Below are positions 1 to 64,000 of a DNA stretch of 64,000 nucleotides, piece after piece; the stretch's first letter is position 1; each line of letters begins with the position of its first letter. The stretch lies in contig NC_006047.2 of the NCBI RefSeq assembly GCF_000006445.2, positions 930,001 through 994,000 on the forward strand. The letters are read 5' to 3'. A program made the position numbers and the translations under genes. Origin of the DNA: Debaryomyces hansenii CBS767. Lineage: Eukaryota > Ascomycota > Pichiomycetes > Serinales > Debaryomycetaceae. The notes beneath the pieces were generated by a model. It saw only the letters and a list, made by a program, of their open reading frames with translations. It was not told where the DNA came from and ran no database searches.

Positions 1-1
1 T

Positions 2-352
2 GTAGTAGTTGATCCTAGAGGTAAGTACTTTGCGGTGGGCTCTAATGAAGGGGTGGTATCGCTCTGGAACACTTCGTCCATGCTCATCTCGAAGGTGCTC
101 ACCAATACTGATGAAGCCATTGCAAATATCGATATCAGTCGTGACGGAACGTATGTAGCAGTGGCATACGATAGCGGAGAAAACATAAAGATCTTTGACT
201 ATGACACTACAGAACAAGTGTACGAGGTCCCCAATAGTAACAGTGGAAACTTAGCCTTATCGCATGTGGCCTGGTTCCCTTCCAAAACTGCTTTTGTGCA
301 TACCAGTGATAATGGTAGAACAATGACATTAATGAAAAAACCTGGTAAATAA
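2..352 (+). CDS. TEX1: THO complex WD40 subunit, 3' part (TEX1-like), 5' truncated by window
   Basis: This is the C-terminal 116 residues of a WD40 protein; the frame is open from the first bases and ends with TAA at 350-352. The visible text holds about two blades: a VDPRGKYFAVGSNEGVVSLW stretch, then DISRDGTYVAVAYDSGENIKIFD, then a VAWFPSK strand. The order 'DPxGxYFAVGSxD..VSLW', 'SxDGxxxAxAxxD..I.I', 'VAWxP' is that of THOC3/Tex1, which couples transcription elongation to mRNA export in the TREX/THO complex in the nucleus. The gene start lies outside the window. The family call comes from remembered pattern only; another WD40 protein is possible because so little is visible. Confidence 0.6.
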   Translation, partial: VVVDPRGKYFAVGSNEGVVSLWNTSSMLISKVLTNTDEAIANIDISRDGTYVAVAYDSGENIKIFDYDTTEQVYEVPNSNSGNLALSHVAWFPSKTAFVHTSDNGRTMTLMKKPGK

Positions 353-915
353 TCTGTATATCTAATTTTAGCATTCCCGTTACACAATTGAACGTCCTTT
401 TCACTTATTTATCATCGTCATGTTACTAATTATTTGATATCAATCCTTGGCCATCGCAACAAAAACTTATAGAACAAGTCATTAGACGAATCATTCGACA
501 TATTGCATTATAAAAAAATAATCCTACATCAGTCTTCACGTCTCTGTTATTTTACTGGAATGACTATTCTAAAGAGACCATTATGATGAAATGATAAATA
601 GTGGTAAGAAATAATACCTAAAAATGGACCTCTTCAAAGCCAATTTTTAATACTGCCACCTCTACAATGCATCTCATATACTATGCTTAGCCCAACCAGC
701 TATAGTCATTAGCCCTACTTATTATACACGGTTAAAACTCGTCTTTGTTCTCTAAACAAAGTAGATCGTGCGAAGCGATCAAAAAAAAAAAATACCTTCA
801 AAATATCGTTATAGAAAAAAACAAATATACATTTACCTTAGAAACAGTCATTGACGGGCAATATAGATACATAACTATTGGTGAAATAAACGAAAATTGT
901 TCTAAACAGACATTA
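353..915. other. Intergenic region TEX1-CDC24
   Basis: This 563-bp AT-rich spacer separates two + strand genes. It contains a run of 12 A around 781-792. The CDC24 frame stays open upstream to about 745 but has no ATG before 916. I see no RNA gene or repeat here. Confidence 0.6.
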
Positions 916-3381
916 ATGATGGATGCGAATACACAGGCACCAAGGCCTCAGTTTCGGTCAATATCAACAACATCAAACCTTTCATTAAGCTCATCCTCGA
1001 GCAGTATCACGAGAGTAGCGCTGGCACCAATACAAGCGATGGGAAATAGTTTTAATAGAGCGGCAAATAGCGAAGATAGTCTATATTACCAGAGTTCTCG
1101 CTTGAAACAGCGATTGGAGTCAATTGAGGAGATGAAGCCATTTTTAGCGGCAGCATTCGAGGTGGCCGAGCAGAGTGCAGAGCAACAGGCTTTGGCATTA
1201 TCACAGCAATTACAAGAAGAAGCTATATCTAGCGGAGACAACGAATTTAGAGCATCTATGGGATCGGGTGGGTTTTCAATACACTCTGACACGTCTTCGA
1301 TGACTTCAGTTGGGACCAACAGTAGTCCTGGAAATGCTAATAATAATATCTTCACATTCACAGCAGGTGTGCTACCTGCTAATATTGGCGTGGATCCAGC
1401 AACACATTTGTGGAAGATGTTTCAACAGGGATCGTCGTTGTGTGCATTATTCAACTGTGTGGTGTCGGACTACTCGATACCAATCGTTGGCAGTGACGAT
1501 CTCCGAGTGTGTAAGAAGTCTGTATATGACTTTTTGATAGCCGTGAAGATGCATTTAAACTTTGAAGATGATTCAATGTTCACCATATCCGATGTATTCC
1601 TGGATAACACCCATGACCTTTTAAAAGTATTAAAAGTAGTGAACAAATTGGTGTCATTAAAGACCTCTAAGAACCCAGTAAACTTTGAGGTGGGGCAATT
1701 AGCAATAGGTGAACTTGCCATAAGCGATGATCGATCAAAAGTACTAAAGGAGATGATAGAAACTGAAAGGAAATACGTCCAGGACTTGGAATTGTTACTT
1801 GCTTACAGAAATGATTTACAGAATGCTGAACTTGTCTCGAGTGAACTGATACATATACTTTTTCCCAATTTAAATGAGATTATAGATTTTCAAAGAAGAT
1901 TTTTAAATGGGTTGGAATGTAACGTAAATATCCCACACAGATACCAGAGAATTGGGTCAATCTTTATACATGCTGCAGGCGGCCCGTTCCGTGCTTATGA
2001 GCCGTGGACAATTGGTCAGATTTCGGCAATTGACCTCATAAACAAGGAACTGATAAATTTGAAGAAGTCGTCTACATTATTGGACCCGGGGTTTGAATTA
2101 CAATCTTATATTATAAAGCCAATTCAAAGATTATGTAAATACCCCTTATTATTGAAGGAATTGATTAAGAATTCGCCTGAATCAATTTCTGATAGTAATA
2201 ACTCCCATTCTGCTGCATATAATGAATTGATATTGGCAAATTCTGCCGTAAAAGAAGTAGCCAATCAAGTCAACGAGGCGCAAAGAAGATCTGAAAATGT
2301 TGGTTACTTACAAAGTTTAATTGAAAGGGTAAATAACTGGAGAGGATTTAATTTAAAGGACCAGGGTGAACTACTTCATCATGGCGTGGTGGGTGTTAAA
2401 GATGCAGAAAATGAAAAGGAATATTTTGCTTACTTATTTGAGAAGATAATATTTTTCTTCATTGATGGCTCTAATACCTCAAAAGATAAAGAAGGAAAAA
2501 AGAAAAGGGATATTTTGTCTTCCAGAAAGAAATCTCAATCATCATCGACAACAAACCTCTTGGATACATTAAATCACGCTAAGGATAAATATTTGCTAGA
2601 ATTAAAGGGTAGAGTGTACATCCTGGAAATTTATAATATTTCAATATCGAATTCTCAAGGATACACATTAGTTATTTCATGGTCTGGTAAGAAGGAAAGT
2701 GGGTCGTTCACTTTAAGATATAGAACCGAAGAATTAAGGAATCAATGGGAAAAATGCTTAAGAACTTTGAAGACGAACGAAATGAATAATCAGATTCATA
2801 GAAAATTACGTGACTCACATGGATCATTGTTAACGAATGATTCTTCAGGATACGATGGTAGTTATGGTCACAATTCCCATGATGGGTATTCATCCAGATC
2901 CTCAAATGGCTCCACCTATCAACGTCATCATTCTTCATCATCCACATTCAGTATGATGAGACAATCCCGATCAAAATCTTCCTCCGACCATCAAAATACC
3001 CGTACCTCTTCATCTTCATTGTCCAACTCTGCAAATAATGCATTTCTGGATAAGAACGAGCATTCATTCCTGTCTGCCTCTTCTGGTTCTTCAATGGTCG
3101 CAATTAAACTAGTTTATAATAAGATCGAAATTCAAGGTATATTGCTTGTTTCTACTTCCATACAGTTTACCGATTTGCATCTGAAAATATCTTCCAAAAT
3201 TGCTGCTAGCAATGAGGTCAACGACGATATCCTTGTTAATAAATTGAAGTACAAGGATGAGGATGGCGATTTTGTGGTCATGGACTCTAATGATGACTGG
3301 ACTTTAGCCATTGATACTTTAGATGAACTTAACGAAAATAACGAAAGTGATGAACGTATTGTAACAATATGGGCATCGTGA
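916..3381 (+). CDS. CDC24: Rho guanine-nucleotide exchange factor Cdc24
   Basis: This protein of about 821 residues is the GEF that loads Cdc42 with GTP at sites of polarised growth. Domains in order: a Ser-rich N-terminus; a calponin-homology-like block around residues 150-260 (LWKMFQQGSSLCALFNCV); a DH/RhoGEF domain from about residue 276 (EMIETERKYVQDLELLL, later LQSYIIKPIQRLCKYPLLLKEL); a PH domain to about 640; a Ser-rich linker; and a C-terminal PB1 domain with the acidic OPCA motif YKDEDGDFVVMDSNDDW, which in yeast binds Bem1. I chose ATG 916 (tandem ATG ATG). The frame is open back to 745, but only a TTG is available there. Length fits Candida Cdc24. Its S. cerevisiae neighbours CLN3 and CYC3 also lie in this window. 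Confidence 0.96.
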   Translation: MMDANTQAPRPQFRSISTTSNLSLSSSSSSITRVALAPIQAMGNSFNRAANSEDSLYYQSSRLKQRLESIEEMKPFLAAAFEVAEQSAEQQALALSQQLQEEAISSGDNEFRASMGSGGFSIHSDTSSMTSVGTNSSPGNANNNIFTFTAGVLPANIGVDPATHLWKMFQQGSSLCALFNCVVSDYSIPIVGSDDLRVCKKSVYDFLIAVKMHLNFEDDSMFTISDVFLDNTHDLLKVLKVVNKLVSLKTSKNPVNFEVGQLAIGELAISDDRSKVLKEMIETERKYVQDLELLLAYRNDLQNAELVSSELIHILFPNLNEIIDFQRRFLNGLECNVNIPHRYQRIGSIFIHAAGGPFRAYEPWTIGQISAIDLINKELINLKKSSTLLDPGFELQSYIIKPIQRLCKYPLLLKELIKNSPESISDSNNSHSAAYNELILANSAVKEVANQVNEAQRRSENVGYLQSLIERVNNWRGFNLKDQGELLHHGVVGVKDAENEKEYFAYLFEKIIFFFIDGSNTSKDKEGKKKRDILSSRKKSQSSSTTNLLDTLNHAKDKYLLELKGRVYILEIYNISISNSQGYTLVISWSGKKESGSFTLRYRTEELRNQWEKCLRTLKTNEMNNQIHRKLRDSHGSLLTNDSSGYDGSYGHNSHDGYSSRSSNGSTYQRHHSSSSTFSMMRQSRSKSSSDHQNTRTSSSSLSNSANNAFLDKNEHSFLSASSGSSMVAIKLVYNKIEIQGILLVSTSIQFTDLHLKISSKIAASNEVNDDILVNKLKYKDEDGDFVVMDSNDDWTLAIDTLDELNENNESDERIVTIWAS

Positions 3382-3735
3382 AATGTTGACATGAACTTTT
3401 GCACTGTGAAGTGGTATACAGATTAGACTACATGCTGTATGTACGATTCGAGCAGGTCTAAAGTCATTTCTTAATTTATATTTATTAATTATTATATTGC
3501 CTAATTATTCTAGATAATAATTCATGTCTTATAACTGCAAATTTAGTTACACATCCTCGCCGTAATCAGTAGTTTTTCTTAATCGCTTAACAATCTTTCA
3601 AATTTGATTCGTCAAAATTTTTATCGTAAATTCATCGCACTGTCTACCGAGTCGATGATTCATTAATGCAAATTTATCTTACTCGATACGAATTGCTAGA
3701 GTATACAACAGATATTTCGGAAGACCTTGTTTGAA
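3382..3735. other. Intergenic region CDC24-CIR2
   Basis: 354 bp of AT-rich DNA between two co-oriented genes, serving as CDC24 3' UTR and CIR2 promoter. No RNA gene, repeat or conserved ORF seen. Confidence 0.6.
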
Positions 3736-5691
3736 ATGTTGAAGACTAAGAATTGTTTAGCTTTACGTCATTTCGTAAAGAAAAATAATATAGTGAAACA
3801 CTTATCCACTAGATCTTTGTTAGTTCCATTAAAACCAACGACGCATAGACTACAGACGATTCGTAAATTCGCCAGCACCACCAGAATAAGGAATGAAACC
3901 GAAGAGCAATTAAACCATAATAACGAAATACCATTCGAACGGTTATCGGAAGAAGAACAAGCAACATTGAAAGATGAAAGAGCAGCAGATTCTGTCGATG
4001 TTTGTATTGTTGGAGGAGGACCAGCTGGCTTAGTTACTGCCATCAAATTAAAATTGCTTGATAATGAACAGGGCACAGGTGAGTTAAGAGTGGTAGTTTT
4101 GGAAAAAGCTGGTGATTTCGGTGCACATATTGTTAGTGGTGCAGTTATAGAGCCAAAGGCATTAAAAGAATTATTTCCCGATAGCGAATTTTTGAATGAA
4201 GATGGATCAGGAATTCCATTGCCCGATGATTTAGTTACCATGGTAGAAAGTGATACAATGAAATACTTGACCAACGAATATGCGTATCCAATGCCTGAAC
4301 CACCTCAGTTGGTCAACCATGGCAAGAACTATATTGTTTCATTGAATAATGTAGTCAAATTTTTAGCTGAAAAAGCTGAAGAGTTGGGTGTTGAATTATA
4401 CCCTGGAATTTCCGTAAGCGAGGTAATCTATAATGAAAAAGGTGATGCGATCAAGGGTGTAGCTACAAAAGATATGGGAATTTCAAAAACTGGAGCTCCT
4501 AAGGATTCATTTGAGAGAGGTATGGAATTTCACGCTCGAATGACTGTACTCGGTGAAGGTTGTCATGGTTCCTTAACAAAAGAAGTAATCTCCAGATATA
4601 ACTTAAGAGAAAACAGTGAACCTCAAACCTATGGCTTAGGAATCAAAGAAGTCTGGGAAGTCAAGCCAGAGAATTTTGAAAAAGGTGCAGTAGCGCATAC
4701 TATGGGTTATCCATTATCATCAGATGTTTATGGCGGTGGTTTTATGTATCATTTTGGTGATGGATTAGTTACCGTAGGTTTGGTTGTTGGATTGGATTAT
4801 GCTAATCCTTATATTTCACCGTATCAAGAATTTCAGAAGATGAAATTACATCCATTTTACTCGAACGTATTAGAGGGTGGGAAATGTCTATCGTATGCAG
4901 CTAGAGCCCTTAATGAAGGTGGATTTCAATCTGTTCCACAGTTATATTTCCCAGGTGGAATTTTAGTTGGTTGCTCAGCTGGTTTTGTTAACGTACCAAA
5001 GATCAAAGGTACACATACTGCCATGAAATCGGGTATTCTAGCAGCAGAAACTATTTTCAATGAAGTAAAATCTTTGGATCCAGTTGAAGAAGGAACATTA
5101 GATGACGCTGAACCAATAGTATTGAAATCATACGAAGAAGCATACGAAAAATCGTGGATCTACGATGAATTAAATGAAGTCCGTAATGTTCGTCCTTCAT
5201 TTAACGGTCCTTTAGGATTCTTAGGTGGTTTAATTCATTCGGGTCTTTCAACTATGTTTACAAGGGGACATGAACCATGGACTTTAAGTCATCATTCTAC
5301 TGATGCTGCGGCCACAAAGGATGCATCTAACTATGAACCTATTGAATACCCTAAGCCTGATGGTAAAATAACTTTTGATCTCTTAACTTCAGTATCAAGA
5401 ACAGGTACTTACCATGATGATGATGAACAATGTCACTTGAGGATTCCAGATCAAGATTACCGTAAACATGCAAGCATTTCTTATCCAAAATTTAAGGGCG
5501 TGGAGCAAAGATTTTGTCCTGCAGGGGTCTATGAGTATACAGAAGATGAAAATGAACCGTTAGGTGTAAAATTCCAAATCAACAGTCAAAATTGTATTCA
5601 TTGCAAAACTTGCGATATTAAGGTTCCAACGCAAGATATAAACTGGACTGTTCCTGAAGGTGGTGGAGGTCCAAAATATTATATGACATAA
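3736..5691 (+). CDS. CIR2: Electron-transfer flavoprotein:ubiquinone oxidoreductase, mitochondrial
   Basis: This 651-residue protein passes electrons from electron-transfer flavoprotein to ubiquinone at the inner mitochondrial membrane. The first 45 or so residues are basic and Ser/Thr rich, as expected of a mitochondrial presequence. The FAD-binding dinucleotide motif VCIVGGGPAG has its glycines at residues 93-98. The GxGxxG is followed by an ETF-QO fold (HIVSGAVIEP, GGFQSVPQLYFPGG, GCSAGFVNVPKIKGTH). The C-terminus carries the 4Fe-4S ligands C594 and C620-x2-C623-x2-C626, so the cluster is intact. Start is ATG 3736; the frame opens at 3727 only through a TTG. It is convergent with GDS1, its neighbour also in S. 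cerevisiae (YOR356W/YOR355W). Confidence 0.95.
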   Translation: MLKTKNCLALRHFVKKNNIVKHLSTRSLLVPLKPTTHRLQTIRKFASTTRIRNETEEQLNHNNEIPFERLSEEEQATLKDERAADSVDVCIVGGGPAGLVTAIKLKLLDNEQGTGELRVVVLEKAGDFGAHIVSGAVIEPKALKELFPDSEFLNEDGSGIPLPDDLVTMVESDTMKYLTNEYAYPMPEPPQLVNHGKNYIVSLNNVVKFLAEKAEELGVELYPGISVSEVIYNEKGDAIKGVATKDMGISKTGAPKDSFERGMEFHARMTVLGEGCHGSLTKEVISRYNLRENSEPQTYGLGIKEVWEVKPENFEKGAVAHTMGYPLSSDVYGGGFMYHFGDGLVTVGLVVGLDYANPYISPYQEFQKMKLHPFYSNVLEGGKCLSYAARALNEGGFQSVPQLYFPGGILVGCSAGFVNVPKIKGTHTAMKSGILAAETIFNEVKSLDPVEEGTLDDAEPIVLKSYEEAYEKSWIYDELNEVRNVRPSFNGPLGFLGGLIHSGLSTMFTRGHEPWTLSHHSTDAAATKDASNYEPIEYPKPDGKITFDLLTSVSRTGTYHDDDEQCHLRIPDQDYRKHASISYPKFKGVEQRFCPAGVYEYTEDENEPLGVKFQINSQNCIHCKTCDIKVPTQDINWTVPEGGGGPKYYMT

Positions 5692-6182
5692 CTTATCATA
5701 TAACAATAATATTTAATAGATGTGCAATAGCTAACAATACTGTAAAATAATCTACGAATCCAAAATAACTTAAATAGTTTATATTATACAAATAGAGATG
5801 TCATGACAAAAACAAAAATAATATAATAATAATACTAAGTACTATCAAACACATTTCTTGAAAAATAGTCATAAGCCGTTAAGAATAGTTTTTAATATAC
5901 ACACAGGATTAAACATGATATACTACCTCCAGTAATAACCAATAATTCCCACAATTAATACAATAAAATAAATCAAACCACGATGATTTGTGCCTGTTTT
6001 TAATATCTTTAAATAAGGAAAACCTTAACCCATGAAATTTTTTTCCGATTTTAAATATATTAGCTGAATGTTTTTCATATCTTTTTTTTAGATTTTTAAA
6101 CAATTTTAAGAAGTAGAGAAGTTAAGGAATACGAGAGTAATGAAAACGCCTGAAAATAATTGACCAAAAAAAAAAATAACAA
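5692..6182. other. Convergent 3' intergenic region CIR2/GDS1
   Basis: 491 bp of very AT-rich DNA between two gene 3' ends, with many TATA/ATAATA tracts suitable as yeast 3'-end signals. A 64-codon minus-strand frame at 5909-6103 looks like chance. Nothing else seen. Confidence 0.6.
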
Positions 6183-7727
6183 TCAAGTGAAAAATTTATC
6201 CAAATCTGATAAACTAATCTCCTCGGGGGTACCAATATCCTGAGTTAAAAATCCTGATCTCACAACGTTCAACCACTTTTTATTAGAAGGGCAACCCACA
6301 TTTGTATTAACTGATGAGCTCGCATTAGACTTCAATAAGGACTCAGATGATTGCGATGATGGTGCTGAAATTGCTTTAAAAGCGGCTGCATGCAAGGCAG
6401 CAGCAGCAGCAGCAGCATTAGCATTATGCGAACTAGGAGTTCTTGGGGCCCTAGGGGCAGCCGCCGCAGCGGTCAAAATCTTCGGCTTCTTATTTGAGGA
6501 CAAATAAGACAAAGATTTAGAACGCTTACCATTTTTCCTGAATGAGTCGATGTACATATCATTCATATCTAAATTGATATCATTTTCTTCGTCATCATCT
6601 TCAATATCATTAAAAACCTCGAATTCTTCAAACTCTAAGTCAGATTCTTGTTGATTATTAGACGTGATCTTCTTAGATTCACTATTGGTTTCAGTTAATG
6701 AAGCTGTTACTGGTGCTGAAAAATATGGGACAACCAAGTTCGATTTATCTAAGGCACTTTCTAAAAAGGTATTTTTTGTAACTCCTAAATCAAACATTGT
6801 TTGCCTTCTTGGTTTCAAAAGGTTAGCTTGTTTGTCAGCTTCTAATGAACTTGGTTCATCAATTTTAGATGAGGAAGGACTCTCAATCTGATTATGTTGC
6901 TGTTTCTGAACTTCCATGACATTTTTAACATGTAAATGGAAATCCTCAGTTAAAAGTCCTCTATAAACATACACCATTCTTTTAGGTGATGCATCAGCCC
7001 AATCTCTAGATAAAGCATATTTAAGACTGGAATCACCCTTTTCGACTCTTTTAACATAAGCATTCAATTTAGCACTCACAAGGTTCGATGTTTTTGTTGA
7101 CAAATTAGCCATGTCTGGATGTTGTTCAACTAAGATATCACAAATTTGCTTGACGGTCATTCCGCTTCCTTCAGGATCTTTCTCGTATAATATCACGAAA
7201 ATTGCATACAAAACATCGTCCTCTAAAGAAGGATCGTCCTTTTGACTAGGTTTTGGTTTCTCGCCTGTAACAGGAATTGTGGTTGAAATACCTGTTGCAA
7301 TGGGTGCCCTACTGGTATTCTTAGGTTTTTTCAAAGCATTAACATTTGAACCAGAAGAATTGATTGATGGAGATGAGCCTCTTGAGCTGTTCGAAGTAAT
7401 GGATGTAGTCGAAGATGGTGCAATTGTTGTTGCATTCAATTTCCGATACGAGTCTGAGTTCATCAAAGAATCAGGTGAAATGCTTCTCAGGGTAGGAGAC
7501 AACTCAACGGGGCTTAAACTCTTCTCTGGGGTCAATGGCTTAATATCACTCTCAGAAAGCTTCCCCTTCAAATCATCCATTGACAGCTTGAAGCCTTGAG
7601 TCATATCATTGTCAGATGAACTTGTCGACGCCGATGAATTTAAGCTCAATGTCTTGGGGTTGAAAGCCGGGGATGCGGGAGTTGAAGTAACTGGAAATCC
7701 AAGAGGTCTTCTATCTGCCAAAGCCAT
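6183..7727 (-). CDS. GDS1: Gds1-family protein
   Basis: This 514-residue protein has one conserved block, about residues 167-262, that looks like a winged-helix-type fold (DDVLYAIFVILYEKDPEGSG, KQICDILVEQHPDMANLSTK, KLNAYVKRVEKGDSSLKYAL, MVYVYRGLL). The flanks are low complexity: Ser/Thr-rich N-terminus, an acidic stretch EFEEFEVFNDIEDDDEE, two alanine runs encoded partly by GCN repeats near 6391-6480, and a basic KRSKSLSYLSSNKKPK. In S. cerevisiae GDS1 was found as a suppressor of a nam9 (mitochondrial ribosomal protein) glycerol growth defect; its biochemistry is not settled. The fold suggests DNA or protein binding, which is inference. Convergent linkage with CIR2 supports orthology. Start ATG 7725-7727. 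Confidence 0.88.
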   Translation of the reverse strand: MALADRRPLGFPVTSTPASPAFNPKTLSLNSSASTSSSDNDMTQGFKLSMDDLKGKLSESDIKPLTPEKSLSPVELSPTLRSISPDSLMNSDSYRKLNATTIAPSSTTSITSNSSRGSSPSINSSGSNVNALKKPKNTSRAPIATGISTTIPVTGEKPKPSQKDDPSLEDDVLYAIFVILYEKDPEGSGMTVKQICDILVEQHPDMANLSTKTSNLVSAKLNAYVKRVEKGDSSLKYALSRDWADASPKRMVYVYRGLLTEDFHLHVKNVMEVQKQQHNQIESPSSSKIDEPSSLEADKQANLLKPRRQTMFDLGVTKNTFLESALDKSNLVVPYFSAPVTASLTETNSESKKITSNNQQESDLEFEEFEVFNDIEDDDEENDINLDMNDMYIDSFRKNGKRSKSLSYLSSNKKPKILTAAAAAPRAPRTPSSHNANAAAAAAALHAAAFKAISAPSSQSSESLLKSNASSSVNTNVGCPSNKKWLNVVRSGFLTQDIGTPEEISLSDLDKFFT

Positions 7728-9416
7728 ATCTTTTCTGTAAGTTTTGTAACACTTGTAAATTTATAAATACTTGCAAATTATGGATTTAAACAAGTAAAGT
7801 TATTGGAAACAACGGTTCATGTAATTTGAAGGATGGAATATTTATAAATTTTTAATTATAATGTAATTGCTAAAACCAAATTCTTAGTTTTACTGTTATG
7901 ACAAAAATCTTTTGATGGAAGGGTAATAAGTTATAAAAATAATTAAATATTATAAACAAATCCCTGTAATAACACTGATAGTCTTGATTTCTGCTTTGTA
8001 TTAAAACAAAAACCTGGTAAAAAAAATGTTAAAAACGAAAGAAAAAGAAAAAGAAAAAAAAAAAGGTCTATAATAAACATTAATATTAATTATCCTTATG
8101 AGAAGAACGTTCAACTATATTACTTATAGTGTTCTCTTTGTAGTTGGCCCCAAATATACTAGATAAATCCAAGATTTCTATTTTCACCTTTTTTTTTCAA
8201 CCCCTTATTAACAAAGTCAAAACAAAGAACCCTGGTACTTAAAAGTATACATTTACCTCGTAATATCCAAATAGTAATCATACATTTTCTTTCGATAGAT
8301 CTATGTATCTTTTTCTTAACCTATTGTAGAAAAAGGATTAATGGTTCCGATTAAACAGGGATTGCTTAAATTTTCAGGTGTAATTTTCAGATGTCGCAAA
8401 GTGAATTTTTACTCTCCAAACAGCAGTCACGATAACAGTTCTTTTTCTTTTGATTTATTATTCGTTCAGGTACACTCTGTCTCTCTACGGTCTACTTTAC
8501 AATGGGAACATCTACATCTATATTATGATGTCTCTGTCGTGTTTCTTGCTCCCAGGGCGCTTTCTAATTCCTCTTGTATGGTTCTAAAGTTGACACGAAC
8601 ACATATGCCGTAGGGCCGGAACCGCTCTTATTAGAATATTTGCCAGCACAACCAATATTGATTCGTAACTACCCTAGCTCTACAAACTACTAGTGATCTT
8701 CATGGGAGATCCTCCTGAGGTCTCATATCATCCAAAATGTTACTCCTATTGCAATATCAAAGCTGTATTCGAGAGCCATCTGATAAATATTGCAACCATT
8801 TTAGGCGCGCAAAGAACTTTTTCCAGGTGCCGATAAGAAAAACAAGCTACATAAATATAGATAAGTACATAGACGTGTTAAAGATACTTAAATTACGTGC
8901 AAATTTCCATCCGGAATGGATACGCCATCCTGGATTTATATCTATTCGAAGGACTCATAAGCGACTACCTTCATCTATTCCAGTTTCACTAGTATCTGCA
9001 TGGATCTACAAATCATGAAATACTGTCGTGTAAGTACCAAATCATAACAATTTCGTTGCAACAAATTGTGAATTAAATATCGCGATAAGTAGGTCACAAT
9101 ATTATCATATGACATAAGAGGGCTGAGACCTGTAATTTGCAGCTATAAGGTAGTTCACACATAGCGTAATATTAACCGACGGTTGACGGTTAAAATTTGA
9201 CGAAGGAACACAAAATCAAATACGGCTAAAAGGCACCATTTGCAGCTTAATATGCTAAATTAGGATAATTTATGCTTAATTATGTTTAATTGACCTAATT
9301 CAGGCTATATTGAGGTACCAATGTACTACCACATGCATCCCACAGTTTCTAAAATTGGATGCGGACAATGGAGTTACGTACGAAGAATAGGCTGTTGTAT
9401 TCATTATGAAGAACGA
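7728..9416. other. Long intergenic region upstream of GDS1
   Basis: 1.69 kb between the GDS1 start and the 3' end of the JmjC gene. It holds a purine-rich stretch (8031-8066, A/G only for over 30 bases), two short + strand frames (8341-8613, 8737-9018) with no recognisable protein character, and a TAATT-rich patch at 9240-9315 including CCTAATTCAGG. It could hold a long 5' leader or ncRNA, but I see no direct evidence. Confidence 0.5.
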
Positions 9417-10919
9417 CTAATCTAAAATTAGAGAACCTTTGATAGCCAAATCTATGGCTTTTTTACATTTTTCGAAATCATCATGCCAATAAGAGTCCTG
9501 GTAGACACTAGACAATGAGTCGCCGGATGGGGGTATGAACCAGTAGTTCAAAGCAATGTGGACGTTGTCCTTATTCTCGGCTACAGTGTCGCTGCCAAAA
9601 CTGGATACTTCGTGGAACCATCCAGTAGGCAAGTATAGCATTTCGCCGGGTTTCAACCATACGGTCAACCTAGGGGTGTCCAAAAACCCCGGAAAGTGTC
9701 TGTTACTGAAATTAATAAGCTCCAGGCGTTCATGTGCGCTCAATTCGTCGAGGTGCAATAGTACAGGTGGAATTTGAGAGAAACTAGGGGGATTTATCGG
9801 TTTATGGTCGAATTTCGATTCCTGCTTATTGATGATAGTCAATAGTTCCTTTTTCGCTTCTGGATCTACGTCTTCATGGTCTAATTGCCATTTGGCGACT
9901 TCCCGCACCATGGCACCATCTTCTCTGACGTGACTCCATGTTGGTGCCTTCTCGTCTCTGTGGTAGTCAATGACCCCTGAATTGTAAACTTTATATATGG
10001 TGCCAACAGTAGACAACTTATCTGCATCATACGGACAAAATAATGTAAATCGCTTTGATCCAGAAACCAAGATGTAGAGATTATCCGCATGGTCATGATG
10101 CAAACCGGACGAACTTCCATTTCCCGGGATATACTTGCTAGAGAGGTCACCAAGGTTCTCTGGTTTCTGACTTGGTTTAGAGTAGCCCATCCATATATTC
10201 ATCTGCTGTGGAATCAACATGGATAATAAGGATGGGGTGTGAGGTAGCTTGTTGTACATGTTTGCCAAAGGAGGCTGAAATAATTGACGAATTCGTTCCC
10301 GTATTTCTTCTTCTTCCATCTCGTCGTCTGATTCCTGAAAATCATCTTGCAAATTGCTCATATCTATGGACCCAAAAGAGGAATCAGATTCCGAGCCGTC
10401 CTCCTGTTGAAAGAGTGGCTCTACTTCTTCTCCGTCTTCCTCTTCACTATCTCCGCACTCCTTTTCGTCCTCCTCAATCTCCTCCTCTAATTCCTTATCA
10501 GAGTCGTCACTACCGTGCGAATTGTCAGAATCACTGTCGTTCTCGTACTGAGTCGTCAAATAATAATCGGCCTCGCCTTTGTCAAACTTTTCCACCAATT
10601 CGTCCAATCCCATGCTAACTCGCTCGAGATTGCTTCCGAACCCTCCCTTATATCTCTTTTCCACCTTCAACTTACCATAGTATCCCAATAACCCCACCAA
10701 ATTGTCGATGCGGAAATCATTAATATCAATTTCCTTGATGCAATTTGTGAATTTAACCGGTCTTCTAGGTTTGACGTATCTTTCATAAAACTCCTCCAGA
10801 TTTAAACTTTCTACTTCAATTTGTTGTATGAGCTCATTATCTCCACTTATCCTGTATTTCGTATACTCATGGCAAGCATGTGCTACACTGTGGTTGTGTT
10901 TGGTCTTCTTAATTCCCAT
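9417..10919 (-). CDS. JmjC-domain (cupin_8 type) 2-oxoglutarate/Fe(II) oxygenase
   Basis: This 500-residue protein has an N-terminal segment (FYERYVKPRRPVKFTN) typical of the entry to JmjC/FIH-type cupins, a long acidic Asp/Glu/Ser insert around residues 125-215, and then the catalytic cupin. The Fe(II) site is visible as H-x-D in SSGLHHDHADNLYILVSG with the distal His in NVHIALNYWF. KRFTLFCPYDADKL, LKPGEMLYLPTGWFHEVSS and the terminal WFIPPSG match the family in order. The class hydroxylates proteins or RNA (HIF1AN, TYW5, JMJD4/5/7 types); I cannot assign the substrate. No PHD finger or other chromatin reader is present, so a histone demethylase role is not supported. Start ATG 10917-10919. 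Confidence 0.8.
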   Translation of the reverse strand: MGIKKTKHNHSVAHACHEYTKYRISGDNELIQQIEVESLNLEEFYERYVKPRRPVKFTNCIKEIDINDFRIDNLVGLLGYYGKLKVEKRYKGGFGSNLERVSMGLDELVEKFDKGEADYYLTTQYENDSDSDNSHGSDDSDKELEEEIEEDEKECGDSEEEDGEEVEPLFQQEDGSESDSSFGSIDMSNLQDDFQESDDEMEEEEIRERIRQLFQPPLANMYNKLPHTPSLLSMLIPQQMNIWMGYSKPSQKPENLGDLSSKYIPGNGSSSGLHHDHADNLYILVSGSKRFTLFCPYDADKLSTVGTIYKVYNSGVIDYHRDEKAPTWSHVREDGAMVREVAKWQLDHEDVDPEAKKELLTIINKQESKFDHKPINPPSFSQIPPVLLHLDELSAHERLELINFSNRHFPGFLDTPRLTVWLKPGEMLYLPTGWFHEVSSFGSDTVAENKDNVHIALNYWFIPPSGDSLSSVYQDSYWHDDFEKCKKAIDLAIKGSLILD

Positions 10920-11675
10920 ACCCTATATCTGCTTCTTATTGCGCTTTTTTAACTTTTTTACTATTATACTACTTAATGTATTATGCATTTGCCCAAGTAT
11001 AATTTCTGTATAAGCGATGATCTTCATCAAAAAATTATGCTCTCGCACGAAAATTATGTATTCCAATTACAGATTAATGTGATTAGGGGGTATCTTGAAC
11101 AAGAAAGGCAGCAATCGGGATTGCCTGTCGAACAAATCTTAATTTCTACCCGTTTAGAGAAAATCGGCATTTTATTATATATCAATGTCGCACATGCTAT
11201 GTGCATAATGCGAAGGTTAATTTCACCTCCTTCCGCTAAATTAGAAACCTTTCGTCCACTTCGTAGCACACTTTAGATGTCGATAAAGATGGTCCAGACT
11301 GACATTCTGAATTCATTCAACCGTAGTTTATTTCAATAATAGTGATACATTGTCAGGGTGTCTGCATTTTCAGGAAACAAGGGATTGGAGAAAGGAGGCA
11401 TTTATTGAAATAGTTGCAAACTTGTTCACATGGATACCTGTATTATATAATCTGCATAGATACCAAATCCCGATATGAAGAATTTACGTAGATAACAAAG
11501 ACCAATAATTATTAAAAGTTCGGACAGTTAGACGGATTTAACAAGATAATGGTACACGAAGTAATTATGGATGTAGATACAGTATGAAAATATTATATGA
11601 AAAATATATTAGTTTGCAAGAAAATGAATATGAAAATCTAATAATGAAATAATGATAATGAGATGATAATGCAAT
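10920..11675. other. Intergenic region JmjC gene-CLN3
   Basis: 756 bp between two minus-strand genes: promoter of the JmjC gene and 3' region of CLN3. A 97-codon + strand frame (10983-11276) has no recognisable features. The last 100 bp before CLN3 is rich in ATAATGAA/TGATAATG repeats. Confidence 0.5.
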
Positions 11676-12932
11676 TTAAGAGATGTAGAAAGCTGGCTTT
11701 CTTGCCCTTAATTTTTTATTTGGAGATTCCACAGAAGTGTCATCATCGATTGATCTTTTTCTGCCATGAAAAAAGTTGGCTGTAGTTGTAATAGTAGGCA
11801 TATGCAATGGGGGATGAATATCCACCGGTGACCTGGCAGGAAACGAGTCAAAAGATAAGTTCTCTGGCGAAGCTTTTGGCGACGGAAGCAATTCGCTGGT
11901 AGTTGAGGAAATGGAATGGTTGTATGAGTGGGTGTTGGTCGGAACTTGAGCAGGTGAGTGCGGTGGAAGTTGAATTCTGGGGGATATGTTATTGGAAACA
12001 GGTGTCCTTGGAAAGTTAGCGTAACATGAGCTTTGGGACGACTGTTCATGGATTTGAAATTTCGGGGTGATTGGTGTGATGTTGGCGTTGCGATCGTTGA
12101 CGTAGTGTATCATGATCTTCATTAATTTGAGAGATGGTCCAGTTTCACTGAAGTACTTTAACTTCAACGAAGGAGGTGGACATTTCAATATCTTCAATAA
12201 ATTCTTGTAAAATGAGTTGAATGATGCGAGATCAAAGATGGAATCTTGGTCCAAGTACGAATTGAGATGCTTCAAGGCACTCTCCAACTTGATAGGAACC
12301 TTACAAATAAGCAAACTAGTCAATAGTCCTCCCAATGCTATTTGTGATGAGTTATTGTTGAAATAGATGTTTGGGTAAAACTGAATCAATTCACAGATGT
12401 ACACGGCCATGGTCTTGACATTATTCTTGTTGGCAGGCGACGACTCAATAAACTTGGTTGAGTCCAACATGTTGATGTAGATCTCTATAAACTGGTCGAA
12501 CGTAGGGTTACTGATCAACCAGTTCAATGACTTCAACACATGATTCTCCATTTCCAAAAAGAGCTTCTTGTCATAGCAGTTACAGCACATCTTGCACAAG
12601 TCGAACAACGACGGTATCTTGAACTTGGCATCCAAATTCTTGCAACTGATCCAGAGACTTGTCAAACCCAACAATTGGTAATGCTGCTTCTTCACAATCC
12701 TGGTGGAGCAGTATCTGTCAATTAAGTTCACTGTAAGTGGAAACGTCGACAACGACAAATTCAACTTACTGATCACGTCCATCAAAAAGTCAAGCAATAA
12801 TGGCCTCATCTTTAAATTGATTTCTGGTTGTTGTTGTATCAACGATAAATTGGGGGAGGTAGTACTTTGTATCGAACTCAAGTGGTATAGAATATCTACC
12901 TGATATTCATCTATATTTAATCGTTGTTCCAT
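11676..12932 (-). CDS. CLN3: G1 cyclin Cln3
   Basis: This 418-residue protein has an N-terminal cyclin box, about residues 40-150: MRPLLLDFLMDVISKLNLS, LTVNLIDRYCSTRIVKKQHY, LLGLTSLWISCKNLD, ENHVLKSLNWLISNPTFDQF. A second helical cyclin fold follows to about 270, then a Ser/Pro-rich tail containing SP/TP sites and basic RKRSIDDD and PNKKLRARK motifs, as expected for a CDK-regulated, unstable G1 cyclin. It would activate Cdc28/Cdk1 before Start. Cyclin type alone could fit another CLN/CCN member; CLN3 is favoured because S. cerevisiae CLN3 sits between CDC24 and CYC3, and both are in this window. Start ATG 12930-12932. Confidence 0.85.
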   Translation of the reverse strand: MEQRLNIDEYQVDILYHLSSIQSTTSPNLSLIQQQPEINLKMRPLLLDFLMDVISKLNLSLSTFPLTVNLIDRYCSTRIVKKQHYQLLGLTSLWISCKNLDAKFKIPSLFDLCKMCCNCYDKKLFLEMENHVLKSLNWLISNPTFDQFIEIYINMLDSTKFIESSPANKNNVKTMAVYICELIQFYPNIYFNNNSSQIALGGLLTSLLICKVPIKLESALKHLNSYLDQDSIFDLASFNSFYKNLLKILKCPPPSLKLKYFSETGPSLKLMKIMIHYVNDRNANITPITPKFQIHEQSSQSSCYANFPRTPVSNNISPRIQLPPHSPAQVPTNTHSYNHSISSTTSELLPSPKASPENLSFDSFPARSPVDIHPPLHMPTITTTANFFHGRKRSIDDDTSVESPNKKLRARKPAFYIS

Positions 12933-13884
12933 AGTGGCTGTATGTAACAGACAGAGGTTAAAATGTTTTTTAGGTGTAAGATGTATGAAAAACTTTGATG
13001 AAACGAATGAATGTACAATTAAACTGAATTAATCATAGAGACGTATAAAGAATTAAAGATGTCGTTACAATCACTTCACTTCCTCAAATTAAAGTTTTAT
13101 GATTTACGTCCTTATATATATATTCAAGTTGTCCATCAGTTCTACCTCTGCAACCAGGATTTTCTGATACGCTCCTATTTTTCACCTTACTGCTGTATAC
13201 ACTCCTCGCATTTGACTTCATTCATCATAATGTCGTTGGGACTAAGTATATTGACTCTTAGCATAATTTTGAGAGAGGCGAAGACTGCATGCAAACCACT
13301 GTAAAGCAATAGACATTGAAAGAAAATAACCTGAGGCTTCTTACAATAACACCACGCAACCATGGTAGCATCGTGGAAACTATACCCATTGGTCGATGGT
13401 TACTACGAGCAAATAATGTCGTGAAGTTTATTTCGGTTATCTAACCAAGAAATAAATTTATGACGGGTCGAGGGTGGCCATGCATGTATGCTAGTAACAC
13501 CACCAACTATGGCCCGGAAGGTACTAGTGCGACGGTAGAAATATTACACCTCCTTGTGGTTGAGGGAGGGAGGCAGAAACATAATATGCACTACCTACCT
13601 GAGTAGTCGTGTGCATAGTACGGAGATTCGCCTGTGGCATGAGATCGGTGTTACTCTGGCATAGAATTTTCAGGACATTCCATTTCTTTTTCAAGGGCCA
13701 TTTCAGATGAATAAAAGGCTCACGATTACATAATCAGTCGACTAGGATTTTTTTTTATTTTTCAGTTTCCACATAGTATACTACGGACATAGAATATAGA
13801 ACCGTAAGTTTCCCGCATATAGGGTTGAAGTGCCAGGGCGACAGAAAAGACAGAATTTAGGACGTTAACAGTTTTACTAATGCA
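12933..13884. other. Divergent promoter region CLN3/OTU2
   Basis: 952 bp between diverging starts. It contains an ATATATAT stretch near 13115, a pyrimidine tract plus CAG at 13747-13765 shortly before OTU2, and a GC-richer patch near 13540-13570. I did not find a convincing early-cell-cycle (Mcm1) box or MCB. A minus-strand frame overlapping OTU2 from 13762 is antisense shadow. Confidence 0.5.
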
Positions 13885-14790
13885 ATGAGTGAACTTGAAG
13901 CTACAGCTACAGAGTCCCGGGATGAGATGATACAAAGACATAAGGCGGAACAGAAAAATTTGGTGGCCACCATTACGGGAATGAAGAAACAGGCGACTAA
14001 GAAAACTAGGAAGGCCGTGATGAGCAAGTGCAACGAGCTCCAGGAGAGTTTGAATCAAAAGCACAAGACAGAGTTGAACGAGCTTGACGGGAGCGCAACA
14101 GATGGTGCGGAGGACGAAATAAGGCCCGAAGACTTGCTCGCGCAAATGGAATCCACCACGATTCACGATGCTAACAATGCTGAGGAGAAGAAACCGCCGG
14201 CTCAACCATCCACTAAGGATGCACTCCAAACTAAAAGAAACAGACAGAAGGAACGGTTAGCCAAACGAAACGCTAAAATTGAGCAGATGAGGGATGAAGC
14301 CCGAAAGGAGTCGGAGAACGATGTCGACTACCGAAAAATCGAACAGGAGTCGATGCAACATATAATTGAACGGGGTAATTTAACGGTTTACGAAATTAAG
14401 CCCGATGGGCATTGCTTGTTCGCTTCGATCCAAGACCAGTTGACCCGCAGACACTCCAACGAAGTGTCAATCCAGCAATTGCGTGAGACTGCTGCTCGCT
14501 ACATAGAGACTCACCCCGATGATTTCATCCCATTTTTATTTGACGAAGCCACCAACTCCTTACGAGATCTTACGGACTACACGAAAGAACTAACCACCAC
14601 GGCCATGTGGGGTTCGGACATGGAGATAATGGCATTAGCTAACGAATTCGACTGTCCCATCACAGTTTTGATGGCCGGCGGTGCTCCTATAACCATCAAC
14701 CCAGAGGGTGCAAATACGGAGTTAAAATTAGGGTTTTATAAGCACTCTTTTGGATTGGGCGAACACTACAATTCCTTAAGAGACATTTAA
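13885..14790 (+). CDS. OTU2: OTU-domain deubiquitinase (OTUD6-type, Otu2)
   Basis: This 301-residue protein matches Otu2/OTUD6B in length and layout. The N-terminal half is charged and coiled-coil (KKQATKKTRKAVMSKCNELQ, NRQKERLAKRNAKIEQMRDE). The C-terminal OTU cysteine-protease domain has catalytic D174-G-H-C177 (IKPDGHCLFASIQDQL) and the catalytic His at H294 (LGEHYNSL), so the active site looks intact. Between them lie LRETAARYIETHPDDFIPFL and WGSDMEIMALANEFDCPITV. The family cleaves ubiquitin chains and is linked to ribosomal-protein ubiquitination and translation. Start is ATG 13885; the next downstream Met would cut the coiled coil. Confidence 0.92.
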   Translation: MSELEATATESRDEMIQRHKAEQKNLVATITGMKKQATKKTRKAVMSKCNELQESLNQKHKTELNELDGSATDGAEDEIRPEDLLAQMESTTIHDANNAEEKKPPAQPSTKDALQTKRNRQKERLAKRNAKIEQMRDEARKESENDVDYRKIEQESMQHIIERGNLTVYEIKPDGHCLFASIQDQLTRRHSNEVSIQQLRETAARYIETHPDDFIPFLFDEATNSLRDLTDYTKELTTTAMWGSDMEIMALANEFDCPITVLMAGGAPITINPEGANTELKLGFYKHSFGLGEHYNSLRDI

Positions 14791-16245
14791 TTGTATTGGG
14801 TTTAATTATAGACATTTTTAGTAGATTATATAAGCCCCATTTATGATGTAATTAGACGTTAAATTCAGGTTTTATTCTCGTATTTATATTATTGTGAGAC
14901 ATAATATCTTTACGGATCTATCCGATATTCGACCTATTGTACAACATTTAGGCGTATTTGTAACAAGCAATTACCATTAAGATCGTAATAGCAGTGCCGC
15001 TCTATAGTTTACCAGAATAGGAATTGTTGCAGGGATCGTTGACAACAAAGGGGTGATATATACTATTGTCCTTCGCCTCGTAGGCTGTCTGGCCAGCTTA
15101 TAGCAAGCCTACTTAATATGTATTACGCTTTTCAAACAATGTTGCTTACATCAACTGAATTTGAAAGATTGTTATGTTGACGATTATAGCTGTGTCTTAG
15201 TCCCTAATGGTCTGGGCACCTCACTTCTACTTTAAAACATCGTCAAAACTCGACAATAGCTACGGTATAGGGGATCCTAACAAGGTTCAACTGGCGCTCA
15301 AAACGTGCGATGGAAATTTTGAAGGACGAACTTTCGAATACTCTGCCACCATGTTAGATACCGCGGTTACCAAATATATGGCTCTGCCTCAAAATATTCC
15401 CTAGATAGTTATAGTCCAATTCCAACCCCAAACGTGCAATATATATGTCTCTTTTAAGAATATAGGACGCTTAAATGCTAAAGAGATACTTTCACCTCCC
15501 TTGCATATTTATCGTTAATTCTATTCGAATTTGCCCAAATCTGGTCACTGTCACTAACGAATTTCCTTTCGCGGATAAATTAGAATTTTTATCGTCTATT
15601 GATAAACTCCGGGTGCAAGGTTTAAAAATGTCGCGCATGTAAGTTTACCCCCACTAGAACCTCTATTTTCAGGATGTCCTTATACGAAAATAGATCTCCG
15701 ATTGTTCCTCGAAGAAATACAATAGGGCTTCCTTACATTGTTCCATTGACAATCCCCAATCTGGTGGGCAAGCGTTTTAGCGGCTTTATATCTATCTAAA
15801 TGAGAAACGGCACATTGTAACATGAATTAAACAGCCATAGTTTACTAATAGCGGGGTCGTAAAGAAAATTATGTAGCTTGTGCTTATTCGAAAGATAGAT
15901 GGCCCAAGGCATCAAGTATTTCAAAAGTAGGTGAATAACACTCTGCTATTGTACAATAAATATAACAATAAAACAATTTGGCAACATATACTATCGACGT
16001 ATGACAGCCTAATTGTTGTCAGGGAAGTTGAGGGCATGCTGAGGTCAACGGCATTTACGATTAAATCCTTATTTTACAGGACGACAACGGTATCCCAAGC
16101 AAAAATAATTGATGTGGTTACAAAATGGTGGCAGAATTATTTTAGTGTTTTTCACGTGATTGATGATGTAGCTTTTTTTTTTTTTTATTAAATTCTTCTA
16201 GATGACTATATATGTACACCACTCTATATTACTAGAACAATAAAT
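14791..16245. other. Long intergenic region OTU2-CYC3
   Basis: 1.46 kb between two co-oriented genes. Short frames at 15207-15404 and 15931-16191 look random. A tiny frame at 15674-15799 (41 codons) preceded by splice-like signals was considered and rejected. Some 13-T runs lie near 16173-16187, just upstream of CYC3. No tRNA or snoRNA motif recognised. Confidence 0.5.
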
Positions 16246-17049
16246 ATGGGTTGGTTTTGGGCTGATAAAAACGTAGGTAAACAAGGAGCTAAATGTCCTG
16301 TTGATCATAATTCATTCAAAAAACAAGAAGCTTCGGAAAGTGCGTGTCCAATAAAACACTCTCCTTTAGTAAGCGAATGTCCTATCAAGGATAACGATGA
16401 AGTCTTGAACCCTCTTAATAACATGCCAATGGCCATTTCATCAGAAAAGGCACCGGGTCAGAAGATATCCTTATCTACAGAGAGAACTATTTCTTCTATC
16501 CCTCGAGGCGAACTGGATGACCAGGGGCTCTGGGAATACCCATCGCCACAACAAATGTTGAATGCGATGTTAAAAAAAGGTAAAGGTCAGGGTATTCCTG
16601 AAGATGCAGTGGAGTCGATGGTGGATGTCCATAACTTCTTGAATGAAGGAGCTTGGCAGCAAATCCTAGAATGGGAACAAAAATATACCGAGGGGACGAA
16701 AATAGAGCCAAGATTGTTAAGATTTACTGGAAGACCACATGATTTATCTCCTAGGGCATCGATGTATCTCTGGTTGGGGAAGATCTTTCCCGATACGTTC
16801 AATACTCAACCACCATTCGACAGACATGACTGGACCGTGTTGAGGTCCTTGGGAAGGACTCAAGGTTGGGAACAAGTCAGATACGTCATTGATTATTATG
16901 GTGCTCCAGATGATGAAGAAACAGGAATGCCGGCATTTATCTTGGACACAAGACCTGCATTGGATAATCCAACGAACGCATATGACAGATTTACTCATTG
17001 GTCTAAACCTCTCTGGAAAAGAGCAATGGGTGAGTTTGACGATTTGTAA
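16246..17049 (+). CDS. CYC3: Holocytochrome c synthase (cytochrome c heme lyase)
   Basis: This 267-residue enzyme attaches heme covalently to apocytochrome c in the mitochondrial intermembrane space. It begins MGWFWADKN as many HCCS proteins do. Three Cys-Pro heme-regulatory-type motifs sit near the N-terminus (C17P, C34P, C45P). The lyase domain follows: [53 protein letters not shown], and [12 protein letters not shown] with the essential heme-ligand His (H194). It ends with [20 protein letters not shown]2 (the c1 lyase) is the alternative, but length close to S. cerevisiae Cyc3 and linkage to CDC24 and CLN3 (YAL039C-041W) favour CYC3. Start ATG 16246. Confidence 0.88.
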
Positions 17050-17176
17050 TGCGTACATTATGGCTTTGTACATTCTATTATTCGTGGATGCTGCTAACTG
17101 TGTATTTATATGAATTCCGAATATAAATAATTGTAAATATAAACTTTAACTATATACAAGTTGTATCTAATTAACA

Positions 17177-19378
17177 TTAATTAGACTTATTAATTTCATG
17201 TAACAAATTTGAAGGGAACTTATACTTATCAGTTAATGAGCGAAGAATTTTTGGTAATTCGTATCCCAATTCGCTATTTGTTTTATCAGCCATCTCATTA
17301 ATCAAAAATTGAACCTGTTCGGTTTTACCCTTCTTCAAGAAATGAGAGAGTAAGAAATAAAAGGTATAATAATTTGGCTGGATCTTCAAGTTCAACTTAG
17401 ATTGTTCCTTGAATCTCAAATAGTAATTCAAAGCTAAATTTTCATGTTTGGCTAATAAAGATTTAATCATTAAATTCCAAATCCTGGCATCATTTCTCAC
17501 TGCTTTGATGTATTTGTCAAAAATGGTTTCGGCATTACCGATTAATCCATAATCTAATTCACCCTTCATCATTGATGTCATAGTCTGGGGTGAAAGTTTA
17601 TTCTTCTTGGAAATATGGTCGTATAAAACTCTTGCTGCGGCTAAATTAGTACCGTCTTTAACCAATCCATCAATTAAAGTAGCAAGAGTATATTCATTAA
17701 TTTGAAGACCATTAACACCTGCATTCTTAAAGCTGGATAATAATTCTTGGATATCTGGAGCAAAACCCTTTTCACGATGCAATTTGAAATATAAATCGAT
17801 TACGATTGTATAGGTACCGACCTCATCAGGTATGTTATATTGTTTCATAAACTTCAAAATACCATCAACAGCTTTATAATTCTTGGCCTTAGCATAATGA
17901 TTAATAAAGGAATTCATTGCAGTTGTTGAAGGAACATAGTTTGATCCATTAGCCATTAATTCTTTCAATTTTTCCTCGGCTTCGGTAATTCTTTTATTTA
18001 ACAAAAGTCCAATTAAAATATTATTATTGGCAGTATGGATAACTTTTAAGGAACCCTCACCGTCTGTACTATATTTGTTCAAAAACTCATCAACTTTATC
18101 AAATCTGTTCAAGTTTGCAAAACAGCCCACAATGATCGATAAGGTCTTAGGGGTTAATTCAGTATCATTACCAATGATAGTTTCAACAGTCCTCTCGATG
18201 TTATTGATAGTTGTGTCTCTTTGTTCTTTCGTAAATCCACGAATATAGCTAGGATGTCCCATTGATCTGATGACGAAGTCCCAAGAAGCTATACTTGGCT
18301 TTTCAATACCATTCTGAATCATTTGTTGGAAAACTTGGAAAACTTTAGAATGCACTTGACATTCATAGTAACCGTTCATTAATCTAATTAACGTATTTTC
18401 ATTTATTGGTTTATTGTTTTTAACTGAGGCATCTTGCATTTGTTCATAGACCCTATTAAGTAAATTAGCATCGGAATGAATTATAGCATTGTTAATCTTG
18501 TTAATGATAATAGATCCATTAGGGTCCAATGATTCTAGATTGAAAGCTTCCAACTTCTTCTCGAACAATTGAAAGTCTTTGCTCAATGACTTATTTAAGC
18601 CTAATGACATAATAGATCTCTTAATTTGAAAGATTTCTGGTAATTCCTCGGTTTGCAATAATTTCAATGCATCTTTGAAATCATATTTAAGGTCTTGTAA
18701 TAAGCACGATTGAACGTATGCATAGTAGGCAAGATTCTTAATATCATGCTGATTGAAGCCATTTTCTCTTAAAACCCTATACATCTTGAAAACGTATGGA
18801 TTATTAGAAATCTTGGAATATTCAATGAATTTTACCCAATAATGCAAAACATTTTCATACATCACCTTTCTGTCTTCACCACTCTTTAATTCGTGGACCA
18901 TGGCCTTAGTGAAATGATACGCATGGGCAACATTATACGAAATGAAAATATCCAAAATTTCATTGACTGATCTGTTGGTATTATACGACGGATCTAAAGA
19001 TTTATCTATAATCGACGCTAAAATTGGCTGGAAAATAGAGAAAATGGTCTCATCACTAAGACCTTCTACCTGTTGAATTTCACGCAAATAGCTTAATCCC
19101 TCTTCCAAAATTTCAATAGATTCTGTCAAATCATTACTCGATGAGTTGACGGATGCACGAATCTGGCTACTAATGTCCCTTAATTTGTTATTTACAGGTT
19201 TGAACTTCGATGCCTTTCTTTTTCCTTGAAAAGGTTGTTTTTCGTTCACGACTTTAACTTCATTATTTGAAGTTTGAACAGTTGATTGGAAACGACTACC
19301 TACCAAAACTTGAGCTCTAGTCCTAAGAATGCTGGACCTAGGCAAGTTCTTATACACTAATTGTCTTAAGGGAATCAT
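17177..19378 (-). CDS. CCM1: Mitochondrial PPR protein, probably 15S rRNA processing factor Ccm1
   Basis: The 733-residue protein opens with MIPLRQLVYKNLPRSSILRTRAQVLVGSRFQS, a basic, acid-free presequence. The body is all-helical with several pentatricopeptide-like 35-residue units, for example NENTLIRLMNGYYECQVHSK, TAMNSFINHYAKAKNYKAVD, GTYTIVIDLYFKLHREKGF, NEYTLATLIDGLVKDGTNLA and NYYTFYFLLSHFLKKGKTEQ. PPR proteins of this size in yeasts bind organellar RNA. Layout and length fit Ccm1 (YGR150C), needed for 15S rRNA and COB/COX1 intron maturation, but assignment among yeast PPR proteins rests on memory. The frame extends 10 codons further to a TTG at 19408; ATG 19376-19378 is the proper start. 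Confidence 0.65.
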   Translation of the reverse strand: MIPLRQLVYKNLPRSSILRTRAQVLVGSRFQSTVQTSNNEVKVVNEKQPFQGKRKASKFKPVNNKLRDISSQIRASVNSSSNDLTESIEILEEGLSYLREIQQVEGLSDETIFSIFQPILASIIDKSLDPSYNTNRSVNEILDIFISYNVAHAYHFTKAMVHELKSGEDRKVMYENVLHYWVKFIEYSKISNNPYVFKMYRVLRENGFNQHDIKNLAYYAYVQSCLLQDLKYDFKDALKLLQTEELPEIFQIKRSIMSLGLNKSLSKDFQLFEKKLEAFNLESLDPNGSIIINKINNAIIHSDANLLNRVYEQMQDASVKNNKPINENTLIRLMNGYYECQVHSKVFQVFQQMIQNGIEKPSIASWDFVIRSMGHPSYIRGFTKEQRDTTINNIERTVETIIGNDTELTPKTLSIIVGCFANLNRFDKVDEFLNKYSTDGEGSLKVIHTANNNILIGLLLNKRITEAEEKLKELMANGSNYVPSTTAMNSFINHYAKAKNYKAVDGILKFMKQYNIPDEVGTYTIVIDLYFKLHREKGFAPDIQELLSSFKNAGVNGLQINEYTLATLIDGLVKDGTNLAAARVLYDHISKKNKLSPQTMTSMMKGELDYGLIGNAETIFDKYIKAVRNDARIWNLMIKSLLAKHENLALNYYLRFKEQSKLNLKIQPNYYTFYFLLSHFLKKGKTEQVQFLINEMADKTNSELGYELPKILRSLTDKYKFPSNLLHEINKSN

Positions 19379-20092
19379 ATCTCTACCTATTGGTTCCACA
19401 AGATGCAAGAGTAATTAGGAATAGCACAATATTTTAATGGCCGACCTCGAATTTTTCAAGCGGTCTTGTGTATGCGAAAAATTTTTCTACTGGGCACTAA
19501 ATAGTCTACAATTAAAATAAATGATTTGATTAGAATTTCTTGTATTAAACGTATATGATCTTCTATATGCTAATAATATCCACCAGTGGATAGAGCTATT
19601 TGTAATTGCCTTCAAAAAATCACTAAATATTGTTAGTTGGCTGCACAAACGGGTAATTATCTCTTACGAGCTATATTTTAAAAATCAAGAAAATCCAGTA
19701 TTCTTTAAATCAGTTGTCTAAAAACGTCTTATCATGAAACAGATTAATCAATTGAGCTGGGTTTAAGATGGAGTCCTTCGGACTCGTTATCATCATAAAG
19801 AATTAAGTTTAATTTTTTGATCTCAAGCCACTAAAAGTAACTATCGTAGTAATAATACATACTCCTTAATACTTTAAGACTAATAAAATAGAGAAACAAA
19901 ACTTTGAATTATGTTTCAATTTAATATTAATATAAAACTTAAGAAAAAGAACTTTAACTAAGAAAAAGTTTTTAAATAGGCATCAACTGCAAAGAACTCG
20001 AAAAGTAAGTCGTGTATATAACATTACGATACGTAAACATTACGGTACATATCATAATATTTAATTTCGCAAAATAATAATTTATAAGAAAT
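19379..20092. other. Intergenic region CCM1-tRNA-Val
   Basis: 714 bp. It contains a perfect small hairpin GAGTCC-TTC-GGACTC at 19771-19785 and a short direct repeat, CATTACGATACGTAAA / CATTACGGTACATA, around 20021-20053, next to the tRNA gene. I see no long terminal repeat or transposon remnant next to the tRNA. Confidence 0.5.
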
Positions 20093-20166
20093 GGTTTCGT
20101 GGTCTAGTTGGTTATGGCATCTGCTTAACACGCAGAACGTCCCCAGTTCGATCCTGGGCGAAATCA
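20093..20166 (+). tRNA. tRNA-Val (anticodon AAC)
   Basis: A 74-nt cloverleaf without intron. The acceptor stem pairs GGTTTCG with CGAAATC (one G-U). The anticodon stem is TCTGC/GCAGA around loop TTAACAC, giving anticodon AAC (Val, read as IAC after editing). The T arm is CCCAG-TTCGATC-CTGGG, which is also the internal B box, and the A box is TCTAGTTGGTTATGG. The discriminator base is A. A T8 Pol III stop follows immediately. Confidence 0.96.
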
Positions 20167-20174
20167 TTTTTTTT
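20167..20174 (+). terminator. Pol III oligo-T terminator of tRNA-Val
   Basis: Eight T residues start directly after the tRNA discriminator base. Confidence 0.85.
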
Positions 20175-20286
20175 CTTCATCAAATTTTTATCTATCAATG
20201 TTTGTAATCACAACTTGTAACTGTAATAACTTATATTCATTTTAATTCACAGATATAAATATAAACTTGATCTAAATACCAAGTTC

Positions 20287-21048
20287 ATGCAAGAATCCAG
20301 TACTAAACATGTGGTTAAAGAAGATAATATAACAAATAATGGTGAAAATGAAAATAATGGCATAACAGAGCCATTACTATTCTTTAATTATCATGAGTTT
20401 CTAACTGAGAACTATAATGTTCACCCTTCTTGTCGCCACAATTCCAAAGCAAGGTCTATAGTTGTGAATCATTTTCCTAACAACCATGTTCCAATTGATT
20501 CTTCCATGTATAGTGATACAAGGATCGTTAGGATCCCAAGAATATTCAACACTATACAGTTATCTGATATCATCCCGCAGTTTTCAAATTATACTCCTGG
20601 TACCGAGCCAGCAGCCATAAATGATCAACAAGGTTTCACTTTCAAACCTGTTGGTATATATGACAATAATTCGTTTGGTGAGACATCTGTTACCCCTTTA
20701 GTACCAGGTTATATGACCGAGGAAGAGTTTCATACTATAATAGATAACATAAATAAATATCTACACGAAGCATTCAGCCCTTACAATGTCTGGAATTTGT
20801 TTGACAGCATCCTTGATCTACTTAGTGCCAATTTTTATAATAAAATAGTTAATAACTTTCTAGTGGACACTTATTCCAAACGTAAGTTACTCGAGCTAGA
20901 AATGTATATTGAAAATGATATCAATTTAGGAATGTTTGCCAGTAGGCCTGGCTTAAAAATCCTTTCACCAAGAAAGAGTGGATACCTATCAGTATGTATC
21001 GATTATTATAATCTGCATCAGAACCATTGTACTAACTATCTAGCTTGA
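20287..21048 (+). CDS. ERF4: Ras palmitoyltransferase subunit Erf4/Shr5
   Basis: This 253-residue protein has the Golgin A7/ERF4 domain in its middle and C-terminal parts: DTRIVRIPRIFN, then LVPGYMTEEEFHTIIDNINKYL, HEAFSPYNVWNLFDSILDLL and VDTYSKRKLLELEMYIEN. The end of that domain is the usual membrane-associated helix pair. Erf4 forms the ER complex with the DHHC enzyme Erf2 that palmitoylates Ras2. The N-terminal 70 residues are Asn/Glu rich and not conserved. ATG 20287 begins 121 bp after the tRNA-Val gene. Confidence 0.88.
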   Translation: MQESSTKHVVKEDNITNNGENENNGITEPLLFFNYHEFLTENYNVHPSCRHNSKARSIVVNHFPNNHVPIDSSMYSDTRIVRIPRIFNTIQLSDIIPQFSNYTPGTEPAAINDQQGFTFKPVGIYDNNSFGETSVTPLVPGYMTEEEFHTIIDNINKYLHEAFSPYNVWNLFDSILDLLSANFYNKIVNNFLVDTYSKRKLLELEMYIENDINLGMFASRPGLKILSPRKSGYLSVCIDYYNLHQNHCTNYLA

Positions 21049-21273
21049 TATCCAAATTTTAAAACCTCAATGAAGCAGAATGAAGATTATAACAAACCTA
21101 ACTATTCAAACATTAATGACTCTAATTGTATTCTACAATCATAAATAATAATTTCGAAGTAACGTCAGTACATAATTTCGTATTTCCATTATGTACTACC
21201 TCATCACTAGTAAGCGCACTAGAACCATGAAATAAATGATAATTATTCTCCTTTGAAACTATATAATAAATAT

Positions 21274-22536
21274 ATGTTCAAGTATAAACCCAGAAGTATG
21301 AATGGTGTATTTGCAATTGAAAAGCCGTCTGGGATTACATCGTCTAAATTCATAGGTGATATTCAGGCTCTCTTCACGCAATCAGAAATTTTTAAAAACG
21401 ATCTAAACGAAGCGAAGACCAAAGCAGCCCAAGCTTTAGGAACTGATAAAAAATGGTCCAAAGAAAGAATAAACAAACGAGTAAAGTCGTTGAAGGTCAA
21501 GATTGGACATGGGGGTACCTTAGATCCAATGGCAAGTGGTGTATTGGTTGTTGGTGTTGGATTAGGGACTAAAAAATTACAATATTATCTTAGCGAATGC
21601 AATAAAACTTACGAGACGAAGGCATTATTGGGTATTTCGACAACTACTGGAGATGCAGAAGGTGAGATCATTACCAAAAATCAAGTAAGTCACATAACTC
21701 AAGAAATGATAAAGGAAACTGCTCCAAAATTTATTGGTGATCTTAAACAGACACCGCCTATATTTTCAGCATTGAAAATGAATGGTAAGCCATTATATGA
21801 CTATGCGAGGGAAGGAATCCCATTGCCAATGCCTATAAAGGTAAGGCAAGTCAAGGTCTTCGATGTAAAAGTACATGATGAAGATTCATTACGCACCGAC
21901 CATGAGTTTCAGACATTGAAAAGTGAATTGGATGAACAAGGTAATCCAAAAGAGCATGAGTTGTCAAACAATCCTACTTTGAATGATTCACCTTTGTATT
22001 TCTCGGAGCAATACTTGTCAAAGGCGGAGACTGAGGGTTTGCCTAAGGAAGTTGGTAAACCAAGGTCGTTGGCTGATGATTCGCTTCCTGAAAAATTACC
22101 ATTAATTCATTTGACTGCTGATGTCTCCTCTGGTACATACATCAGAAGTTTAGTAAGTGATTATGGTAGGGCTTTAGAGTCTTCGGCATATATGGTCGAA
22201 TTGATACGAGTAAGACAATCCGAATGGCAGTTAGGAAAAAATGTATTTAAAATATCAGATTTTGAAAATAGAGATGAAAGAATTTGGGGACCTGTTTTAA
22301 AAAAGGTCTTGGATAGCGATCATGATATCGATGTTCTGAAAGAATTGAATGATTTTTCTGAAAAAATTGCTCCCTTGCTTGAGCGTGAACAAGAAGTTAT
22401 AGAAAAGTTTGGTGATGCTAACAAGCAAGACAAAGAAGCGCATGTTGCAGATACTACAAGTATAGCAAACACAAACACGACTGAGAGAGACGCAGAAATT
22501 CCAAAGAAAAGAACAATTGACGAAATAGAAAAATAA
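21274..22536 (+). CDS. PUS4: tRNA pseudouridine-55 synthase Pus4 (TruB family)
   Basis: This 420-residue TruB-family enzyme makes pseudouridine at U55 in the T loop of nuclear and mitochondrial tRNAs. Family motifs in order: GVFAIEKPSGITSS near the N-terminus; the catalytic GHGGTLDPMASGVLVVG with the Asp nucleophile at D84; YETKALLGISTTTGDAEGE; QTPPIFSALKMNGKPLYDYAR; and VSSGTYIRSLVSDYGRAL. A long insert relative to bacterial TruB lies around residues 205-270, and the tail is charged (EIPKKRTIDEIEK). Start is ATG 21274; the frame reaches 21253 only via TTG, and an internal Met precedes NGVFAIEKP. Confidence 0.95.
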   Translation: MFKYKPRSMNGVFAIEKPSGITSSKFIGDIQALFTQSEIFKNDLNEAKTKAAQALGTDKKWSKERINKRVKSLKVKIGHGGTLDPMASGVLVVGVGLGTKKLQYYLSECNKTYETKALLGISTTTGDAEGEIITKNQVSHITQEMIKETAPKFIGDLKQTPPIFSALKMNGKPLYDYAREGIPLPMPIKVRQVKVFDVKVHDEDSLRTDHEFQTLKSELDEQGNPKEHELSNNPTLNDSPLYFSEQYLSKAETEGLPKEVGKPRSLADDSLPEKLPLIHLTADVSSGTYIRSLVSDYGRALESSAYMVELIRVRQSEWQLGKNVFKISDFENRDERIWGPVLKKVLDSDHDIDVLKELNDFSEKIAPLLEREQEVIEKFGDANKQDKEAHVADTTSIANTNTTERDAEIPKKRTIDEIEK

Positions 22537-22615
22537 GTAGTATATAAAATATTATAATGTAAGGAATTTTTTTGTACAAGTCGCATTGAGCTCTTCAGAA
22601 TACTATTTATGATTA

Positions 22616-23797
22616 ATGGTCCCTAAATTTTATAGGCATAGAGATATAATGAGATTAATTGGTCCAAGTTTCAAATTAACGATAAGAAATTTTTCCTTCT
22701 GTCGTCCATTATCAGGGATTTATACGAAAACCTCCATAAATCCAGTCAATTTTCAACTTTCACCACCAACCAAATTTGCTCCCAAATCATTACTTTTGTT
22801 ATCTACGCCATCTTTGCTTACACAACTGATAGAGGAGTCAATTCATTTATATCAAGATAATGGAATACAAGTTATAGCTGCTGGAATAGATTGTATGATT
22901 CCCAATTCTCATCGTCATGGTGTTTCTGAAATGTGGCTTGACAAATACATTGAAATCAATGATTCGGTAAAATTAGAAGAGAGAGACGATATAAACAACC
23001 AACCAAAGGAAAGGGATGGGGTACATGTGGTTAAGGCCAGCAAAAACTGGAAAAATATTGATTCTAAGTTTTCAATCAGTATACATCCAGATTTGAAGAT
23101 TGATTTAAACCTTGCAAATACAATTTTTTCGACTACGAATTTAGTGACATTATTTTATTTCCAGCCAAGCCACTTGGGTGAACAAAGTAATTCAGGTCAA
23201 ACATTATGTGATTTAAGAGTGACATTGCCTGCTGATTTGTTTAAGGAATCTCCAAAAATCGAATCAAAAGATAAGTGGACGCAATTGCATGATTCGAACT
23301 CTGAGCCATTAATTATAACAAGCTGTACTGGTAACTTAGTGAAATTAATCAATAAAAAGTCTGCTGCTGGATTTTTGGAACAAAATGATCGCTTAATGAG
23401 TATCGGTTCTAAAGACACCCAAGTATTCGTTAAAATATATAAAAAAGGTCTGAACATTGCACAACGTTTTAAGGTAATTGCAGGAGGTGGTGAATGGGGA
23501 ACTAAAGCCAATATACTTGCCATTTCACCTGAGGCTGAACTAGACGTGGGTGATAGAATTGAGTTTTTTATGTTGACTCCAGAAGATAGATTTTCTACTA
23601 CAGCCAAATTTGATGATGCCTCATTATCGCATAAGCTTACCTTTGAATGTTCTTATGAAGAACGCTCCTATGGGCTTAACAATAACGATGATACAGTTGT
23701 CATGGAAAACGTATTTGGCTGTGGATCAGAAAATGGATTCATGTATAATAATATTCAACACGTATCTGCCGGGGAAAGTATATCCATATCATTATAA
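22616..23797 (+). CDS. FIST-domain-like protein, probably mitochondrial
   Basis: This 393-residue protein is not firmly identified. The N-terminus (from the second Met: MRLIGPSFKLTIRNFSFCRP) is basic and acid-free, like a mitochondrial presequence. Residues 55-110 contain LLLLSTPSLLTQLIEESI and an HRHGVSEMW segment. The C-terminal half has KVIAGGGEWGTKANILAISP, which resembles the GGGxWGxKxxLLxLDP signature I associate with fungal FIST-domain proteins, and a FGCGSENGF...SAGESISI ending. FIST domains are proposed ligand-sensing modules; the function of this protein is unknown to me. Start could be ATG 22616 or ATG 22649. Confidence 0.45.
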   Translation: MVPKFYRHRDIMRLIGPSFKLTIRNFSFCRPLSGIYTKTSINPVNFQLSPPTKFAPKSLLLLSTPSLLTQLIEESIHLYQDNGIQVIAAGIDCMIPNSHRHGVSEMWLDKYIEINDSVKLEERDDINNQPKERDGVHVVKASKNWKNIDSKFSISIHPDLKIDLNLANTIFSTTNLVTLFYFQPSHLGEQSNSGQTLCDLRVTLPADLFKESPKIESKDKWTQLHDSNSEPLIITSCTGNLVKLINKKSAAGFLEQNDRLMSIGSKDTQVFVKIYKKGLNIAQRFKVIAGGGEWGTKANILAISPEAELDVGDRIEFFMLTPEDRFSTTAKFDDASLSHKLTFECSYEERSYGLNNNDDTVVMENVFGCGSENGFMYNNIQHVSAGESISISL

Positions 23798-23994
23798 GTC
23801 TTGTAAATACTATTAAGTACTACAAAAAACTAAATACTATAATACAATCGATAGGTAACATTTTAATTAATACTAACTCCATCAACTCCTCCGTTTACGC
23901 AACCTGAAAATATGTGTTGCGATTTATAAGTTTATGGGGTTAGATTTATTTCAATCTTTTTACTTCTATATTAATTGTAATCTAAATTTTCGCT

Positions 23995-24534
23995 ATGATT
24001 AAATATATCAAAGGTGATCTATTTACACATACCCCATCTAGTCGTTCGGCTATTTCAATCTTTGCTCATGCTTGCAATTGTCGTGGTTCATGGGGTGGAG
24101 GAATAGCTACAGTCTTTTATCGAAAATTTCCTTCCGCCTACAAAATATATGCAGATTATTGTAGCACGCATGCAGATGACCCATCTAAGCTATTAGGGAC
24201 AACTCTATTGATTCCTTCGAGTTCTAGTGATCCTGGTAATGAAAATGGTCAAAAAATAGTTTATGTAGCGTGTCTTTTTACAAGTGATTTTTACGGAAAG
24301 AAGAAGTTAACCCCTGGCGATATAGCTGCCAATACTGACTTATCGATGAAGGATTTGGATACCCAATTGGAACTGCTCAAAGAGGAAAAAGAGATCGAAT
24401 CTACAGATCAGGGTGAGGTGGTTGTCAATATGCCAAAAATAAATGCTGGTCTTTTCGCCGTTCCATGGGAAATTACAGAAGATGTGTTAAATAAATTCAA
24501 CAACCTCCATATCAATGTATACGTGGTAGATTAG
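23995..24534 (+). CDS. POA1: ADP-ribose 1''-phosphate phosphatase Poa1 (macro domain)
   Basis: A single macro domain fills this 179-residue protein: MIKYIKGDLF, then the nucleotide-binding HACNCRGSWGGGIATVFYRKFP, and late NMPKINAGLFAVPWEITEDVL. These are the hallmarks of S. cerevisiae Poa1, which removes phosphate from ADP-ribose 1''-phosphate made during tRNA splicing. The loop around residues 95-140 is longer and charged. ATG 23995 aligns with the family start (ITYVKGNI in S. cerevisiae), so the TACTAAC 120 bp upstream is not needed for a split gene. In S. cerevisiae POA1 and YPK3 are also a few genes apart (YBR022W, YBR028C). Confidence 0.92.
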   Translation: MIKYIKGDLFTHTPSSRSAISIFAHACNCRGSWGGGIATVFYRKFPSAYKIYADYCSTHADDPSKLLGTTLLIPSSSSDPGNENGQKIVYVACLFTSDFYGKKKLTPGDIAANTDLSMKDLDTQLELLKEEKEIESTDQGEVVVNMPKINAGLFAVPWEITEDVLNKFNNLHINVYVVD

Positions 24535-24703
24535 GCGTTTCCGTTTCCGACAATAGACATTTTTCTTGGAACTTCTCATCGCAGTTTTACCGGATGAAAT
24601 TTTGTTTGGGGTATATATAAATAAATATGGTTTTAACAAATATATTAACGAATAGTATTGCGCTTAAGTAGATTATAGATGATATAAGGCATACGTGGGT
24701 AAT

Positions 24704-26056
24704 ATGACTGGTTTGTTTTCATTTGACGAGGAGAAACTCGCCAAGGATTTCAATGATACCATAATAGAAGACGAACTTGACCCGAATGAGCTAGATGCAA
24801 AACCTTTCGATGGTAATATACTCCAAGTCCATACTGAAACAACATTTCCAAGAAGAAAGTCGTCGGTCTACAGAAGGTTATCAATTAAATCGGCAGCTTC
24901 GGTAACGTCCCAGGATTTCATAATTCCGGCAAATTATCAATATTCAGATGAAGGAAACCCTGAATCAAATGTGTCTAAACGTAGAAAAGTATTAAGTGAT
25001 TTTACACCTATAAAAGTTTTGGGAAAGGGAGCATATGGGAAAGTTCATTTGGTACAGGATAGACATAACAAGAGGCTATTTGCCCAAAAACAATTAAGAA
25101 AACCAACTATTAATATACATGAAGAGCAAGGTGACATCCACACAAAGCATGTCAAGCGGACTATTTCCGAAAGGAAAATTCTAACCAATATCACACATCA
25201 TCCAAATATCGTGAAATTGTTCTATGCGTTGCAAGACTCAGACAAGTTTTATCTCATTTTAGAATATATTCCGGGAGGTGAGTTGTTCCATCATTTGACG
25301 TCAAACAACTCGCTCGGGAATGTTTTCAAAGAAGAAGATGTTGCATTTTATGCAGCGCAGATGGCTCTTGGCTTGAAGCACTTGCATGAGTTAGGGATTG
25401 TCTATAGGGATTTGAAGCCAGAGAATTGCTTGTTAAATAGTGCTGGCCATTTAGTATTAACAGACTTTGGCCTCTCCAAAAGTATAGGAGAAGACCCCGA
25501 AAACAGCTGTAAGTCCATCATAGGCACGCCTGAATACATGGCTCCGGAGATTTTGAAAGGAGATGAATATGATTACCTGGTCGACTGGTGGTCTTTGGGT
25601 TGCGTCATATACGATATGATGACTGGCAAGCCACCATTCACCGGTAACTCACATAAAGTCATCCAAGATAAAATAATTAAGAACAAATTGAAAATGCCCT
25701 TTTACTTTTCCATGGATGCGAAGGACCTTTTAAACAAATTATTGAACAAAAACCCTGCCAAGAGATTTCCTGTTGACGAAAAATGGTCCATATTTGAAAG
25801 CCATAGGTTCTTCCGCAAACTAAACTGGAAATCCTTAAAAGCCCAAGACGATTCCTGCAATCCCCCCATTATTCCGGTCATTACAGATCCTATATTGGCT
25901 GAGAATTTTTCAGAAGAGTTTACAAGTATGGCTATTAGCGATTTTGGTGGAGATCAAGGTATAAACATACCTCACAATTCGGACTACAATATAAATTATT
26001 CGTTCAAAGGCTTTAGTTACACGGCTAGTAATAGTTTTGTAGATAGATTTTGTTAG
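24704..26056 (+). CDS. YPK3: AGC-family S6-kinase-like protein kinase Ypk3
   Basis: This 450-residue Ser/Thr kinase has a 100-residue N-terminal region and then the kinase domain: VLGKGAYGKVHLV (about residue 105), VYRDLKPEN (about 235), LTDFGLSKS (about 257), and the activation-loop segment CKSIIGTPEYMAPE. The C-terminal AGC extension ends with a hydrophobic motif FKGFSY (residues 434-439), the TORC1/2-type site. Ypk3 phosphorylates ribosomal protein S6 under TORC1 control. Codon 292 (25577-25579) is CTG in YDY-x-VDWWSLG, where AGC kinases carry Ser/Ala/Thr; this is the best local evidence for CUG=Ser. Start ATG 24704; an upstream GTG is not used. Another S6K-like AGC kinase is the alternative. 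Confidence 0.8.
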   Translation: MTGLFSFDEEKLAKDFNDTIIEDELDPNELDAKPFDGNILQVHTETTFPRRKSSVYRRLSIKSAASVTSQDFIIPANYQYSDEGNPESNVSKRRKVLSDFTPIKVLGKGAYGKVHLVQDRHNKRLFAQKQLRKPTINIHEEQGDIHTKHVKRTISERKILTNITHHPNIVKLFYALQDSDKFYLILEYIPGGELFHHLTSNNSLGNVFKEEDVAFYAAQMALGLKHLHELGIVYRDLKPENCLLNSAGHLVLTDFGLSKSIGEDPENSCKSIIGTPEYMAPEILKGDEYDYLVDWWSLGCVIYDMMTGKPPFTGNSHKVIQDKIIKNKLKMPFYFSMDAKDLLNKLLNKNPAKRFPVDEKWSIFESHRFFRKLNWKSLKAQDDSCNPPIIPVITDPILAENFSEEFTSMAISDFGGDQGINIPHNSDYNINYSFKGFSYTASNSFVDRFC

Positions 26057-26218
26057 CATATATGGGCCATAAATATAAAAACGTACAACCACAAAGTATG
26101 GTCGTGTGTGGACATAAATCTAAATGAACACCTCAAGATAATGAAAGATCAACTTAGACATTAAGAAGGCGAACACCAATACACAAACTATAGAAGTACA
26201 CTAATATTAGATACTGCA

Positions 26219-28288
26219 ATGGATGAGACTTTAATTGCTACCATTAATAAGCTTCAGGATGCGTTAGCACCATTAGGTGGAGGATCTTCTTCACCAGTTG
26301 ACTTACCTCAAATAACCGTCGTTGGTTCACAATCTAGTGGTAAGTCGTCTGTATTAGAAAATATCGTTGGAAGAGATTTCTTACCCAGAGGTACAGGTAT
26401 TGTTACTAGAAGGCCTTTGGTTTTGCAGTTAATCAATAAGAGATCGTCGCCAAAACCATCTAAGGATTTATTGGAGATTCATACGACTACTGATAAAGGA
26501 GAGACGTCTGAAAACAACGCTGATGAATGGGGTGAATTCTTACACTTGCCAAATAAAAAGTTCTATAATTTTGAAGAAATTAGAGAGGAGATCGTTAGAG
26601 AGACCGATGCCAAAACTGGTAAGAACTTAGGTATTTCAGCAGTCCCAATTAATTTGAGGATTTATTCGCCCCATGTCTTGACTTTGACATTAGTGGATTT
26701 ACCGGGTTTAACTAAGGTTCCAGTAGGTGACCAACCAAAAGATATTGAAAGACAAATTAGAGAAATGCTTATGAAGTTTATTTCCAAGCCTAATGCTATT
26801 ATATTGTCTGTCAATGCAGCTAATACTGATTTAGCTAACTCTGATGGATTAAAATTGGCAAGAGAAGTGGACCCAGAAGGTTCAAGAACTATCGGTGTTT
26901 TAACTAAGGTTGATTTGATGGATCAAGGTACTGATGTGATTGATATCTTGGCGGGTAGAGTCATTCCGTTAAGATTTGGTTACGTCCCTGTAATAAATAG
27001 AGGTCAAAAAGATATTGAAGGGAAGAAGACTATCAGGGATGCGTTACAGGATGAAAGTTCATTTTTTGAAAATCATCCATCCTATAAGGCAAAGGCTCAT
27101 TACTGTGGTACACCATATTTGGCAAAGAAATTGAATGGTATCTTATTGCACCATATCAAGGGTACCTTGCCAGATATTAAGATGAGAATAGAACACTCTT
27201 TAAAGAAATATCAAAATGAATTGAGTTTATTGGGACCAGAAATGTCGGAATCCCCAACATCGATCGCTCTTAACATGATCACAAATTTCACCAAAGATTA
27301 CAATGGTATTTTGAATGGTGAAGCCAGAGAATTAACGTCGCAAGAATTGAGTGGTGGAGCTCGTATCTCCTTTGTGTTCCATGAAATTTTTAAAAATGGT
27401 ATTACTTCATTAGATCCATTTGACCAAATTAAAGATGCGGATATTAGAACTATCATGCACAATACTTCGGGTTCCGCTCCATCCTTATTCGTTGGTACCC
27501 AAGCATTCGAAGTCCTCGTCAAACAACAAATCCACAGAATGGAGGACCCATCCATCCGTTGTATTAATTTAATTTTCGATGAATTGGTCCGTATTTTATC
27601 TCAGATTATTTCCCAACCGCAATATTCGCGTTACCCATCATTAAAGGAACAATTATCTCAACATTTCATTCAGTTATTAAGAGAGGAATTAATCCCAACC
27701 AATAAGTTTGTGACTGACATAATCAAGTCGGAAGAGACTTATGTCAATACCGCTCATCCTGATTTATTAAAGGGTTCTCAAGCTATGGCCATAGTTGAAG
27801 AAAAATTCCATCCAAAACCACAAGTGGCAGTTGATCCTAAAACCGGTAAACCATTACCTCCATCTCAACAAAATCAAGCCCTGCCACAGCCAAAAGAAGA
27901 AGGAGCAAACGGATTCTTCGGTGGTTTTTTCTCTTCTAAGAACAAGAAGAGATTGCAATCTATGGAAGCACCTCCACCAGTCTTGAGAGCTACGGGAAGC
28001 ATGACTGAAAGAGAAACTATGGAAACTGAAGTCATTAAGTTATTGATTTCTTCTTATTTCAACATCGTGAAGAGAACGGTTGCCGATGTTGTTCCAAAGG
28101 CGATAATGTTGAAGTTAATTGAAAGATCGAAGGAAGAAATTCAAAAGGAATTATTGGAGAAGTTATACAATTCCCCTGACTTAGCTGATTTAGTTAAAGA
28201 AAATGAGTTAACCGTTCAAAAGAGAAAGGAATGTTTGAAGATGGTTGATGTGTTGAAAAATGCTAGTGAGATTGTTTTGAGTGTTTAA
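26219..28288 (+). CDS. VPS1: Dynamin-related GTPase Vps1
   Basis: This 689-residue protein has the full dynamin layout. The G1 motif is GSQSSGKSS (residues 36-44), the switch region GIVTRRP, G3 DLPG (160-163) and G4 TKVD (229-232). A middle/stalk domain follows ([16 protein letters not shown]), then a Pro/Gln/Gly-rich insert B around 540-590 and the GTPase effector domain at the C-terminus ([40 protein letters not shown]). There is no PH or proline-rich domain, as in Vps1 rather than classical dynamin; Dnm1 is excluded by overall similarity. It acts in Golgi-to-vacuole sorting, endocytosis and peroxisome fission. Confidence 0.95.
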
Positions 28289-29188
28289 ATTAGTTGATTT
28301 AATAGTTTAGAATTATATTTCTATTTCAATATATATACTTATATAGTTTTGTCTAATGTTATAAAATGCAAAAGAATCCATTATGTTGTAGTGACACAAA
28401 AACGTACCCTAAGATTTTTTAATTTTTTGCGTCATGAGACTGAAAATTTTCCAATATAAAGTCATACAGCAACAGTTATCACTAATTCTAATATCAATTT
28501 GTTGTAACAACCAACAGATATTGCATATTTCAAAGACTGAACTTACTATTAAGAATATTTACATTGATAATTTAATTAATCAATACGAAAAAAACTCCAC
28601 TTATCGTTTTTAGCAACTTTGAATAACTGATTCAAAGTTTCCAATTGATCTTATTTCCACAATACTTTTAACTAAATTATAGTTGGGCTGATTAAATTAA
28701 GATCCAACGAAGATTAATTTATTGTGCATAGCTTTCGATTAAATTTATTTGAAAAGTTATATGCCTAAGAAAGAATCACGACGTATTTTGCTCCAAAGTA
28801 AATTAATTGAACCTGGATAACACCTATAAAGAGTATTTATTCGCTTGTTATCATAGCACATACAATCATACTTGAATCTTATAAAGTAATTTTAATTTGA
28901 GTTCCATCATTCACTCCATTGACATAATTTTTTCACTTGGTTGTTGACCTTCCCCCTTCCACCGGTGAATTTTCAATACTAATTAACTATAATTGAAACG
29001 TTTCTTGCTACTTCTCTCTTCGTTTCAATTGTTGCTTAATTATTCATCACTTTTAATTAATAAGAGTAAGTTTCAATCCACCTACGAATATTTTTAATAC
29101 TTGGAGTTATCATTTGACTTACAGGTAATTCAAAAATAAATTCAATTAGATTAAATTTAAAAAAAACTAAAAAAGCATACAAAGCTAA
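28289..29188. other. Intergenic region and probable long 5' leader upstream of SPE2
   Basis: 900 bp of AT-rich DNA. The only ATG in the last 430 bp before SPE2 opens a 19-codon frame at 28761-28820, a possible upstream ORF. An A-rich tract (29158-29175) precedes the SPE2 ATG. Pyrimidine patches are at 28945-28962. No RNA gene recognised. Confidence 0.5.
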
Positions 29189-30493
29189 ATGGTTGCTCCA
29201 GCTTACGTTGAAGATACCTATGTCGATCATGAGTTATCTGCAAACTTAGATTCAACATTTGCATTTGAAGGTCCTGAGAAACTATTAGAGATCTGGTTCT
29301 TTAAATCTGAAAACGATATCCCAAAAAAGTCGGAAGGCTTACGTAGCATCCCGTTAGAAAAATGGGTTAGGGTATTAGATTTAGTCAGCTGTAAAATTCT
29401 ATCCATGAAATCTTCAAAATTCATGGACGCTTACTTGTTATCTGAATCTTCGTTGTTTGTATTCCCACATAAGTTGATCTTAAAAACTTGTGGAACTACT
29501 ACAACATTAGCATGTCTTGAAAGCTTATTTGAAACTGTTAATCAATATGTTGAGGGCATTGATTTTAATGATTTCAATGTGTACAAAATATTTTATTCAA
29601 GGAGATCTTTCATGTTCCCAGATAAACAAAAGCATGTGCACAGAAACTGGAAGCAAGAAGTTACTTTATTGAATAAATATTTTCAAAACGGAAAATCATA
29701 CATAGTTGGAGATTTTACTGGCGACGACCATTGGTATTTGTATATGGGGGGCAGAGATTCTGTGCCTTCTGATGAAAATGCAAATGATAATGTCCGTGAT
29801 CAAACATTTGAAATATTAATGACTGAATTGAATCCTGAAAAAGCTGAAAATTTCATCGCGGATAGAAAGCCTGGTGCCGAATCTTTGATTAAAGAATCAA
29901 GTGAAGAAGAAGAGCATGATCTAGGCCATGATATGGGAATGCAAACCATGTGCAAAAGCAAACTAGATTCTATTTTCGATGGATCAAATAAGAAGCTTAA
30001 ATCTCATCATTTACCATCACCTTCTTTGTCTGACAGTATGGAATTAGATTCAGATGAATGTCTGAAGGAAACTCCAACTATTAATTCTGACAAATTCAAG
30101 TTTATTCATGATGCATTTGCGTTCAGTCCCTGTGGATATTCGTCAAATTCGATATCATCAAATAACGGTGGCTATTACTACACGTTACATATTACACCCG
30201 AATCTGGATGGTCATACGCGTCATTCGAAACTAATTACCCTTTTACAAAGGATAGTAATGAAAGCATAGTTGACGTATTAAATAAGGTGTTAGATATCTT
30301 CCAACCTGGAAAATTCTCCGTCACTTTTATTACGGAATCTGAGGACACTCATGATAAGTTCAATTTCCACGATTTATCGAATTGTGCTGAAGATTTAAGT
30401 GAGCAAGGCTATCAAAAACAAGAGCGGGTTTTATATGACTTGAAGTTTGGCTATAAATTGTTGTACTTGAATTTCACAAAAGACAAAACGTAA
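29189..30493 (+). CDS. SPE2: S-adenosylmethionine decarboxylase proenzyme
   Basis: This 434-residue protein is the pyruvoyl enzyme that makes decarboxylated S-adenosylmethionine for spermidine and spermine synthesis. The self-cleavage site is in YLLSESSLFVFPHK: cleavage is expected between E86 and S87, with S87 becoming the pyruvoyl group. FEGPEKLLEIWF precedes it, and LKTCGTTTTLACLESL, with the active-site Cys, follows. HITPESGWSYASFETN is the conserved late motif of the family. An acidic Ser-rich insert lies around residues 225-300. Start ATG 29189. The intergenic leader holds one short upstream ORF, discussed in the findings. Confidence 0.96.
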   Translation: MVAPAYVEDTYVDHELSANLDSTFAFEGPEKLLEIWFFKSENDIPKKSEGLRSIPLEKWVRVLDLVSCKILSMKSSKFMDAYLLSESSLFVFPHKLILKTCGTTTTLACLESLFETVNQYVEGIDFNDFNVYKIFYSRRSFMFPDKQKHVHRNWKQEVTLLNKYFQNGKSYIVGDFTGDDHWYLYMGGRDSVPSDENANDNVRDQTFEILMTELNPEKAENFIADRKPGAESLIKESSEEEEHDLGHDMGMQTMCKSKLDSIFDGSNKKLKSHHLPSPSLSDSMELDSDECLKETPTINSDKFKFIHDAFAFSPCGYSSNSISSNNGGYYYTLHITPESGWSYASFETNYPFTKDSNESIVDVLNKVLDIFQPGKFSVTFITESEDTHDKFNFHDLSNCAEDLSEQGYQKQERVLYDLKFGYKLLYLNFTKDKT

Positions 30494-31627
30494 TAATTCT
30501 GTCTTTTTGCGGAACATGGGAGATACCAATAGTTACATTTTTATTGATTAAATGTCTATTGAACAATGCACTCGTTAAAAAAAAAATTTCTAGGTGGTCG
30601 AATGCATTGAGTAAACTTATTCTATTGGTACATTGTTCCAAATATTGATACTTTGACTTTTTTTTCATAAACTATATAATAGGTGGTATTATACTAAATA
30701 TTTTAAAAGTACTCAGGTTGTTTATTAAAACCATTTATTTGTAGTTGATTGTAACATTTGTAAAAGTATATTACTGCGAGGAACATTATAGAATTTTAAA
30801 TAAAGAACTCTCAATGAATAAATAGCAGTTAATGTAGCAAATGCAATAGCAATATTAATACATGGTAAAATATACAAATTTTATGAATATTTATGATATT
30901 TTGCAACTATGTACAAAATAGAAAAAATTAAGGAAATAGACGAAATCCATATCCTATAATATAAAAAAGTTATTTAGATAGTTCATGCATTGAATACATG
31001 GGGCTTGGTGTTATGGGTTTAACAAGGTGTATTCAAAAAGATATAAAACATTGGAGCTACAATAAACATAATTGTTGAGTGATGTATTGATGTCGTTGAG
31101 ATAACACTCTTTCGTTTAACGGATAGGAATAGGCCATCGCATTGACTTCTATCTACATTGGTTTATATGTCTATAGCTACAATTAAAAGTTTATGCAATT
31201 TTTTGGGGGTAAACCATCATAATAAATTGGTTTTGTGAAAATCTTGTGAAAATCAAAAAAATCAAAATGGATTCTTTTATTCCTGGATGATCTTTTAAAA
31301 AAGGTGTCAAATATCGAAGATACCCAATGTAAACCACTATCAAATTAAACCATCTACTCAAATTCAGCAGTGAGGAGATAGGACAACGAGATACTATAAA
31401 CCCGGATTTGATATACTTCTTTAGATGTGAATTTATCCTCTCCGCAATATAGCTGCATTCAGAACTAATAATACGAGATCCACGAGGCAGAACCAATTGA
31501 GGTTTCTACGCAGGTATTCGGAAAAAAAAAATACGATTTGAAGAAAACTTTTCAGCAATTTAATATATTAAAGACTAATCAATAAAAATATATACATACA
31601 ATATACAGTAATAGCGTATTGAATAGA
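30494..31627. other. Convergent 3' intergenic region SPE2/ADP-ATP carrier
   Basis: 1.13 kb of AT-rich DNA between two gene 3' ends. Short frames (30474-30668, 31191-31496, both minus) have no protein character. No repeats or RNA genes recognised. Confidence 0.5.
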
Positions 31628-32533
31628 TTAACTAAATTTCTTACCGAACATGATCATTTGGAATTGATCATACATGGAAAGAACACCGGCGGAGGCGACA
31701 CCTCTTAAGATGTTAGCACCACAACCCTTGAATAAGGACTTGATACCTTCAGCAGCAACAACCTTCTTGAAACAGTCGAAAGCACCATCGTACTTAACGG
31801 CTTGACCAGAGGTCATCATCATTCTTCTTCTAACGGAATCTAATGGGTAAGAAGCAGTAGAGGCACCGGTGGTGACAGCCCAACCTAATAAGAAAGAGGC
31901 TAAGAAGTTACCTTCTAATGGACCGACTAAGATAACTGGCTTCAAGGAATCGTATAAACCGAAGTATAAACCTCTGTAGACAATAATACCGATAACGGAT
32001 GGACCGAAACCTCTGTATAAACCAGCAATACCATCAGAAGCTAAAGTCTTCTTGTAAACATCGATTAAACCGTTGAATTGTCTTTGACCGTCACCCTTAG
32101 AGGACTTAGCATCGTTAGCTAATCTGGTTCTGGCGAAATCTAAAGAGTAGACAAATAACAAAGAAGTGGCACCAGCCATACCACCGGAAGCTAAGTTACC
32201 AGCAAACCATTTCCAGTAACCTTCGTTCTTCTTGAAACCGAACATAGCCTTGAACTTATCCTTGAAAGCGAAGTTCAATGCTTGGGTTGGGAAGTATCTG
32301 ATAACATTGGCGGTGTTACCTCTCCAGAAAGAGACCATACCTTCTTCAGCAGCGGTTCTCTTGAAACATTCGATAATACCATCGTACTTTCTAGATAAAC
32401 GACCTTGCTTCATCATTTCATCTTGGTTTTGGATTAATAACTTAACTCTTTCAATTGGAGCAGCGGCAGTCTTAGAGACGGCGGCGGAAACACCACCCAT
32501 CAAAAAATCAATCACGAAAGAAGAATCACCCAT
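31628..32533 (-). CDS. PET9: Mitochondrial ADP/ATP carrier
   Basis: This 301-residue inner-membrane carrier exchanges cytosolic ADP for matrix ATP. It has three repeats of about 100 residues with the Px[DE]xx[KR] signatures [15 protein letters not shown] and PLDSVRRR, and the ADP/ATP-carrier-specific RRRMMM at residues 235-240. Six membrane helices are expected. Codon use is strongly biased (TTG, GGT, AGA, GCC), as in very highly expressed yeast genes, and unlike its neighbours. There is one full-length copy in the window; AAC paralogues in other yeasts make the exact symbol (PET9/AAC2) uncertain. Start ATG 32531-32533. Confidence 0.93.
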
Positions 32534-32641
32534 TGTGTATGAATATATTAAACTAAAATTTACTAGTTTGTTACAAATAAATAATGTATAAAGAAAAGAA
32601 GAAACAGAACAAAAAAAAAATTTTCAAGTGAAATAGATCTC

Positions 32642-32650
32642 TATATATAT
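32642..32650 (-). promoter_or_regulatory. Candidate TATA box of the ADP/ATP carrier gene
   Basis: An alternating TATATATAT stretch about 110 bp upstream of the carrier ATG, at a usual distance for a strong yeast promoter. Position and sequence only; not tested. Confidence 0.4.
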
Positions 32651-32741
32651 TTTTCAACCGGATGAAATTTTTTTTTTTGAGGAAAACAGAAACGGATTTT
32701 ATCGGGCCCAAATTACACAAACACCGGAAAACACTATTGTG

Positions 32742-32746
32742 ATTGG
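32742..32746 (-). promoter_or_regulatory. Candidate CCAAT (Hap2/3/4/5) site upstream of the ADP/ATP carrier
   Basis: GGCCAATCAC on the minus strand, about 210 bp upstream of the carrier start. CCAAT boxes drive respiratory genes in yeasts through the Hap complex. A five-base core is weak evidence by itself. Confidence 0.35.
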
Positions 32747-33476
32747 CCGATTCACGTTTTCATGTATTGTCAGGGTAACCTAGGTGGTTCCGGGAAAAGA
32801 AGTCGATCTGGCTGAACATAATGAACGGTTAAGGGACTTGTATGAAACCTACAAAGAGTGTATGGGACTTTGATTACTGTTAGATGGGACCATTAACAAT
32901 ATCAAATGTAGATGGTGGAGTCTGGGGTTGAAAGCAAGTTGTAGGGTTCGTGGTGGAGGTAGTTACACAAACACGGTTTGCTAGGTAACCACATCGAGGT
33001 GGACCGCCCCAGAGAGATTAAAGTGGTGATGAGCGACTTACAAGAGATGGGCACGTCTCGGTTGGTGCGAGTGTAAAAATGGCCATGGGTAGAGAAGTCG
33101 GGAATGAAACGGAACAAACTCACCGACTGGCAGGAATAGACCAGTTTAAGGTACAATTATAGATTTTCACTCGATGAACGTTTCTTTTTTCTAACCGATA
33201 TTTCTTTTACTTGTCCTTTTGCAATCAAGTGTGCATCGGAACAACTCGTAGGCGAAATCCGAGAATGTCAGTAGGCACTGATGTTCCAAGTGATGGGGAT
33301 CTAGTTAATGTAAAATAAGTGTGGCGAACAGATGATTGGGGGGACCGAGTTTGGACAAGTGGTTCGACAGTTCGACTACGCTACGATGCGAAAGGTAATA
33401 TTTTACTTGTCTATTGTAATATTTAATTTACATATGTGCTACGTTAGTGCGTTTTTAAGTCATGCAGAGGTTGAAG

Positions 33477-36400
33477 TTAATGGTCCAAACGAGGTACTTT
33501 CCCTTGTGTGGACATACTAACCGGCAGGCTGAAATCGTCTAAGGGAATTTCTTCTGTTTGTATTGACAGGGCCATATCTTCGGTGTTAGCAGCTATATTA
33601 TACGGATCGCTGTAGGCAGCCCCGTCATGGAGTGACCTCGATTTGGTATTACGTTTGAACATCTTGCGAAGCGAGTTTTTGTGCGATGACTTGCTGTGAC
33701 TCAGTCTGTGGACAATGGATTCAGTGTTGATATTCTTGGGCTGTCCGTTGATATCAGGACTGCCTTCAATTGCTTCGTGATGATTATCATGCTCAGGTTT
33801 ACTTGTCCTAATGGCCGAGCTTTGACCAAAATTCTCATAGCTGGCATTGTATTCTAAATCACTGTTGCTAGTAGTGGAGTCCTTGTACACTTCTGGTGGT
33901 GTATTAGGGTTGTTACCCATACTCATTCTCTTGACATTTTCATTAGTGTACAGGCTAATCTTAGGTCTATTAGGATCAGTTGGATCGTATTTTTCTGGGT
34001 AAGGATCAAAATCTCCTCTTTGGACACACTCTCTGATAATATCTATATCCTTAGGCCAATAAAGCTTTTGGAGGAAATCGTAGAAAAATCTAGGAATCAA
34101 GCACGCTAATACACCGATAAATGTACAAGCCCAGAATGAAGCAGCACCGAATATTTGATGAGCTGCGCTGTAGAACTCTTCACTGTATACTGATGAAGTC
34201 CATATACCAGTCCACCCAAAAACAACTAGAATTGATAATGAAACAAACAAGGTAGACCACCAATCCCATCTGTATTGATGAAACAAAATGTACAAGTTAC
34301 AGGATATACATGAGATACATGTAACGACTATACCGATCCAAAACCTATGATCAAGAGCTAAACCGTTCATACCTTGGAATCCCTTGTAGTACATTAAGCA
34401 CGGGAAGAAGAATGAAATTAACGATTGATAGATTGCATCAATCATATACCACCAGAATTTAGTTTCAGTCCATTCGGATCTCATAATACCTGTCTTATAC
34501 AATTGAGGCACTAATAATCCAACTTTTGCGGGCACATCTTGATCCAAAATGCCCAAGAAAATAATCGGCAATGATGTGAATGCTAAGTTATAAAACATTA
34601 AATAGGTATATTCGAACAAGTATGACCCATCAAAATCATTATAAATACCATACCAGAATAAGGCAATGGAAAAAATCACATTCTTATAGAAAAAACTCAA
34701 GATCATTTCACTAAATCTTTTGTAAGACCATCTTCCATGAGTTAGCATAAGTCTTGCTAAGAATCTGAATTGGCCTATAGCATAATCTGAGGACATGACA
34801 GCTTGTCTCCCTTCTTCACCTGCAATGCCAACACCAACGTTGGCTGCTTGAATCATTGCCACATCATTTGAGCCGTCACCAATTGCTAAAGTAGTAACAT
34901 CTAAAGTATCCTTGACCAATTTCACAACTGCCGCTTTTTGTGCCGGAGAAACACGACAACACAATACAGCCTTACATTGCTTGCAAAGTAATAAAAACTT
35001 TCTTTTAATATCACGATCAAGTAATGCTAATTTTAAGGCATCTCCATCAATTACAATACCGAAACCTTCATTTGGTGGACTATGATCTTCAATTGCCTTT
35101 TCTTGTTCTTCTTCAGACCCTGTCATATTGAAGTAGATTGATAAGTGATTTGAAATCAAAGTATCAATTATTTTTGTATCACTGCATTTTGCATCAATAT
35201 TATGTTTAGCTCTTTCACTTTCATCTAACTTTGTTTTCAAAATTAACAATTCCATATCATTTCCTAGTAAATTACATGAAAAACCAATGTTTATAGCCGT
35301 TTCCACTTTATCACCTGTCAAGACCCATAATTTGATACCAGCTTGTCCTAAAATTGAAATTGCATCTGGAACACCATCCTGTAATCTATCTTCAATAGCA
35401 GTTCCTCCCAATAAAATCAATTCTCTTTCTATAGAATCGGCAACTGCCTCCATCCTACTTTCTCTATTGTCTAATGAAGAAGCAGCTTCCTTATGACGCT
35501 TGTTCCACTCTAAATATTCTGACCACGTTAATTCTCGTTGGGCAATACACAAGGTTCTTAAGCCTTCGGTTGCAAACTGTTCTAACTGATTGGATGTAGT
35601 TTCAAGCAATTCTGTATTATTTGCTGAAGATAATCTGTCATAGATAATTGAATCAGCACCCTTGCAAAGCAATAACGCTTTTGGCTCATCATCTTCGGTG
35701 TTGCCAGGAATTTTAATAATGGCACTCATTCTCTTTCTAGTCGAATTAAATTCCAAGGTATTTAAAACTTGATATTCCTTCGTTGTTCCTTGCACCTCTA
35801 CAAGAACTCCTTTTTTTGTAGCGCCCTTAAAAGCAAAACCAACACTTCTTGCAGTCTCTACTAAGGCTGCTTCATCAGGGGATTGCGCTTTCAAAAGAAG
35901 CTTTTCAGAATCTTTTGGATCCTCTTCAACTAAAACTGAATGACATAATGCTAAAGCCAACATAAAGTGTGAATTACAAGATTGCTGTTTTTCGCCTCCC
36001 TTACCTTCTAAATCATCAACAAATTGACTTGAAACAAACGATAAGCCATCTTCATAATTCAAACCTCCAGGAGTAAGAGATTTCAATCTCAGAATCATTA
36101 CTTCTCTATCCTCAGCAATTAGTTTTCTCTCATGCGCAGCTTCAGTTTCAACATCATATCCTTGTCTCTTTCTCAAACCTGCTAATGCTTCTGTATATGC
36201 ATTTCCATACGAAATACCGTTAATTGTACATTTTTTGAATTCCATCAAGTTTTGTGTTAATGTACCCGTCTTATCACTGAAAATATACTCAATTTGACCT
36301 AAGTCATCAGATATATTCCAGGACTTTGGAGTACAAGGATAGTCAAGCCTTTCATAATACATACCAATATCTGAATAGATGAAAAATGCTTGAGCTGTTT

Positions 36401-38621
36401 TAATAATTTCAATGGTAACATACAATGAGATTGGCACTAAGGATTGATACAAGATGACAGCCACAAAAAAACTAACCACACCATTAGTAGCAGGGGACCC
36501 AGCTACTGTACCAAATTCATAATAATCTCGAGAAGTATTATCATTTCTGTACCATAGACCATTTACCAAACCAGACACAAAACATATAACGAATAACAAC
36601 AAAAAATTAAGTAAAACGTAATAGTTCAAATCGTGCGACATTCTAGATTGTTTTGTAGGAGTTACTCCAGCATTAAGAATAATCTTTGAGTCTTCTCCTG
36701 TAAATGCAACTATACCGATAACCCATTTAGTATTTCTTAAAGAGCAGCCCCTTAATAAAATGTTATTAATGGTGATAGATTCTTGTTTTAAATCATTAGT
36801 ATATTCGTCAAAGTATTTTAAATTTCCCTGGTATGAATATAAATTAGGGTGGGGACCTTCACTATCAATTTGAAACTGATGATCCATTAAATCATCGGCT
36901 TTTTTAATTTTGTTCTCAGTAGATCCATATTTCAAAGCTTGTCTAACCTTTAGATTCGTTTCACCATCTAAGTTTTTGGTTTCAACATAACAACAATTAT
37001 CTTCATCACTCGTTGCTAAAATAATAACGTCAGCGGGTATTTCATCATTGTTATAGATTCTTAACATATCACCTACCTTGACATCCTTCCAATACTTCTT
37101 CGAAAACTTCAAAGTCTTTTCACGATGTTGCCTTCCCATTGAACCATGGCCTTGCATAGATTGGCGGCCTTGTATAGATTGGCGGCCTTGTTGAAAAGAT
37201 TGGCGGTAGGGATTCTCACTGAATGGATTCTCACCCATAGAGGGCCTTGGAGTCTCGAGAATGAAATCACTATCGAAACTTTTCCTCATGACTTCTTTGT
37301 GGTCTTCATGATCATTAGTTTTCAGTTTCTCGCGTGCTTTTTTAGCTTTGCCTTCTTTTGTAAGATTACTCTTACAAGAGTTGATAAGCTTGGACAATAA
37401 TCTCGTATTGAATTTTTTGAATCTCCTCCACAATGACACTTTTTCATCATTGATATTTTGATTGACATAAATGTAATTAGGATTTTCATATGCTGTATTA
37501 TTTTCCAAAATATGCGTAATTTGATTGTTAACCTCCAAATCGGAGACTGTACGCCTTGAATCCTCAAACGCATCTTTGATTGCAGTAATTATAACGATAA
37601 CAATTAATGGAACTGCTGCCAATACTGGATTTGGAACGCCAAAAATATCGAAGGCACCCAAAATAATTAAAGTTAAGAAATACATATTGGCCACATTATG
37701 GATAAATTGATTTGAAATATTCTTTGGTAAAAATGACAAGGGAGTGTACTTTGTAGTTCTGATTTTATTTCTCGAATATGATGTGTCAGGTTTGCCAGTT
37801 TCCGGATCTAAAAATTCATCTGGCAATTGCCTGTTGAAAACAATAGAACGTTTCTCATCTTTATGATCTCTCGGATCCTGTGCTTCCTCCTCTTGTTCGC
37901 TATCATCATTGTCATCATGTGCATCGTCGTCACTTTCGTTATTTGTTTTTGGCTTTCTAATCGAATGATTACGCCCCTTACTTCCTTTAGTCTTCGACCT
38001 CATTATACTTCCATTATGCAGCAATAGTCCTTTCAAGGTTTTGGATCTGGCCATATTCTCCTTCTTAGGCTTTCCCTTTTTATCCCTGGTGGTACCCCAT
38101 CTGTGCCTTTGCATTACTGTATCCTTATGGTCGACGGCATTGGGATCTTGATCAGCATGGTAGTAGTGATCGTCATCCTCATCAAACGTAGCATGCTTAT
38201 ACTCGTCTGCAAATGGTGACTGTGGTGCCTTATAAACTTCATTTTCATCTATTATGTTGCCAATGAAAGGTGATCCGATTTTATTATGCATCGAACCCTG
38301 CTGTTTGCCCGTATTGACTGTAGACGATGTGGTGGGAGGAGTCGACGCGGTAGTGTTGGGAAGCTTAAACCTGAGAGAAGACTTCCTGCTTGGCGATATC
38401 TGTTCTCCTTGTACACCAGAATTCGTATTATGAAAACTGAAATGCGATTCGGTAGGCGACTGGATTATCGAGTTAGTGAACAGGTTGGTCGATTTGAAAC
38501 TATCGTCACTAAAATTCCTCCTTTGTGTCGTGTCCACCAAGTCATCTATATACGTATTGTCATTGGAAAAGCTCTTGTTCGTTTGATCTTCAAACGGACT
38601 CTGATCGTCGCTTTTAGTCAT
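33477..38621 (-). CDS. DNF1: P4-type aminophospholipid flippase (Dnf1/Dnf2 type)
   Basis: This 1714-residue P4-ATPase flips phospholipids to the cytosolic leaflet of plasma, endosomal or late-Golgi membranes. After a long charged N-terminus comes KYTPLSFLPKNISNQFIHNVANMYFL and the first helix pair, the actuator-domain DGET (about residue 550), phosphorylation motif DKTGTLTQN with D783, nucleotide-binding KGADSIIYDRL, hinge GDGSNDVAMIQAANVGVGI (about 1247), and a C-terminal block of six helices ending near residue 1600. The tail is Ser/Asn rich. Great length and N-terminal extension fit Dnf1/Dnf2 rather than Drs2 or Neo1; which of the two cannot be told. Residues about 470-492 contain a small tandem repeat. 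Start ATG 38619-38621. Confidence 0.88.
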   Translation of the reverse strand: MTKSDDQSPFEDQTNKSFSNDNTYIDDLVDTTQRRNFSDDSFKSTNLFTNSIIQSPTESHFSFHNTNSGVQGEQISPSRKSSLRFKLPNTTASTPPTTSSTVNTGKQQGSMHNKIGSPFIGNIIDENEVYKAPQSPFADEYKHATFDEDDDHYYHADQDPNAVDHKDTVMQRHRWGTTRDKKGKPKKENMARSKTLKGLLLHNGSIMRSKTKGSKGRNHSIRKPKTNNESDDDAHDDNDDSEQEEEAQDPRDHKDEKRSIVFNRQLPDEFLDPETGKPDTSYSRNKIRTTKYTPLSFLPKNISNQFIHNVANMYFLTLIILGAFDIFGVPNPVLAAVPLIVIVIITAIKDAFEDSRRTVSDLEVNNQITHILENNTAYENPNYIYVNQNINDEKVSLWRRFKKFNTRLLSKLINSCKSNLTKEGKAKKAREKLKTNDHEDHKEVMRKSFDSDFILETPRPSMGENPFSENPYRQSFQQGRQSIQGRQSMQGHGSMGRQHREKTLKFSKKYWKDVKVGDMLRIYNNDEIPADVIILATSDEDNCCYVETKNLDGETNLKVRQALKYGSTENKIKKADDLMDHQFQIDSEGPHPNLYSYQGNLKYFDEYTNDLKQESITINNILLRGCSLRNTKWVIGIVAFTGEDSKIILNAGVTPTKQSRMSHDLNYYVLLNFLLLFVICFVSGLVNGLWYRNDNTSRDYYEFGTVAGSPATNGVVSFFVAVILYQSLVPISLYVTIEIIKTAQAFFIYSDIGMYYERLDYPCTPKSWNISDDLGQIEYIFSDKTGTLTQNLMEFKKCTINGISYGNAYTEALAGLRKRQGYDVETEAAHERKLIAEDREVMILRLKSLTPGGLNYEDGLSFVSSQFVDDLEGKGGEKQQSCNSHFMLALALCHSVLVEEDPKDSEKLLLKAQSPDEAALVETARSVGFAFKGATKKGVLVEVQGTTKEYQVLNTLEFNSTRKRMSAIIKIPGNTEDDEPKALLLCKGADSIIYDRLSSANNTELLETTSNQLEQFATEGLRTLCIAQRELTWSEYLEWNKRHKEAASSLDNRESRMEAVADSIERELILLGGTAIEDRLQDGVPDAISILGQAGIKLWVLTGDKVETAINIGFSCNLLGNDMELLILKTKLDESERAKHNIDAKCSDTKIIDTLISNHLSIYFNMTGSEEEQEKAIEDHSPPNEGFGIVIDGDALKLALLDRDIKRKFLLLCKQCKAVLCCRVSPAQKAAVVKLVKDTLDVTTLAIGDGSNDVAMIQAANVGVGIAGEEGRQAVMSSDYAIGQFRFLARLMLTHGRWSYKRFSEMILSFFYKNVIFSIALFWYGIYNDFDGSYLFEYTYLMFYNLAFTSLPIIFLGILDQDVPAKVGLLVPQLYKTGIMRSEWTETKFWWYMIDAIYQSLISFFFPCLMYYKGFQGMNGLALDHRFWIGIVVTCISCISCNLYILFHQYRWDWWSTLFVSLSILVVFGWTGIWTSSVYSEEFYSAAHQIFGAASFWACTFIGVLACLIPRFFYDFLQKLYWPKDIDIIRECVQRGDFDPYPEKYDPTDPNRPKISLYTNENVKRMSMGNNPNTPPEVYKDSTTSNSDLEYNASYENFGQSSAIRTSKPEHDNHHEAIEGSPDINGQPKNINTESIVHRLSHSKSSHKNSLRKMFKRNTKSRSLHDGAAYSDPYNIAANTEDMALSIQTEEIPLDDFSLPVSMSTQGKVPRLDH
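37151..37206 (-). repeat. DNF1: 18-bp tandem repeat inside the flippase gene
   Basis: Two near-identical 18-bp units (37151-37168 and 37169-37186, one difference) plus a degenerate third unit to 37206. On the coding strand they encode repeats of a G-R-Q-S-[IM]-Q hexapeptide in the cytosolic loop before the actuator domain. The repeat keeps the frame. Confidence 0.85.
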
Positions 38622-39419
38622 AATGGTTTCCTAGGCGCCTAATATCCGTCTCTGTAAATTAATCCGTTCTATACTAAAATTCCACAATTTTGAATAATGA
38701 ACACTGAATGAAACCTGTTAGCAGTTAAGGATGCCAACAAAATGATTTGCAATAAACAGAACTACGTCAATTCTTATTAAAAAGGGAGAAAAGAGAAAAT
38801 TTAAAGGTACTATTAAAGGAAAACTGATTTTAGATCCGCGATCTAACGTTTCATGCGAAAAAAAAAAATTGATTACAAAGATTAACGCGGTTTTGATTTC
38901 GTCAAGGAATCCGTTACGATGTTCAATAACATGGGAAAACTCGGGATAGGGGATTGTGTACGCCAAGTATGTTTATTTGGATAAGCAATCTGATATGCTG
39001 TAGAGATTAATATTCTGCTGATGTATAATTCAGTTCCTGGAGCTGTAGATCAATTTAAAACATTTACTAAACGCACGGTCGGGTACATTAATGCCGAATG
39101 GGCCGAAAGATCCGACCTATACTATGAAACTACTTTAATGTAGAAAAAGACAATAAGACTTAGTAAACGGTACTTTAGATTAAACTATGTAGGGATATAC
39201 CTGTTGTAGCGGAAATGTACTAAGAATAATACTCATACAGATTATTGGAGTGGCCCAGAAACCTTCATCTACCTGGACCATCAACTCATAAGGTCGAACT
39301 GAGAGATATCCTACCGGCAACACTAAAAATAGACACCAAGATATTCTAACGCGTCAATGAGGATACGGAATGCTGACACAATTGCGTCTATATGCTATAG
39401 CGAGTTTGTAAGCCATGAA
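38622..39419. other. Intergenic region flippase promoter / UBC13 3' end
   Basis: 798 bp. It contains a 17-bp palindrome TTAGATC-CGC-GATCTAA at 38830-38846, about 210 bp upstream of the flippase start, and otherwise unremarkable AT-rich DNA. Confidence 0.5.
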
Positions 39420-39875
39420 TTAATTCTGCATAGCATACTTCGAAGTCCATTCTTTGGCCATTTCAATGGCAGCTTTTTCGTCCTTCTTCCAGTCTTCTGC
39501 CACATCGTTAGCTAACGGATCGTCCGGATTTGGGGCCCCCAATAAGGCCTGGACGGACAAAAGTATTGTTCTAATTTGTAGGGCTGGACTCCAGTTATCT
39601 TTCAAAACATCAAGACAGATCCTACCTAATTTGTCGATATTAGGGTGATATATTTTTGTCAAGAATCTGACCTTAGGAGCACACATTGGATAATCGTCTG
39701 GCAAGTAGAGTTCCAATTTGAATAATCCATTGGCATAAGGTGACGACGATGGGCCCTCAATCGTGACTTCGAAATAACGGAGGTTTTCTTCTGAAGGAGT
39801 AGCTGTAATGCCTGGAACAGGATCAGATACAAGCCTCTCGGTTTCCTTAATAATTCTCTTAGGTAATGCCGCCAT
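39420..39875 (-). CDS. UBC13: Ubiquitin-conjugating enzyme E2 Ubc13
   Basis: This 151-residue E2 matches S. cerevisiae Ubc13 almost throughout. It begins [21 protein letters not shown], has the E2 core [20 protein letters not shown], and carries HPN (77-79) and catalytic Cys C87 in [18 protein letters not shown]. With Mms2 it builds K63-linked ubiquitin chains in error-free DNA damage tolerance. The N-terminal MAALPKR that S. cerevisiae splits with an intron is here one continuous exon. Start ATG 39873-39875; divergent from the small gene at 40073. Confidence 0.95.
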
Positions 39876-40072
39876 CTTAGGTATATGCTAATTTAGTATT
39901 TGCTTATTCCCCTTGGCAGGATGCTAGTATGCGAATTCAATCCCTTTGATTAAGGATTTACCAACCGCTTCGAATGGGTCGTACGCGAACCACATATAAT
40001 TTTTGGTAGGTAAAAAAAATAATTGGATCTTCCTACTGGTTAGATAGCCTTAAATAAAGTACAAAAGTTACC

Positions 40073-40363
40073 ATGACACAAAAATTACCACCAACTCCAT
40101 CATTCAGCCATAGATTCGTAGTAGGAACCATCGCTTTAGTGGCAGGATTATATCTTCTCATGGACGCAGGAAGAGATTTCGAGTACATTAAGTTCACACC
40201 TCATTCCGCAGAAGAGACTGAAAGACGTAAAAAAGAACATGTGGGCTTACTGATAAAACAACTTGATACTAGGACCTTGGACTATACTCCTGAGGCCAAA
40301 GAAAGGTTACGAGGGTTAGTTGAACAAAATAACCTGGCCTCTAACAATGATGAACGGAAGTAA
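40073..40363 (+). CDS. Small single-pass membrane protein, unidentified
   Basis: This 96-residue frame with an ATG start lies 197 bp from the divergent UBC13. The protein has a short basic/Pro N-terminus (MTQKLPPTPSFSHRF), one hydrophobic helix around residues 15-31 (VVGTIALVAGLYLLMDAG), and a hydrophilic, helical, charged tail (EETERRKKEHVGLLIKQL, EAKERLRGLVEQNN). This layout resembles small mitochondrial inner-membrane or assembly factors with an N-terminal anchor, but I do not recognise a family. The amino-acid pattern looks coding rather than random. Confidence 0.6.
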   Translation: MTQKLPPTPSFSHRFVVGTIALVAGLYLLMDAGRDFEYIKFTPHSAEETERRKKEHVGLLIKQLDTRTLDYTPEAKERLRGLVEQNNLASNNDERK

Positions 40364-40847
40364 AGCTTGTAATTTTGGCAACGGGCATGGGGTCGAACAC
40401 ACCTGTCTGCAATAGCCATCATGCTTATAAGGGTATGAATTCTAGATCTGCAATAACTAGCTCTGAGGCTAGATAATTCAATAGTTTGTATAGACCATGC
40501 GATATATTGTAACTAAAATTTGGCCGCCAGCTTTTTGTGTAACATTGGATCTAAAATGGTCAGACTGGTATCTTGTTTGGGCTGCATTTAAATGGATTAA
40601 ACTTCATGGTATGAAATACATATGTTAATTAATATTGATTAAGAAATAGGCTTCCACATTAGTTAAATGAACTCAAAATCTAGGTCTGGATTAAGCCCTT
40701 GATACAGTTCGATAAACTTTGCCTATCGCCCAAGGGTTACATACTGCAATTGTTAAATTGTCTCATATCAGAATTTCGGTTAGTGATTTGGGGTTTGGTT
40801 CATAGGCTTTATTACATGCAATGTATCTTCTTATAATCTGTAATCCG

Positions 40848-40887
40848 CATTCCTAATTAGTTCTCTGGAATGAACTAATTAGGAATG
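40848..40887. repeat. 16-bp perfect inverted repeat, 8-nt spacer, containing two CTAATTAG cores
   Basis: Left arm CATTCCTAATTAGTTC (40848-40863) and right arm GAACTAATTAGGAATG (40872-40887) are exact reverse complements, with 8 nt between. Each arm contains a CCTAATTAGT-type core, itself nearly palindromic. Confidence 0.9.
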
Positions 40888-41030
40888 TACAATAGAAACT
40901 TAATTTAGGGAGAGAAGCAATACGAAAGCCTAAATCATGTTCTTATTATAGACAGTCATCATCGCTAGTGTATAGTATCCAGAACCAAATTTCATGTGCA
41001 CCGGTAGATCTTCCCCACCCCCCTTTCAGG

Positions 41031-41040
41031 CCTAATTAGT
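41031..41040. promoter_or_regulatory. Candidate Mcm1/MADS-box half-perfect site (CCTAATTAGT)
   Basis: CCTAATTAGT differs from the perfect palindrome by one base and lies in the same upstream cluster. Confidence 0.4.
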
Positions 41041-41481
41041 CTTCGCATTACCTTTAGGAGCATCATAGTCGTAAATATTTTCATTATATACAGGTAATTA
41101 CAGTCTATTTAGGCTTCCAGTAAATGAGGAGCTTTACTTTCACATGACCCTTCATTTCAATATCAGCTGGAATGTTAAGTACAAAAAACGACTCCTTCGA
41201 AATGAAATTCTAAGATCGACAAACCATCCTAATATGGGAGAATACCCCACAATATCAGAAAGTGCAAGAGTATGTATCCTTTCATAGACTTCATCAAAAG
41301 GACTTGATCAATATGATGCTCATCTGTATATTTCAAATATTTATAGCAGTCTGTTTGCCTAGACAGCTACTACATTCTTTTTAGCTGTATCCTACAAGCA
41401 ATTCACAAATTGCACTTCATCGCCTTACTTCATCGCTACACTAGCGAGAATGCCTTGAGCTCGCATTAATGTGTCCCCTCT

Positions 41482-41491
41482 CCTAATTAGG
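41482..41491. promoter_or_regulatory. Candidate Mcm1/MADS-box site (CCTAATTAGG)
   Basis: CCTAATTAGG is a perfect CArG-type palindrome and matches the CCxAATTxGG core of yeast Mcm1 P-boxes. It is about 810 bp upstream of the ATG at 42304. Confidence 0.5.
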
Positions 41492-41543
41492 CCGCACTGT
41501 ATTTATTCTACTGCAGGTGTTGTACAGTATTGTAATTAGCATG

Positions 41544-41553
41544 CCTAATTAGG
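41544..41553. promoter_or_regulatory. Candidate Mcm1/MADS-box site (CCTAATTAGG)
   Basis: A second perfect CCTAATTAGG, 62 bp from the previous one, within the 12-bp palindrome GCCTAATTAGGC. Confidence 0.5.
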
Positions 41554-42303
41554 CGAACTCCACCTTCAGCAGCGGCATGTGCTAAATTTTATGGAATGCA
41601 TCATATGCCTAATGAAGAAAGTGAGGAGTTATGCTTTCTGCCCGTTTAGGAATAATATGCAAATCAATTTACCTATTTAAGTAATTTTTAAATCATGCAC
41701 ATGTTAAGCCTTTATTCCTACTGAAATTGAGGAAGATGAATATGTGCCTAACTAACAAAAAGTCAGAAGGTCAACGAGAATTAGAAGAAAATACATGAGT
41801 ATCATTTTCAGAAAAAGATGTAGAGAATAGGAGCAATCAAGCGAAGTGTAAGTAAATGTAAGGTTAGTTAGCGAAGAAGATATGACGGAAAATAAAATTA
41901 GAAATAGGTTATTCTCACGACGTAAAATCTGGAGACCACAAAAAATAAATTGGAATGAAATATTTTTTAAAAATAGTGCGGCTTGAAAAAAGCGATCGAC
42001 AATACCCAAATGGGACATGAAAATAATCAAACTTTCAGATGTAAACCATTTACCTTCCGATTCTGTCGTTGCACCCATTTAATGCATCTAATTAACAACA
42101 AAGAACAATGATATGGATTACAAGGCATCTAGATTTCGTAATTCATGATTACAATTCTCTTTGAGGTTAATTAGCAATGGCTCGAATGAAATAAATACCC
42201 TTGAAATCCCACAATTATTTTCTGATTTCAGAATAGGATTGTGATTATAGCTTTTATATCTTTCTTCTTAGTACACACCACTACAATTGATACCCCCACC
42301 AAG

Positions 42304-43710
42304 ATGGAAAATAAAAAGTAAGTATAGCATAGTCATTGAATTACGCAGCGTATAATGATGTTGGCGCCAATCACAAATATAAAGATACTAACTATTGATA
42401 GTACCATAATAGAACATCCTCCTAATGGACAAAAAAGATGGAGAATAACGTCTAGAAAATCAAACTCACTGACCATAGGATCAAAGAATTCAAAAATCCC
42501 AAAATCGCAAAGGGTGATCCAGTGTTTACAGAATTCGTTACAAATCGCTGCCGCGGGGCAGCAATATCAAGGAAAAATGCCGCCATCAAAGAGGCCTAAA
42601 AATAAGCCTGGAATGCCGAAAGATTTTATATTTGTGGATTTATCCCCGGTCAAAAATGCTGAGGACTCATCGGACGAGGGCGACAATAGCAGTTTAGTCT
42701 CACCAACTATTACTCCTGATACTACTGCTTTGGATAAACAAGAATTGATTACTGTTTCACCGGTTACTACACCAGACACTACTATTGATAAACACGAATC
42801 GAATACTGTTTCACCTAGTATTGCACCAGATTCTACTGCTTTGGATAAACAAAAACTGACTGCTGATTCATATTTCGAGTTATCTGCCTCTAATGACTCC
42901 TTTCAATCTCTGCAATCCGATGAAGAATCAATTTTCTCATTGGGGGATTCGTCGGTCTTGTCCAAATCCTCCACTTTTGGAACCGAATCTTATATACAGG
43001 ACTATAACCAAATTAATTCCCAATCGAGTGCAAGCAATGATGCCATGCTTGGATTGGGTATTCTTAACATGGATATGTCATCTAATGCGGGTCATTGGAT
43101 AGCAGAGAGCGGTGATATGTATTACCAAGAAAGCTTCAATTATGAACCATCAGTTGCTTATAACTCGCATATTAATCCATTTCCTGTTATTGAACAATCG
43201 AAAATTGAGCCTCAATTCGAGGGCTTGAAAAGATCCAGCACAGTCCCCGAGTTGCCTACACAGGTTCAGCAACCCACTTCTCACAGAAGAGCAAAGTCAA
43301 CATGCGAACCTTCGAAAAAGAGATCCAGCTCTACTTTGCAGTTCAGAGTTTACAAAGCTCCTTCTAGTAAAGGAAAGAAAAGCCTGACTCCTGAATTGAA
43401 CCATAGACGCACAATTTCTGAACCATCATTTGCCGTTCCAAGAAATTCCAATGCCTTTGACTTCATGGATTTTGACAATCAAATGTTTGTGGATTTGAAT
43501 GGTGACGATTCTCCTGGCAACTGTAATTCAGTGATGTCAGAATCTAATATTTTTACTCCTAGCACAGAATACTCCGAAAGTGAGGATTATACCAGTGGTT
43601 TATTAAAGTCTTCGAATATGGACACTTTTTCACTTGGGGGTTGTGGCTCAAATGAATTCTTAGGAAGTAACCAATTTGATTTTGATTTTAATTCTTATGT
43701 TTCTTATTAA
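42304..43710 (+). CDS. Unidentified low-complexity, possibly regulatory protein; two exons (42304-42317, 42402-43710)
   Basis: Joining exon 1 (14 nt) to exon 2 gives a 440-residue protein beginning MENKNTIIEHPPNGQKRWRI. The intron joins in frame. Without splicing the nearest start is ATG 42355. I do not recognise a family. A basic segment (SRKSNSLTIGSKNSKIPKSQ, then SKRPKNKPGMPKDFIFVDLS) looks like the conserved part; then follow three 18-19-residue repeats of type SPxxxPDTTALDKQ (42700-42867), Ser/Asn-rich acidic text, and HRRAKS/HRRTIS sites that could be kinase targets. A nuclear regulator is plausible, given the basic block, acidic tails and large upstream region, but this is inference. 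An SFG1-like factor was considered without real support. Confidence 0.65.
42318..42401 (+). other. Spliceosomal intron (84 nt)
   Basis: 5' splice site GTAAGT at 42318, perfect branch-point box TACTAAC at 42386-42392, and 3' TAG ending at 42401, 10 nt after the branch A. Using this AG keeps the reading frame; the next AG (42411-42412) does not. The exon 1 frame hits TAA directly inside the intron. Confidence 0.75.
42700..42867 (+). repeat. Three degenerate 54-57-bp tandem repeats in the coding sequence
   Basis: Units 42700-42756, 42757-42810 and 42811-42867 each encode SP-x3-PD-[TS]T-(AL/I)-DK-(Q/H)-x5. Unit 2 lacks one codon. The first and third are most alike. Confidence 0.85.
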
Positions 43711-45108
43711 GAGTATCGAAATCACGATTTGGAGGTTAAGGATTTTGGGATTTTTTAACAGTATTTTAATTTCGTTTTACGACAACCATTACATTTCGTG
43801 CCAATTAGATTGGCTTGCATTATACCTTCTTGACTTTGAATTTGTCTGGAAGGAATTCGTACCATTATTTTGGTTTTCAATATTTCGTGCCATTAGATTG
43901 GCTTTCTATGTTTTCGTGCCAGAATTGGCTTCCATTTATTCGTGCCATTAAATTGGTTCTCATTAATTTTCGTGCTATTAAATTGGGTTCTTACATATTC
44001 GTGTCATTAATTTGACTTACTTTGATACTACATTCGTGCCGTCAAATCGGTTTTGCATTACATTCGTGCCAGTAATTTGGCTTGCATTTTTTTTCGTGCC
44101 GTTAAATCGGTTCTGCATTTATTTCGTGCCATTAATTTGGTTTCCTAACATTTATTATCATGAATTCTTTTTCATAGAATCCTTCATATTTTTCCTACAT
44201 TTTTGATTGAACCTAAACCTAAGTGGTTCTAAAGCGAGTTTTTTCATATTTCATGTGAATTATTTTGACTTCATATTCGTTCCATTGTTAGGCAATTCAA
44301 TGGTGCATTTGTTTAATATACCCCCTTATCCTTTTATTAGTTCGGTTAGCCACAATCATAAGATCAGTTTCATCTAATCTTTTTGATATGCGACAATTGT
44401 TATTTATTATTTGTACATTATCTTTATTTTATACCTAGTTACTTACTAAATTATTATTATATTTCATTAAGATTAAACTAAAAGTTTAGTTTCTGTGTAA
44501 CTATATACATCCCCTCTCAGTATAAAACTAACTTGAATATTGATTAGCGTAATGCATTGAACTACATTAGAACATGTTTCCCAATTAGGTTCCGTTTGTT
44601 TGGGCAACTATAAACTTGGAAGATACAACAGACTTCCATGCTTTAGCGACCAATGTGAATTAACTTTTAAAAAGAAACACAATATTCAAGAAATTGCCTC
44701 AACTGGTACGGCATTAAGGTGGATTTAACATAGTATTTAATCAATTTTATTACACTAAAGGGTAATGCCGAAATTTTTACAAACCCTTAAAAGGGTATCT
44801 CTTTGTGATCAATGATAAAAATTGGTAAATCTTTTCATAAATATCTGAGCGAGACAATTCATACTTTACAGATATAAGCACATATTTGTTATCGTGGCAC
44901 ATTTTTGAATGACAGGGCTTCGCGATCTAGTATTAACCATTGGTTTTAATTTCTCGAGTTCATTATACTGACGATATCTTGTGACTTGAAACGGATTTCG
45001 TTAATACTGCTTAAATTAAACGCGTGGAAAAATAGTAACTTGATTTAGTAAATCTATAGTTTCCAGTAAGATAATATTGCACAATTCATGATTAGGATAA
45101 TATACATG
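43711..45108. other. Convergent 3' intergenic region with hairpin array
   Basis: 1.4 kb between two convergent genes. The first 430 bp holds the eleven-unit TTCGT-hairpin array; the remainder is AT-rich with one Mcm1-like CCCAATTAGG at 44580-44589. Overlapping + strand frames through the array (43676-44206) change frame between units and are not treated as genes. Confidence 0.6.
43795..44141 (+). repeat. Array of eleven TTCGT + 4-bp-stem hairpin units, about 30-nt period
   Basis: Hairpins start at 43800, 43861, 43889, 43918, 43944, 43974, 44003, 44038, 44068, 44098 and 44128. Each is preceded by (T)TCGT and has the form GCCA-N4-7-TGGC (usually N6). Stems vary in a paired way: ACCA/TGGT (unit 2), GTCA/TGAC (unit 7), GCCG/CGGT (units 8, 10), and G-U pairs in units 5, 8, 10 and 11. 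Only unit 6 (GCTA/TGGG) loses its terminal pair. The array starts 85 bp after the stop codon of the + strand gene, so it probably lies in that 3' UTR. Confidence 0.85.
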
Positions 45109-46302
45109 TTATAATAAATCATGGAATGGTTTAAGCGCAGATTTGTTCGATATTGAAGAATTTGAATCTTGAGATAGCGTATTTATAACTTCTAATATCA
45201 ACTGCTTATTTAAATCATTCTGTTCCTTTTGAAATTTATTATTTGATTCAATTATTTTATTGCACCTCTCATTTTGCTCCTTTATAAATTTTATATTGTC
45301 TTCTATAATTCTAGTATTTTCCTTTTGTTGCTGAATTTGAAACTCAGTATATTCATTAAGTAGCTTTTCTAATGACTCATATAGATTTTGCTGGGAGTAG
45401 GAAGAGCTACTATCGCTCATGATCTTTCGAATATTATTATAAGTATTATTAACATTCAGAACTAAACTGTTGGATTTTGAAGATAAACGTGTAGATGAGG
45501 TAGCAAATTGTGCGTTATTTGATGTAGAATTGGTAGTGGGTATATTCGCAGAAACATCGGAAGTTTCAATTGGTGATGTAATTGATTTATTCAAATCAAA
45601 TGATTGTAGGATACTAGCATTAGGTAATTCAATAGCAACAGGCGTATTTGTCCCTTTTCCAGTTTTCAACTTTTCACTGAGGTCGTTTAATTCTAGTAAT
45701 GCTAGTTCTAAATCATTCAAGGAACTTTCTTTGTTAATCGTACTTAATATGAAGTATGAAGAGTCCAAATTTTTATTTTCTTTATTACTTTTATTATTCT
45801 GTCGCCTCAGCTTAGCCTTTTTGATAGCTGTAGCTAACTGCCGTTGCAAAGTCCTTACTGTGGGCACAATCACTTCTGGATATCCGTCAGAATTTTTGCG
45901 TTTAATCTCCGCAAACTTTGTTTGAATTATTTCCCATTTCTTTGTTTGACTAAGTGATCTATCACCAACATATTTGAATGGCTTGATATTAATAGTTAAG
46001 TATAAGATTAGCCTCACATCTTGACTTGTTAATTTGGTGCGATGGTTATTTTTGAATATTATAGAATTTGAATCACCGTTGGATTCATAATCATTCACTG
46101 TGGTTTGATTAGAACTTGATTCATCCATGCTTGTATTCGATATTGAGATATCGCTATTACTTTTGTGGGCATTGCTTAGACCATTAACATTATTACCATT
46201 AAAGCTATTGCTATTATTTTGCATATTAGACTTTAATGGATCAATCAACTGCCGAACTTGACTATACCCATGATTAACAGTTTCCTCTCTATCCATAGAC
46301 AT
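45109..46302 (-). CDS. Unidentified protein: putative DNA-binding helical domain plus C-terminal coiled coil
   Basis: This 397-residue protein is not recognised. Residues 1-85 are Asn/Ser rich. Residues 88-170 form a compact charged domain (KLTSQDVRLILYLTINIKPF, QTKKWEIIQTKFAEIKRK, TVRTLQRQLATAIKKAKLRR), whose W and three-helix spacing recall Myb/SANT or trihelix-type DNA-binding domains. A Ser/Thr-rich linker follows, and residues 300-385 are a long coiled coil (LYESLEKLLNEYTEFQIQQQ, IEDNIKFIKEQNERCNKIIE). This is the layout of a dimeric DNA-binding protein, as inference. Start ATG 46300-46302; 209 bp separate it from the NAM7 stop. Confidence 0.6.
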   Translation of the reverse strand: MSMDREETVNHGYSQVRQLIDPLKSNMQNNSNSFNGNNVNGLSNAHKSNSDISISNTSMDESSSNQTTVNDYESNGDSNSIIFKNNHRTKLTSQDVRLILYLTINIKPFKYVGDRSLSQTKKWEIIQTKFAEIKRKNSDGYPEVIVPTVRTLQRQLATAIKKAKLRRQNNKSNKENKNLDSSYFILSTINKESSLNDLELALLELNDLSEKLKTGKGTNTPVAIELPNASILQSFDLNKSITSPIETSDVSANIPTTNSTSNNAQFATSSTRLSSKSNSLVLNVNNTYNNIRKIMSDSSSSYSQQNLYESLEKLLNEYTEFQIQQQKENTRIIEDNIKFIKEQNERCNKIIESNNKFQKEQNDLNKQLILEVINTLSQDSNSSISNKSALKPFHDLL

Positions 46303-46511
46303 AGCTAGTTGTAGTATTTTTTAAGAAGGATGCTACTTTTTCAATCTATCTTTAGCGGTATACTTTATTTCTCACTCTATTTACATTTTACCAGGGGAAT
46401 GACATTTTTGTGAGAAATCTATGTCAAAAAAACTCAATATTATGACAAACGAAATTTGTATAGGAATGCTATATAGACTATTTACGCTATTTTTCTTTAT
46501 GATACAATAGG

Positions 46512-49469
46512 TTAATTCAAGTTAAACCCTGCAGCAAATGAACTAGTTATGTTTTTAATTTCGTCGTTCAGATTTCCCAGATTATCGTAATAATTACCAA
46601 TAGTAGATAGTTTATTTAACTTACTAACGAAATTGGCATTGATTGGATTAGAGCCCTCGATAAAAGTATTATATTCATCGTTTGTCTTACCTAAACTTGG
46701 CCATTGTTGTTTCCCTAACATAGAATTATTTTGATCCGGTGCGTAAGACATAATACTTGCCGTATCGAATTCGTTGTTAAATTGTTGATGTGGTACAAAT
46801 TTTTTGGAATGTGATGTATTAACATTTGCTTTGAGATTGTTCAACTGAACCATAGATAACTGCAAGTTGTCTAAGGAACCATCAACGAGGCAACCTTTTT
46901 CTCTGAAATGAATCAATAAATGATTCCACAATGTGTTACGACACAAAGCTCTTGGATTACCCAAAATGACTAACCCATACTTGGCTCTAGTTAAAGCAAC
47001 ATTCAATCTTCTTGGGTCGCTCAAAAATCCAATGACTTGCAGATCATTAGCTCTAACACAACTCAAGATAATAAAATCCTTCTCTCTACCCTGAAAGGCA
47101 TCGACACTTGTAATTTCGACTTCTAAATACTTTTCCTTTAATTCGGTTAATGTACTATTCATTGACATATATTGAACAATGTATGCTCTCTGACCTTCAT
47201 AGGGTGTAATAACCCCAATTTGACTAGGTTCTATGCCGTCCTTGAATAACTTGGTAATTATCTTTTCAACATTCATTGCTTCTACCCGATTTAAGAACGA
47301 GTTACCACTACCTGATATTTCTTCTCTACCATAGTTGGCCCAAAACATCATAGGGTTATCGAGGACAGGCCACGGGAAAATGGAGTTTTCAATTAATCTT
47401 TGTTTTGCCGTGACACCATTTTGTAATGAACCTTCATAAAACATATTTGATGGAAATTCAGATAAGCAAGGATTCATTCTATACTGAACTTCTAATCTGA
47501 TAGGCACATGGCCCAACACGACTAATCTCTCAAATAATGACTGCTTTAATCCAGCATCACCCGCCTTCTTATCTAATATTACTGGTCCTAATTGTTGATG
47601 ATCACCGACTAAAATTACTTGCTTAGCACCTTTAACTATTGGAATTAAAACCTCGGGTTCTGAAGCTTGCGTACTTTCATCAATCAAGACAGTTCTAAAT
47701 TTTAAATTCGACAATCGCTTATCACCAGCACCAACACATGTACAACAAACCACGTCACACTTATTTAAAATTTTCATTTCCGACGATCTAGTTAACTTAA
47801 TAAGTTGTCTTGAATCGGACTCTGATAATTCTCCTAATTCGTTTCTCAAACGTATCAACTTCTTCAATTCACCTTTAGCAGATTTGTTCACAATATTGTG
47901 TAGAGCCAAATCATTGACTGAACTTTCAACATCTTCTCTGGATTTAGCAGTTAATCTGATAACTTTTAAGCCTAATAGATTAAGCTTATCAGCTAAGTGG
48001 TCAACTGCCACATTTGATGGGGCACAAACCAATATTTTTTCCTTGCTTAACTTTGATAAGTGGTAGACAATGGTTGCGGAAGTTACAGTCTTACCTGTAC
48101 CTGGAGGACCTTGAATTAATGACAATGGCCTTTGTAAAACTGACCTCACTGCATTTGTTTGAGACATATTCAATTCTGTTAAATTTGGATGTGAAAATTT
48201 ATTAGGCAACTTTATGTCAAACTCAATAGGCGCTACTTCATGTCCCAAAATTTTATGATAAATATAACTCGATACTGACTCTTTCTCAGTAGCAAAATCT
48301 TTCATAGCTTGTTGCATTCTTTCGTATGACGTACCCTTCCAAACAAATTCTGCCGTGAAATCTGTCGCTAAATGTGTTGGTGGCTGCAACTTCGATGGAT
48401 TTAATTCTAAGGTAAATTCCTCTTGATATGCGTTTGGTAACCTAACAATATACCCATTACCTTGCCAAGGCTCTTGATTAAGTCCACTGTAACGAAGAAT
48501 AATTTCATCTCCTACTGCAACTTTCAATTCATTACTTTCAAAAGTAGATAAAGTAAATGATGCCAAATGTTTATTATTTAAACCAAGTGCCCATTTAACT
48601 GAAATGTGTTCTAACGCTTGAGATTCTTTCAAATTCTTGTCAAAATCACCCTCCAATTTAATTAATGGTGCAAAAGACCTTTGATATTGAAAAGCATCAT
48701 TATATCTCATCAAAATAGGTAAAATCTCTTCTTCATCTTCTAAATCATTGTTAATATCGTTGATAGTCGCATTTCTATTCAATCTCCACTGTGCTTCTAA
48801 CTTTGATATTTGCTGATGTGTAATCAAGTTCGTATTTATAAGTTCATCTTCAGATGGATTAGCAGCAATCCATGGTAAAAATTGCCTGTCTTCAATTAAG
48901 GATTGCCAATGACTAGTATCCCAATTTATATCTTTCAGTTGAGCACAAGGCAAACGACATAGTATAACCACAACCGATTCTTGCTTAGCACTAACAAACC
49001 CCAATATGAAAACATTCTTATTTCCACAATTATAACATTCCAATGTGGTATCTCCTAAATCTGAATCTTCATGTAAGGAAACAACGTTATGTCTCGATAA
49101 GACTAAATGAGTAACAATATGTGACCCATTTGAATTTGACTTGGAATTGCAAAACCACTTGCTACATGTGTTACATTTGACAACACAGTTTGTGGTGTGA
49201 ACACCACAGTATGCACAAGCATGTTCTGGCAATATCTCGTTTGGTTGTTCAGCAAAATCCAAATCTGAGTCAGAATCTAAGTCAACATTTGTATCGCTAT
49301 TTACAGCATCATCGACATACAACTTATAATCATCGTTAGACTGCTTGTCATTTCCATTCGCAACGTCGGCATTCGTCGTAATTTTACCAGTGATATTGTT
49401 CAATGGAGATTCTTCGTCATTCTCGTCAGCCGAATTACTATCGTATTTTTGAAACAATAAATTACTCAT
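46512..49469 (-). CDS. NAM7: RNA helicase Upf1/Nam7 (nonsense-mediated decay)
   Basis: This 985-residue SF1 helicase is the core NMD factor. After an acidic N-terminus comes the Cys/His-rich zinc domain starting at C85-x2-C88 (HACAYCGVHTTNCVVKCNTC ... LECYNCGNK), which binds Upf2 and the ribosome. Helicase motifs: Walker A GPPGTGKT at 454-461, DE at 597-598 in LIDESTQASEPEV, VGDHQQLGPVI, LEVQYRMNPCLSEFPSNMFY, SVDAFQGREKDFIILSCVR and the late ALTRAKYGLVI. The tail after about residue 860 is Asn/Ser rich. Length is near S. cerevisiae Nam7 (971). It is divergent from BUD2, with SEC14 and CTF18 beyond; in S. cerevisiae NAM7, SEC14 and CTF18 are adjacent. Confidence 0.97.
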   Translation of the reverse strand: MSNLLFQKYDSNSADENDEESPLNNITGKITTNADVANGNDKQSNDDYKLYVDDAVNSDTNVDLDSDSDLDFAEQPNEILPEHACAYCGVHTTNCVVKCNTCSKWFCNSKSNSNGSHIVTHLVLSRHNVVSLHEDSDLGDTTLECYNCGNKNVFILGFVSAKQESVVVILCRLPCAQLKDINWDTSHWQSLIEDRQFLPWIAANPSEDELINTNLITHQQISKLEAQWRLNRNATINDINNDLEDEEEILPILMRYNDAFQYQRSFAPLIKLEGDFDKNLKESQALEHISVKWALGLNNKHLASFTLSTFESNELKVAVGDEIILRYSGLNQEPWQGNGYIVRLPNAYQEEFTLELNPSKLQPPTHLATDFTAEFVWKGTSYERMQQAMKDFATEKESVSSYIYHKILGHEVAPIEFDIKLPNKFSHPNLTELNMSQTNAVRSVLQRPLSLIQGPPGTGKTVTSATIVYHLSKLSKEKILVCAPSNVAVDHLADKLNLLGLKVIRLTAKSREDVESSVNDLALHNIVNKSAKGELKKLIRLRNELGELSESDSRQLIKLTRSSEMKILNKCDVVCCTCVGAGDKRLSNLKFRTVLIDESTQASEPEVLIPIVKGAKQVILVGDHQQLGPVILDKKAGDAGLKQSLFERLVVLGHVPIRLEVQYRMNPCLSEFPSNMFYEGSLQNGVTAKQRLIENSIFPWPVLDNPMMFWANYGREEISGSGNSFLNRVEAMNVEKIITKLFKDGIEPSQIGVITPYEGQRAYIVQYMSMNSTLTELKEKYLEVEITSVDAFQGREKDFIILSCVRANDLQVIGFLSDPRRLNVALTRAKYGLVILGNPRALCRNTLWNHLLIHFREKGCLVDGSLDNLQLSMVQLNNLKANVNTSHSKKFVPHQQFNNEFDTASIMSYAPDQNNSMLGKQQWPSLGKTNDEYNTFIEGSNPINANFVSKLNKLSTIGNYYDNLGNLNDEIKNITSSFAAGFNLN

Positions 49470-50813
49470 TTATATCTCTTTAGTTGAATGCTATGGAAAA
49501 TAGTAATTAATTACCTACTTATTAGTATATGCAATCCATAAATTCCCAACGTAATGATCGGATAATGTAACAGACTGTAGTACGCAAATCTAAATACTTC
49601 CAAAATTTTGAAAAATTAAAATGTCTTCACGGACTGCATATAAACGAAACTCTTTCTAATGATTACTTGGGTTATGGCAAAAGGTTTACTTAATTAAAAT
49701 TCAAGACTGTGAAATACTCCAAGCCGGCAGTTAAAAAGTCTGTATCTTCCTTATAATTATTATGATTGATATTTTACCCAGCTTATAATGTGTAAATTGA
49801 TCTGTAAGAAGCAAAATATTGTATCAGTCCATAACTGAATCATCGCTCTTGCTGATGGTTATTGAACCATTATTTTGATTGATGGAATGATACTACTAAT
49901 ATGAGGCCCAGGTATTCTACATAGAACTATGGACCATTTTGATAATATATGGAACTTTGTTTACATTTATAAATTATACACAATGTCCGAGACTTGGTAT
50001 AGGCCGTAAGACCAGTAGCCTGAAGAGTACTACATGTATAATGCGAGGGTACATAAATGTTTTTGATTATGCGGGTGCTCGTCTAATACTGTGCCTACAA
50101 TTACTGAGCGAATTGGGCACGAGTGACATACTCCTATTTAAATAATTTGTGCGAACACATAGACGAGAGTTATACATACATTCTATTCTATTGTTGTATT
50201 TATTCTCACAGATATAAACGTATATAGTGTGTTTTATTATAGAATGTCGATTCTAATATTTCCCAATATGGGTGTATAAATTTCATAGTTTCCCGTAGGA
50301 TGATCCAATTGAGGTATACGTATTATATTATTAGGTGTAAACACCTGCTTTTAGCAATCGCCATCAGCACTTCCTTACTGGAGAAGAGTAGTGGCTAATC
50401 TGACTACTAATTATTCTGTAGCGCACTTCGAGATTATGATCTGCATTGATAAGTGCTTTGGAGAACGGTGACCATATATAGAATACATGAATTATCTGTC
50501 ATAAACTACGTAACAGCTAACCTTAACGGTTGTTCTCATTCTATTAATTGTCCATTGATGAAATTGCATACGGCATAAACGAAGAAGCAATTTCCACCTG
50601 ACACATTGTTCGTAGTAGCGCACAAAAAAATCCTAGAATAATATATTTTTGTTCATGAGTTGTTTCAGTTTCACTTCAGACGAGTAAAAACTTCTTAAGA
50701 TCAAAGGTAATAGAAAGACAAACAAGATTCTAACTGTAGTGGAATAAATCACGTATCCTCGCTTGCGATCATTTCAATACCTCAATTCATGCACTACTAG
50801 CGCAATTACAAAT
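49470..50813. other. Divergent intergenic region NAM7/BUD2
   Basis: 1.34 kb. Contains a near-palindromic Mcm1-like TTTCCCAATATGGG at 50257-50270. A 68-codon frame at 49939-50145 looks random. No RNA gene recognised. Confidence 0.5.
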
Positions 50814-53800
50814 ATGAAGTATCCAACACCATTTCACGAAGTTATATCCAAGATCAAAGGAATATTTGAAGGTAGGAATTTCTTGGTGTCCAATGATTCA
50901 ATTAGTTGGCATTATGTTCATTCATTGAGAATAACAGACGAGGGACAAATGACTTCAACAGACGAGGAAGGGAATCAGTATATTTTATTGAAGTCCTTGC
51001 AATCTTGTTACGTACAGATAATACCACACCTAAATAATAAGCAACAACAGCAACCTCCAGCTAGAAGAATCCTTACCAGAAAGGCAAGTTCATTATCTAA
51101 TAATTCCGATAATTCGGTCAGCGAAGAACCACCGGTGGTTTACATTAAGACATATGATAATGAAAAATTGTATATTAAAATTCCGATTAAGACTAATTTT
51201 GTTAATTTAATGCCGTGCTTGCTAGTCTGGCAGGCATTGAAACCCCAAACATTGGCTAAAAAATGGTACTGTGAAAACAAAGTAACTTCTACGAATGGGT
51301 CTGACGTTCACGAAGTATTAGTTTGCAGATTCAAGATCTACGGCCCAATCCCATCCAAATCAAAGAATATAAAGGTGGTGCCGGGAGCGAAGGCACCAGT
51401 TTATCAACCAAAAGGAGATTCTACGTTTGATTCCCAAATAGATGGAATAAATGGTAACAGCAATGTAAATTATTTGCAAGGCGATAATGTCAACGAAGGG
51501 TGGTTTTATACTATGGGTGTTTTAAAATCAAATGGTGTATTAAATTTTATAACAGAATTAGATGGTACTTTACTATATTCTATTGATATGAAGCAAATTT
51601 TGTCGTCGGAAATTAGGCAAGTCCATCATTCTATTTTCGATAATTCTAACGTGCTATTCGTTGGGAATATCAAGGAATTAAGATCGAACAACTGTATTAA
51701 AACTATTAGCTATCCTAATGATACCAGCTCTTTCTTATTTAAGGACGGGAAAACTGTTGCAAGTAATCAGCGTGTATTAATTGAATTTCCTTTACATATA
51801 GACTTGGAAGATTGGTTTGTTGGATTAAACTACTTTTCTATGAGGGAATACATCGGTTCTTATAGCCCTGGACTGTCCCCATTGAATCAACCATCGAACC
51901 CGGTAAAAGAGACTCCCGCAACAGTGCCATTATCTGATTATAGCAAGGAAAACTTACGAGTATCAAAAAAAGTATTCATTGATATTATCGAGGCAAAACT
52001 TGATGAATTTCCCAATACTTCTTCAAATCCCGGTAAGATATACGCAGAGGTCATAATGTGGGGTCTACCATGGTCTAGAACGGCATTAGTATCGTACTCA
52101 GAAAATCCATTTTGGAAAGAAGAATTTGTTACTGATTTGCCGATACTGACTCAAATGATACATATCTTAATCAAGAAGTCGTCTTTAAACGAATCCACGT
52201 ATCTGTCTAATGACAAATTAATAGGTACAGTTTATCTCACACCGGATATTTTGACAAAACAAATGAACACTAGTTCCACAATGATGATGGGATCTGCTTT
52301 AGGAAACTCGATTAATGTCAATGGTCTCCAACTGGCTGATAATGCTACAAATAATGATACTGTAAGGTTAGCAATTTATGATTCGTCTAATTTACCAATA
52401 GGAAAATTACTATTAAACGTGAAACTAAGGGAACATCATATACTCCCACCTAAAGTTTACAAGCCTCTTGAAAATATGTTGCTCAATGCTCCAATGAAGG
52501 ACTTAATCAAGTTCTGCAATGAAAATGTCCAAACATCAGAATTTGAAAATGTCAGTTTGATTATGTTAGACATATTCCAAAGTTTAGGGATTGAGGATAG
52601 ATGGTTTAAATCTTTAATGGAAGTCGAATTGGTGAGCGTAGACAAAATGACGAGAAAGAATTACGCATCTAATAGAAGAAGTAGGGATAATAGAGCTCAA
52701 ACAAATAATAATTCCAGCTCAAGTAACAATGTTTTTAATACGTTATTTAGAGGCTTATCCATCTTCTCAAAATCCTTGGAGATGTATAATTTAAGAATTG
52801 GACAAGAGTATTTGGAAAAGGTTTTCGGTGAGTTCATGGGCAAGATCTCATACGAAGAGAAGGATTGTGAGACAGATCCAAGATATATAAGATTACAATT
52901 AAAGGCTGAACGGAAAGGAAGAACAATTGATGATTCAGACTTGGAAAGTGATGATTCTGACGACTATGACTCCGATATTGAGAAAGAGAATGAGGAATTG
53001 ATTAAAGAAAGAGTTAATACTAACTTTGGTAATTTATATCATTATGCGGAAGAGGTTTGGAACAAAATTTATATAACAAGTAATGATCTTCCTCAACAAA
53101 TAAAATCCCAACTAAAGAATTTTAGAACCAAGGTTGAGTTGAGCTGTGACCCTGATGATAAGGTCACTGCATTGAATTGTTTGAGTTCGTTTATTTTCTT
53201 AAGATTTTTTTGTCCAGCAATTTTAAATCCTAAATTGTTCTACCTTACGAAGGATCATCAAACTGGGAAAACTCAAAGAACCTTAACATTGATTGCGAAG
53301 ATTTTATTAAATTTGGCAAATAGACAAGAATTTTCAGCTCATAAAGAGCCGCATTTAGTTAGAATGAATGCCTTTTTGGAAAGTCATAAGGAGGATTTGT
53401 TTGAATATTTTGACAAGATAACTGGACGAAAGAATGATTTCAATGAAAAGATCTTGGATTTATCGCATGAAGTTAAAAGATTTGACCTAGGGATTTCTGG
53501 CGATAAGTCTTCACTGGAATTGCCAACTACCCCGTACTTGATTGATAAATACTTAAGATTGACAGAGTTAATTTATTTGCTAGATTTCAGTAATGCAAAA
53601 TCTATTAGCCACTTGAACACTCCTAGTCCTCAAAATGGTCTCGTCAACTCGGGATCCTCAGTCAGTATTGAAAGTACTATATCGTATAATGGCCAAAGTG
53701 GCAACGGCAACCAAAATAATAATGGCTCCTTTGACGAAATTCATCTCAATAACGAAAGAAATGTCTATCAAATAGGTTCTTTAGAATTTGAGAAATCTGA

Positions 53801-54293
53801 ATTTCTAGACTTGGCTGGTGATAATGACACTGAAGGGTTTATAAAATCATTATGCCGCAGTAACGAAAACATATTCTCGTTTATCACGTCGGATATCACT
53901 TTGAAAGATCTACAAAAGCAAAGTCAAAATCTCACCAATATCATCACCAACTTGGAAGCGCTCTTGGAGAGGTATGAATACCCAAGTAACTACCTATCTA
54001 ACACCGCTTTATGGGATGTCTTTACCGCTGATATACTTTCGAGAGTCTACTTGGATACTACAAGAAACTGCATTATTCATCTCGATAGATTAGACACTCT
54101 GGTACCAAGTAACCTAAAGAAACTTACTGAAAATGCTTTCAGTGCTTTGAAGCTCAAATTTCCTGAAACAAGATTCGAAAGTGAATCTTCTTATGGAGCC
54201 GGTATAACTCAATCCCTTAGCACAAACTCTTTGGGTAGCATTATGAAATCATCTTCAAAGAATCCCTTCAAAAAGTGGTTGAGGAAGGCCTAA
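50814..54293 (+). CDS. BUD2: Rsr1/Bud1 GTPase-activating protein Bud2
   Basis: This 1159-residue RasGAP stimulates GTP hydrolysis on the bud-site GTPase Rsr1/Bud1. The N-terminal 400 residues form a PH-like region (EVISKIKGIFEGRNF, LLKSLQSCYVQIIP). A C2-type segment follows (FIDIIEAKLDEFPNTSSNPG, EVIMWGLPWSRTALVSYSEN). The RasGAP domain spans about residues 560-870, with signature CLSSFIFLRFFCPAILNPKL near residue 795. The C-terminus ends in basic SKNPFKKWLRKA. It is related in fold to Ira/NF1 but the flanks fit Bud2. The frame extends to 50763 through a TTG; ATG 50814 (MKYPTPFHEV) is the likely start. Confidence 0.92.
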   Translation: MKYPTPFHEVISKIKGIFEGRNFLVSNDSISWHYVHSLRITDEGQMTSTDEEGNQYILLKSLQSCYVQIIPHLNNKQQQQPPARRILTRKASSLSNNSDNSVSEEPPVVYIKTYDNEKLYIKIPIKTNFVNLMPCLLVWQALKPQTLAKKWYCENKVTSTNGSDVHEVLVCRFKIYGPIPSKSKNIKVVPGAKAPVYQPKGDSTFDSQIDGINGNSNVNYLQGDNVNEGWFYTMGVLKSNGVLNFITELDGTLLYSIDMKQILSSEIRQVHHSIFDNSNVLFVGNIKELRSNNCIKTISYPNDTSSFLFKDGKTVASNQRVLIEFPLHIDLEDWFVGLNYFSMREYIGSYSPGLSPLNQPSNPVKETPATVPLSDYSKENLRVSKKVFIDIIEAKLDEFPNTSSNPGKIYAEVIMWGLPWSRTALVSYSENPFWKEEFVTDLPILTQMIHILIKKSSLNESTYLSNDKLIGTVYLTPDILTKQMNTSSTMMMGSALGNSINVNGLQLADNATNNDTVRLAIYDSSNLPIGKLLLNVKLREHHILPPKVYKPLENMLLNAPMKDLIKFCNENVQTSEFENVSLIMLDIFQSLGIEDRWFKSLMEVELVSVDKMTRKNYASNRRSRDNRAQTNNNSSSSNNVFNTLFRGLSIFSKSLEMYNLRIGQEYLEKVFGEFMGKISYEEKDCETDPRYIRLQLKAERKGRTIDDSDLESDDSDDYDSDIEKENEELIKERVNTNFGNLYHYAEEVWNKIYITSNDLPQQIKSQLKNFRTKVELSCDPDDKVTALNCLSSFIFLRFFCPAILNPKLFYLTKDHQTGKTQRTLTLIAKILLNLANRQEFSAHKEPHLVRMNAFLESHKEDLFEYFDKITGRKNDFNEKILDLSHEVKRFDLGISGDKSSLELPTTPYLIDKYLRLTELIYLLDFSNAKSISHLNTPSPQNGLVNSGSSVSIESTISYNGQSGNGNQNNNGSFDEIHLNNERNVYQIGSLEFEKSEFLDLAGDNDTEGFIKSLCRSNENIFSFITSDITLKDLQKQSQNLTNIITNLEALLERYEYPSNYLSNTALWDVFTADILSRVYLDTTRNCIIHLDRLDTLVPSNLKKLTENAFSALKLKFPETRFESESSYGAGITQSLSTNSLGSIMKSSSKNPFKKWLRKA

Positions 54294-54521
54294 TTTAATG
54301 TATAGTTCTAATATTATATGATCTTATGTAAGTGTCAACTCTGCACCCGTTTATGTAATCATGAATCGGATAAAAACGAGCAAACAATTTTTTAGAACAG
54401 CTCAACAAGTACTGAAATCGCAAATCAAAACTTCAATTTAGGAATACGGGTCATTTACAATTCTACGATTATCGATTGCGTGTAACAGAAACGTTGTATT
54501 GAATTAGTATATTATTAAAAG

Positions 54522-55427
54522 ATGTCTGCTACAGAACAAGAAATCTTAGACTCATTCCCTCAAATTTCACCACCAACCAAGGAAACTGGATACACATCAA
54601 ACTTGACTGATGATCAAAAGAAGACCTTAGAACAATTGCGTGCTGAGTTAACTGCTGATGGTTACAAAGAGCGTTTAGATGATGCAACTTTGTTGAGATT
54701 TTTAAGAGCAAGAAAGTTTGACATTGTCAAGGCCAAGCAAATGTATGTCAAGTGTGAGACATGGAGAAAGGACTTTGGTACTAATACCATATTGACTGAC
54801 TTCCATTACGATGAAAAGCCATTAGTAGCCAAGTTATATCCTCAATACTACCACAAGATTGACAAAGACGGACGTCCGGTTTACTTTGAAGAATTAGGAA
54901 AGGTTAACTTGAACGAGATGTTAAAGATCACTACTCAAGAAAGAATGTTGAAGAATTTGGTCTGGGAATACGAATCTTTTGCCTTATACAGACTACCAGC
55001 ATGTTCTCGTCAACAAGGATCATTAGTTGAAACATCATGTACTATCATGGACTTGAAGGGTATTTCTTTGTCAGCAGCCTATCAAGTCGTCAATTACGTC
55101 AAGGAAGCTTCGGCAATTGGTCAAGATTATTACCCTGAAAGAATGGGTAAGTTTTATCTTATTAACTCTCCATTTGGATTCTCGACAGCTTTCAGGGTTT
55201 TCAAACCATTCTTAGACCCTGTCACTGTTTCTAAAATTTTCATTCTTGGTTCCTCATACCAGAAGGAATTATTGAAGCAGATTCCACCTGAGAACTTACC
55301 TGCTAAATACGGTGGTAAGTCTGACGTTACAGATGATCAATTGTATTTGAATGATATTGGTCCATGGAGAGATCCTAAATATATTGGTCCTGAAGGTGAA
55401 GCACCTAGATCGTTTAATATGAACTAA
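54522..55427 (+). CDS. SEC14: Phosphatidylinositol/phosphatidylcholine transfer protein Sec14
   Basis: This 301-residue CRAL-TRIO protein exchanges PI and PC and is essential for Golgi secretion. N-terminal CRAL-TRIO-N helices ([20 protein letters not shown]) are followed by the lipid-binding fold: [80 protein letters not shown] and [11 protein letters not shown]. Length equals that of S. cerevisiae Sec14 (304) within a few residues. It is a single exon here. Codon use is biased (TTG/TTA, GGT), as in well-expressed genes. Start ATG 54522. Confidence 0.97.
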
Positions 55428-55934
55428 GTTCACTCATATTAAACCTGATAGACAAAATGTATTTGGTTTTCAAATTTCCTGCCTCATCGAGTTTAGTTAC
55501 ATTATAAAGATTTTTATTGATATTGCTATTCAATATTAACCTCGATTTAGTATAATTTATTTTTAGTTGAAATGTACGGTTTATGTTCTTAGTTACCTGT
55601 TTCTAATACACTTCGTTATGTTGCTAGTCTCTCAAACCCCTACATTCAATCTTAATTTCAAGTAGTTAGCTACTTATTTATTCATCATCTGTCTATGAAA
55701 TCTTTACAAATTAGTGAGTTCTAACACTCACTGACTTCTTACAATGTAAATTTCTACTTAATATGAGTTCATTACAGGGGTAGTCAGTGATATATTGATA
55801 TGATCTATGTATTAAGCATAAATATTTTTGTCAGAATAAAAGCTACGCGTTCGCGTTCGCGTTTATCGATAATAAAATTGTCTAGAATTCAGATAAACAT
55901 CTTCCTCAATCATTCGTTAAATATCAACGTCAGC
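55428..55934. other. Intergenic region SEC14-CTF18
   Basis: About 500 bp up to the preferred CTF18 start. It includes the MCB-like ACGCGTTCGCGTTCGCGT block at 55845-55862. The CTF18 frame is open back to ATG 55800 across this block, but that extension looks like promoter or leader. Confidence 0.55.
55845..55862 (+). promoter_or_regulatory. CTF18: MluI cell-cycle box (MBF site) plus two CGCGT repeats
   Basis: ACGCGT at 55845-55850 is the MCB bound by MBF (Mbp1/Swi6), followed by two TCGCGT copies. It lies 85-90 bp upstream of ATG 55935 of a DNA-replication clamp-loader gene, the class MBF controls at G1/S. Confidence 0.65.
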
Positions 55935-58439
55935 ATGGTTGTTGACCAAGATATAAGCAAGTCGTTAGATTTGAATAATTTGTTGTTTGGACAATCTATT
56001 TTGTCTGACAATAATGTTAATCCCAATGACAATGGTAAAAAAGGCATAGGAGAAATAAATTTGGGAGATTCATTCTTGCTTAGTTCTCCTAATATAACAA
56101 ATAGTCGTTCAAGTGGTGAGGTAAATGAAGGAATACCTTCCGATACAAACCCTGGATTTCCAGTAATGGAGATATCACAATTAGAAAATTGCATAAGAGA
56201 CAAAGACGTGAAATTCTTCGATGGATCTTCAATAGCGCTTAAAAAGAAGACTAAATCAAATAATAAGATAGACTTAGCATCATTAGGCATGAAGGAAACA
56301 GACAGCATAGTAAATATGGATGAACTTTTCAAGAAAATTAATATAAAGAAATCATTGAAGCATAATCATGAAAAATCGAAGTCAACTTCCAACAAACGTA
56401 GACAACTGCAACAATGTCAAGTTTGGACCGAAAAATATAGACCATCTAATTTTGTACAATTATGCTCAGCAGGAAATGATAAGCAATATCGTTTAATTCT
56501 TCACTGGTTGAAAAAGTGGTCGCATGTTGTATTTGGTGAAGCAGCCTCTATGAATGATAATGTTGATTCGTTGGGTCGTCCTCATAGAAAATTTTTATTA
56601 GTTAATGGACCTCTGGGTATTGGAAAAACAAGTGCAGCCCATATTTTAGCCCGTCAATTAGGCTATAATGTACAAGAGCTCAATGCAGCTAATAGTATGG
56701 ATACTTTACCGCAGTCTACAGGGTCTACAGGGACAACTTATAGTAATGCGACTGTAGCTTTGAAGTTAAAAATTATGAATGCATTAACTACAAATTCATT
56801 GACCTCGAATGGTAAGCCAACATGTCTTGTTATTGATGAAATAGATTCCAGTATTAATTCTCATGAAATAGTTAAGGTGCTTAACGAATTGGCGTATTCG
56901 GATCAAAGAGCTAATTACAGAAGTTTCAGAAGTGAAGCCAACAAATTCACCTCTAGTTCGGATAGTAAGTCAAATAAAAAGAAGAAGGATTTTATCCTAA
57001 ACAGACCTATTATTTGTATTGCTAACGATATATACTCTACTGGTAACTCCTTTCGTAATGCAGGAGGATCTCCAATGGATAAGCTAAGGCCTTTGTGTGA
57101 TATAGTTACTATGAGGAAACCATCTTCGACGAAGACAGTATCTGGATTCAAGCGTGGTGGAAACGCCTCAAGGTCAGTTAAGGAACATTTGATGTGGATT
57201 AACGAACGGGAAAACCTAGGAATGGATTATCAACAATTGGGTGAAGTCGTCGAAGTATGTGAAGGAGATATCCGAGCCTGTATTAATTACTTACAATTCA
57301 ATGGCCGGAAAGTCGATTTACCAAATATGCCTAGTGCTTCACAAGATATTAGTAGATACAATAAAGACTCGCAAATTTCTTGGTTTGTAATGGTTGATTT
57401 ATTATTTAAACGAGATCCACAATTGTCGAAAGATGAAAATTTTATGGCGTTGATGGATATTGTGATGAATGGTGAGGGTAAATCGACGTCTAGTAATCAT
57501 GGAAGTCTTGATAAGGTGATTCGTGGTTGCTTCAATAGGTATTTGGATATTGTTCACGTTCAAGATGATACCCTAAATAAGCCATCTGAATTAAGTGATT
57601 GGTTAAGTTTCTATGACTTGATGGGCAACAGCAATGAGATAGACTATTATTCTAGCTTGGTAAGTATGAAGATTTGGTCATTGTTTGGCGAATTGAATCC
57701 TAACAAATTTTCAAATGAAAATAGTCTTCTTCCTAATAGCAGAAACCTCGAGTTTGAATCGTTTGAGTTGATGAAACAAAATAAATCAATAATAAAGAGA
57801 GTCATGAACAAATTGCCCATTTCACTAAAACAGAGTGTGGGAGGAGGAGGAGAAATCAACTATACATTAGCGTGCTATTTCTTACCGTACCTAAATAAGA
57901 TTTTGACACCAGATACATCAGAGAATAAATTAAAGACGAATTTGAAAAATTTCGAAAAGAAGTTAGTAGAAAAGGCTGCAAAATTGATTAAAGACATTGA
58001 TTTACATTTGGAAAAGCATCGTGATTTTGATACTGGCCAGGAATCTTTACAGATATCACCTAGCTGGGATACCATTACTAATTTTGAAACATATTTTCTG
58101 CCTGTTTCAGCAAGTGCCCTAACGAAGCAAATTCAGCTTAAAAGACAATGGCTCTTTCCTATCATTCAAGAGGAAATGGAAAGATTGGATATGCTTAAGA
58201 AGAGTCACAAACGGAGTTTGGAACCCTCTAATTCGAAGGATAAAGATGAAAAAGATAACAAAAAGAAAAAGAGTAGACTCAATAGCCTTGAATTCTTTAA
58301 AGGTAGATATGACGTCGTTGCAAGCCAGATCAATGAATCAGATTCAAATCATGAATTAACAAGGATATGGGTCAAGTATAATGAAGGATTTTCAAACGCT
58401 GTTAGAAAGAATATTGGATGGAATGATATATGGATATAG
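55935..58439 (+). CDS. CTF18: Alternative clamp-loader large subunit Ctf18
   Basis: The 834-residue AAA+ protein is the large subunit of the Ctf18-RFC complex, which loads PCNA and supports sister-chromatid cohesion. After a 150-residue N-terminus comes VWTEKYRPSNFVQLCSAGND, Walker A at 225-232 (G-P-x-G-I-G-K-T, with x encoded by CTG and thus probably Ser), and Walker B-like CLVIDEIDSSIN. The RFC sensor region includes PIICIANDIY and VCEGDIRACINYLQF. The C-terminus ends NAVRKNIGWNDIWI. I prefer ATG 55935 over ATG 55800: the first 45 codons of the longer form are hydrophobic/basic, unlike the family, and cover the MCB element. CTF18 is next to SEC14 in S. cerevisiae too. Confidence 0.93.
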   Translation: MVVDQDISKSLDLNNLLFGQSILSDNNVNPNDNGKKGIGEINLGDSFLLSSPNITNSRSSGEVNEGIPSDTNPGFPVMEISQLENCIRDKDVKFFDGSSIALKKKTKSNNKIDLASLGMKETDSIVNMDELFKKINIKKSLKHNHEKSKSTSNKRRQLQQCQVWTEKYRPSNFVQLCSAGNDKQYRLILHWLKKWSHVVFGEAASMNDNVDSLGRPHRKFLLVNGPLGIGKTSAAHILARQLGYNVQELNAANSMDTLPQSTGSTGTTYSNATVALKLKIMNALTTNSLTSNGKPTCLVIDEIDSSINSHEIVKVLNELAYSDQRANYRSFRSEANKFTSSSDSKSNKKKKDFILNRPIICIANDIYSTGNSFRNAGGSPMDKLRPLCDIVTMRKPSSTKTVSGFKRGGNASRSVKEHLMWINERENLGMDYQQLGEVVEVCEGDIRACINYLQFNGRKVDLPNMPSASQDISRYNKDSQISWFVMVDLLFKRDPQLSKDENFMALMDIVMNGEGKSTSSNHGSLDKVIRGCFNRYLDIVHVQDDTLNKPSELSDWLSFYDLMGNSNEIDYYSSLVSMKIWSLFGELNPNKFSNENSLLPNSRNLEFESFELMKQNKSIIKRVMNKLPISLKQSVGGGGEINYTLACYFLPYLNKILTPDTSENKLKTNLKNFEKKLVEKAAKLIKDIDLHLEKHRDFDTGQESLQISPSWDTITNFETYFLPVSASALTKQIQLKRQWLFPIIQEEMERLDMLKKSHKRSLEPSNSKDKDEKDNKKKKSRLNSLEFFKGRYDVVASQINESDSNHELTRIWVKYNEGFSNAVRKNIGWNDIWI

Positions 58440-58536
58440 ATTTAATACAAAAGTTGCTTTGTGTAATTTTATATAGCGATAAGTACGATTTTGAAATCGT
58501 ATCAGACATTGATAAAGTATTGCCAATAGGGATATA

Positions 58537-60834
58537 ATGAATAATTATTTCACTCAATTCATAACGCAGCTAGGGGGACTGGATTCCACTGATATCCACG
58601 ATAACAATATTAAGCAAGAATGTTTGTGTCCGAAGGTGAAATATATCTCGGTTTTTAATCCGACGCAAATAAGTGATAAATGTGAATCAAACGAAGAATT
58701 GATAAAACAGATCCTATGCTTTGTTTCAATAAATAGGAATCACGATGAAGTAATAACTCTTGAAGACAATGATAAATTAAAGATTATTGGTTTAATTAGA
58801 GGAATTGATGCATTCATGAATGGTTTCGCTAAAGATGTCCAAAGTGAAACGAACATAATAAAAACTGACACTTCTATATTAATTGTTAAGCTAGTTGAAA
58901 ATAGCTATTATATTGTATGTTGTGTTTCTATATCTTCCATTTCGCAGAATAATTCTAAAATAATCAGTCACCAAATGTCAAAGTTAATAGACCAAGCATA
59001 TAATCAGTTTATCGTATTAAATGGTTCTTTTGAAAAGGTTCTAGAGGAGTACAACTTACTGATATTGAAAAATTCACTTGATGATTTTTGGTATGAATTT
59101 ATAAATAGTTATAATTCAGAATATCTTAAATTTTCTTCAAAACATCAATGGACTAATAGCTTGAATTATAAAGGGTTTTTAGGATTATTAGAGAAGCATA
59201 ATCACCAGAAAGTATACAAGAAGTCTTCGATTATTCTAAATGATACGGCGAATGATCAGATAGATAAGATATTACACAATGAAAGTCAGACCCCAGAATT
59301 GCAACCCAAAGGGTTAATAATTTCCTATTTGAATAAAATTGAACCTAAGAAATATGGTATGATATACTCAAATAGCACTTTTGTAGAAGAGTCAAACGAA
59401 AAGCTTTTACAGCCCCTGGCTTTAGTCGATATTTATAATTGGCTCGAATATTGTGATTACCACCATAAGCTTAATAGTAAGTGTCTTACGTCGGTAGACT
59501 ATAAAGGTTTTTTTTCAACCCCTGAATGGATACGGCACCAACTAGATACCGAACAGCAGATCTCCTCATCGTTTGCTTCCGTAAATGATTCTGATTCTAA
59601 GTCAATTAGGTCAACAGCAGCATCAACCTTTGATTTTATTAACCCCGTTAATTTTACAAATGATTATATTATTCTGCCCTTCAGTAGTACAGTGAACAAT
59701 GTTATGAGTTTTAGTGGTATGAATGGCGATGGTAATCTGCTTACACCTAATGAAGATTCTTCCATTGGAAATTGGCTTACGATTCCATCTTATTTAAAAC
59801 CTTTCGGTCAAACTAATCCTCATCAAAACCCAGCATATTTGAATACTAGTGATGAACAAGTTAACGATAATGGTTCACTAAATAATGAAACTAATGATGA
59901 ATCAGATGGAAATTTTATTATTGGTTTATCTAAAGATGTCAACTCGAATAACACAATTCACAAGAGATTAGTGTACTTGAATTCAATGGTGAAAAATGAT
60001 GACGGAAGACTAATATTTAAGGAAAGAGAATATCTGTTGGTAATTTATGCTATGGATGACATACTTGTTACCCTTATTTATGATTCTTCGTTAGACGAAC
60101 TAAATCAGGAAACATTTTACACTAGTTTGTCTAAGGTTATATTACATCCATTAATAGAAGAGCTAAATAATATTTTGATAAATGGAAGTATTATATGCAA
60201 TAGTGTGGGATCACTACCAAGATCTTTAGATGCATTAAGAATGAACGATGTAAAAACATATACATCACCAGGCCGGGACGTTGATTCAACGAATAACTTT
60301 TACTTTATTATCTACGATACGAATGAAGGATGGGTGAAATCTTCTTTGCCATATTTACCAATACTCAATTCTAGCTCAAATACAAAATCGGAAAGTGGTA
60401 TCCAATTAAATAAAGCTAATTTAAAATACAAGAGTGCTATCTTTCATTTGCATGATCAATTAAGTGATATATTTATAGCCCAGAAGAATAATGACTTTTT
60501 TAACGGCGATAGTATGAATGAATTCTTTCATAAATTCAATTCTTCAAAACATTTTGACTGGATGTTTTATTATATTAAATATAATAATAGGTTCATAATC
60601 ATTATCAAGAGCCGAAACCGTAATCATAGAATCACAACCAAACGAAATACAACTGCAATCCCCAAGAAATCAAATACTTTAGCATCTTCGTCTTCGACAA
60701 CTTCTGCAAACCAACAACATAGAAATTTGATCTTGCATCAAATAACTGATTACGCTCATTTAGGCTTTTTAAATAATTTAGGAGACGATGTTAAACTCTG
60801 GCTTGAAAGCTTTGGTCTTGAGGGCGAGGTATAA
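58537..60834 (+). CDS. CCZ1: Mon1-Ccz1 Rab7-GEF subunit Ccz1
   Basis: This 765-residue protein begins with a longin-type domain: VKYISVFNPTQISDKCESNE, then QILCFVSIN and SILIVKLVENSYYIVCCVSI. A second longin-like stretch lies around residues 480-560 (LVYLNSMVKNDDGRLIFKER, LLVIYAMDDILVTLIYDS), and a third helical part at the end. With Mon1, Ccz1 activates the Rab7 GTPase Ypt7 for fusion at the vacuole. The protein is Asn/Ser rich and diverged, and identification is strengthened by SHE3 nearby, its direct neighbour in S. cerevisiae (YBR131W/YBR130C). It starts 97 bp after CTF18 and converges on the next gene with a 4-bp gap. Confidence 0.88.
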   Translation: MNNYFTQFITQLGGLDSTDIHDNNIKQECLCPKVKYISVFNPTQISDKCESNEELIKQILCFVSINRNHDEVITLEDNDKLKIIGLIRGIDAFMNGFAKDVQSETNIIKTDTSILIVKLVENSYYIVCCVSISSISQNNSKIISHQMSKLIDQAYNQFIVLNGSFEKVLEEYNLLILKNSLDDFWYEFINSYNSEYLKFSSKHQWTNSLNYKGFLGLLEKHNHQKVYKKSSIILNDTANDQIDKILHNESQTPELQPKGLIISYLNKIEPKKYGMIYSNSTFVEESNEKLLQPLALVDIYNWLEYCDYHHKLNSKCLTSVDYKGFFSTPEWIRHQLDTEQQISSSFASVNDSDSKSIRSTAASTFDFINPVNFTNDYIILPFSSTVNNVMSFSGMNGDGNLLTPNEDSSIGNWLTIPSYLKPFGQTNPHQNPAYLNTSDEQVNDNGSLNNETNDESDGNFIIGLSKDVNSNNTIHKRLVYLNSMVKNDDGRLIFKEREYLLVIYAMDDILVTLIYDSSLDELNQETFYTSLSKVILHPLIEELNNILINGSIICNSVGSLPRSLDALRMNDVKTYTSPGRDVDSTNNFYFIIYDTNEGWVKSSLPYLPILNSSSNTKSESGIQLNKANLKYKSAIFHLHDQLSDIFIAQKNNDFFNGDSMNEFFHKFNSSKHFDWMFYYIKYNNRFIIIIKSRNRNHRITTKRNTTAIPKKSNTLASSSSTTSANQQHRNLILHQITDYAHLGFLNNLGDDVKLWLESFGLEGEV

Positions 60835-60838
60835 ACAT

Positions 60839-61576
60839 CTATATAGAATCTGACCAGTTTAAGAAACTTGGCACGTCTTTAGCTATGGCCGAATTAATAC
60901 TTAATTTGCTTAACCATCCAGGTATTGATCCTCCCGGGGTTGAACAGGTAGCCATCTTCCATTCTAGATCATCTGTAGAATTACCATAGAATATCTTTTC
61001 AACCGATGTATACCTAGCATTCACCATTCTTGAGCTTTCACTTTGAAAAAATTTAGGGTCAATTGCTAATGAAATAACGTACGATAACGATTCGGTACGA
61101 GATTTGCAAATATGAATCAATTCAAAAAAAACTCTCCGTTTTAACGGAAACGGGAATTTATACTCTAGTCTGGCTAAGTAAGTAAACGTATCAAAGTCTT
61201 TATTGGGCTTTAGCGTAATTGGTTTAAGCTCATAATCGACAAGTTCGTGAATATATTGTTTTTCATACTCCGTATGTGTTTTCTCTAAACAATTCATGGA
61301 TCCAACGATGTATTCTTCTAGCTTTGAAAAGTATTCCTTTCTATCATTGAAGCTTACCTCTTTTAGTGCTGAAACTCTAGCAGACCAATAATCATCATTG
61401 AGCCTATCATTATGGTAAGTTTGTACATTAATATCACTGTTCAATTTGTTCAATTTGTACGTATACTTCTTATCCTCTTTCCATGTTTTCTCTATAGAAT
61501 CTGTAATACTCTTAGCTTGATTACACAAATCTTCTGAGTCTAAATCACTTATACTTTTTAACGGTGTAGAATTCAT
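60839..61576 (-). CDS. DUF3074/START-like protein
   Basis: This 245-residue protein is all one domain. The core contains DYWSARVSALKEVSFNDRKE, LARLEYKFPFPLKRRVFFEL, ARYTSVEKIFYGNSTDDLEW and CSTPGGSIPGWLSKLSINSA. The 'YW..R.S', 'YKFPFPLKRRVF' and 'PGG.IP.WL....' elements resemble the fungal DUF3074 family, which has the START/Bet v1-like lipid-cavity fold. A lipid or hydrophobic-ligand role is inference. Stop codons of this gene and CCZ1 lie only 4 bp apart, so the transcripts must overlap or end inside each other. Start ATG 61574-61576. Confidence 0.65.
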   Translation of the reverse strand: MNSTPLKSISDLDSEDLCNQAKSITDSIEKTWKEDKKYTYKLNKLNSDINVQTYHNDRLNDDYWSARVSALKEVSFNDRKEYFSKLEEYIVGSMNCLEKTHTEYEKQYIHELVDYELKPITLKPNKDFDTFTYLARLEYKFPFPLKRRVFFELIHICKSRTESLSYVISLAIDPKFFQSESSRMVNARYTSVEKIFYGNSTDDLEWKMATCSTPGGSIPGWLSKLSINSAIAKDVPSFLNWSDSI

Positions 61577-61656
61577 TAGTGGCTCTTTTCCTTGTAGTTA
61601 CTATCTTAGTCTTCTATCTACTTCAAATTTCACAAATAACCTAAACATATACACAA

Positions 61657-61728
61657 GGTTGTATAGTGTAGTGGTTATCACTTTCGGTTTTGATCCGGAC
61701 AACCCCGGTTCGAATCCGGGTACGACCT
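61657..61728 (+). tRNA. tRNA-Gln (anticodon TTG)
   Basis: A 72-nt cloverleaf without intron. Acceptor GGTTGTA pairs with TACGACC (one G-U). The anticodon arm TTCGG-TTTTGAT-CCGGA gives anticodon TTG (Gln, CAA). The T arm is CCCGG-TTCGAAT-CCGGG. The body is almost identical to S. cerevisiae tRNA-Gln(UUG), except paired changes in the acceptor stem. A T7 stop follows. Confidence 0.96.
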
Positions 61729-61731
61729 TTC

Positions 61732-61738
61732 TTTTTTT
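61732..61738 (+). terminator. Pol III oligo-T terminator of tRNA-Gln
   Basis: Seven T residues four bases after the tRNA end. Confidence 0.8.
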
Positions 61739-61957
61739 GCTAATTAATTATGTTCGATGTCGCAACGTATAAATGTCGTCAAAGATTTCTTTGTTTTTGT
61801 TTACAAATTTTGAATTTTTATAGTACAAACGATTAGTATTTCACCGGTTCAGTCTGAAGCATTCAATAGGAATATATTTGTACTTTGAGGATTGTTTTCA
61901 GTAAAATATTGATACATTGAGGACTCCTTTTCGTTTAGTAAGTTCTAATATTAAAAA

Positions 61958-63247
61958 ATGGAAGATACGAGTCCAATAAAACATAAACCTACATCTAGAG
62001 TTATTGACTCGTTGCATTCAGAGATCGATGACTTGAAGAATGAATTAGAGAGCGTAAAATCCTCGCATGATAATTACAAGAAGAATTTCACTGTTGTTTC
62101 TAAGAAAAATGATCTGTTCGTTGACCAATTAGCGAATGCTAAGCATGAAAACGATATGATCAATGCATTATTGAAAAGAAAAGAAAGGAGAATCATCGAT
62201 TTAGAGGACCAGTATAGTGAACTAAGCTCAGCTAATGAATCACTTACATTAAACAATAAAAATATGAAGATTCGATGTGATAATTTGCAGGAGTCTTCTT
62301 CTTCTTCGATTGCTGAATATGAGAGACTAAAGATTGCCTATGACGCATTAATTGCATCTCAGGTTGAATACAAGAGACACTATGAAAAGGAACTTAATGA
62401 TTTGACTTCTAAATTTGAACTCTATAAGAAACAAAACCTCGAAAATTTCAATAATCTAAGCGCCAAATTAACTGACAATGATAAGGATATCGATACGTTA
62501 GTCGAAAGTTTAACAAATAAGAGGAAAACAATGGATAATCTATACGTCAATAAAAATAAGACTGTATTAGATTTTTTATCTAAATTGGCCAAAATTGCAA
62601 AACTTCATGGGCAAGAATCTAAAGCTATATTACAAGACAATGTTGAAAATATTAAGATGTTAGTTGAGAAGTATCCCGATTTACCAATGAAGTTGAATGC
62701 TCTTGAAGAAACCGATCTTGATCTTGAAAGTGTAATTAACGAATCCAACGATACATTGTCTTATTCTTCTTTTGATGATGATACTACGCTTACAAGTTCT
62801 CCGGATTTACTGAGTGACGCAACGTTTAACTCTAAAACGTTGAGTAGAGGAAATTCAATTTCAATGAAAAAAAGAAAGAATAAGAGGAATTCGATTAGAT
62901 TTGATTCCAAGCATAGTTCTGACTTCAATAACCTGCATACTCAAAGTAATGCACCTAGAAGGAGTGCTAGTAATAATAAGACTTCACGAAATACCTTTTC
63001 AGAAATCAATTCTAGGCTTCCAACTCCTCCATCGCATAATGACCATGACACTGTTAAAGACATTATTAATGCTAATAATATTAGTTATCAAAATCAATTA
63101 CAGAACAACCAAAGGACAAACAATAGAAATTCAAATAACAAATCGAAAAGAAGATCGATGTACGGAAATAATAATAGCAATAATGGTCAAAAAGCTGGTA
63201 GTAGACAAAACTCACTCAACAAAAGCTTCAGCGAGGTTAGTATATAA
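61958..63247 (+). CDS. SHE3: mRNA-transport adaptor She3
   Basis: The 429-residue protein has a long N-terminal coiled coil, about residues 18-195 (SLHSEIDDLKNELESVKSSH, NALLKRKERRIIDLEDQYSE, EYKRHYEKELNDLTSKFELY). A short helical part follows, and then a basic, Ser/Asn-rich C-terminal half (MKKRKNKRNSIRF, RRSASNNKTSRN, KSKRRSMYGNN). This matches She3, whose coiled coil binds the type V myosin Myo4 and whose basic C-terminus binds RNA, with She2 in S. cerevisiae. In Candida, She3 carries mRNAs to bud and hyphal tips. Linkage with CCZ1 supports the call. ATG 61958 is preceded by an A-rich leader. Confidence 0.83.
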   Translation: MEDTSPIKHKPTSRVIDSLHSEIDDLKNELESVKSSHDNYKKNFTVVSKKNDLFVDQLANAKHENDMINALLKRKERRIIDLEDQYSELSSANESLTLNNKNMKIRCDNLQESSSSSIAEYERLKIAYDALIASQVEYKRHYEKELNDLTSKFELYKKQNLENFNNLSAKLTDNDKDIDTLVESLTNKRKTMDNLYVNKNKTVLDFLSKLAKIAKLHGQESKAILQDNVENIKMLVEKYPDLPMKLNALEETDLDLESVINESNDTLSYSSFDDDTTLTSSPDLLSDATFNSKTLSRGNSISMKKRKNKRNSIRFDSKHSSDFNNLHTQSNAPRRSASNNKTSRNTFSEINSRLPTPPSHNDHDTVKDIINANNISYQNQLQNNQRTNNRNSNNKSKRRSMYGNNNSNNGQKAGSRQNSLNKSFSEVSI

Positions 63248-63319
63248 AATGGCTACTGTTTCGTTTGCTGGCCCTGTCTATAAATGCGTATAATTCATCA
63301 CCATATCTATCTATATATA

Positions 63320-64000
63320 TTAGACTTTAAAAATAGTAATCGTCCCGTCGTAATAACTCGAAATTAATAAATTAGTCGTTGTTATATCTCTCTTATGTTT
63401 GATTAAAGATTTATAATCGTTTGATTTGACCACATCCGTTTCATTTGGTATTACTAACTTAACTGTACATAACTTGATGCTATTTTGTTTCTCGCGGGGC
63501 TGCTGCTGGCCGCTATTGGATTCTAAGACATCAATTCTTGGAAGTCGTTTGCAATATTTGAATAATTCATTCAAATCAAGATCATATCCTTTGATAAGCC
63601 CATCCCAAAATCCAACAACAAGTAAGCTATTATTAATAGAAACGGACTGAATTCCCGAATGTCTTAAATTATAACGTTTACAATCGCTAATATCATTGAA
63701 TTGAGAAAATTCTTCAGGAATTTTATGAAAAGTTAATTGTTTACCAGCTGAACCACAAATAATTTTATTTTCTTTGTTGTCATACACTAATGATATTATA
63801 GGATATGGGGAGCATGAATCATTCATATAGATCATCTTTATGTGGGGGTCTTTATTTATGATTGTCTTGTCAAAGGATTTTGTTTTATTTCCAAATAATC
63901 CCGCAAGGCCCGATACATTTTTGTCAGGTTTCACTGAATCCGATTTTGCCCCTTCATTTTCGTTGTTAATGGCACCAGAAAAATCAATATGGTATCCAAT
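63320..64000 (-). CDS. ASA1: WD40 protein, 3' part (ASTRA-associated Asa1-like), 5' truncated by window
   Basis: The minus-strand frame is open from the window edge (64000) to the stop at 63320-63322, giving the last 226 residues. It shows WD-type strands: PIISLVYDNKENKIICGSAG KQ, then GIQSVSINNSLLVVGFWDGLIKGYDLD, and a terminal LLISSYYDGTITIFKV. The 'G(I)xSVSI...xVGFWDGxIxxYD' pattern recalls the Asa1/GNB1L family (AGWDxRIRVF). A GTG at 63934 is not the start, since codons continue upstream. Asa1 works with the ASTRA/TTT complex in PIKK stability. Assignment is tentative because the N-terminal blades are outside the window. Confidence 0.5.
   Translation of the reverse strand: MGYHIDFSGAINNENEGAKSDSVKPDKNVSGLAGLFGNKTKSFDKTIINKDPHIKMIYMNDSCSPYPIISLVYDNKENKIICGSAGKQLTFHKIPEEFSQFNDISDCKRYNLRHSGIQSVSINNSLLVVGFWDGLIKGYDLDLNELFKYCKRLPRIDVLESNSGQQQPREKQNSIKLCTVKLVIPNETDVVKSNDYKSLIKHKRDITTTNLLISSYYDGTITIFKV

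Follow-up and report, generated by a model that had tools for sequence, protein, structure and literature searches.

Downstream of an unnamed gene of Debaryomyces hansenii lies an array of eleven short units, each made of TTCGT, a 4-bp stem and an AT loop, in which stem letters change in pairs, units are conserved beyond their spacers, and no second copy was returned by the genome searches that we ran. The array is genuine and probably under selection, and probably the only one of its kind in the genome as searched. Our tentative reading, to which we give slightly less than an even chance, is that it would be a cis-acting RNA element in a 3' UTR, with many sites for a protein. The window, i.e., the whole stretch analysed, comprises 64 kb (positions 930001-994000 of contig C5, which has 2,007,515 nt) of a genome of 12,181,948 bases in 8 contigs.

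The array and its host gene

All eleven units lie on the + strand of 43795-44141 (Table 1), and re-reading their coordinates and spacings put them where the earlier note had placed them. The five letters TTCGT are identical in 11/11 units of the alignment, again as claimed. Successive units are 61, 28, 29, 26, 30, 29, 35, 30, 30 and 30 nt apart. The spacings of 26-35 nt keep no reading frame and every frame over 43856-44142 contains at least three stops, ruling out a coding repeat. Loop lengths are 7, 6 and 4 nt, with the stem retained throughout.

The gap of 61 nt that separates unit 1 from unit 2 amounts to two periods, and near its midpoint there is an in-register TTCTT, giving spacings of 32 and 29. 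The hairpin at this position is the strongest in the array, with z-scores of -4.1 on the + strand and -3.9 on the - strand for a stretch that was chosen after its folding was seen (500 shuffles each, 1 and 0 of which were as good); with six more bases of 5' flank, z is -3.5 and 3/500 shuffles are as good. We read it as a unit in which the letters changed and the hairpin was kept. A candidate beyond the array, at 44276, is doubtful as a further unit. Locally it folds no better than chance (z -0.2), and some TTCGT with a 6-bp hairpin was contained in 43/2000 background shuffles of the surrounding non-array sequence. Elsewhere in the window, with the array excluded, the same scan lists 14 more TTCGT hairpins, and one of them (15330, minus strand) equals it in score.

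Table 1. Host gene, array units and additional positions (feature, window coordinates, strand, description)
Host gene, unnamed CTG-clade protein, 440 aa after splicing	42304..43710	+	homologues, spliced model
Unit 1	43795..43814	+	TTCGT + GCCAAT/ATTGGC hairpin, 6 bp, 3-nt loop
Degenerate in-register position between units 1 and 2	43825..43853	+	TTCTT at 43827 inside hairpin CCTTCT.GAC/GTC.GGAAGG
Unit 2	43856..43874	+	ACCA/TGGT
Unit 3	43884..43902	+	GCCA/TGGC
Unit 4	43913..43929	+	GCCA/TGGC, 4-nt loop
Unit 5	43939..43957	+	GCCA/TGGT
Unit 6	43969..43987	+	GCTA/TGGG; broken outer pair; weakest hairpin
Unit 7	43998..44016	+	GTCA/TGAC
Unit 8	44033..44051	+	GCCG/CGGT
Unit 9	44063..44081	+	GCCA/TGGC, one extra G.T pair
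Unit 10	44093..44111	+	GCCG/CGGT
Unit 11	44123..44141	+	GCCA/TGGT
Doubtful outlying unit	44276..44303	+	TTCGT T CCATTG/CAATGG, 6 bp, 10-nt loop, then TGCAT

The array begins 84 nt past the stop codon of the host gene, in agreement with the claim that it lies just downstream of an unnamed gene, and 967 nt separate its own end from that of a convergent gene on the - strand. This neighbour, which ends at 45109, has no Pfam match, and a UPF1 homologue comes next. Reading gap lengths from the ORF list, so that they depend on which ORFs count as genes, the gap that holds the array is, at 1,398 nt, the longest of six convergent gaps (491, 127, 1134, 1398, 4 and 72 nt). Judged by this arrangement, the position of the array fits the 3' UTR of the + strand gene.

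The host ORF as called, from 42355, begins inside a predicted intron at 42318-42401, with GTAAGT at 42318, TACTAAC at 42386 and TGATAG ending at 42401. Predicted splicing yields an open 440-aa frame starting MENKNTIIEHPPNGQKRWR, the N-terminus of which resembles those of several relatives (P0014, P0015), and the true start is thus probably at 42304. Gene models of the nearest relatives likewise begin in the presumed intron. Protein searches, first with the window ORF (24 proteins, including its own), then with 23 of these aligned (70 proteins) and then with 34 of the 70 aligned, found relatives across the CTG clade and matched only unnamed or uncharacterised proteins. Orthologues in close relatives (P0003-P0008) have 61-89% identity. 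Ten columns around FxFVDLxP are invariant in the 34 aligned. At E 0.1, Pfam gives no match for the host protein, and weak, scattered Pfam families match 1 or 2 of these 34 relatives. For P0002, no relative was found among viral contigs or genome contigs. We suspect kinship of the host protein with S. cerevisiae MSA1/MSA2. Within the host coding region, 42697-42870 is an imperfect direct repeat of 54-57 nt, the extent of which varies among the aligned relatives. Upstream of the host gene, CCTAATTAG occurs five times within 40852-41553, both strands counted, and nowhere else in the window; two of the five are full CCTAATTAGG, which we take to be the palindromic Mcm1 site.

Covariation of the stems and conservation of the units

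Standard pairs fill 43/44 stem cells of the eleven-unit alignment, and double changes occur in 4 cells, at 3/4 stem pairs. The paired changes named in the earlier note are all present: A-U in unit 2, U-A in unit 7, and G-C in units 8 and 10. When the 3' letters were shuffled, in a control that ignores kinship between units and so does not give a probability, paired cells stood at 91.0% against the observed 97.7% (reached by 0/500 shuffles), double-change cells at 0.9 against 4 (0/500 had as many) and pairs with a double change at 0.9 against 3 (6/500). There was no excess of further pair types (5 vs 4.8 in the shuffles, 336/500 of which had as many). Sliding the 3' partner by 1-3 columns lowered pairing to 9-50%. 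Among the 253 possible 4-bp antiparallel helices of the 32-column hand alignment, the array stem is paired in the largest fraction of cells; next comes the same stem shifted inward by one (81.8% paired), and six helices that are paired in <46% of cells hold 5-9 double-change cells, more than the array stem does. The pair counts against shuffles and the comparison of helices together bear out the covarying stems. The earlier note had also suggested a covariance model of the units. With default filters, such a model recovered 6/11 units in the window at E < 0.001 but missed the other five, and this insensitive model found nothing else in the window below E 0.6.

Between units, identity is 90% for TTCGT with the 5' arm, 71% for the 3' arm and 76% for the nine six-base loops, i.e., the loop is partly conserved. 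It is 30% for the 8 nt preceding the unit and 41% for nucleotides 3-8 following the hairpin, a contrast that is partly built in, since the units were recognised by their conservation. Nine spacers, aligned freely and leaving out the long one after unit 1, reach 67% identity against 62% (sd 9) for shuffled spacers. In an unconstrained tandem repeat, decay would affect units as much as spacers. Because the spacers are near background while TTCGT and the 5' arm stay 90% identical, it is probably selection, and not recent duplication, that holds the units, as far as can be judged from these letters. What is selected would be the hairpin, since the stems covary, units and spacers differ in conservation, loop length varies and even the in-register position between units 1 and 2 still folds.

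A 60-nt duplication, the youngest that is visible in the array, relates units 8-9 to units 10-11, and 44033-44083 differs from 44093-44143 at 7 positions in 51 nt, of which 4 are in spacer, 2 in loop and 1 in stem. This duplication, and the presence of other TTCGT tandem repeats in the genome, would suit a nonfunctional minisatellite, in which a chance hairpin was duplicated in tandem and itself promoted slippage. We regard that as very improbable, as neutral decay would strike units and spacers equally, whereas the spacers are near background with unit parts at 71-90% identity, and the paired changes exceed those in shuffles. The two TTCGT repeats that were examined also differ from the array, one being a 5.3-copy repeat of coding type and the other an exact one of 2.5 copies. 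The former (C5:1387801-1389800) has a 30-nt period, a 90% match and TTCGTGCC inside a 255-codon open frame, and the latter (C1:587701-589700) has a period of 38 nt and contains TTCGT.

Folded RNA or double-stranded DNA

The earlier note took the array for a + strand RNA on the grounds of wobble asymmetry. Six cells are not Watson-Crick pairs. Five of these are G.U on the + strand, at the outer pair of units 5, 8, 10 and 11 and, as U.G, at one pair of unit 6, as claimed; the sixth is a broken G.G at the outer pair of unit 6, which that note had omitted. The + strand is indeed favoured, with 98% of stem cells paired against 86% when the - strand is read, but the argument is weaker than that note made it. 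Since units 8 and 10 share ancestry, the five wobble cells go back to only ~2-4 independent changes, and by our own rough reckoning the asymmetry has p of roughly 0.06-0.25.

Whole-array fold energy is unexceptional, with z of -1.46 on the + strand (11/100 shuffles as good) and 0.25 on the - strand, and sliding 60-nt windows with starts at 43802-44102 range from z -2.3 to +0.5 on +. Stem occupancy is predicted to average 0.63 on + and 0.55 on -, and most of the stems also form on the minus strand. Individual hairpins are of low stability (-0.3 to -6.1 kcal/mol on +), with unit 6 barely forming; marginal alone, they would need a protein to matter. Beyond the array, the minus strand of 44342-44401 folds unusually well (z -4.5 against 100 shuffles, as one of 46 sliding windows on two strands).

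We favour an array that acts as RNA, from the + strand, because loop length varies with the stems kept, the conserved flank is one-sided and the wobbles are G.U on +. A serious if somewhat unlikely alternative is that the units are double-stranded DNA sites, set in one orientation at intervals of about three helical turns and recognised by a protein specific for TTCGTGCC..GG. The reader could be, for example, a transcription factor, or a polar replication or transcription barrier between convergent genes like RTS1 of fission yeast, which is a polar barrier with repeated motifs. A palindromic DNA site would likewise yield stem conservation; the sequence is CCG-N6-CGG in units 8 and 10 and CCA-N6-TGG in most of the others. 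The spacing of ~30 bp, the convergent intergenic place, the small number of single wobble changes and the equal strength of the 43825 hairpin on both strands would all suit DNA sites. Against them, the half-sites vary in spacing with the loops, a variation that sites for dimers seldom allow, only one side has the TTCGT flank, and single copies are hardly enriched elsewhere in the genome (7 vs 4 for a control pattern).

In the RNA reading, the array would be a cis-acting element in the 3' UTR of gene 42304-43710. Each unit would display a single-stranded UUCGU beside a small AU-looped hairpin, and eleven or twelve such sites in a row would let a putative sequence-and-structure-specific RNA-binding protein bind one mRNA repeatedly; the repeated binding may set the translation, decay or cellular place of the mRNA. 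Transcription across the array, its strand, the protein binding and its effect are what we infer here. This reading draws on the covariation, the contrast between units and spacers, the varying loop length with stems kept, the folding of the in-register position, the shared orientation, the frame-breaking spacing and the place 84 nt past the stop, and also on the sole stem difference in the youngest duplication, a change from G-C to G.U. It is weakened by the weak hairpins, the unremarkable folding of the array and the ability of the minus strand to form most of the stems, as well as by the partly conserved loop and the choosing of units by their conservation. A further weakness is the TACATA word at 43992, within the array, which we take to resemble an efficiency element; the mRNA could end inside the array.

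A bolder version, and a rather unlikely one, is that of a private multivalent RNA platform, in which a dozen covarying UUCGU-hairpins in one mRNA would serve a dedicated reader of undescribed specificity. The reader would perhaps be the host gene's own product or a feedback partner, with control by site number. If it is RNA, the array would be a natural bait for a new RNA-binding specificity, and a Pfam-less CTG-clade gene with an FxFVDLxP core would gain a handle on its regulation.

Distribution in the genome and comparison with known systems

The earlier note had named a match to a known satellite or transposon end as evidence that would speak against it. With 43711-44330 as the query, a search of the 12.18-Mb genome that skips very common words found the region itself and nothing else at E up to 10, and with no second copy a transposon end or dispersed repeat is ruled out. 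With three mismatches allowed, an 18-base unit matched the genome 22 times, 9 times in the array and 13 times outside it, against 9 for a control pattern. For TTCGTGCCRN{3,7}YGGY there were 15, 8 of them in the array and 7 elsewhere (control 4), and a looser unit with GCATT added left 1 elsewhere vs 1 for the control. Three TTCGT at similar spacing occur 37 times, 8 in the array; the 29 elsewhere, some of which are tandem repeats, compare with 73 for the control pattern, which speaks against sister arrays. We also looked for arrays of different sequence in 254 kb (the window plus 190 kb). TRF reported 6 rows there with a period of 15-80 and at least 3 copies, three describing the array or its parts and three being other repeats, open in some frame. 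Of the six, the row for 43856-44142 alone is closed by stops in all frames; the two shorter rows within it are open in some frame. The searches as run thus give no hint that such sites form a class spread over the genome. Unit patterns also occur in 2 viral and 11 prokaryote stretches, with one full match each and no further TTCGT within 200 nt in 11/13 of them (two more in L032, one in L033), and these are taken as chance.

No RNA family in Rfam matches the array. At the gathering score, Rfam 15 matched nothing but a tRNA in the whole window, and over 43600-45200 at E up to 5 it gave one weak nuoG match at 44535-44622 and none in the array. Alternatively, the hairpins could be carried by a noncoding RNA of their own, or by an extended transcript that covers the 1,398-nt gap on one strand or the other, and act in trans or as a decoy. 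The gap's rank as the longest of six and the hairpins that form on both strands would accommodate such an RNA; the lack of any Rfam match in the array and the same-strand gene end 84 nt upstream speak against it. Nor is there an evident target, the 13 outside-array matches of the 18-base unit, on either strand, all having three mismatches, against 9 for the control. We consider this quite improbable. A check for RNA interference found no Piwi match in the genome, and the only control genome with a match was that of an archaeon.

Several known systems can be compared with the array. To our knowledge, no long array of small covarying hairpins is known in a yeast mRNA, and among the matches listed for open-licence PMC literature we found no comparable array. 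The roX1 and roX2 RNAs are long noncoding animal RNAs with longer stems, in which they differ from the array. In Drosophila, these RNAs likewise have several tandem hairpins in one RNA, forming a multivalent platform, according to the part of PMC10926079 that cites them. A language-model screen that includes D. hansenii (PMC12513839) was confined, for fungi, to the kilobase upstream of start codons, and it probably did not cover the array site.

The ASH1 zipcodes, which are read by She2, comprise multiple hairpins within or close to the 3' end of a single yeast mRNA, but are not known to form a tandem array, unlike the units here. The She2 family had no match in the genome, nor in any control genome. 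Hairpins bound by Vts1/Smaug carry CNGG in the loop, a motif found in 0/11 array loops. Swi4/Swi6 cell-cycle boxes form arrays in, e.g., the HO promoter, and TTCGTG is the complement of CACGAA. However, TTTCGTG (CACGAAA) is present in only 6/11 units, unit 2 changes the core along with its stem partner, and the array is not upstream of a gene but between convergent ones, so that a Swi4 cell-cycle box array is rejected.

The targets of Whi3 in yeast are linked to UGCAU, and PMC3875557, which reports this, found no structural feature beside UGCAU and states that it does not show direct binding. They likewise carry short sites in mRNA, and the array region does have TGCAT words; however, it is a hairpin and TTCGT that the array conserves, and TGCAT occurs in only 4/11 spacers. 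There are five TGCAT words on the + strand of 43711-44330 against 0.77 expected (5/5000 mononucleotide shuffles reach five), but three of them are within the duplicated block of units 8-10. Counting either strand, 43711-44330 is the densest 620-nt stretch for TGCAT in the window.
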